From Gillisia sp. (GTDB lineage Bacteria; Bacteroidota; Bacteroidia; Flavobacteriales; Flavobacteriaceae): a stretch of 38,252 nt of DNA. The stretch covers positions 1 to 38,252 of the forward strand of contig JAGXIJ010000098.1 in NCBI GenBank assembly GCA_024635675.1, in the 5' to 3' direction. Each line of letters starts with the position of its first letter. Within the stretch, counting starts at the first letter, position 1. Both the position numbers and the translations under genes were made by a program. Shown here piece after piece: positions 1-38,252 of the stretch. The notes beneath the pieces are model-generated. The model saw only the letters and a list, made by a program, of their open reading frames with translations, made no database searches and was not told the DNA's origin.

Positions 1-265
1 CTCCATTGATGCCTGAACGATATTTGAACAGGTTTGATTCTTCTATTGGTAGGGCATCCAACTCACAGCGAATTAATATTACAGGCCCTTCGTCACCAAA
101 AGAATAAATTGCTGCAAGGCCATGTCCTCCAATACCTTCAATTAATTTTGATGGTGGATTATGGGACAGGAAATTTTTAATACGATGTGCCGTTTCTATC
201 TCCTCTCCAGATAATTCAGGATGTTGATGGAGATCCTTTCTTAATGTTTTTATCTTTTCCAACAT
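1..265 (-). CDS. M20-family amidohydrolase/peptidase, N-terminal part (runs off the left edge)
   Basis: Reverse-strand translation MLEKIKTLRKDLHQHPELSGEEIETAHRIKNFLSHNPPSKLIEGIGGHGLAAIYSFGDEGPVILIRCELDALPIEE...; the LRKDLHQHPELSGEE and RCELDALPI motifs are typical of M20D amidohydrolases. Confidence 0.85.
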   Translation of the reverse strand, partial: MLEKIKTLRKDLHQHPELSGEEIETAHRIKNFLSHNPPSKLIEGIGGHGLAAIYSFGDEGPVILIRCELDALPIEESNLFKYRSGING

Positions 266-455
266 TGCACTTGTATATTTATGATTAGTTCAAAAGGCTT
301 GCTAAAATACAGATTTTTCAATCCGGAATATGTTTTTAGTAGAACGAATGGTTTGTAATTAGGTGCTTGGAACAAGCTAGATTTTTAAATGATGCTCAAG
401 CTATTTTGAATCACCTTTTTTTAAAATTAATTCATTAATTATAATAACAAAAAAA

Positions 456-481
456 AGCAGATGGATTTAAATCCATCTGCT
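456..481 (-). terminator. Perfect palindromic terminator downstream of the TonB receptor
   Basis: GCAGATGGATTTAAATCCATCTGC perfect inverted repeat; read on the minus strand it is followed by TTTTTTTT; lies just after the stop at 509. Confidence 0.8.
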
Positions 482-508
482 TTCTATAATTAATGAGGTT
501 CTGTTTAT

Positions 509-3130
509 TTAGAACTGATAATTTAAACTTAAGCTAAAGTTAGCTCCTAATTGACCTATCTGTTGTACTTCAGAAGAATATGGGAACCTACCTCCAGCTC
601 CAGCTGTGTTAGTAGATGCTTTAGTAATATCTGGATATACATCAAATATGTTATTCAAGTTGGTAGTTAAAGAGAACTTATCTGTAAACTTATAACTCGC
701 AATAACATCTGTTGCTATTTTAGATGCTAATTCTTGATTTTCACCACCAGATTCAGGAGCGGTAATAGTTACCTTTCCGAACATTGTGTTGTTTAAACCA
801 AAATACCATTTGTCTAATTCCTGAGATAATCCTAAGATTACTTTAGATTTAGGTCTTGAATTTGTAATCAATCCTTTTTCTTCCTTTGCAAAAATGTTAT
901 AACCATTTGCAGCTAATGGGCCAGGAGTAGAGATCGCATCAATAGTAGTTTCATTGAAGTTAGCAGCTAAACTTGCTCCAAATCCGCTATAGTTTTTATA
1001 GTTTAAAACGATATCTGCTCCTTTTGTTTGAGTATCTCCTGCGTTGATAAAGAATTGCACAGCAACAACATTGTTGTCTTCTAAGATTTGTTCTACTGGG
1101 TTAACAGTAGCATCATCACCATCTGCACCAATTTGAGAAGAGAATAATACTCTATCATCAACATTTATTTGGTATAAATCTATTGAACCATAGAAGTTAT
1201 TTGAGAATTTATAAGTTACCCCAGCAGATATGTTTTTAGAAGTCTCTGCAAATAAACTAGGAACTCCTAAAGCTTGTACAGCAGGATTGTCATTTGCTAA
1301 AGTACCTTGTAATAAAGGCTCACTAGATCCGGCAACAATGATGTACTGGCTGTTTGTTAAATAACGTTGGTGTAATGTAGGTGCTCTAAATCCTGTAGAA
1401 TAAGACCCTCTTAAAGCTCCTTTTTCACCTAATTTATAACGCCCGTTTACTTTCCAAGAGAAGTTATCCCCAAAATCAGAGAAATCTTCATATCTACCTG
1501 CAACTCCTAATAGAAGTGCATCGGTAATATCATAATCTACTTGCGCATATGCAGCAACACTATTTCTTTCCCATTCTCCTGCCTCAGCTGGCTTAACTCC
1601 TGCAAAAGAATCAGATCCACCTTTATAATATGAACGCGGGTCACCTTCGTAAGCAGAGAAATACTCTTGTTTAACTTCTAAACCGGCTGCCATGCTGATG
1701 TCTTCGGTTAATAAACCAGTCACATCTAAGTTTCCTATTAGATTTTGTAATCTATATCCACCTGGGTGAAAAGTAGTAGGAGACGTATTATTGTCTGCTA
1801 AATAATCTCTATTTACAGAGTTGTTCACAGTATAGGATACAGAGTTAGCACCATAGGTTCCAGAAAGATCTGCAGTCCAGTTCTCTTTAAAGTCCCATGT
1901 AAAACCTGCAGCATTTATATGATCATCTATTGCAGTTTCAAAAGTTGGTTGGTACCCTATAAAATCTTCTTTTCTAGTTAAGAATTCAGCTTCTCTAACT
2001 CCAGGTCTCCAATAAGGAGCACGGTAGTAAGCAAAACTTTTCCCGGTTCTTGTAGTGAAACCATGAAAAGAGTAAAATTCAGCATCTTCTCCTATTGGAT
2101 GAGCCATATTCACGAATATGTCTTTTTTCTCCATTTCTGGTTGACCAACATTCATTCCTAAATCTGGATTGTCTAATTGCCATTGAACTTCTTGAGGTGT
2201 GGATGCTCCAGGATCATTAGTTCCAGGAGTTCCAGCTCTATTAGTTGGATTTTGTTTGTAGTATCCAAGTGTTAAATTAACATAACCACCATCTCCAATA
2301 TTAAATGCTGTATTTAAATCGGAAGCAAAGTTAAATCCGTCACCATCAGCGGTGATTCCTGTTTGAGCGCTAAAAGTTGTGTATTCAACATTCTTTTTCA
2401 ATACCATGTTGATAACTCCTGCAATTGCATCAGATCCGTACTGTGCCGAAGCACCATCTCTAAGCACCTCTACACGCTCTATAGCTGCAGTAGGGATACT
2501 CTTTAAATCTACTCCAACTTCTCCTTTACCAGGAGTTCTGTTCAAGTAAACCTGCGCACTTTGATTTTTACGCTTTCCGTTAACCAATACCAAAGTTCTA
2601 CTTGGTCCTAATCCACGAAGATCTGCCGGGTCATAGTGAGCGGTAGCATCAGAGATCGCTTGGTTGGAAGAGTTGAAAGATGGAACTTTAAAAGTTAACA
2701 TCTTGTCTATAGTAGGTTGTCCAGTTCTCGTTAATTCTTTTACTCCAAAATTGTCTATTGCAACAGGAGAATCAAGAATAGTTCTTGACTTCGTTCCCTG
2801 TCCGGTTACAACAATTTCATCTAATCCAAAACTGTCTTCAGCTAGAGTAATAGAAATGTTAGCTGCAGATGTTACATTTTGTTTTTTAGTTTTAAAACCA
2901 ATGTAAGATGCTACAATAGTAGTTGGAAGTTTTTCAACGTTGAATTCGAAATTTCCATTTTCATCTGTTGTAGTTCCATTGGTTGTTCCTTCTTCAAGAA
3001 CAGTTGCAAAAGGAACACCTTCGCCTTGCTCATTTAATATTTTACCAGAAATGGGAGTTTGTGCCCATATCGCAATTGGTAGGAATAGCATGAATGTTAG
3101 TATTTTCACACTCAAAATTGTTTGTTTCAT
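509..3130 (-). CDS. TonB-dependent outer-membrane receptor (carboxypeptidase-regulatory-like domain + plug + barrel), not SusC-sized and without a SusD partner
   Basis: 873 aa; signal peptide, GKILNEQGEGVPFATV CarboxypepD_reg-like start, plug motifs VEVLRDGASAQYGSDAIAGVINMVLKK, C-terminal aromatic LSLNYQF. Confidence 0.92.
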   Translation of the reverse strand: MKQTILSVKILTFMLFLPIAIWAQTPISGKILNEQGEGVPFATVLEEGTTNGTTTDENGNFEFNVEKLPTTIVASYIGFKTKKQNVTSAANISITLAEDSFGLDEIVVTGQGTKSRTILDSPVAIDNFGVKELTRTGQPTIDKMLTFKVPSFNSSNQAISDATAHYDPADLRGLGPSRTLVLVNGKRKNQSAQVYLNRTPGKGEVGVDLKSIPTAAIERVEVLRDGASAQYGSDAIAGVINMVLKKNVEYTTFSAQTGITADGDGFNFASDLNTAFNIGDGGYVNLTLGYYKQNPTNRAGTPGTNDPGASTPQEVQWQLDNPDLGMNVGQPEMEKKDIFVNMAHPIGEDAEFYSFHGFTTRTGKSFAYYRAPYWRPGVREAEFLTRKEDFIGYQPTFETAIDDHINAAGFTWDFKENWTADLSGTYGANSVSYTVNNSVNRDYLADNNTSPTTFHPGGYRLQNLIGNLDVTGLLTEDISMAAGLEVKQEYFSAYEGDPRSYYKGGSDSFAGVKPAEAGEWERNSVAAYAQVDYDITDALLLGVAGRYEDFSDFGDNFSWKVNGRYKLGEKGALRGSYSTGFRAPTLHQRYLTNSQYIIVAGSSEPLLQGTLANDNPAVQALGVPSLFAETSKNISAGVTYKFSNNFYGSIDLYQINVDDRVLFSSQIGADGDDATVNPVEQILEDNNVVAVQFFINAGDTQTKGADIVLNYKNYSGFGASLAANFNETTIDAISTPGPLAANGYNIFAKEEKGLITNSRPKSKVILGLSQELDKWYFGLNNTMFGKVTITAPESGGENQELASKIATDVIASYKFTDKFSLTTNLNNIFDVYPDITKASTNTAGAGGRFPYSSEVQQIGQLGANFSLSLNYQF

Positions 3131-3539
3131 CTGTTAATTATTTTATTGGTTGCGCCAAATATTAACAAAATATTATTATTATACAAGTTTATATATTAAT
3201 GATTACGGAAATATTAGTTATATACAAGATTATATTTAGTTAAAATCATTTGTAAGTAGTTTTAATGATGTTGTTAATTTGTTAATTAATTATAGATATC
3301 ATTATTTATAGTTATTGATAACCCCGATTAATGACGTTATATTAAAAAATACACTAAAACTGTTGTATTTTTCTATTTCGAAAATTTTAGTTTAGAATTA
3401 TTCTAAATTAGGATTAGGGGTGTAAAATTAATTACACAATTAACATATTTACATATGGTAGTGAGATATTTTTTCTATTTAAAACCTTTGTTATCAGATT
3501 TTTAGATAAATTTTAAATAAATTAAATCCTAATATTTTA

Positions 3540-3792
3540 ATGAATAACCAGGGAATAGAAGTATGTAAGATTAGTAATTCTCGAGGAACTCAATTAGGAG
3601 TTTTAAACCTTGGGGCCAGCCTCTTCAATTTTAAATTAAGAGATAGGAATGTTGCACTAGAAAATACTAAACAATAGAGACTTTAATTTGAATAGGGCAG
3701 AGGCACTGCAAATTTCTGTGGGACCGGGTTTATCTTCTTCAGAGCAAAAAGTAGAGCACGCCTTTGTAATTGAAAGTGTGAGGCTGGAATAA
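3540..3792 (+). pseudogene. Possible degraded gene fragment, perhaps aldose-1-epimerase-like (N- and C-terminal pieces in different frames)
   Basis: 3540-3677 encodes MNNQGIEVCKISNSRGTQLGVLNLGASLFNFKLRDRNVALENTKQ*; 3679-3792, shifted by one frame, encodes DFNLNRAEALQISVGPGLSSSEQKVEHAFVIESVRLE*. The N-piece resembles the start of GalM-like proteins; family assignment is weak. Confidence 0.35.
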
Positions 3793-3804
3793 TAATTATA
3801 AAAG

Positions 3805-3836
3805 AAAAAAGCCGACTTATAGGGAAGTCGGCTTTT
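3805..3836 (-). terminator. Rho-independent terminator of the susCDE-amylase operon
   Basis: GCCGACTT-ATAGGG-AAGTCGGC stem with T-tract on the minus strand, just past the stop at 3857. Confidence 0.8.
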
Positions 3837-3856
3837 CAAATACTATCATGAAAAAG

Positions 3857-5278
3857 TTATTCCATGATAGAGTAAATACTGTACGAATTGGCGGGAGCCT
3901 CTATACTCACAGAGCCATTTGTCCCAACTATTGGGGAATAAGAACTTTTGGAACTATAATCCATAATCTGTTTTCCATTCCAAGAAGTAGAGATCTCTCT
4001 TCTTTGTTTTGTGTTGGCTATATTAATGTATAATATCAATCCTGGGTTTGTAGCATTTCCGCTTCGCTTCATGATATATTCATCCTTATCTATATGAAGT
4101 ATTTCAACACTTCCTGTAGCCAATGTATTATGAAGCAGCATTAATTGTTTTAATTCTTTTTGAAAGGTCCCGTTCTCATAATCTGAATAGAACATGGTAG
4201 GATATCCATCATGCGTTAAGATATATGCGTAAGCTTTCATTTTATTAGCATACGAAATGAAATTATCCTGATTGCTATCTTTTTCTGTGTCATGATTGGC
4301 CACAAAGGTTACAGCATTATCTGGCATTGTTTTTCGCAACATATCTCTGTCAAGATAAGTTAGATCCTTATTTCTATCGAAAGCCTCATCCATTTTATAG
4401 AAGCAAGCAAAATCGAAAGCATCAATTCCGGAATCCTTTACGAACTGCTCTAAAGCAGGTCCATATCCATCCCAAAATTCACCAACAGCAAAACCACCAA
4501 CCGAAGCCATCCATTCTTTTATTACCCAAGGTTCGAAACCTTTAACGTAATCAAATCTCCAGCCATCAAACTTCATTACATTCTTGTAATATTTAGCTAC
4601 AGAATTTGCATCTTTCCATAACCATTTTTGAACATGTTCTTGATCGTGGCACAGATCCTGTTCATCAAAGAATAAATCTCCCGCATCTCTTTCATGAAGG
4701 CTATTAGGATGATAATCTTCAAAAGTTCTATTGAATAATCCGGAAGCATTCCCGTTTTGCTCATTAAACTTGGTGTAGGTTTGCTTATCCCTATATGGAT
4801 TGTATTCTTGTCCTCCACCAGAATTATGGTTTAAAACGATGTCTGCAATTACCTCTAAATTCATGGCATGTGCATTAGTAATTAAACTTTCTAACTCTGT
4901 ACGACTTCCAAATCTGGTCTCGGTAGTTCCATGTTGATTAAAATTCCCAAAATCGAAATAATCTGAAGGATCATATCCCATAGAATACCCGCCAGACTGT
5001 CCTTTGCTGGCAACGGGTAGCCATAATCTGTCAATCCCAGCTTCTGCCCAGCCTTCAAGTTTATCATTAAGAATGTTCCACCATTCTCCACGAGGCTCTA
5101 CATCCCAATAGAAGGTTTGCATCATCACCCCGGAGCCATTTTTGTAATTCTCTAAATTTAGAGCTTTTGGACCAGTTGGAGTAGGAGTTTCTTTACTAGG
5201 TTCTTCATCTTTTGAACAGGAGGTAAACCCTAACAAAAGAACCAAAGCAGTGGAAGTTATAAATTTTATTTTTTTCAT
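3857..5278 (-). CDS. GH13 alpha-amylase, predicted lipoprotein (SusG-position enzyme)
   Basis: 473 aa; lipobox LLGFTSCSK; GH13 motifs VIADIVLNHN, GWRFDYVKGF, AVGEFWD, FVANHDTEKD. Confidence 0.92.
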   Translation of the reverse strand: MKKIKFITSTALVLLLGFTSCSKDEEPSKETPTPTGPKALNLENYKNGSGVMMQTFYWDVEPRGEWWNILNDKLEGWAEAGIDRLWLPVASKGQSGGYSMGYDPSDYFDFGNFNQHGTTETRFGSRTELESLITNAHAMNLEVIADIVLNHNSGGGQEYNPYRDKQTYTKFNEQNGNASGLFNRTFEDYHPNSLHERDAGDLFFDEQDLCHDQEHVQKWLWKDANSVAKYYKNVMKFDGWRFDYVKGFEPWVIKEWMASVGGFAVGEFWDGYGPALEQFVKDSGIDAFDFACFYKMDEAFDRNKDLTYLDRDMLRKTMPDNAVTFVANHDTEKDSNQDNFISYANKMKAYAYILTHDGYPTMFYSDYENGTFQKELKQLMLLHNTLATGSVEILHIDKDEYIMKRSGNATNPGLILYINIANTKQRREISTSWNGKQIMDYSSKSSYSPIVGTNGSVSIEAPANSYSIYSIME

Positions 5279-5287
5279 AGTATAAAA

Positions 5288-5314
5288 AAAGGGCTGTAAA
5301 ATTTACAGCCCTTT
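5288..5314 (-). terminator. Intra-operonic terminator/attenuator between susE-like and amylase genes
   Basis: GGGCTGTAAAATTTACAGCCC hairpin followed on the minus strand by TTTTTTT; lies between the susE-like stop (5323) and the amylase start (5278). Confidence 0.65.
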
Positions 5315-5322
5315 AAACTTTT

Positions 5323-6426
5323 TTAGTTCATGGTAATTGTCATAGTATATTCTCTAGGATTACTAAGATCTAACTCGATATGGTAGTTACCAGCTGCATC
5401 TACAGCAAAGTTATCTCCGCCAAAATTTAAAAACCCATCTCCATCATTATCTTTTCCAATATTATAATCCCAAGCATCATTAGCTCTAAATTTGTATTCC
5501 CCGGAAACCAGATCAACATCAATTTCCCAAACCTTAGCATCTGCATTATAGGTCATGTCTTGATCTGCAGTAGCTACTGCATCATCACCAGGCCATCCAT
5601 TAGGAGTAGCAGATCCGGTTACAGCCCATGAAGTTGGATTGAATTCGAAAGTTAAAGCTTCCGTATCAGCTTTTACATAATAGTAGGCCGCTGCATTATC
5701 TGGAACACCTACATCTTCTCCACCAACTACAAGAACTTTAGTATAAGCACCTTTTTCGTCAGTTCCAATTTTACCATCCCAACCTGAATCATTATTTACA
5801 GGTAAGAACAAGAAATTTGCATTCTCAACAGCAACATTTACGAAACCTTCAAATTTAGTTTCTCCATAACCTGTTGCAGCTATTGGCACTCCATTAGCAG
5901 TAGTCCAGTCATCTCCATAACCACTAGCAGCTAAGAAATTACCTACTAAGTATAATTTAGGAGTTTCTGTAGAGTATGCTGTAATAGTAACAGGAATGCT
6001 ATTGCTTAGCATTTCCATCGAACCTACACTCGCTTTTACTCTTACTTCATATGGAGTTGCTTCAAAAGGTGTAGCACCTAAAGAAAGAGCAGCACCATTT
6101 AAGGATTCTACACTTACAGCTAATTGATTTTCACCATTTACTGAACCTAATTCACCGGGAGCAGCAAATTCATTCCCGGCAATATCTATTTGAATTGCGT
6201 AATTTATCTCCACATCTCCACCAAAATTGGCATCAGACCAAACAAATCTTTCTGCTAAACTTGCGCTATTTTCAACGCTTAAATTATAAATAGCACCATT
6301 GGTTGGAGATACAAGTACTGGAGCATCTATAGCTTCAATAACCGGGCGATCCTCAACATCGTCTGTGGTACAAGAGGCAATTAAAATTGCACTAAAAAGG
6401 ACTAATAAACTTTTTATAGATTTCAT
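5323..6426 (-). CDS. SusE/SusF-like surface starch-binding lipoprotein
   Basis: 367 aa; lipobox IASCTTDD; sits directly after susD; tandem SusE-type domains (LYLVGNFLAASGYGDDW, YKFRANDAWDYNIGKDNDGDGFLNFGGDNF). Confidence 0.85.
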   Translation of the reverse strand: MKSIKSLLVLFSAILIASCTTDDVEDRPVIEAIDAPVLVSPTNGAIYNLSVENSASLAERFVWSDANFGGDVEINYAIQIDIAGNEFAAPGELGSVNGENQLAVSVESLNGAALSLGATPFEATPYEVRVKASVGSMEMLSNSIPVTITAYSTETPKLYLVGNFLAASGYGDDWTTANGVPIAATGYGETKFEGFVNVAVENANFLFLPVNNDSGWDGKIGTDEKGAYTKVLVVGGEDVGVPDNAAAYYYVKADTEALTFEFNPTSWAVTGSATPNGWPGDDAVATADQDMTYNADAKVWEIDVDLVSGEYKFRANDAWDYNIGKDNDGDGFLNFGGDNFAVDAAGNYHIELDLSNPREYTMTITMN

Positions 6427-6446
6427 TTTATATTATTTTATCTTAA

Positions 6447-8048
6447 TTAATAACCTGGGTTTTGTTGAAGTTTTGGGTTTCCTGCAATTGCATTTGCCGG
6501 AATAGGGAAAAGATTTCTGAAACTAGAAGTAGGAGCACCATTGGGTACATTCCCTTTCCAAGGCCAGATATAAGATCCACCTGTGAATTTTCCAAATCTT
6601 ATAAGGTCTGTTCTTCTATGTCCTTCCCAATGTAATTCTCTAGCTCTTTCGTCAAGAAGAAAGTCTAAGGTTAATCCACTGCTGCCAATGTTTTGTGATG
6701 TACCACCAAAAGCTCGCGTTCGAACTTGGTTCACATAATTTAATGCATCGGCGGCATTTCCTCCGCCATCTCTTACGTAAGCTTCTGCATACATTAAATA
6801 GGCGTCAGCTAAACGGAACATAGGAAAATCAATATCTGTAAAGTTTCCGGTAGCATCAGATCCAGCCACACCATTAACATCTACGTTCTTCCATTTTGAG
6901 ATCGTGTAACCATCTGTAAAAGATGCAACATCTGCAATTTCTAAGGATTGCCCATCTGTATAGAATTGGTCTCTAGAATCTACACCCAATTGGAATTTGC
7001 TTACTAATGCAGAAGTTGTTCTTATACCAAACCAACCTCCGTTGATACCAAATTCTTCAGGATCCATAGTTCCTCCTACCGGGGCATGAGTTAAAAAAGT
7101 AGTTCCCCCATAAGTTTGAGTACGCAACCCGTCGAATGCTACAGAGAAAATAAATTCATTTTGTGAGCCATTCGTGTTGTTGTCTGCAAGGAATAATTCT
7201 TCATAGCTGTCATGTAACCTATATCCGGCAGTATTGATCTTAGTTAAATAAGTAATAGCATCGGTATATTTTGGAGTTCCAATATAAACTTCTGCATTCA
7301 TATATAACTTACTCAACACCATCCAGGCCGCACCTTTATCGGCTCTAGGATACTCATTAGTGCCAACTTCAGGTAAAGCATCTGCAGCAGCAATAAGTTC
7401 TGATTCAATAAAATTAAAGAGTTCTTGTTGAGAAGCTTGTTCTGGTAAAAAGAAATCTGTAGGATCATTTTCATCTACCAATCCTACGCTTCCAAACATG
7501 TCAAGGAAATGCCAGTAACTAAGCGCTCTTAAATATCTAGCTTCTGCTCTAAAGCCTTGAATTTCGGTAATTTCTGAATCAGATAACCCACGAGATTGCA
7601 ATTTTTCATCTGTAGTTTGGCGCAAGAATTCGTTGCAATTCTTAACTTGAAAATCAAGTCTACTAAAAGTTGCATTTATAAATAAGTCGCCAGAACTCCA
7701 TGTTTGGTAATGAAAATCCTTAATGGATTTATCATTCCAGGCAATAATTGCTTCGTCGGTTGTAAGTTCCTGCATTACCCAATATCCTCTAATATACTGG
7801 CTTTCTCCTTCATCTATTCCAGAAATATCAGGATTTCCTGCAGGTCCTTCTTGTCCTGTAGTTGCTAATCCTGCATAAAGTTTTGCAAGAAATCTAACAT
7901 AAGAGTCAGAATCTTGAAAAAACTCTTCAGAAGAAAGCAAGCTCTCACTGTTAGGGTTAGACTGATCTAGATCTGCAAAACAAGAAACCATTGTCAAGGC
8001 AAAGACAGATAGGGTCAGTTTTAAAATATTATACTTCAAATTTTTCAT
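6447..8048 (-). CDS. susD: SusD/RagB-family nutrient-binding outer-membrane lipoprotein
   Basis: 533 aa; lipobox TMVSCFADLDQ; SusD-like motifs AEARYLRALSYWHFLDMFG, LYMNAEVY, RLADAYLMYAEAY, LLDERARELHWEGHRRTDLIRFGKF. Confidence 0.93.
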   Translation of the reverse strand: MKNLKYNILKLTLSVFALTMVSCFADLDQSNPNSESLLSSEEFFQDSDSYVRFLAKLYAGLATTGQEGPAGNPDISGIDEGESQYIRGYWVMQELTTDEAIIAWNDKSIKDFHYQTWSSGDLFINATFSRLDFQVKNCNEFLRQTTDEKLQSRGLSDSEITEIQGFRAEARYLRALSYWHFLDMFGSVGLVDENDPTDFFLPEQASQQELFNFIESELIAAADALPEVGTNEYPRADKGAAWMVLSKLYMNAEVYIGTPKYTDAITYLTKINTAGYRLHDSYEELFLADNNTNGSQNEFIFSVAFDGLRTQTYGGTTFLTHAPVGGTMDPEEFGINGGWFGIRTTSALVSKFQLGVDSRDQFYTDGQSLEIADVASFTDGYTISKWKNVDVNGVAGSDATGNFTDIDFPMFRLADAYLMYAEAYVRDGGGNAADALNYVNQVRTRAFGGTSQNIGSSGLTLDFLLDERARELHWEGHRRTDLIRFGKFTGGSYIWPWKGNVPNGAPTSSFRNLFPIPANAIAGNPKLQQNPGY

Positions 8049-8060
8049 AGTCTATTAATG

Positions 8061-10985
8061 TTAAAAATTAAGATTAACTCCTAAAACAAATGTTCTTGGT
8101 CTTGGATAAATATTGTTATCAATTCCGTAAGTCTCAGGGTCAATCCCTTTGTAATCTGTAATTGTAAGTAAATTTTGTCCGGTTGCAGTAACAGTTAATG
8201 AGGTGTGATCATTCAACAATTCATTAAAGGTGTAGCCTAAACTTGCATTGTCTAATTTTACAAAGGCAGCATCCTGAATATAATAATCTGACAAGTATTG
8301 TGCATCTTTGAAGTTGGTAACTAACAAGTCGGTTACACTGTTTCTAAGAACATTATCAAATACAAGGGTGTTATTACCAAATCCAGAGCTAGAGGCTACG
8401 TTGTTATAGTTATAATTACCCCAGCTACCTCTCCAAGACATATTAAAAGAAAAGTCTTTATAGTTTAGATCGGTGTTTATTCCATAATAAATGTCTGATG
8501 CAGGTTTTCTGAATCTATATTTATCTGCTGAGTTAATAATACCATCTTGATTTCTATCTACATAGACTCCTTCCAGTGGATTTCCAGCTACATCATAAGC
8601 TTGCTCAAATACAAAAAATGAGCTAGGCGCAAAGCCTATCTGGTGATTTTGAACTTTATTTCCAGTTCCTCCAGATATATCATCTCCCGCATCTATTCCG
8701 TTATAATTTGGATCTGTTACCAAAGTCAATTTAGTGATCTTAGATTCTTGAAAAGTGATATTTCCACCAACTCTCCATTGCACATCCTGATTTCTTATTG
8801 GGTATACGTTTGCGCCAAGTTCTAAACCTTTATTTTCTAAGGATCCAATGTTATAATCATCTGCATTAGAAAATCCAACTCCTTGAGGGTTGTTTGTAAA
8901 TACAATAAGATCATCTGTTATTCTTTCGTAAGCATCTATAGTACCATCGATCCTTCCGTTCAAGAATCCAAAGTCCAAACCTAGGTTTCTAGTTTCCGTT
9001 TCTTCCCAAACTAGGTTCGGATTATAAGGCTGAGGCCGCACAGTTTCCACATAACGATCTCCAAATTGGTAACTCGAAGTGCTGGTTCCTGTTTGGTAAA
9101 GCGGAACAGATGGGTAGATGTCTCCAACAGCTTGTTGACCTGTAATACCCCAACTTGCTCTAAGTTTAAATTCACTTATTATATTGCTGTCTTTTAAGAA
9201 GCTCTCTTCATGAATTTTCCATCCTAAAGCTGCAGAAGGGAAATTTCCCCATCTGTTTTCTTCAATAAATCTTGAAGTAGCATCCCTTCTTAAAGATAAG
9301 GTTAATAAGTATTTATCATTATGAGTTAAATTTAACCTACCAAAGAAAGATTGTAAATTCAATCTTGTTTCATTGTTAATTGTTACAAGAACACCAGCAC
9401 CATTATCCCGAGTAAAACTTGTAGGATATGTAAAATCTTGATAGTTGTAACCACCTGTTAGATCTACTAAGGTATTAATGCTTTCGAAATTCTTGTTATA
9501 ATTAAGGTACGCATCCATTACTTTGTTGCGTTTTTCATCTCGATCATTATAAGAGGTGCCTTCTTGATCTGGACTAGTAAATTCAGGATCTTGAGAATCA
9601 TAATTTCTACCTACAGAATTATCGTATCCTAAGTTAAGGACAGCTTTCAATTCCGGTAAGAAATGCATTTTATATTCGGTTTGAATATTTCCAATACTTC
9701 TAAATGATCTTCCCAAATTTGTAGTTTGATTTAAAAGGGCTAAAGGGTTTGCCGGAGCTAGCGGATTTAAATCACCATTTGCTTGTGTCCATCTAAAATA
9801 ACCACCATAAGTTTGATCTTCTACCGAAACTGGTTGTGTTGGATCGAATGCTACAGCTGCACCAATTGCACCTCTATTGCTGTAATTATTTTCAATTATA
9901 GAAGTATTGTTATTTATATCAATCTTTAAATGATCTTCTAAAAACTTAAGAGTTAATACTGCAGAAAGTGTAGTTCTTTCAAACTGATCTCTTTTTAAAA
10001 TTCCATTATAATTAGAATACCCGGCAGAAGCTCTAAAAGTGTAAAAATCTTGACCACCAGTTAAAGAAACGTTTTGGTCTGTTCCAAAAGAATCTTGGTA
10101 GATTAAATCTTGCCAATTGGTATTATTATCTCCTAATAAACCAACTTGCGCATCATTCCCGTTAGCTGTTACGTAATCTGTATATTGACTAGCAGAAAGA
10201 ACATCTGTAGTTTCGTCTATAGTAGAATAAGAATAGCTTGAATTATAATTCACTTTTAATTCTCCTGTTTTTCCTCTTTTAGTGGTAATTATTACCACCC
10301 CGTTAGAAGCTCGTACTCCATATATTGCAGTTGCGGAAGCATCTTTAAGAATGTTGATAGAGGCAATGTCGTTTTGATTGATGTTAGCTAAAGGATTTCT
10401 ACCTCCTTTAATTCCGCCGCTATCTGTTGGCACTCCATCAATTACATATAACGGATCGTTGTTTGCGTTTAAAGAAGACCCACTTCTTATTCTAATTTGG
10501 GCTCCTTCTCCAGGTGATCCACCGCCGTTAATAACTTGGATCCCGGCAACCTTACCTTGTATAAGTTGATCTGCAGCTACCACTGCTCCTTTATTGAATT
10601 CTTTAGGTGTTATCGAAGTAACAGATCCGGTCGCGTCAGATTTCTTAACAGTACCATAACCAATTACAACAATTTCATCTAATGCATTTTGATTCTCTTC
10701 CAGTTGAACATTTAAAGACGTTTGTCCGGTATAAGGGATTTCTTGACTAATAAATCCTAGATAGGAGTAAACAAGTACATCGTCACTTTTCACGTTCGAG
10801 ATAGTGTATTTACCATCAAAATCTGTAGAAGTTCCATTGCTGGTTCCTTTTACAATTATATTCACTCCGGGCACCGGTAAGCCGGTTGCAGTCTCGGTGA
10901 CAGAGCCGCTTACGCTTTGTTGGGCAAAAAAGCTCATCGGCAGCATAAACAGCATAAACAACGAACTTTTAAAAAATTTTTCCAT
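8061..10985 (-). CDS. susC: SusC/RagA-family TonB-linked outer-membrane protein
   Basis: 974 aa; VSGSVTETATGLPVPGVNIIVKGTSNGTSTDFDGKY, LDEIVVIGYGTVKKSDATGSV, PLYVIDGVP, SINILKDASATAIYGVRASNGVVIITTKRG. Confidence 0.95.
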   Translation of the reverse strand: MEKFFKSSLFMLFMLPMSFFAQQSVSGSVTETATGLPVPGVNIIVKGTSNGTSTDFDGKYTISNVKSDDVLVYSYLGFISQEIPYTGQTSLNVQLEENQNALDEIVVIGYGTVKKSDATGSVTSITPKEFNKGAVVAADQLIQGKVAGIQVINGGGSPGEGAQIRIRSGSSLNANNDPLYVIDGVPTDSGGIKGGRNPLANINQNDIASINILKDASATAIYGVRASNGVVIITTKRGKTGELKVNYNSSYSYSTIDETTDVLSASQYTDYVTANGNDAQVGLLGDNNTNWQDLIYQDSFGTDQNVSLTGGQDFYTFRASAGYSNYNGILKRDQFERTTLSAVLTLKFLEDHLKIDINNNTSIIENNYSNRGAIGAAVAFDPTQPVSVEDQTYGGYFRWTQANGDLNPLAPANPLALLNQTTNLGRSFRSIGNIQTEYKMHFLPELKAVLNLGYDNSVGRNYDSQDPEFTSPDQEGTSYNDRDEKRNKVMDAYLNYNKNFESINTLVDLTGGYNYQDFTYPTSFTRDNGAGVLVTINNETRLNLQSFFGRLNLTHNDKYLLTLSLRRDATSRFIEENRWGNFPSAALGWKIHEESFLKDSNIISEFKLRASWGITGQQAVGDIYPSVPLYQTGTSTSSYQFGDRYVETVRPQPYNPNLVWEETETRNLGLDFGFLNGRIDGTIDAYERITDDLIVFTNNPQGVGFSNADDYNIGSLENKGLELGANVYPIRNQDVQWRVGGNITFQESKITKLTLVTDPNYNGIDAGDDISGGTGNKVQNHQIGFAPSSFFVFEQAYDVAGNPLEGVYVDRNQDGIINSADKYRFRKPASDIYYGINTDLNYKDFSFNMSWRGSWGNYNYNNVASSSGFGNNTLVFDNVLRNSVTDLLVTNFKDAQYLSDYYIQDAAFVKLDNASLGYTFNELLNDHTSLTVTATGQNLLTITDYKGIDPETYGIDNNIYPRPRTFVLGVNLNF

Positions 10986-11094
10986 AAATAATTTGATTAA
11001 TTTGAATAAAATTTAACTGTATATTCTCACTTCCTGGTGTTAAATGTATGTAAACGATATGTTAATTTCTTGGCTAATCCCTTGATTAGACTAA

Positions 11095-11108
11095 CGAAAA
11101 CGTTTTCG
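11095..11108. promoter_or_regulatory. Palindromic LacI-family operator candidate
   Basis: CGAAAACGTTTTCG is a perfect 14-bp palindrome with central CG, located between divergent susC and the lacI-type regulator. Confidence 0.7.
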
Positions 11109-11130
11109 TGTTGACAACTTTTGTATTTAA

Positions 11131-11158
11131 TTGATATAAGGGGATTTTTCTAATTTTG
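11131..11158 (+). promoter_or_regulatory. Bacteroidota-type sigma promoter for the LacI regulator
   Basis: TTG (11131-11133), 17-bp spacer, TAATTTTG (11151-11158), matching the -33 TTG / -7 TAnnTTTG consensus upstream of the start at 11203. Confidence 0.6.
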
Positions 11159-11202
11159 TTGTAGATTACAACAAACTACTAAGTGCCTACTATTAATATC
11201 AT

Positions 11203-12225
11203 ATGAAGAAAAGATTAACCCTAAAATTAATTGCAAAAGAGCTGGATGTATCTGTGTCAACGGTGTCCAAAGCTTTACGTGATAGCGCTGAAATTAGTGA
11301 GGACACTCGCCAAAAAATTAAGGCCTTCGCAAAACTATATAATTACAAGCCAAATAATATTGCTCTAAGTCTTAAGAATAGAAAAACCAAGACTATAGGG
11401 GTAATTATCCCTGAGATAGTTCATCATTATTTTACAACAGTTATTAGTGGCATAGATCAAGTAGCCAATGAAAAAGGCTATCATGTTATTATATGTACTT
11501 CCAATAATTCCTTCGATAAGGAGGTGATAAATATGGAGATCCTTGCAAATGGAAGCATAGATGGTTTTATTCTGTCTGTAGCCAAAGAAACCCAACAAAA
11601 AGGGGATTATCATCATCTTACGGAAGTTATCGAGCAAGGAATGCCCTTGGTGATGTTTGATAGAGTGATAGATGGGATTAATTGCGATAAAGTAATAATA
11701 GATGACTATTTAGGCGCTAAAAAAGCAGTGCAGTATTTGATAGATAAAAATTGCCGAAAAATTGGGCTAATTACTACCATAGATTACGTAAGTGTAGGAA
11801 AACTTAGAACTCAAGGCTATACCGAAGCTCTGGAGGAGAATAATATGCTTGTAGATGAGGAGCTTATTTTGAAGGTGGAGGATTTTGACCGAAGTGAGTT
11901 TGAAATTGAATCCTTTTTAAAGAATAAACAAATGGATGCCGTGTTTGCTGTGAACGAACATTTTGCAATATATGCCATTAAAGCCTTTCAGGAACAAGGC
12001 CTAAAAGTGCCGGATGATGTGCAGGTAATAGGGTTTACAGATGGAGAGCTCTCTAAAAGATTTATTCCTAGTCTTACTACCATAAATCAACATGGTGAAG
12101 AAATGGGAGCCCAAGCAGCACGCTTACTTATTAGAAAGTTAGAGAATGAAGATGCGGAGGATGAACCCTTTGAAACTGTAATAATAGGAACTAGTTTGGT
12201 CGAACGAAATTCTACAAAAGGCTAA
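11203..12225 (+). CDS. LacI-family transcriptional regulator (probable maltose/starch locus regulator)
   Basis: 340 aa; N-terminal HTH LKLIAKELDVSVSTVSKALRDSAEISEDTRQKI followed by a periplasmic-binding-protein-like domain (TKTIGVIIPEIVHHYFTTVISGI). Confidence 0.95.
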   Translation: MKKRLTLKLIAKELDVSVSTVSKALRDSAEISEDTRQKIKAFAKLYNYKPNNIALSLKNRKTKTIGVIIPEIVHHYFTTVISGIDQVANEKGYHVIICTSNNSFDKEVINMEILANGSIDGFILSVAKETQQKGDYHHLTEVIEQGMPLVMFDRVIDGINCDKVIIDDYLGAKKAVQYLIDKNCRKIGLITTIDYVSVGKLRTQGYTEALEENNMLVDEELILKVEDFDRSEFEIESFLKNKQMDAVFAVNEHFAIYAIKAFQEQGLKVPDDVQVIGFTDGELSKRFIPSLTTINQHGEEMGAQAARLLIRKLENEDAEDEPFETVIIGTSLVERNSTKG

Positions 12226-12356
12226 TTTATCTTTGAACATTTAAAATTTTATATATCTTTACTGCCTTATAAGTTTAGTCAAAACTGATATTTTCACTTC
12301 CGTTAATACGTTTTGACGAGTCATAGTGCTTGTCGTAGTAAAAATTAATCTTCGAT

Positions 12357-13877
12357 ATGCAAAAACGCAACCTTAGTTTTTGGGAGATCTGGAACATGAG
12401 TTTTGGATTCCTGGGTATTCAATTTGGATTTGCTTTACAAAATGCCAACACCTCAAGAATTTTTGAGACGTTAGGTGCAAATGTAGAAGACATTCCCATT
12501 TTATGGATTGCCGCACCGGTTACCGGACTAATTGTTCAACCTATAGTTGGCTATTTTAGTGACCGAACCTGGACAAAATTGGGTCGTAGACGACCTTATT
12601 TTTTAGTTGGTGCAATTCTTTCTTCAATTGCTTTATTTATTATGCCTAATTCCCCCACGCTTTGGGTAGCAGCAGGAACCTTATGGATCATGGATGCTTC
12701 TATAAATATATCTATGGAACCATTTAGGGCCTTTGTTGGAGATAATCTACCTGAAAGGCAACGTACTCTTGGTTTTTCAATGCAGAGTTTCTTTATTGGA
12801 ATAGGAGCCGTTGTAGGTTCTTTGCTGCCATATATGTTTACTAATTGGTTTGGATTAAGCAATACAGCTCCCGAAGGGATCATCCCGGATTCAGTAAAAT
12901 GGTCTTTTTATGTAGGAGGGGTAGTGTTTTTACTGGCGGTACTTTGGACAGTTTTTAAATCTAAAGAATATTCTCCTGAAGAATTAGCTGCCTTCGATAA
13001 GGCAGATAAGGCAATTTCTACTGCAAATCTTGAAATTAAAGACAAACAGAAAAACATAAAACAACAATTTAAATCCGGGTTAATAATGGCCGGGATTGGT
13101 ACATTGGTTTCGGCAGTGATCTTTTATAATGGGCTAACAAAAGAATTATATATCCTCTTTATTGGGCTTCTAATAGCAGGGGTGTTATTTATGATTGTTT
13201 CTCAACTTAGAAAAAAGGAGGTTAGAAACGGATTTACGATTATCATAACCGATATGTTGAATATGCCAGAGGCTATGAAACAATTAGCCTGGGTGCAATT
13301 CTTTTCCTGGTTTGCACTTTTTTCTATGTGGATCTATACCACACAGGCGGTAACCGGACATGTGTTTGGGACATCAGATCCCACATCAGAACTTTATAAT
13401 GATGCAGCCGATTGGGTAACAGTAATGTTTACTGTTTACAATGGAGTTGCAGCAGCTGTAGCATTTCTACTGCCGGTTTTAGCAAGAAGAACAAGTAATA
13501 AATTCACGCATTTATTGGCACTTTGTGCAGGAGGCTTGGGATTAATCTCAGTTTATTTCCTTTCAGATAAAGTTGGGTTATTATTAGCAATGGTAGGAGT
13601 AGGGATTGCTTGGGCCAGTATATTATCTATCCCTTATGCGATGTTATCTGGATCTCTACCATCCAATAAAATGGGTTATTATATGGGAGTTTTTAACTTC
13701 TTTATTGTGATCCCTCAAATAGTTGCAGCAACAATTTTAGGATTTCTAGTTAAAGAAATGTTTGGAAATCAACCGATCTATGCACTTATCATCGGTGGTT
13801 TTTCTATGATCCTTGCCGGGGTTCTAACCCTAAGAGTAAAAACACAACGCAAAATAAACATCAGTGAGCAAAATTAA
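12357..13877 (+). CDS. MFS sugar transporter (maltose/GPH-like)
   Basis: 506 aa polytopic; PIVGYFSDRTWTKLGRRRPYFLVGA motif; next to pgmB and the GH65 phosphorylase. Confidence 0.88.
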   Translation: MQKRNLSFWEIWNMSFGFLGIQFGFALQNANTSRIFETLGANVEDIPILWIAAPVTGLIVQPIVGYFSDRTWTKLGRRRPYFLVGAILSSIALFIMPNSPTLWVAAGTLWIMDASINISMEPFRAFVGDNLPERQRTLGFSMQSFFIGIGAVVGSLLPYMFTNWFGLSNTAPEGIIPDSVKWSFYVGGVVFLLAVLWTVFKSKEYSPEELAAFDKADKAISTANLEIKDKQKNIKQQFKSGLIMAGIGTLVSAVIFYNGLTKELYILFIGLLIAGVLFMIVSQLRKKEVRNGFTIIITDMLNMPEAMKQLAWVQFFSWFALFSMWIYTTQAVTGHVFGTSDPTSELYNDAADWVTVMFTVYNGVAAAVAFLLPVLARRTSNKFTHLLALCAGGLGLISVYFLSDKVGLLLAMVGVGIAWASILSIPYAMLSGSLPSNKMGYYMGVFNFFIVIPQIVAATILGFLVKEMFGNQPIYALIIGGFSMILAGVLTLRVKTQRKINISEQN

Positions 13878-14523
13878 AGGAGTAATATTCGATCTGGATG
13901 GAGTAATTGTAGATACTGCAAAATTTCACTTTTTAGCCTGGCGTAAATTGGCTAATGATCTTGGAATTGATTTTACTGAGACCCAAAATGAAGAATTAAA
14001 AGGAGTTAGCAGAGTACGCTCCCTGGAGAAAATTCTAGCATGGGGAAATGTTAGTTTGTCTGAGGAGGATTTCAATGAAAAAATGGCGGTTAAGAACGAA
14101 AATTATTTGTCTTTCCTTACAAATTTGAACAGTGAAGATATCTTACCGGGAGTATCCCGAGTAATAGATTTTCTTATAGAAAACAATATTCCAATTGCCT
14201 TAGGATCTGCAAGTAAAAATGCACGTCCAATTTTGGAGAAAACGGCATTAATCGGGAAATTTCAGGCTATTGTAGATGGAAACGATGTAAGCATAGCGAA
14301 ACCGGACCCGGAAGTATTTATTTCCGCAGCCAAAAAGATTGAAATTCCGCAGGAAAATTGCCTTGTTTTTGAAGACTCTGTAGCGGGAGTTCAGGCAGCA
14401 AATAAAGCCGGAATGTTAAGTATAGGTATTGGAGACAAAGCGGTTTTGCATGAAGCAGACCACATCTTCAGTAGTTTTGAAGAAATAGAAATTGAATTTA
14501 TTAAAAAATTAATGATACTATAA
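13864..14523 (+). CDS. pgmB: Beta-phosphoglucomutase (HAD superfamily)
   Basis: 219 aa, GTG start overlapping the preceding gene; IKGVIFDLDGVIVDTAKFHFLAWRKLANDLGI, GSASKNA, KPDPEVFISAAKK, VFEDSVAGVQAANKAGM. Confidence 0.93.
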   Translation: MSKIKGVIFDLDGVIVDTAKFHFLAWRKLANDLGIDFTETQNEELKGVSRVRSLEKILAWGNVSLSEEDFNEKMAVKNENYLSFLTNLNSEDILPGVSRVIDFLIENNIPIALGSASKNARPILEKTALIGKFQAIVDGNDVSIAKPDPEVFISAAKKIEIPQENCLVFEDSVAGVQAANKAGMLSIGIGDKAVLHEADHIFSSFEEIEIEFIKKLMIL

Positions 14524-14525
14524 CA

Positions 14526-16832
14526 ATGAATCAGGATTATATAAAACCAGATAATTGGTCTATCATAGAAGAAGGATTTGATAAGGATCTTGTTGAATCT
14601 TCAGAAAGTTTATTCAGCATTGGAAATGGGGCCATGGGCCAACGTGCTAATTTTGAGGAAACCTATACAGGAGATACTTTTCAAGGAAGTTATATTGCAG
14701 GAGTCTATTATCCGGATAAAACCAAAGTAGGTTGGTGGAAAAATGGCTACCCGGAATATTTTGCAAAAGTTTTAAATGCTCCAAATTGGATAGGAATAAA
14801 TGTTTTTGTGAATGGGGAAGCCTTAGATCTTAATACGTGTAAAAATTTAGAAGATTATAGGCGGGAACTTAATATGAAAGAAGGCTGGTATCAAAGGAGT
14901 TTTGTTGCTAGCCTTCAAAATGATAATGTAATTAAAGTAACCGCTACACGATTCTTATCTCTCGATCTGGATGAACTTGGCGCGATAGATTATCAGGTAG
15001 AATTATTGAATGGAAATGCCGAAATTGCTTTTCAGCCTTATTTAGATAGTGGGATTACCAATGCCGATGCCAACTGGGAGGAGAATTTTTGGGAAATTCT
15101 GGAAGTGAAATCTGAGAGTGAACAAGGTTTTATAGTTTCAAAAACCCTGAAAACAGAATATCATGTCTGTACTTTTATGCAGTCTGAAATTAATTTGAAT
15201 GGTGAAAAAGTAAATACTGAATTTTCCGAAGAAATTCTGGAAAGCAAGATCTTTTTCAACTATAAGATTTCAGCAGAAAAAGGTGATGTTGTTAGTCTGC
15301 AAAAATATGCGGGTTATGTAACAGATATGAACCATGACCGTGAAAATTTAATTCAGCCTACTAAAAACGTTTTGGCAAGTGCTTTAAAACTGGGCTTTAC
15401 AGGATTACTTCAGCAACAAAAAGAAGATTGGGCGAAGATCTGGGAAATGGCAGATATCTCTATTACAGGAGATGTTAAAGCGCAACAAGGAATTCGATTC
15501 AATATTTTTCAACTTAACCAGACCTATTCAGGGAAAGATGAACGTCTGAATATTGGGCCAAAAGGATTTACAGGTGAAAAATACGGAGGGAGTACCTACT
15601 GGGATACAGAGGCTTATTGTATTCCTTTCTATATGGCAACCAAAGATCAGCAGGTAGCAAGAAACTTACTTTCTTATAGATATAATCATTTAGATAAAGC
15701 CATTGAAAATGCCGAAAAATTAGGTTTTTCTAATGGTGCAGCATTGTATCCAATGGTGACCATGAATGGGGAAGAAAGCCATAATGAATGGGAGATCACC
15801 TTCGAAGAAATTCACCGAAATGGTGCTATGGTGTTCGCTATTTACAATTATGTGCGATACACAGGAGATTTCGATTACATTCCCGAAAAAGGACTGGAAG
15901 TAATGATCGCTATTGCTCGTTTTTGGCAACAAAGAGCAACCTTCAGCAACGATAAAAATAAATTCATGATTCTTGGGGTTACAGGCCCTAATGAATATGA
16001 GAATAACGTGAACAATAACTGGTATACTAATTTCCTTGCAAAATGGTGTATAGAGTATTGTTTGGATACTATCAAAAAGGTAAAGGACGGACATGCTGAA
16101 GATCATGATCGTGTGATGGGACTTACTGGTCTTACCGATGCGGAAATGATGAAATGGAAAGAAGTTTCAGATAACATGTACTTCCCATATTCTGAACATT
16201 TAGAGATTTTCCTCCAGCAGGATGGATTTTTAGATAAAGAATTAATTCCGGTTGAAAATTTAGATAAGAAGCACAGACCAATAAACCAGAAATGGAGTTG
16301 GGATCGAATTTTAAGATCTTGCTATATCAAGCAAGCAGATGTTCTACAAGGATTCTACCTTTTTGAAGATCAATTTGATGAAAAGGAATTGGCAAGACAT
16401 TTCGATTTTTATGAACCATTAACGGTACATGAATCGTCACTTTCTCCTTGTGTACACAGTATTCAGGCTGCGAAATTAGGGAGAATGAACCAAGCTTATG
16501 ATTTCTATGTTAGAACTGCTAGATTAGATCTGGACGATTATAATAATGAAGTAAAAGAAGGCTGTCATATTACAAGTATGGCGGGTACCTGGATGAGTAT
16601 AGTAGAAGGATTTGGGGGAATGAGAATAGTAAATGATCAACTTTCCTTTGTGCCTAGAATTCCGGATGAATGGGATGCCTATTCCTTTAAAGTAAATTTC
16701 AGGAACCAGGTTCTAAAAGTAGAGGTAAACAAAGAGAAGTCTACCTTTAAATTGGAAGGGACTGAGCCGATAAATATTTTAGTAAGTGGAAAATCTATAG
16801 AAGTTCATCCTAATAATTTGGTAGAAGTATAG
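14526..16832 (+). CDS. GH65 disaccharide phosphorylase, probably maltose phosphorylase
   Basis: 768 aa; LFSIGNGAMGQRANFEE, STYWDTEAYCIPFYMATKD, NGEESHNEWEITFEEIHRNGAMVFAIYNY, GVTGPNEYENNVNNNWYTN; followed by a C-terminal GH65 domain. Confidence 0.9.
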   Translation: MNQDYIKPDNWSIIEEGFDKDLVESSESLFSIGNGAMGQRANFEETYTGDTFQGSYIAGVYYPDKTKVGWWKNGYPEYFAKVLNAPNWIGINVFVNGEALDLNTCKNLEDYRRELNMKEGWYQRSFVASLQNDNVIKVTATRFLSLDLDELGAIDYQVELLNGNAEIAFQPYLDSGITNADANWEENFWEILEVKSESEQGFIVSKTLKTEYHVCTFMQSEINLNGEKVNTEFSEEILESKIFFNYKISAEKGDVVSLQKYAGYVTDMNHDRENLIQPTKNVLASALKLGFTGLLQQQKEDWAKIWEMADISITGDVKAQQGIRFNIFQLNQTYSGKDERLNIGPKGFTGEKYGGSTYWDTEAYCIPFYMATKDQQVARNLLSYRYNHLDKAIENAEKLGFSNGAALYPMVTMNGEESHNEWEITFEEIHRNGAMVFAIYNYVRYTGDFDYIPEKGLEVMIAIARFWQQRATFSNDKNKFMILGVTGPNEYENNVNNNWYTNFLAKWCIEYCLDTIKKVKDGHAEDHDRVMGLTGLTDAEMMKWKEVSDNMYFPYSEHLEIFLQQDGFLDKELIPVENLDKKHRPINQKWSWDRILRSCYIKQADVLQGFYLFEDQFDEKELARHFDFYEPLTVHESSLSPCVHSIQAAKLGRMNQAYDFYVRTARLDLDDYNNEVKEGCHITSMAGTWMSIVEGFGGMRIVNDQLSFVPRIPDEWDAYSFKVNFRNQVLKVEVNKEKSTFKLEGTEPINILVSGKSIEVHPNNLVEV

Positions 16833-16869
16833 ATTAATTTCTATATACTAACGTATATAACAAAGTAAT

Positions 16870-18711
16870 ATGAAGCAGTTATTTATTCTTTTTTTGGTTG
16901 TTTTTAGTCTTTCAGCAACGGCACAGATAGACCGGGTAGAACCTCCTTTTTGGTGGAGTGATATGCAACAGGATAACCTACAAATCATGTTCTATGGAAA
17001 AGATATAGCACAATTTGAAGTGTCTGCTCCCAAAGAGGTGGTTATAGAAAATGTGCTTAAAACAGAGAATCCGAATTACTTATTTGTAACCATTTCAACT
17101 CAAGGCCTCTCTTCAGGTTCTTATAACTTCAATTTCAGTAAAAAAGGAGCTAAAGGATTCACAAAAGCATATGAGTTGAAGAAAAGGAGAGAAAAGTCTG
17201 CTTTTCGAAAAGGATTTGATGCCAGCGATGTGATGTATCTTATTATGCCCGATCGTTTTGCGAATGGAGATCCTAATAATGATTCTAACCCCGCATTAGC
17301 TGAAAAAGCGGACAGAAGCAATCCCGGTGGGAGACATGGAGGAGATATTCAGGGAGTAATAGATCATCTGGATTATATCAAAGATTTGGGAGCTACTGCC
17401 CTTTGGAGCACGCCTTTATTGGAGGATAATGATGCTACCTATTCTTACCATACCTATGCCCAAAGCGACGTATATAAAATTGATCCCAGATATGGTTCTA
17501 ATGAAGATTACAAACGTTTATCTGAAGAGATGCATAAAAAGGATCTGAAATTGGTGATGGATTATGTTACCAATCATTGGGGTGCAACTCATTGGATGAT
17601 AAAGGATCTTCCTACCTACGATTGGATCCACCAATTCCCGGGTTATGCAAATTCAAATTATAGAATGACCACTCAGTATGACCCTAATGGATCTCAAAGA
17701 GATTTGAAATACTGTGTAGATGGTTGGTTTGTGAGCTCTATGCCAGATCTAAATCAAGGTAATCCATTGGTATTAAATTATCTTACTCAAAATGCTATCT
17801 GGTGGATAGAATATGCCAATTTAGATGGCTTTAGGGTAGATACTTATTCTTTTAACGATAAGCAGGGAATTGCAGCCTGGACTAAAGGAATCATGGATGA
17901 ATATCCTAATTTCAATATTGTTGGGGAAGTTTGGATGCACGATCAGGCGCAGATCTCTTATTGGCAAAAAGACAGTCCAGTTGGAGCTATCCAGAGTTAT
18001 AATTCCAATTTGCCATCTGTAATGGATTTTACTTTACATGATGCTTTAATGACGGTTTTTGATGAAGAAGACTCCAGTTGGGATAAGGGAATGATCAAAG
18101 TTTACGAAAATTTCGTGAACGATTTCTTATACGCCGATATCGATAATCTGCTTGTTTTTGCAGGAAATCACGATACTAATAGGATCAATGAGATCTATAA
18201 AAGTGATTTAGATAAATATAAGTTGGCAATGACCTTGGTATTTACTACTCGTGGAATTCCGCAAATATATTATGGAGATGAAATAGGAATGATTGGCAAC
18301 AGAGACACAAGCGGAGATGGGGATATTCGTAAAGACTTTCCTGGTGGCTGGAGCGGTGATCAACAATCTGCTTTTACGGTAGCGGGAAGGACGGAGACTC
18401 AGAATAATTACCATTCTTTCACTAAGAAATTGCTGAATTACAGAAAGAATAAAGAAGTGCTGCATTTCGGGAAATTGCTTCAATTTTTACCTGAGAATAA
18501 CGTGTATGTTTATTTTAGATACAATGAAAAGGAACGCGTAATGGTAGTGATCAATAACAACCCTGAAGCTCAAGAATTGGATCTTGCTCGTTTCGCGGAA
18601 GGATTAGCAGGAAACACTTCCGGAAAGGATGTGCTTTCAGGAGAACAAGTTTCTCTTGTTAAGACCATGAACATTAAAGGAAAGTCATCCTTAGTGATCG
18701 AATTGAAATAA
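16870..18711 (+). CDS. GH13 cyclomaltodextrinase/neopullulanase-like alpha-amylase (SusA-like)
   Basis: 613 aa with signal peptide; N-terminal domain RVEPPFWWSDMQQDNLQIMFYGKDI; GH13 motifs LVMDYVTNHWG, GFRVDTYSF, VGEVWMHD, FAGNHDTNRI. Confidence 0.9.
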   Translation: MKQLFILFLVVFSLSATAQIDRVEPPFWWSDMQQDNLQIMFYGKDIAQFEVSAPKEVVIENVLKTENPNYLFVTISTQGLSSGSYNFNFSKKGAKGFTKAYELKKRREKSAFRKGFDASDVMYLIMPDRFANGDPNNDSNPALAEKADRSNPGGRHGGDIQGVIDHLDYIKDLGATALWSTPLLEDNDATYSYHTYAQSDVYKIDPRYGSNEDYKRLSEEMHKKDLKLVMDYVTNHWGATHWMIKDLPTYDWIHQFPGYANSNYRMTTQYDPNGSQRDLKYCVDGWFVSSMPDLNQGNPLVLNYLTQNAIWWIEYANLDGFRVDTYSFNDKQGIAAWTKGIMDEYPNFNIVGEVWMHDQAQISYWQKDSPVGAIQSYNSNLPSVMDFTLHDALMTVFDEEDSSWDKGMIKVYENFVNDFLYADIDNLLVFAGNHDTNRINEIYKSDLDKYKLAMTLVFTTRGIPQIYYGDEIGMIGNRDTSGDGDIRKDFPGGWSGDQQSAFTVAGRTETQNNYHSFTKKLLNYRKNKEVLHFGKLLQFLPENNVYVYFRYNEKERVMVVINNNPEAQELDLARFAEGLAGNTSGKDVLSGEQVSLVKTMNIKGKSSLVIELK

Positions 18712-18772
18712 TTTTTACTGATTGTTCGGTTTTGTGACAATGATTATTTTTGATTTGGTGAACTTATGTATT

Positions 18773-18840
18773 CGTCATGCTGAACTTGTTTCAGCATCCC
18801 AGTAAATTGAGATAAGACCCTGAAACGAGTTCAGGGTGAC
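18773..18840. repeat. Intergenic palindromic repeat (hairpin-forming)
   Basis: Arms GTCATGCTGAACTTGTTTCAG and CTGAAACGAGTTCAGGGTGAC are near-perfect inverted complements. Confidence 0.75.
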
Positions 18841-18871
18841 GGTATGGTCAAATCATCATCGAATATAAAAC

Positions 18872-18888
18872 ATATATATATATATATT
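18872..18888. repeat. Short AT dinucleotide tract
   Basis: ATATATATATATATATT in the intergenic region before the GH31 gene. Confidence 0.7.
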
Positions 18889-18914
18889 AAATTTATAAAT
18901 CTGAAATAGATAAT

Positions 18915-21320
18915 ATGAAGATCCTCCCAAAATATATACTGAGTTTTTCAATTCTGATCTTCTTCGGAATGAACTCTCTTTTTATTTCTGCTCAAAATAC
19001 AGAGCGATCTTTCAAGAGTTTTGAGAATAAAGGAGGAGTGGTCTCTGTAGTCACCAATGATGGGTATTATAGATTTCAAGCTTATTCTCCGGAGATCATG
19101 GAAACCAGTTTTATTCCAACAGGAGAAAAGTTTATACCAGAATCTTATTCGGTTGTTTTAGAGCCTTCAATTGTAGATCTTAAGGTTTCAGAGGATCCTT
19201 CGTCCCTTAAAATGGAAACTTCAGGAATTACGGTTGTTGTCTCAAAAAAACCTTTTCAAGTGAAATATTTCTACGAGGGCGAAGAGATCATTTCAGAAAA
19301 AAAGGGATATTCTAAATCTGAAACACATGAGAAGCTCGACTTCAATATAGCTGAATATGAAATGCTTTTTGGAGGTGGGGCTCGTGCTTTGGGGATGAAC
19401 AGAAGAGGTAATAAACTAGAATTGTACAACCGTGCAGATTATGGTTACGGTACAAAATCCTCTTTATTGAATTATACTTTACCAATCGTCTTGTCTTCAG
19501 AAAAATATATGTTGCATTTTGATAATTCTCCCATTGGATTTTTAGATCTGGACAGCAATCATTCGAATACGCTTAGTTACGAAACTATTAGTGGGAGAAA
19601 GACCTATCAATTAATCGTAGGAAAGACCTGGGAGAAGATCACTGAGAATTACACGCTTTTAACAGGACGGCAGCCTTTGCCTCCAAGATGGGTTTTTGGA
19701 AATTTTTCAAGCAGATTTGGATATCATTCCCAAAAGGAAGTAGAAAATACAATTACCAAATTTAAAAAAGACAGTATTCCGGTAGATGCCGTGATCCTGG
19801 ATCTGTATTGGTTTGGGCATGACATTAAGGGGACTATGGGGAATCTGGAATTTGTGAAAGATTCTTTTCCGGAGCCTAAAAAAATGATCGGCAAACTAGC
19901 AGATCAAGGGGTGAAAACTGTTTTGGTTACCGAACCGTTTATACTAACAACTTCCAAAAAATGGAACGAGGCGGTAAATGAAAATGTGCTGGCTAAAGAT
20001 TCTTTAGGGAATCCTTATAAATTCGATTTTTACTTCGGAAACACCGGCTTGGTGGATATCTTCGATCCAAAAGGAAAAGAATGGTTCTGGAATATTTATA
20101 AAGACCTTAAATCCTATGGGGTGGCCGGATGGTGGGGAGATCTTGGAGAACCAGAAGTACACCCAACTAAATTAAAGCATAAAACAGGAACTGCAGATGA
20201 GCTCCATAATGTATATGGTCATTACTGGGCCAAATTAATTAAAGAAGGGTATGAATCCGATTTTCCGGAGGAGCGTCCTTTTATTTTAATGAGAGCCGGA
20301 GCTGCCGGATCCCAGCGATTTGGATTAATACCTTGGTCTGGGGATGTAAATAGAGGATGGAATGGTTTAAAACCGCAACCTGAGATTAGTTTACAAATGG
20401 GATTACAAGGATTAGCTTATATGCATTCAGATCTTGGTGGATTTGCCGGCGATCTGGAAGATGATGAGCTTTATATAAGATGGTTACAGTACGGTGTTTT
20501 TCAGCCAATATTTCGCCCACATGCACAGGAAGACGTGGCATCGGAACCTGTGTTTAAAAATGAAGAAACCAAAGCTTTGGCTAAAAAGGCCATAGAATTG
20601 AGATACAAATTATTACCATATAATTATACACTGGCATTTGAAAACAACCAATCTGGAAAGCCTTTAATGAGGCCTTTGTTCTTTGAGGAGCCTGATAATT
20701 ATAAAATGTATGCCGTTTCCAACACCTATTTATGGGGAGATAGCTTTTTAGTTTCTCCGGTTCTAAATCCTGGGATTACTTCTAAAGAAGTGATTTTTCC
20801 CGCAACTAATAACTGGTTCGATTTCTATACCGGGAAAAAGTATGCAAAAGGAACAGTAGCAAATGTAAAGATAGAAGAAGATCATATTCCTGTATTCGTA
20901 AGAGGTGGTTCTTTTATACCTATGGCAAAACCAATGCAAACTACTGCCAATTACGATCCTTCAACATTAGATGTTTATTTCTACTATGATGAGCAATCCA
21001 AAAAGAGCGATGCTATTATATATAATGACAACGGAAAAACTTCGGATGCCTTCGAAAAAGGCATGTTCGAAATGGTGAAAATGGAGTCCGTATTAGATAT
21101 GGATACTGTAACTATTAAAATAGCTAAGGAAGTAGGGGAAAATGCAACTTCAGAAATTAATCTTATAGAGCTACATGTAGAGAATCTTGGAAAGGAAGTG
21201 AAGTTCGTTTGGGTGAACGGAATAAAATATACAGGTAAAAATTACATGCATTTAGGAAAATTGAATATCCCGGTAAGATTCGATCAAAACGAAACAATTA
21301 TAAAAATAGAATTCAACTAA
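18915..21320 (+). CDS. GH31 alpha-glucosidase
   Basis: 801 aa; GH31 motifs PPRWVFGNFSSRFGYHSQKEVE, PVDAVILDLYWFG, GVAGWWGDLGEPEVHP, FILMRAGAAGSQRFGLIPWSGDVNRGWNGL. Confidence 0.93.
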   Translation: MKILPKYILSFSILIFFGMNSLFISAQNTERSFKSFENKGGVVSVVTNDGYYRFQAYSPEIMETSFIPTGEKFIPESYSVVLEPSIVDLKVSEDPSSLKMETSGITVVVSKKPFQVKYFYEGEEIISEKKGYSKSETHEKLDFNIAEYEMLFGGGARALGMNRRGNKLELYNRADYGYGTKSSLLNYTLPIVLSSEKYMLHFDNSPIGFLDLDSNHSNTLSYETISGRKTYQLIVGKTWEKITENYTLLTGRQPLPPRWVFGNFSSRFGYHSQKEVENTITKFKKDSIPVDAVILDLYWFGHDIKGTMGNLEFVKDSFPEPKKMIGKLADQGVKTVLVTEPFILTTSKKWNEAVNENVLAKDSLGNPYKFDFYFGNTGLVDIFDPKGKEWFWNIYKDLKSYGVAGWWGDLGEPEVHPTKLKHKTGTADELHNVYGHYWAKLIKEGYESDFPEERPFILMRAGAAGSQRFGLIPWSGDVNRGWNGLKPQPEISLQMGLQGLAYMHSDLGGFAGDLEDDELYIRWLQYGVFQPIFRPHAQEDVASEPVFKNEETKALAKKAIELRYKLLPYNYTLAFENNQSGKPLMRPLFFEEPDNYKMYAVSNTYLWGDSFLVSPVLNPGITSKEVIFPATNNWFDFYTGKKYAKGTVANVKIEEDHIPVFVRGGSFIPMAKPMQTTANYDPSTLDVYFYYDEQSKKSDAIIYNDNGKTSDAFEKGMFEMVKMESVLDMDTVTIKIAKEVGENATSEINLIELHVENLGKEVKFVWVNGIKYTGKNYMHLGKLNIPVRFDQNETIIKIEFN

Positions 21321-21337
21321 TTAAAACCTAATTACCT

Positions 21338-22780
21338 ATGATTAAGAAAATGGCATTTGCATTTTGCATGCTCGCAGTATTGGCAGCTTGTAAAGATGAA
21401 TCGAAAGAAAAGAAAAATTCTGAAACTGCCACCGAGGTGGAAAAATATAGTATTGAAGACTCCGATCTTGAAAATGCTGTGATTTACGAAGCGAATATTC
21501 GTCAATATTCTCCGGAAGGAACTTTTAATGCTTTTACTCAAGATATCCCTCAATTAAAGGAGTTGGGTGTAAAGGTGATTTGGGTGATGCCAGTATATCC
21601 TATTTCTGTGAAGAACAGAAAAGCTACTGGAGATAAAATGGCTGCTGAAATTGAGGATGAAAAGGAACGTGAGAAGTATTTAGGAAGCTATTATGCTGTT
21701 TCAGATTATACTAAAGTAAATCCGGATCTTGGAACTATTGAAGATTTTCAAAAAATGGTAGATGTAGCTCATGAGAACGGAATGTTCGTTATTATGGATT
21801 GGGTTGCTAACCATACAGGTTGGGATCATGCCTGGATCACAGAGCATCCTGAATATTACACCCAGAATGAAGCGGGAGAGATCGTAGACCCATTAAACCC
21901 GGAAACCGGAGAATCTTGGGGATGGACAGATACTGCCGATCTTAATTACGACAATAAAGAGCTTTGGGCGGCCATGACTAAAGACATGAAATATTGGGTA
22001 GAAAATCATGATATAGATGGATTTAGAGCCGATGTTGCCGGAGAAGTTCCAACTGAATTCTGGAATCAAGCAGTAAAAACTATCAAGGAAGTAAAGCCTG
22101 TATTTATGTTGGCAGAATCTGAGAAGAAAGATCTTTTTCATGAAGCTTTCGATATGGGTTATAACTGGGAAGGTCACCATGTTATGAATGAAATGGCTCA
22201 AGGAAAACAAGGAGTTAAGGCTTGGGATGCTTATATGACCAAGATTGATAGCCTTTACCAGAAAGATGATTTCTTGATGAATTTTGTAACTAACCACGAT
22301 GAGAATTCTTGGAATGGTACCGTAAAGGAAAGAATGGGGGATGCGGCAGAAGCTATGTTGGCTCTTTCATATACCTTACCGGGAATGCCTTTAATTTATA
22401 GCGGCCAGGAATATGATCTGGATCACAGATTGTTATTTTTTGAGAAAGACAGCATCCCAAAAACAAAAGGAAAAGTTTGGCCTGTTCTTGTGAAGTTAGG
22501 GAAACTTAAAAATGGCAACGAAGCTTTGGCAGGAGGAAAAAATGCTGCCGGATATAAAAGAGTGGAAACTTCTACTAACGATAAGGTGTTAGCATTCATA
22601 AGAAACAATGGAGATAAGAAAGTAATTTATGTTGCGAACCTATCAAAAGAGCCGGTAAAATTTAAAATGGAAATAGACGGGAAATTTCAAGATTATATGA
22701 GTTCTGAAGCGTTGGAACTTAAGAAGAATCAGGAAATGAATTTCAAGCCTTGGGAATACAAAATATTGATAAACAACTAA
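21338..22780 (+). CDS. GH13 alpha-amylase-family lipoprotein
   Basis: 480 aa; lipobox AVLAACKDES; GH13 motifs VIMDWVANHTGWDH, GFRADVAGEVP, MLAESEKKD, FVTNHDENSW. Confidence 0.92.
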   Translation: MIKKMAFAFCMLAVLAACKDESKEKKNSETATEVEKYSIEDSDLENAVIYEANIRQYSPEGTFNAFTQDIPQLKELGVKVIWVMPVYPISVKNRKATGDKMAAEIEDEKEREKYLGSYYAVSDYTKVNPDLGTIEDFQKMVDVAHENGMFVIMDWVANHTGWDHAWITEHPEYYTQNEAGEIVDPLNPETGESWGWTDTADLNYDNKELWAAMTKDMKYWVENHDIDGFRADVAGEVPTEFWNQAVKTIKEVKPVFMLAESEKKDLFHEAFDMGYNWEGHHVMNEMAQGKQGVKAWDAYMTKIDSLYQKDDFLMNFVTNHDENSWNGTVKERMGDAAEAMLALSYTLPGMPLIYSGQEYDLDHRLLFFEKDSIPKTKGKVWPVLVKLGKLKNGNEALAGGKNAAGYKRVETSTNDKVLAFIRNNGDKKVIYVANLSKEPVKFKMEIDGKFQDYMSSEALELKKNQEMNFKPWEYKILINN

Positions 22781-22800
22781 GTGTTTTTCAGAAATCTTTA

Positions 22801-22828
22801 AAAAAGCCTCATTCGTGAGGCTTTTTTT
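22801..22828 (+). terminator. Rho-independent terminator closing the plus-strand starch operon
   Basis: AAAAAGCCTC-ATTCGT-GAGGCTTTTTTTA directly after the stop at 22780. Confidence 0.85.
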
Positions 22829-22842
22829 ATGAGTTATTAACC

Positions 22843-22855
22843 GAAAACGTTTTAG
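22843..22855. promoter_or_regulatory. Second LacI-type operator-like site upstream of pfkA
   Basis: CCGAAAACGTTTTAG contains the same AAAACGTTTT palindromic core (22844-22853) as the susC/lacI site, upstream of pfkA at 22905. Confidence 0.55.
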
Positions 22856-22904
22856 TAAATAATGGAATTAGGATTTAAGAATCAAATCGAATAGCTTTAC
22901 GGTA

Positions 22905-23891
22905 ATGCAAGTAAAAATCAAAAAAATTGGAGTCCTTACTTCAGGAGGTGATGCCCCTGGAATGAATGCCGCAATCCGAGCGGTGGTAAGGAGTTGTGCC
23001 TTTCATGAAATTGAATGTATCGGTATTTATAGGGGATATCAAGGCCTTATAGAGAATGATTTTGAAGAACTTAATGCAAGATCTGTAAGAAACATTATAA
23101 GTAGAGGAGGTACCTTTTTAAAATCTGCCAGATCAAAAGAATTTCAAACTTCAGAAGGTAGAAAAAAAGCCTACGATAATTTAAAGAATGCTGAAATCGA
23201 CGCCTTAGTGGTTATTGGTGGAGACGGAACCTTTACCGGAGGACTAATATTCGATAATGAACACGATTTTCCTGTAATAGGAATTCCTGCAACTATCGAT
23301 AATGATATTAAGGGTACGGATTATACGATTGGGTACGATACAGCTTTGAACACCGTCGTAGAAGCAATAGATAAAATACGTGATACCGCCAGTTCGCATA
23401 ACAGGTTGTTTCTGGTTGAGGTAATGGGAAGAGATGCAGGAGATATCGCATTAAATAGTGGGATAGGCGCCGGTGCTGAGGAGATTTTGATTCCTGAAGA
23501 AAATAGAGGGATCGAACGCTTGGTAGAATCTTTAAGAAAGAGCAGAAAATCTGGAAAAACTTCCAGTATTATAGTTGTTGCTGAAGGCGATAAAAGTGGA
23601 AAGAACATTTTTGAACTAGCCGAATATATTGAGGAAAACCTGGAAGATTACGAAATAAGAGTTTCTGTGCTTGGTCATATTCAACGAGGGGGATCTCCAA
23701 GTTGTTTTGACAGGGTATTGGCAAGTAAATTAGGAGTTGGCGCTATAGATGCGCTAATAAATGGAGAACGAACTATTATGGTTGGAATTCATCATCAAAA
23801 AGTAGTTTCAATCCCCTTGGAAGTAGCCATAACAAATGGCGCGAAATACGATAAGAATTTAAGAAGAGTGGCTGATATTACTTCAGTATAA
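22905..23891 (+). CDS. pfkA: ATP-dependent 6-phosphofructokinase
   Basis: 328 aa; GVLTSGGDAPGMNAAIRAVVR, VVIGGDGTFTGG, GIPATIDNDIKGTDYTIGYDTA, GHIQRGGSPSCFDRVLASKLG. Confidence 0.97.
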   Translation: MQVKIKKIGVLTSGGDAPGMNAAIRAVVRSCAFHEIECIGIYRGYQGLIENDFEELNARSVRNIISRGGTFLKSARSKEFQTSEGRKKAYDNLKNAEIDALVVIGGDGTFTGGLIFDNEHDFPVIGIPATIDNDIKGTDYTIGYDTALNTVVEAIDKIRDTASSHNRLFLVEVMGRDAGDIALNSGIGAGAEEILIPEENRGIERLVESLRKSRKSGKTSSIIVVAEGDKSGKNIFELAEYIEENLEDYEIRVSVLGHIQRGGSPSCFDRVLASKLGVGAIDALINGERTIMVGIHHQKVVSIPLEVAITNGAKYDKNLRRVADITSV

Positions 23892-24908
<1,017 letters not shown>

Positions 24909-24916
24909 ATTATTAA

Positions 24917-24958
24917 AAGCCATTTATTGAAAACCAAAAAATTGGAAATAAATGGCTT
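24917..24958 (+). terminator. Probable terminator downstream of gap
   Basis: AAGCCATTTATT ... AATAAATGGCTT inverted repeat after the gap stop at 24908, followed by a T-rich stretch. Confidence 0.6.
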
Positions 24959-24982
24959 ATCTTTTCATATAAAGAAATTCAA

Positions 24983-25840
24983 ATGATATTAATTGCTGAT
25001 GGAGGTTCCACCAAATGTGACTGGATCCTTCTAAATAATAAAGGGGAACTGGTATTTCAAACACGTTCAAAGGGATTAAATCCTGCAGTATTTCCGGAAG
25101 CGATGCTGGAACAACGAATTGAAGAAAATCCTGAACTTTTTGAAGTTAGGGATAAGATTGAAAGAGTTCATTTTTTTGGTGCAGGTTGTGGCACAGAAAT
25201 CCCTAGGAAACTCTTGCAGGACATAATTGCTAATTTCTTTACAAATGCTTCAGAGGTATTGGTGAAGGAAGATATGGTGGCAGCAGCATATGCCGCTACC
25301 ACCGAGCCTGGGATTGTTTGTATTCTGGGGACAGGGTCAAATAGTTGTTATTTCGACGGAAAGGAAGTTCACATGGCAGTGGAGTCTTTAGGTTATGTCC
25401 TCATGGATGAAGCCAGCGGGAATTACTTTGGGAAACGTTTATTAAGAGATTATTATTACAAAAGAATGCCCCCGGATATCGCTGCGAAATTTGAAAAAGA
25501 TTTCGATGTAAGTGGCGATGAGATCAAAAAGAACCTTTATAAGAAAGAAAATCCAAACACATATTTAGCTTCTTTTGCGGAATTCATTTTCACAAATGAG
25601 CGTAATGGATATTTTTATAAGTTGGTACACGAAGGTATTAAGGAATTCATGCACACCCGAGTACTTTCTATTAAGCACGCTCAAACAGTACCAATCCATT
25701 TTATAGGAAGTATTGCATATTTTAGTCAGGATATTATTAGAGCAGTTGCCCAACCTTATAATCTTGAGATAGGGAATATTATTCGTAGGCCCATAGATGC
25801 ACTTATAGAACATTACCGAAAAAATGTGTTAAAAGGCTAA
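24983..25840 (+). CDS. BadF/BadG/BcrA/BcrD-type ATPase, N-acetylglucosamine-kinase-like
   Basis: 285 aa; ILIADGGSTKCDWILLNNKGE, GIVCILGTGSNSCYFDGKEV, GYVLMDEASGNYFGKRLLRDYYY. Confidence 0.85.
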   Translation: MILIADGGSTKCDWILLNNKGELVFQTRSKGLNPAVFPEAMLEQRIEENPELFEVRDKIERVHFFGAGCGTEIPRKLLQDIIANFFTNASEVLVKEDMVAAAYAATTEPGIVCILGTGSNSCYFDGKEVHMAVESLGYVLMDEASGNYFGKRLLRDYYYKRMPPDIAAKFEKDFDVSGDEIKKNLYKKENPNTYLASFAEFIFTNERNGYFYKLVHEGIKEFMHTRVLSIKHAQTVPIHFIGSIAYFSQDIIRAVAQPYNLEIGNIIRRPIDALIEHYRKNVLKG

Positions 25841-25890
25841 CAGTCAATCTGCCATAAATTTTCACTACATTTAATTAAAATGATAATTAG

Positions 25891-27429
25891 ATGCTGGTAA
25901 AGGTTTATGGTAGTGCTGTTTTTGGAGTTGAAGCTACCACAATTACCGTAGAAGTAAATGTAGCTGCCGGCATTGGGTATCACCTGGTGGGACTTCCAGA
26001 TAATGCTATAAAAGAAAGCAGCTTTCGCATAGCTGCTGCACTTCAAAATAATTCCTATAAATTCCCGGGAAAGAAAATCACCATCAATATGGCGCCTGCC
26101 GATCTCAGGAAGGAAGGCTCAGCCTACGATCTTACCTTGGCTCTTGGAATTCTGGCGGCCTCCGAACAAATTAAAGCAGAAAATATAGGGGATTTTCTCA
26201 TCATGGGAGAACTTTCACTGGATGGAAGTCTTCAGCCTATTAAGGGTGCACTGCCAATTGCCATTAAAGCTAAGGAAGAAGGATATAAAGGATTTATTCT
26301 GCCAATTCAAAATGTAAAAGAAGCAGCTATAGTAAGCGGGTTAGACGTATATGGTGTTTCAAATATCCTGGAAGTGATCCAATACTTCGATAAGGGAACT
26401 CCGTTGGAAAGAACTATAATAGATACGAGACTAGAGTTTTATAATAACCTGGATCATCTGGAACATGATTTTGCAGATGTAAAAGGACAGGAAAGTATAA
26501 AACGCTGTATGGAAATTGCCGCCGCAGGAGGTCATAATATCATTCTTATTGGCCCACCTGGAGCAGGAAAAACCATGTTAGCAAAAAGATTACCGAGTAT
26601 TTTACCACCAATGACCCTTCATGAAGCCTTAGAAACTACGAAGATACATAGTGTAGTAGGTAAAATTAAAGAACATGTGGGCTTAATGTCTCAACGCCCT
26701 TTTAGAAGCCCACATCATACCATTTCCGATGTGGCCTTAGTTGGCGGTGGGACGTATCCACAGCCGGGTGAAATCTCCTTGTCTCATAATGGAGTATTGT
26801 TTTTAGATGAATTGCCCGAATTTAAAAGGGGAGTTTTAGAAGTTTTGAGGCAACCTTTGGAAGATCGGGAAGTAACTATTTCCAGAGCAAAGTTTACGGT
26901 CACCTATCCCTCAAGTTTTATGCTTGTAGCCAGTATGAACCCGAGCCCAAGCGGATTTTTTAACGATCCAAGTTCACCAATGTCCTCTTCTCCGGGAGAA
27001 ATGCAGCGGTATCTTAGTAGAATAAGCGGGCCCTTACTGGATAGAATAGATATTCATATAGAAGTAACGCCGGTGCCTTTCGAGAAACTAAGTGAGGAAC
27101 GAAATGGAGAAAAAAGTGTAGACATCAGGAAAAGAGTTACCAGAGCCCGACAGGTTCAAACAGACCGTTTTAAAGAGAATGAGAAAGTTCATTATAATGC
27201 TCAAATGAATGTAAAGCAGATCTCTGAATATTGTAAGCTCGAAGATGCTTCAAAACAACTTCTAAAAACAGCTATGGAACGTTTAAATTTATCTGCAAGA
27301 GCCTATGATAGGATTTTAAAAGTCTCCCGCACTATTGCAGATCTTTCAGAAAGTGAACATATACAAGGAAGTCATATTAGTGAAGCAATTCAATATAGAA
27401 GTTTGGATAGAGAAGGCTGGTTAGGTTAA
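25891..27429 (+). CDS. comM: YifB/ComM-family Mg-chelatase-like AAA+ ATPase
   Basis: 512 aa; MLVKVYGSAVFGVEATTITVEV, GPPGAGKTMLAKRLPSILPP, RPFRSPHHTISDVALVGGG, GEISLSHNGVLFLDELPEF, NPSPSGFFNDP. Confidence 0.95.
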   Translation: MLVKVYGSAVFGVEATTITVEVNVAAGIGYHLVGLPDNAIKESSFRIAAALQNNSYKFPGKKITINMAPADLRKEGSAYDLTLALGILAASEQIKAENIGDFLIMGELSLDGSLQPIKGALPIAIKAKEEGYKGFILPIQNVKEAAIVSGLDVYGVSNILEVIQYFDKGTPLERTIIDTRLEFYNNLDHLEHDFADVKGQESIKRCMEIAAAGGHNIILIGPPGAGKTMLAKRLPSILPPMTLHEALETTKIHSVVGKIKEHVGLMSQRPFRSPHHTISDVALVGGGTYPQPGEISLSHNGVLFLDELPEFKRGVLEVLRQPLEDREVTISRAKFTVTYPSSFMLVASMNPSPSGFFNDPSSPMSSSPGEMQRYLSRISGPLLDRIDIHIEVTPVPFEKLSEERNGEKSVDIRKRVTRARQVQTDRFKENEKVHYNAQMNVKQISEYCKLEDASKQLLKTAMERLNLSARAYDRILKVSRTIADLSESEHIQGSHISEAIQYRSLDREGWLG

Positions 27430-27500
27430 AAATTTCTTACTTATCAATCGCTTACCGAAGATTTTAATACATTTGGGTATTATACATAAGTTACACCTAC

Positions 27501-28673
27501 TTGAAAATGAAAATAACACTAATGACCTTGTTACTTGTCTTAATGATGGGTTGTAAAGGAGATAATCGCAATAGCTTAGATAAGGAGGGAAACCCGGAAT
27601 CTGATAGTACCTCTGCGACAGACATTTCAATTGAATCTATCTTAGGGCCCGAAGTTATTGAGCTTAATTTAGAGAAGGCTAATAAACTTGTGGAATTGCC
27701 ACTGGCTTGTATAAGCACTGAATACCCTAATAAATTAAATCAGACCTTAGGAAGTGCGAAAGATCTCCAATCTCCAAAAGAACTGCACCCAGCATTTTAT
27801 GGCTGTTTCGACTGGCATTCTGCCGTTCATGCACAGTGGGCTTTAATTAAATTATTGAAACAATTTCCAAAACTGGAAAAGGCAAATGAGATAAAAGCCA
27901 AATTAGAAGCATCCTTATCTAAAGAAAATATTGCAGCTGAGGTTCGCTATTTTCAAACTGAAAACAATAAGGATTACGAACGTACTTATGGATGGGCATG
28001 GGTGTTGAAACTTTCACAAGAACTTCACACATGGGACTCTGACCTAGGGGAGGAGCTATCGGAAAATTTAAAGCCTTTGTCTGATCTTATGGTTGCTAAT
28101 TTCACAGAATTTCTTCCCAAGCTTGTATATCCAATACGAGTTGGAGAACATACCAATACCGCATTCGCATTAAGCTTTGCCTATGATTATGCAGAAGCCG
28201 TTAAGGATACAGCATTTCTAAGTTTAATAGATAAAAGAGCAAAAGAATTCTATCTAAAAGATGACAACTGCCCTGTATCTTGGGAGCCAAGCGGATTCGA
28301 TTTTCTCTCCCCTTGTTTACAAGAGGTAGATATTATGAGAAAGATCTTGCCAAAAGCAGCTTTCCCGTTGTGGATAAATGATTTTATGCCGGAATTAATG
28401 AATAAGGAATTTGATATGGCCGTGGGCAGAGTTTCAGACAGGACCGATGGTAAGTTGGTGCATTTGGATGGTCTAAACTTTAGCAGAGCTTGGGTTTTAT
28501 ACGGTCTTGCGAATACATATCCAGATAAATTTTCTCATCTAAAAGCAGTTGCAGATCGTCATGTAGCAAAATCATTCCCCAACTTGGTAGGAGATAGTTA
28601 TGAAGGCGGGCACTGGTTAGGGAGTTTTGCATTATATGCCTTACAGGAAGCTAAGGTTAAGGCAAATAAGTGA
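27501..28673 (+). CDS. DUF2891-like predicted lipoprotein
   Basis: 390 aa; lipobox LMMGCKGD; HPAFYGCFDWHSAVHAQWAL, CPVSWEPSGFDFLSPCLQEVDIM, SYEGGHWLGSFALYAL resemble DUF2891 proteins. Confidence 0.75.
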   Translation: MKMKITLMTLLLVLMMGCKGDNRNSLDKEGNPESDSTSATDISIESILGPEVIELNLEKANKLVELPLACISTEYPNKLNQTLGSAKDLQSPKELHPAFYGCFDWHSAVHAQWALIKLLKQFPKLEKANEIKAKLEASLSKENIAAEVRYFQTENNKDYERTYGWAWVLKLSQELHTWDSDLGEELSENLKPLSDLMVANFTEFLPKLVYPIRVGEHTNTAFALSFAYDYAEAVKDTAFLSLIDKRAKEFYLKDDNCPVSWEPSGFDFLSPCLQEVDIMRKILPKAAFPLWINDFMPELMNKEFDMAVGRVSDRTDGKLVHLDGLNFSRAWVLYGLANTYPDKFSHLKAVADRHVAKSFPNLVGDSYEGGHWLGSFALYALQEAKVKANK

Positions 28674-29896
28674 GAAATTGGTTTAAAAATGTTGGCCCAG
28701 GAGTTTTAGTTTCGGCTGCATTTATTGGACCAGGAACGGTTACCGTTTGTACACTGGCTGGAGTGAACTTTCAGTTTGCTTTATTATGGGCGCTTCTTTT
28801 ATCTGTTTTAGCTTGTATCATTCTTCAGGAAATGGCGGCAAGACTAGGTCTTATCTCTCAATCGGGTCTAAGTGAAAGCATTAGAAAGGAGATTCAACAC
28901 CCAATTTTAAGAGGATTAGCGATCATATTAGTCCTTTCTGCCATAGTATTAGGTAATGCAGCTTATGAAGCCGGTAATATCACCGGTGCTGTATTGGGTA
29001 TTACCGCGGTGTTATCTCCTTTAGAATTTCAGCTAGGATCAGCATTTAGTCTTAATTTATGGAGTTTAATGATTGGGGTCGTAGCCTTTGTGTTGCTTTA
29101 TATAGGAAATTATAAAGTGTTGGAACGAGTGTTTATTGGATTGGTTGCCTTAATGAGTATTTCCTTTATAATCACTGCCTTTCTTACTCAACCTGATTTT
29201 TCAGCTATTTTAGAAGGATTATTTATTCCAAAACTAGGTGCCGATGGCATCTTAACGGTAATAGCGCTGGTTGGAACCACCGTAGTGCCTTATAACTTAT
29301 TTCTACATGCATCACTGGTTAGTGAGAAATGGAAAGATCCTACTAAGCTTAAAATGGTAAGGAAGGAACTAATAGTGGCAATTATTCTGGGAGGGATCGT
29401 TTCTATGGCAATAGTGATAAGTGCAGCAGCTCCAAATCTAGAAAATGTCTCATCGGCTGCAGATCTTGCAGCCGGACTTAATCCTTTGTTTGGGAAATAT
29501 GCAACTTGGTTTATAGCGATTGGTTTATTAGCCTCAGGAATTACCTCGGCGATTACAGCGCCTTTGGCTGCGGCATATGTTGTTAAGGGGTGTTTTGGAT
29601 GGGAGAGTGGATTGAAATCTAAGAAATTTAGAGCAGTATGGATAAGCATACTGGGGATGGGAGTACTTTTCTCGTCTTTACAATTTAAACCTATAGAAAT
29701 AATAAGATTTGCTCAAATAGCCAATGGCTTACTATTACCCATTATAGCGATCTTCCTTTTTTGGATCGTTAATAAAGCATCGGTGATGGGAAAACACAAA
29801 AATTCCTTGTTCCAAAACATATTAGGAATGATAATTATTTTAATTTCTATTTTCCTTGGAGCCAAATCGATATATTCGGTATTTCAGAATTTTTAA
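28670..29896 (+). CDS. Nramp-family divalent metal/proton symporter-like transporter
   Basis: 408 aa; GPGVLVSAAFIGPGTVTVCTLAG, GTTVVPYNLFLHASLVSEKW, ASGITSAITAPLAAAYV; GTG start overlaps the preceding stop codon. Confidence 0.9.
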   Translation: MRNWFKNVGPGVLVSAAFIGPGTVTVCTLAGVNFQFALLWALLLSVLACIILQEMAARLGLISQSGLSESIRKEIQHPILRGLAIILVLSAIVLGNAAYEAGNITGAVLGITAVLSPLEFQLGSAFSLNLWSLMIGVVAFVLLYIGNYKVLERVFIGLVALMSISFIITAFLTQPDFSAILEGLFIPKLGADGILTVIALVGTTVVPYNLFLHASLVSEKWKDPTKLKMVRKELIVAIILGGIVSMAIVISAAAPNLENVSSAADLAAGLNPLFGKYATWFIAIGLLASGITSAITAPLAAAYVVKGCFGWESGLKSKKFRAVWISILGMGVLFSSLQFKPIEIIRFAQIANGLLLPIIAIFLFWIVNKASVMGKHKNSLFQNILGMIIILISIFLGAKSIYSVFQNF

Positions 29897-29907
29897 AATC
29901 TAATTTT

Positions 29908-30645
29908 ATGAAAACAATTCATATTAACTGCGATCTAGGAGAGGGCGGAAAATATGATGCGCAATTAATGCCCTTGATTTCTACATGCAACATTGCTTGT
30001 GGAGGACATGCAGGCGATGCTAAAAGTATGCTTAAAACTGTGCTGTTAGCGATGGAGAACAATGTTGAAATGGGAGCCCATCCTTCGTATCCGGATAGTG
30101 ATAATTTTGGAAGACGATCTTTAGTTATTCCCGATTATGAATTAAAAAAGTCTTTGCTAAACCAGATTCAAAACCTTCACGAAATAGTTAAAGTTCAAGG
30201 TGGAAAACTAACGCATTTAAAACCTCACGGAGCTCTTTATAATGATGCGGCAAAGGATGAAAAAATCGCCCAAATTGTACTGGATTCTGTTTTAGAATCC
30301 GGCCTGGATCTTTCACTCTATGTACCTCAGAATTCGATTATTTCGAGCTTGGCAAAAGGAAAAATACCGGTAGTTTTTGAGGCCTTCGCAGACCGTAATT
30401 ATAACTCAGATTTTAGTCTTGTTTCACGAGCCAAAAACAATGCATTGATCACTCAAAAAGAAGCAGTTTTTAAGCACCTTTTGTCGATGTTTTCTAAGGG
30501 TGAAATTGTGTGTGAAAATGATGTCAAAATACCTTCTGTAGCAGCTACTTATTGTCTTCATAGTGACACCCCAAATTCCGTAGAGATCATCAAATTTCTG
30601 GATAAGGAATTCAGTAAAATGAATATCAAAATTGCAAAGAGATGA
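29908..30645 (+). CDS. pxpA: 5-oxoprolinase subunit A (LamB/YcsF)
   Basis: 245 aa; INCDLGEGGKYDAQLMPLISTCNIACGGHAGD, MGAHPSYPDSDNFGRRS, LKPHGALYNDA, FEAFADRNYNSDFSLVSR. Confidence 0.95.
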   Translation: MKTIHINCDLGEGGKYDAQLMPLISTCNIACGGHAGDAKSMLKTVLLAMENNVEMGAHPSYPDSDNFGRRSLVIPDYELKKSLLNQIQNLHEIVKVQGGKLTHLKPHGALYNDAAKDEKIAQIVLDSVLESGLDLSLYVPQNSIISSLAKGKIPVVFEAFADRNYNSDFSLVSRAKNNALITQKEAVFKHLLSMFSKGEIVCENDVKIPSVAATYCLHSDTPNSVEIIKFLDKEFSKMNIKIAKR

Positions 30646-31376
30646 GCGCTGATTATCCACAAATAAAACCGATGGGGGACAAGGCCATTCTTATAGATTT
30701 TGAACCTAATATCGATGAAAAGTCACTCGAAAAGCTGCTGAATTTAAAAGAATTTGTTGAAAATGAATTAGTTGAAGATAAGGTTGAGGTAATTAACACA
30801 TTTTGCTCATTATTAATTATTTACACTCACACTATAGAAAACGTCTATGATAAGGTTTTAGCTATTAAAGACCTTGTTTCCAGAGCTAATATAGTAAAAA
30901 ATATCGATTCAAAGATTTTTGATATCCCCGTGTGTTATGAGGAAGAATTCGGACTGGATCTGGAGTATATTTCCAAAGATAAAAACCTTAAAATTCCTGA
31001 GATAATTAAAATTCACACGGCACCGGTTTACACGGTTTATTTCATCGGATTTCTGCCCGGATTTTTATACCTGGGAGGCCTTGATGAGAGGTTGGTAATT
31101 TCAAGAAAAATTAGCCCTAGAATGAAGGTCGAAAAAGGTGCTGTTGGGATAGGTGAAAATCAGACCGGAATTTATCCAAAAACCAGCCCTGGAGGATGGC
31201 AAATTATAGGAAGTTCTCCAGTGTCTTTTTTCGATAAAAATAGCAACCCGCCATGTGAGATTTTAGCTGGAGATAAGGTGAGATTTTATTCAATTTCAAA
31301 ACCGGAATATCTTCAAATTTCGAAGAAAATAGAACAAGGGAAATTTCAATTAAAAAGTGAAAAATATCATGGGTGA
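30642..31376 (+). CDS. pxpB: 5-oxoprolinase subunit B (KipI-like)
   Basis: 244 aa; IPVCYEEEFGLDLEYISKDKNL, FIGFLPGFLYLGGLDERL, GAVGIGENQTGIYPKTSPGGWQIIG. Confidence 0.93.
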   Translation: MSADYPQIKPMGDKAILIDFEPNIDEKSLEKLLNLKEFVENELVEDKVEVINTFCSLLIIYTHTIENVYDKVLAIKDLVSRANIVKNIDSKIFDIPVCYEEEFGLDLEYISKDKNLKIPEIIKIHTAPVYTVYFIGFLPGFLYLGGLDERLVISRKISPRMKVEKGAVGIGENQTGIYPKTSPGGWQIIGSSPVSFFDKNSNPPCEILAGDKVRFYSISKPEYLQISKKIEQGKFQLKSEKYHG

Positions 31377-32229
31377 GATAGCCGTTTTACTCCCGGGTTT
31401 ATATTCGACTATTCAGGATATGGGAAGACTTAATTTTAGAAAATTTGGAGTGCCTCTAAGTGGAGTTATGGATTCTTTTGCTGCCAAAAAAGCTAACCTT
31501 CTTTTATCGAATTCAGAGTTTTCTCCTGTCATGGAAATAACCCAACTGGGTCCTAAATTAAAATTTTCCGGGCCTACGCTAATTTCAATTTGTGGTGCGT
31601 TCTTGAGCCCTAAAATAAATGATGAGCTTGTTAATAATAATAAACCACTTTCAATTTACAAGGGAGATGTACTATCCTTTGGGAAAAGAATTATAGGATG
31701 TAGAGCATACCTTGCTATATCCGGTGGTTTTAATTCTGAAAAGGTGCTGGGGAGTGCCAGCTGGTATCATGGAATTACAGAGAGGGGACTATTACAAAAA
31801 GGGAGCCTACTTAAATTCACTAATTTTAATAGCCCATCTTATAATTTAAACTCGAGTATAAAAGTTGATACCAAATATATAAGTGATGTGAAGGTAAAGG
31901 TTTTTAAAGGGCCGGAATATGAATTGCTTACAATTTCTCAGCAAAAATCCCTTTTAGGGTTGGGGTTTAGTATAGATCTAAATAATAACAGGATGGCCAT
32001 TCAACTAAAAGAAGTTTTAGAAAACGAACTTAAACCTATAATTACCGGTCCGGTACTGCCGGGTACAGTTCAGTTAACGCCATCGGGAAAAATAATTATT
32101 TTAATGCGCGATTGTCAAACTACAGGTGGCTACCCAAGAATATTGCAACTTAGTGAAAATGGAATGAATACACTGGCGCAAAAAGTTGTTGGGGAAGCTA
32201 TCAAGTTTCAGTTAATTGAAATAAATTGA
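31357..32229 (+). CDS. pxpC: 5-oxoprolinase subunit C (KipA-like; biotin-dependent carboxyltransferase family)
   Basis: 290 aa; GLYSTIQDMGRLNFRKFGVPLSGVMDSFAAKKANLLLSN, YLAISGGFN, PVLPGTVQLTPSGKIIILMRDCQTTGGYPRI. The true start may be ATG 31369. Confidence 0.93.
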   Translation: MKNIMGEIAVLLPGLYSTIQDMGRLNFRKFGVPLSGVMDSFAAKKANLLLSNSEFSPVMEITQLGPKLKFSGPTLISICGAFLSPKINDELVNNNKPLSIYKGDVLSFGKRIIGCRAYLAISGGFNSEKVLGSASWYHGITERGLLQKGSLLKFTNFNSPSYNLNSSIKVDTKYISDVKVKVFKGPEYELLTISQQKSLLGLGFSIDLNNNRMAIQLKEVLENELKPIITGPVLPGTVQLTPSGKIIILMRDCQTTGGYPRILQLSENGMNTLAQKVVGEAIKFQLIEIN

Positions 32230-32236
32230 AGAAGTT

Positions 32237-32430
32237 CACGTTTAAGAAATGACACAGGGTTAAAATAAAAAAAAGTGTCAATTAAACGTGGTTCAAAGAT
32301 CTAAAGCCCTACCTAAAAATCGATTTACACTTTTAACGACACTTTTTTAACCCTAACTTTTTAAGCTAATTAAATTAATACTCAAATTTAGGTGTGAAAC
32401 GGAGGTTGTACAAGGGGAAAAACCCCCTTT
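32237..32430 (+). ncRNA. Candidate structured RNA unit 1 (divergent) of a tandem array
   Basis: Long-range stem AGGGTTAA..AAGTGTC (32256-32279) with GACACTT..TTAACCCT (32338-32354); loop motif GCCCTACCTAAAAATCGATTTACAC; terminal hairpin CAAGGGGAAAAACCCCCTTT (32411-32430). Confidence 0.5.
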
Positions 32431-32436
32431 CTTGAT

Positions 32437-32661
32437 GGTCTCATTTTTGATGAAACCTATTAAGTAAACTACTATTCCACAACTTATATTAGGAATGAAA
32501 TAAAAAGGGTGTCGTTTTTGTGTATTTAGATCTTTTATCGACCCCACCCAATAATAGATCACACATCTACGACACTTCTTTTTTTTAACACTTAAAGCGT
32601 TTATTTCAATCCAAAAGTACTTTCCTGCCAGAAGCCTTACAAGGGGCTTTTTCCCTTTTTT
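32437..32661 (+). ncRNA. Candidate structured RNA unit 2 of a tandem array
   Basis: 5' hairpin GGTCTCATTTTTGATGAAACC (32437-32457); stem GTGTCGT..ACGACAC; loop CCCCACCCAATAATAGATCACACA; terminal hairpin AAGGGGCTTTTTCCCTTTTTT. Confidence 0.6.
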
Positions 32662-32664
32662 AAC

Positions 32665-32890
32665 GGTCTTAATTTTGACGAGACCTATTAAGAAAGAATT
32701 ATTAACCTATAGCTTATGTTAGGAATGAAATAAAGAAGTGTCGTTTTTGTGTTTATAATTTTCTTATCGGCCCCACCCAATAATAGATCACACATCTACG
32801 GCACTTCTTTTTTTTAACACTTAAAGCGTTTATTTCAATCCAAAAGTACTTTCCTACCAGAAGCCTTACAAGGGGCTTTTTCCCTTTTTT
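32665..32890 (+). ncRNA. Candidate structured RNA unit 3 of a tandem array
   Basis: 5' hairpin GGTCTTAATTTTGACGAGACC (32665-32685); stem GAAGTGTCGT..ACGGCACTTC; loop CCCCACCCAATAATAGATCACACA; terminal hairpin AAGGGGCTTTTTCCCTTTTTT (32870-32890). Confidence 0.6.
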
Positions 32891-33098
32891 ATAGATTTAT
32901 ATTATAATCAAATTAAAAATTTTATTCAAAAGAGTTTGAAAGAAAAGTGCCGACTTGCAAATTGAATTATTAAAAGCCCTATCTAATAATAACTCACACA
33001 AAACCAGCACTTTTTAGTCTTTATCACTTTAGATAAACTAAAATGTTAGTACAACATTAAATTTAGCTTTACAGTTCCTCAAGGGGATTTTTCCCCTA
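32891..33098 (+). ncRNA. Candidate structured RNA unit 4 (divergent) of a tandem array
   Basis: Stem AAAAGTGC..GCACTTTT; loop GCCCTATCTAATAATAACTCACACA; terminal hairpin AAGGGGATTTTTCCCCT (33081-33097). Confidence 0.5.
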
Positions 33099-33192
33099 TT
33101 TGACTTCGTTATTCCAATTTTGTTACATAAAAAATCTATTTTTAACAAAAATTATTGACTAATGAATCTTTTATTAATAGAAATTCAATAAT

Positions 33193-33567
33193 ATGGGTAA
33201 AAAAATTACAGTTGCAAAGGCAAAACAATTACAAAAAAAATGGTGGAATACCAGATTAAATGTTACCACAAATGGTAAAAAACATGAAGATACCTGCCAG
33301 TTTTATTTTACAGTAGATGAACTTCAAACATTCTTGGCCGAGGTAAAGACCAAGTCTTTACAGCAAGGTGTGGAAACTCCAGGAATAAATATCTGGTTTG
33401 GGGCTTATGATGCTACCGCAACAGAACCTAGTTTGGCTACGGTATTTTTTGCGGCAACCAAAAGAGTAAAGTCTGATGATCCTGAGTTGGAATACGAAGA
33501 TGTTGCTAATGATGAGATAGAACCCTTTAATGATGGTAGCGGATTATGGCCTCCTGGAGAATATTAA
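33193..33567 (+). CDS. Uncharacterised 124-aa protein with conserved-looking GLWPPGEY C-terminus
   Basis: Open ATG-TAA frame; its C-terminal ~26 aa is repeated at 34521-34607 and, more loosely, at 34319-34390, supporting the reading frame. Confidence 0.8.
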   Translation: MGKKITVAKAKQLQKKWWNTRLNVTTNGKKHEDTCQFYFTVDELQTFLAEVKTKSLQQGVETPGINIWFGAYDATATEPSLATVFFAATKRVKSDDPELEYEDVANDEIEPFNDGSGLWPPGEY

Positions 33568-33582
33568 ATTCCACAAAATAAT

Positions 33583-34332
33583 ATGCTGGATTTTATAATA
33601 GAAAACAAAATTTATGTTACTTATATATTTGAATTAATTGCAGCCTTAAGTGGTAGTTATTATTTAATTAAAACTCCAAACGCACGAAAGGAAATTATAT
33701 ATTTCTCATGGTTTTTATGGTTTGTGCTTCTGGTAGACCTTAGTGGGGCATACGCTCTATGGGCTTATTTTGATGATTACAAAACCTTTCCTTTTTTGGA
33801 AGATTCATTATTTACTCGAAATGTCTGGTTGTATAATTGGCTTAATCTTATAAGCATTTCATTTTATAGTTATCTTATTATCAAACAGATTATAAGAATT
33901 AAGTATAAAGGAATTTTAAAATTCGCTTTAGTTGGTTTTATACTGCTTGGGATATTCAAACTCACAAGTTCAGATCAATTATTCTACCGCTATGATATGT
34001 CCATTAAATTCGTGGGAGCATTGTTACTAATAATTGCAATTGGCATCTATTATTTTGAACTACTAATGAGTGATCAAATTTTGGATATAAAAAAGAATTT
34101 ACTTTTTTATATTTCTGTTGGTGTTATTATTTGGCATCTGTGCGTATTACCAATTCAACTTTATAGCGTTTATTTTTCCGTCGAAAATGTTGACTTTATC
34201 ATGATGTATGCTGCTATTTTAAGGTATTGCAACATATTTATGTATGGAATATTTTCATTTGCATTTATATATTGTGCGAATGGGAAGTCCAATTCAAAAA
34301 ACTTAGGAGGTGTAAAAAATGCGGAAAAATAA
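33583..34332 (+). CDS. Uncharacterised integral membrane protein, about 7 TM segments (copy 1)
   Basis: 249 aa with seven hydrophobic segments; strongly similar to the 254-aa protein at 34624-35388. Confidence 0.85.
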   Translation: MLDFIIENKIYVTYIFELIAALSGSYYLIKTPNARKEIIYFSWFLWFVLLVDLSGAYALWAYFDDYKTFPFLEDSLFTRNVWLYNWLNLISISFYSYLIIKQIIRIKYKGILKFALVGFILLGIFKLTSSDQLFYRYDMSIKFVGALLLIIAIGIYYFELLMSDQILDIKKNLLFYISVGVIIWHLCVLPIQLYSVYFSVENVDFIMMYAAILRYCNIFMYGIFSFAFIYCANGKSNSKNLGGVKNAEK

Positions 34333-34390
34333 TTACGATATAGAGCCAATGAATATAACTAGTGGAGGTAATCCTCCCAAAGAATTTTAA
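34319..34390 (+). CDS. Short ORF (23 aa) homologous to the tail of the 124-aa protein; microprotein or remnant
   Basis: MRKNNYDIEPMNITSGGNPPKEF, compare DEIEPFNDGSGLWPPGEY; preceded by an AGGAGG sequence; stop overlaps the next ATG (TAATG). Confidence 0.45.
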   Translation: MRKNNYDIEPMNITSGGNPPKEF

Positions 34391-34560
34391 TGGATATAAA
34401 TATTTTTCTTACTATTCTGCTAGAAGGTTGTTGTGCGATTGCGGGATTTTATTACATAAATAAAAATTCAGAAAATAAGTCAAATAAACTTTTGACTTAT
34501 TTTTTGCTTTTCATCAAAAAATGGAGTTGGAATTTAAACATATTACCAATGATACTATAG
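34390..34560 (+). pseudogene. Truncated 7-TM protein (N-terminal region only)
   Basis: MDINIFLTILLEGCCAIAGFYYINKNSENKSNKLLTYFLLFIKKWSW... aligns with MLDFIIENKIYVTYIFELIAALSGSYYLIKTPNARKEIIYFSWFLWF of the intact copies, then is interrupted. Confidence 0.6.
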
Positions 34561-34607
34561 AACCATTTAATAAAGGTGGTGGATTATGGCCCCCAGGAGA
34601 ATATTAA
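34521..34607 (+). pseudogene. Truncated duplicate (C-terminal 28 aa) of the 124-aa protein
   Basis: MELEFKHITNDTIEPFNKGGGLWPPGEY*, compare ...ELEYEDVANDEIEPFNDGSGLWPPGEY* at 33193-33567. Confidence 0.7.
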
Positions 34608-34623
34608 ATTATAGAAGAAATAC

Positions 34624-35388
34624 ATGCTGGATTTTATAATTGAACACAAAATATATGTAGGTTATATATTTGAATTAATTGCGGCCTTAAGTGGAGGTTA
34701 TTACTTATTGAAAACACCAAATGTGCAGAGTGAAATTAAATATTTTTCTTGGTTTTTATGGTATGTCTTTTTGTTAGATTTTAGTAGTTTGTATGCATTG
34801 TGGGCATTTTTTGATGATTATAAAACATTTCCATTTTTAGAAGATTCTTTATTTACTCGAAATGTATGGTTACACAACTGGAATCATTTGATAAGTCTTT
34901 CATTTTATATTTTTCTATTTATTAAACAACTTAGGATACTTAGTTATAAAAGAATTTTAAAGTTTGCTTTGCTTTTTTTTATACTATTTGGAATATTTAA
35001 TTTGACAAGTTCTAATCAGTTATTCTTTACCTACGATATGTCGATTCTTATTGTAGGGGTATTATTGCTAATTATCGCTATTGCCAGTTATTATTTTGAA
35101 CTGCTAATGAGTGACCAAGTTTTAGATTTTAAGAGGAATTTATTGTTTTACACTTCTGTGGGCCTTCTCATTTGGCACCTTTGTGTGCCACCAATTCAAA
35201 TTTATAGTGCTTACTTTTCATTTGAAAATGCAGATTTTATTAAAATGCATAACACTATTTTAAGGTATAGCAATATTTTTATGTATGGCATGTTTTCATT
35301 TGGGTTTATTTATTGTGCGCAGCAAAAACAACTTTCAGAGTTTGCAAAAAAAAGAATGCTTGATAAACCAGAAATCAGAGATTTTTGA
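34624..35388 (+). CDS. Uncharacterised integral membrane protein, about 7 TM segments (copy 2)
   Basis: 254 aa paralog of 33583-34332 (shared MLDFIIE.KIYV.YIFELIAALSG.YYL.KTPN, FFDDYKTFPFLEDSLFTRNVWL.NW, YYFELLMSDQ.LD). Confidence 0.85.
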   Translation: MLDFIIEHKIYVGYIFELIAALSGGYYLLKTPNVQSEIKYFSWFLWYVFLLDFSSLYALWAFFDDYKTFPFLEDSLFTRNVWLHNWNHLISLSFYIFLFIKQLRILSYKRILKFALLFFILFGIFNLTSSNQLFFTYDMSILIVGVLLLIIAIASYYFELLMSDQVLDFKRNLLFYTSVGLLIWHLCVPPIQIYSAYFSFENADFIKMHNTILRYSNIFMYGMFSFGFIYCAQQKQLSEFAKKRMLDKPEIRDF

Positions 35389-35543
35389 GTTTCTAGAAGA
35401 AAGGATTAAGGAAATAGTTATAGGTTCGTCTAGGACTTGAGTATGGTTTTTCTAAAAATATACTTATCAGTACTAGTTCCTGTATTGGGATAAAATAAAA
35501 TCCTTAAAAAAACCGTAAACTTGTATAAAATTAACAGGATTAC

Positions 35544-36350
35544 ATGCTTGCCAAAGAAGAACTTTTACTAATTGTTTACTTTATCGTGGTTATTTTATTC
35601 CTGACCAGTTTTGCGATTATTTTCTTTATTACTTTCCAAAAACGTAAGAATAAATTGCTCCAGGAAAAATTTGAAGCCGAAACCCGTTTCGAAAATGAGT
35701 TGGCACAATCTAAAATTGAGATCCAGGAACAAACCCTTAAAAATGTAAGTTGGGAACTTCATGATAATATCGGGCAACTCCTCTCTGTTGCAAATATGCA
35801 ATTGAATATATTGTCGGGTTCCATAGATGCTTCAGCTAAACAATCTGTTAAAGATATTAAGGAAGTGGTGGCCAGTTCCTTACAAGAAGTGAGATCCTTA
35901 TCTAAATCGCTTAATAATGAAGTGGTTGGATATAGCGGAATAGAGGCTTCTATAAAAAATGAATTATTGCGATTTGAACGTCTTAATAATCTTGAAACTG
36001 AAATTAATAGTAGTGGGGAACCCTTCGAAATTATCGACAAAGATTCTATTATACTCTTTAGAATAATTCAAGAATTTTTCTCCAATGTCATTAAGCATGC
36101 CCATGCCACTAAAATTCAAGTGAACATACAATACTTTCATGAAGAGTTACAAATTGAGATAAGAGACAACGGGCAAGGTTTTAATACAGAAGAAGTTACT
36201 AAAAGTTCTGGTTTGCTTAATATGGAAAGTCGGGCAGCACTTATAAATACTAAGTTTAGCTTAAATTCTATACAAGGAGAAGGTACATCCTTAATTCTAA
36301 ATCACCCATTAAAGCCCTCGCTATATGAAAAAAACGATACTAATCGTTGA
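35544..36350 (+). CDS. NarX/DegS-type sensor histidine kinase with a single N-terminal TM and no recognisable sensor domain
   Basis: 268 aa; hydrophobic N-terminus, HisKA_3 motif NVSWELHDNIGQLLSVANMQLN, HATPase region FFSNVIKHAHATKIQV, IEIRDNGQGFN, GLLNMESRAALI. Confidence 0.93.
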   Translation: MLAKEELLLIVYFIVVILFLTSFAIIFFITFQKRKNKLLQEKFEAETRFENELAQSKIEIQEQTLKNVSWELHDNIGQLLSVANMQLNILSGSIDASAKQSVKDIKEVVASSLQEVRSLSKSLNNEVVGYSGIEASIKNELLRFERLNNLETEINSSGEPFEIIDKDSIILFRIIQEFFSNVIKHAHATKIQVNIQYFHEELQIEIRDNGQGFNTEEVTKSSGLLNMESRAALINTKFSLNSIQGEGTSLILNHPLKPSLYEKNDTNR

Positions 36351-36954
36351 TGATCACACTCTGTTCGCACAATCGCTTCAAGGCCTTTTAAATTCCTTTC
36401 AGGAATATGAGGTGATCAATGTTTTTAAGCATGGACAGGAATTGGTGGACTATTTTAATGCAAATAAAAAACGCCCCGATATCTTGTTGTTAGACATTCG
36501 AATGCCGGTAATGGATGGATTGGCTACTATGTCCTGGTTAAAAGAAAATTTCCCTAATCAAAAGACCTTAGCCTTAACAATGGAACATGATGAGGAGACC
36601 ATTATTAAAATGATAAGGATGGGATGTAGAGGATACTTGTTAAAAGATATTGAACCAGATGAATTCTTGTATGCCTTGGAATCTGTGGCTACCAGCGGGT
36701 ATTATTTTAGCAAGGAAGTTGTAGAAGTAATGGACCATCCATCCCCTAAAAATTATGGAAATCTAAGTGATCGTGAAATGGAATTCTTAAACTATTCCTG
36801 TTCTGAGAAAACATATAAAGAGGTTGCCGAGGAAATGAATTTAAGCCCAAAGACTATAGATAACTATCGGGAAAGTGTTTTTTCTAAACTTCAAGTGAAA
36901 AGTAGGGTAGGAATGGTGCTTTTTGCCGTGAAGAATGATATTGTAAGGCTTTAA
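36325..36954 (+). CDS. NarL/LuxR-family response regulator
   Basis: 209 aa; KKTILIVDDHTLFAQSLQGLL, DILLLDIRMPVMDGL, GCRGYLLKDIEPDEFL; HTH LSDREMEFLNYSCSEKTYKEVAEEMNLSPKTIDNYRESVFSKL. Confidence 0.95.
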   Translation: MKKTILIVDDHTLFAQSLQGLLNSFQEYEVINVFKHGQELVDYFNANKKRPDILLLDIRMPVMDGLATMSWLKENFPNQKTLALTMEHDEETIIKMIRMGCRGYLLKDIEPDEFLYALESVATSGYYFSKEVVEVMDHPSPKNYGNLSDREMEFLNYSCSEKTYKEVAEEMNLSPKTIDNYRESVFSKLQVKSRVGMVLFAVKNDIVRL

Positions 36955-37010
36955 GTTTTTTATCATTCAGATCTCGATTACTATTTGAACAGAATGCAAT
37001 TTAACTTTTT

Positions 37011-37098
37011 TGTCATTCCGACGGAGGAGGAATCTCTAACATGAGAATCTTCCTTTGCTGAGATTCTTCAATGCACTACGTTCCATTCAGAATGACAG
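37011..37098. repeat. Intergenic imperfect palindromic repeat, copy 1
   Basis: TGTCATTCCGACGGAGGAGGAATCTC ... GAGATTCTTC ... TTCAGAATGACAG; ends are inverted complements. Confidence 0.8.
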
Positions 37099-37108
37099 AT
37101 ACGTTTTT

Positions 37109-37200
37109 GTCATTCCGACGGAGGAGGAATCTCTAACACGAAATTTTCTCCTTTGAGATTCTTCAATGCACTACACTACTCCCGATAACTTTCGGGACAG
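37109..37200. repeat. Intergenic palindromic repeat, copy 2 (3' end replaced by a CCCGATAACTTTCGGG hairpin)
   Basis: GTCATTCCGACGGAGGAGGAATCTCTAAC ... GAGATTCTTCAATGCACTACACTACTCCCGATAACTTTCGGGACAG. Confidence 0.7.
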
Positions 37201-37218
37201 AATCGCATCGTGTTCGTT

Positions 37219-37308
37219 TGTCATTCCGACGGTAGGAGGAATCTCTTATTAATGAGATTCTGCTTCATTGAGATTTTTCACTTCGCTGCTCTCCGTTCAA
37301 AATGACAG
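37219..37308. repeat. Intergenic palindromic repeat, copy 3
   Basis: TGTCATTCCGACGGTAGGAGGAATCTC ... TTCAAAATGACAG. Confidence 0.8.
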
Positions 37309-37328
37309 TCTTTTACTTCCTTATTGTT

Positions 37329-37416
37329 TGTCATTCCGACGGAGGAGGAAACTCTTATAGTGAGATTCTGCTTCATTGAGATTTTTCACTTCGCTGCTCT
37401 CCGTTCAAAATGACAG
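37329..37416. repeat. Intergenic palindromic repeat, copy 4
   Basis: TGTCATTCCGACGGAGGAGGAAACTC ... CTTCGCTGCTCTCCGTTCAAAATGACAG; near-identical 3' half to copy 3. Confidence 0.8.
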
Positions 37417-37436
37417 TCTTTTACTTCATTATTGTT

Positions 37437-37514
37437 TGTCATTCCGACGGTAGGAGGAATCTCTAACTTGAAATCTTTTTTTGCTGAGATTCTTCCCTTT
37501 GCTCTGAATGACAC
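37437..37514. repeat. Intergenic palindromic repeat, copy 5
   Basis: TGTCATTCCGACGGTAGGAGGAATCTC ... GAGATTCTTCCCTTTGCTCTGAATGACAC. Confidence 0.75.
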
Positions 37515-37616
37515 TAAATCTTCTTCATCTTTTTTACTCACTGCTAAATTCATGTTATTCATTTTCGTGATAAATGTAAACTACTGTATCTTCGTGTAAA
37601 ATTAAATTTAAATCCC

Positions 37617-38252
37617 GTGTTAGATTCAGCCACTATAGAATTAAGAAATTTAAGAGTTAAAGATTACGTAGAGTTAAAAAAATCCATGGTGCAGGTATAT
37701 AGTGCAATGTCCAATTCCTATTGGAGCAAAGCAGATATTTCTACCTTGGTAAAGAAATTTCCCGACGGGCAATTTTGCATTGTGATAGATGGTAAAATTG
37801 CGGGCTGTGCCTTATCTATGATCGTGGATTACGATAAGTATGATGACGATCATAAATACAGCGATATTATTGGGGGCCATGAATTTGCCAATCATTCCGA
37901 AGATGGAAATGTACTCTATGGGATAGATGTTTTTATTCTTCCCGATTATCGCGGAATGAGGCTTGGACGCAGGTTATATGAAGCGCGAAAAGAACTCTGC
38001 GAACAACTAAATCTGAAATCCATCATTTTTGGAGGCAGAATTCCAAATTATGGGGAATATGCAGCAACGCTAACTCCTAAAAAATACATAGATAAAGTGA
38101 AATTGAAAGAGATCCATGATCCTGTGCTTTCATTTCAGTTATCTAATGATTTTCATGTAAAAAAAGTGATCAAGGGCTATTTACCCGGAGATCATGAAAG
38201 TATGGAATTTGCTACTTTATTAGAGTGGCATAACATTTATTATACGAAGCCA
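37617..38252 (+). CDS. GNAT-domain protein, probably N-terminal part of a GNAT/carbon-nitrogen hydrolase fusion (runs off right edge)
   Basis: Open frame from GTG 37617 to the window end (212 codons): IELRNLRVKDYVELKKSMVQVYSAMSNSYWSKADISTLVKKFPDGQFCIVIDGKIAGCALSMIVDYDKY ... GNVLYGIDVFILPDYRGMRLGRRLYEARKELCEQLNLKSIIFGGRIPNY. Confidence 0.8.
   Translation, partial: MLDSATIELRNLRVKDYVELKKSMVQVYSAMSNSYWSKADISTLVKKFPDGQFCIVIDGKIAGCALSMIVDYDKYDDDHKYSDIIGGHEFANHSEDGNVLYGIDVFILPDYRGMRLGRRLYEARKELCEQLNLKSIIFGGRIPNYGEYAATLTPKKYIDKVKLKEIHDPVLSFQLSNDFHVKKVIKGYLPGDHESMEFATLLEWHNIYYTKP

Follow-up and report, generated by a model that had tools for sequence, protein, structure and literature searches.

Four probable small-RNA genes in tandem beside a two-component operon of Gillisia and related marine Flavobacteriaceae

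What does the gap between pxpC and the gene for a 124-aa protein (p124) encode in Gillisia sp.? The first-pass annotation of the window (the whole stretch of 38,252 nucleotides analysed here) had described positions 32237-33098 as four repeats without a credible open reading frame, and both statements hold. The loop motif CCCNAYCYAATAAT, allowing at most one mismatch, lies at 32307, 32542, 32771 and 32977, i.e. at spacings of 235, 229 and 206, with 0.35 chance sites expected over the whole window; a further, unrelated match lies at 25749. Over 154 nt (32509-32662 and 32738-32891), units 2 and 3 share 94% identity, and the alignment of all four units spans about 200 columns with a mean identity of 71%. 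The sole frame in the gap is a mechanical, not credible 69-aa ORF on the minus strand, and no ATG-initiated ORF of at least 20 aa was found inside any of 71 aligned units. We consider it likely that the array consists of four independent small-RNA (sRNA) genes that are read from the minus strand and have separate promoters (Table 1), that the linked kinase and response regulator activate these multiple copies through a palindrome and that the sRNAs act in trans at the post-transcriptional level; this judgement applies to all parts jointly.

Table 1. Predicted elements of the array and the neighbouring genes, in window coordinates
Feature	Position	Strand	Remarks
sRNA gene 1, type A paralogue	32269..32378	-	adjoins pxpC; model match 83.5 bits; predicted TSS ~32378 (placed from -7 box); terminator T-run near 32269
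sRNA 1 promoter, TTG-N20-TAAATTTG	32383..32413	-	
sRNA 1 palindromic candidate operator (AAGGGG..CCCCT)	32412..32429	none	
sRNA gene 2, type B	32503..32607	-	model match 32503-32612, 69.8 bits; predicted TSS ~32607
sRNA 2 promoter, TTG-N20-TACTTTTG	32612..32642	-	
sRNA 2 palindromic candidate operator	32641..32657	none	
sRNA gene 3, type B	32732..32836	-	model match 32732-32841, 70.5 bits; predicted TSS ~32836; recent duplicate of gene 2, judged from the unit tree
sRNA 3 promoter, TTG-N20-TACTTTTG	32841..32871	-	
sRNA 3 palindromic candidate operator	32870..32886	none	
sRNA gene 4, type C	32941..33047	-	model match 83.8 bits; predicted TSS ~33047
sRNA 4 promoter, TTG-N20-TAATGTTG	33052..33082	-	weaker -7 box
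sRNA 4 palindromic candidate operator	33081..33098	none	between the divergent sRNA 4 and p124 genes
p124, 124-aa protein	33193..33567	+	no Pfam family at 0.001
p249	33583..34332	+	hydrophobic, probably multi-pass membrane protein; without known family
p254	34624..35388	+	paralogue of p249 (74% identical)
Sensor histidine kinase	35544..36350	+	HisKA_3 and HATPase_c; one N-terminal hydrophobic segment
NarL/GacA-type response regulator	36325..36954	+	Response_reg and GerE; proposed palindrome binder

Read on the minus strand, each unit has the order palindrome, TTG -33 box, 20-bp spacer, TAnnTTTG -7 box and RNA. The predicted RNA starts about 5 bases past the -7 box, at or beside a conserved UCAUUUUAG, and its roughly 105 nt comprise a 5' hairpin (P1), a linker and a long terminator-like hairpin (P2, AAAGUGUCG...CGGCACUUUUUU) that ends in a U-run. 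The linker is UUUUGGGG in 36 of the 71 units, and the linker TTTTGGGG is absent from 35. The P2 hexaloop is GUAGGG in 62 units, GUGGGG in 8 and AUAGGG in one, and the stems covary. The "CCC..AATAATA loop" of the first reading is the complement of this loop, which is GURGGG on the minus strand.

The idea that the units are structured RNAs under selection for structure, diverged in sequence with a retained architecture, is supported by covariation in two alignments. When 31 Gillisia units were aligned with MAFFT, blind to structure, 85.3% of the cells were paired and covariation scored 0.284, compared with 0.143 after shuffling. In the 71-sequence alignment, which was fitted to the covariance model and so is biased toward it, 89.9% of the cells were paired, the covariation score was 0.460 (shuffled 0.192) and there were 279 double-change cells (shuffled 90); slid-structure controls on this alignment gave 35-54% paired cells. 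Two-sided changes occur in 7 of 7 P1 pairs and in 11 of 11 inner-P2 pairs. The model itself contains a hand-placed structure, which replaced a first version, derived with RNAalifold from an alignment blind to structure, that kept only 5 pairs. A predicted RNA of about 105 nt with two hairpins, the 3' one resembling an intrinsic terminator, is thus shown by sequence comparison to be maintained by compensatory change. The sequence shows general attributes of an autonomous sRNA gene: a predicted promoter of its own, a conserved structure, a terminator-like end and no ORF.

The first-pass annotation had read the units on the plus strand. Inverted-repeat stems fold on that strand as well and weaker plus-strand model matches do exist, so an RNA read from the plus strand (four units, or one long structured p124 leader) could be considered. 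However, the paired columns of the 71-sequence alignment contain 200 G-U/U-G cells and 26 A-C/C-A cells in the minus-strand reading, and since these counts swap on the plus strand, they identify the minus strand as the RNA strand. Model scores are also lower on the plus strand: unit 4 reaches 83.8 bits on the minus strand, while the best plus-strand match in the genome has 39.4 bits. No conserved plus-strand promoter was seen before the units. The best model matches always lie on the strand opposite pxpC and the kinase, except in three loci of Salegentibacter, where the sRNA gene is inverted as a whole together with its promoter, and the palindrome moves with the promoter. Wobble counts and promoters led us to reject the plus-strand RNA, which we regard as extremely improbable.

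The AAGGGG-CCCCTT hairpin, initially taken for a part of the RNA, turned out to sit just upstream of the promoter, abutting the -33 box. In each unit, this 18-bp palindrome (AAGGGG-N6-CCCCTT) is directly joined to a sigma-A promoter of the Bacteroidota kind, TTG-N20-TAnnTTTG, which in its strict form, with a spacer of exactly 20, is present in 44 of the 71 units (shuffled mean 0.02); the sequence of the spacer is unconserved. The TAnnTTTG element occupies positions -12 to -5 in flavobacterial data (PMC9723704), and the centre of the palindrome is therefore expected at about -42. Its GGG and CCC cores are invariant in 65 of 65 anchored units, and its spacing to the -33 box is fixed in every one of them. 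A centre near -42 is the usual position of a class II activator site. Across the genus, palindrome and promoter together form a pattern that is almost exclusive to sRNA genes; the few matches elsewhere in the genus have 2-3 mismatches and are about as frequent as in the reversed-pattern control.

On the plus strand, the palindrome with its T-run (GGGG..CCCC) looks like a classic intrinsic terminator, and most loci have it downstream of pxpC. It may partly or wholly serve as one, in which case it would insulate the sRNA promoters and the sRNAs would be constitutive or otherwise controlled. The palindrome, however, is near-invariant across genera, without free covariation; its distance from the -33 box, to which it is joined, is also constant in all anchored units, and it moves with the promoter in the three inverted Salegentibacter loci. 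Aquimarina, moreover, keeps dyads that often occur as pairs about 24 bp apart, and a terminator needs no pairs. We consider this explanation unlikely.

These Aquimarina dyads, similar to AGGGG-N-CCCCT, were found in 19 of 20 loci about 180-240 bp before p124 (0.00 expected), and the same gene order continues at the operon. No sRNA was detected in the Aquimarina loci by the RNA model at E<=1. Because the palindrome is conserved before the same operon in a genus without a model-detected sRNA, it is probably the operator of the linked regulator, a view that combines gene neighbourhood with phylogenetic footprinting. The pattern also supports a candidate operator that is older than the sRNA or does not depend on it. 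Downstream of the dyads and before p124, Aquimarina loci (e.g. L155:8560-8860) contain a short, conserved inverted repeat (TACGGTTTTGCCGTA-like) that may represent another leader or sRNA. The strict dyad pattern has no match in the Aequorivita loci L159, L164 and L176; weaker dyads such as AGGAAAAACCCT are found at the corresponding place upstream of p124 and may represent a relaxed operator. On the plus strand, a conserved TATTTTTAAC element precedes p124 at 33140-33160 of the window and at the matching place elsewhere. It is probably the p124 operon's own -7 box, pointing away from the sRNA promoter.

How widely is this arrangement distributed? A nucleotide search gave convincing matches in same-genus genomes, and a first HMM pass found 1-4 units per genome in same-genus loci, in every case either between pxpC and the p124/p249/kinase/regulator genes or interspersed with the latter. 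The covariance model built from the units, a step proposed in the first-pass annotation, matched 16 of 16 Gillisia genomes. A protein search with the linked kinase retrieved Gillisia itself and named relatives, and 80 named loci were fetched; as these were obtained via the kinase, they alone cannot prove the linkage of sRNA and kinase. The sRNA is present in every Gillisia, Salegentibacter, Christiangramia/Gramella and Salinimicrobium locus of this set and, by the covariance model, in no Aquimarina or Aequorivita locus. Strong matches were restricted to four genera in samples of 301 and 400 genomes of the family (the latter scanned with a later model version, R3), under stricter filters that may miss more distant relatives. 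Weak matches of about 34-38 bits in other genera were left out of the counts, and the surroundings of two such matches, both examined, were without the locus.

The conserved position is between pxpC and an operon of p124, p249, the HisKA_3 kinase and the NarL-type regulator. Loci that were found via the RNA or its DNA adjoin the kinase/regulator pair wherever the contig reaches far enough. In one genus, a locus (L102) is ordered pxpC-sRNA-regulator, and nothing nearby matches the kinase, p124 or p249. The sRNA-p124-p249 module is found again in relatives; in Christiangramia, for example, the sRNA appears with such modules three times in L127. Since what is left of a second p124 gene (54% identity over 41 residues) lies at 34497-34604 of the window, immediately before p254, p124-p249 modules seem to duplicate and decay here too. 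The predicted structure of p124 is poor (pLDDT 63.5). Degenerate or truncated units beside intact ones (L042:4827-4900 and L031:3572-3707) look like decaying sRNA copies; in L042, pxpC is apparently broken into several frames. Farther off in the window (509-22780) lies a large glucan-utilisation locus with SusC/SusD-like proteins, alpha-amylases and a LacI-type regulator.

The first-pass annotation had also argued against a recent tandem duplication, which is right for most of the array but not for its middle. In a tree of the units, which is a guide only (short sequences, no tested support values), the first, middle and last window units group with their counterparts in several other Gillisia species, and units 2 and 3 are sister copies. 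Because units group by position across species, the tandem array appears to be older than those species. The tree supports mostly ancient paralogues, and by the same evidence units 2 and 3 are a recent duplication in this genome.

As for the mechanism, the linked histidine kinase and NarL/GacA-type response regulator would form the input. The regulator matches the MctR, NarL and UvrY/GacA models, all below cut-offs. It would bind AAGGGG-N6-CCCCTT centred at about -42 and activate transcription as a class II activator, activation rather than repression being suggested by position only. A dyad-binding regulator could instead repress the sRNA promoters, so that signalling turns the sRNAs off. The right palindrome arm CCCCTT does include the TT of the -33 box TTG, but a centre near -42 is where class II activators usually bind; the sequence itself is compatible with either sign, and we think repression improbable.

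Once activated by the regulator, as we prefer, the sRNA would act in trans through exposed G-rich segments, namely the GURGGG hexaloop and also, in units of the ancestral type, the UUUUGGGG linker. It would most likely base-pair with C-rich mRNA sites, e.g. CCCUAC/CCCCAAAA, and extra copies could raise the dose and allow the exposed segments to diverge. We prefer base-pairing to a protein sponge solely as the more common mode of action, and both fit the data. In the latter case, the same genes and regulator would produce an RNA that sequesters an RNA-binding protein via the hexaloop, in the manner of Rsm/Csr. The hexaloop is indeed nearly invariant while its stem covaries freely, and several copies under a GacA-like regulator with a 6-N6-6 palindrome recall the tandem rsmX genes of about 110 nt (PMC7911923). 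The hexaloop is, however, distinct from GGA, the motif found in Rsm RNAs (PMC7911923), and no protein emerged as a candidate. CsrA was not found in any of the 16 Gillisia genomes, which led us to reject a CsrA sponge. A sponge of some kind is conceivable but rather doubtful. An Hfq-type (Qrr-like) trans-acting sRNA was likewise rejected, as Hfq (PF17209) was not found in the same 16 genomes. It is also conceivable, if quite unlikely, that a CsrA- and Hfq-independent relay arose in one marine clade of the Flavobacteriaceae when a new sRNA promoter captured an ancient autoregulatory operator, of which Aquimarina would retain the form with no sRNA found by the model, the sRNAs then multiplying with p124-p249 and sequestering an RNA-binding protein via GURGGG.

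Under the preferred reading, with base-pairing sRNAs activated by the linked pair, this marine group probably runs a signal-to-small-RNA relay. To our knowledge, few Bacteroidota sRNAs have a known regulator, and the locus bears on how such sRNAs act without Hfq. A single locus in culturable marine genera brings together a strongly covarying RNA with predicted promoter elements and candidates for both operator and regulator, which makes the proposed pathway from signal to sRNA directly testable. The comparison of clades that have operator and sRNA with those that have the operator only suggests how an sRNA gene may join a two-component regulon.

The array represents a predicted small regulatory RNA family absent from Rfam. 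No Rfam 15 family matched the window on either strand at its curated gathering score. At E<=10, region 32150-33250 gave only chance-level matches to unrelated families (the Hatchet ribozyme and other sub-threshold cmscan matches were dismissed as such), as did the homologous regions of one Gillisia and one Salegentibacter genome. The suggestion of Flavo-1 (RF01705) failed. Flavo-1 is also a structured flavobacterial RNA, of 76 positions, but it has no match in the window at gathering (42 bits) or in 32150-33250 at E<=10; true copies are found on other contigs of this genome (C85 and C101). The same holds for 6S-Flavo (RF01685; gathering score 85 bits), likewise a flavobacterial small RNA of about 108 positions: the genome's own copy is on contig C106 (99.4 bits), and every Gillisia genome has it as a single copy elsewhere. 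A phage origin was discarded, as no similar phage DNA was found. A search of the open literature, with most subscription journals outside its reach, returned no description of the array sRNA. Rfp18 of Flavobacterium psychrophilum is another conserved flavobacterial regulatory sRNA. Its description, with at least three stem-loops (PMC9723704), differs from the array RNA, for which the R3 model gave strong matches in only four genera of the 400-genome sample.

Closer parallels exist in layout. RsmX, RsmY and RsmZ of Pseudomonas, which depend on GacA, are multicopy sRNAs of about 110 nt, with rsmX in tandem (PMC7911923, PMC2375449). They share with the array a conserved G-rich RNA motif and an upstream palindrome as the proposed site of a NarL/GacA-family regulator. 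Like Gac/Rsm-type sRNAs, the array RNA is small, multicopy and preceded by such a palindrome; the CsrA/RsmA-binding GGA motifs are lacking here, the hexaloop being GUAGGG, GUGGGG or AUAGGG, and no CsrA/Rsm protein was found in Gillisia. The sequences are unrelated, AAGGGG-N6-CCCCTT abuts the promoter in the array and the array's sRNA genes share a locus with those of the presumed regulator. The LisRK-controlled LhrC1-5 of Listeria resemble the array in their four clustered copies of 111-114 nt and in two-component control (PMC12101431). They have CU-rich motifs in place of the G-rich loop, while the array has Bacteroidota promoters and its regulator genes in the same locus. By layout, not by sequence, RsmX and LhrC1-5 are the closest working analogues of the proposed system.
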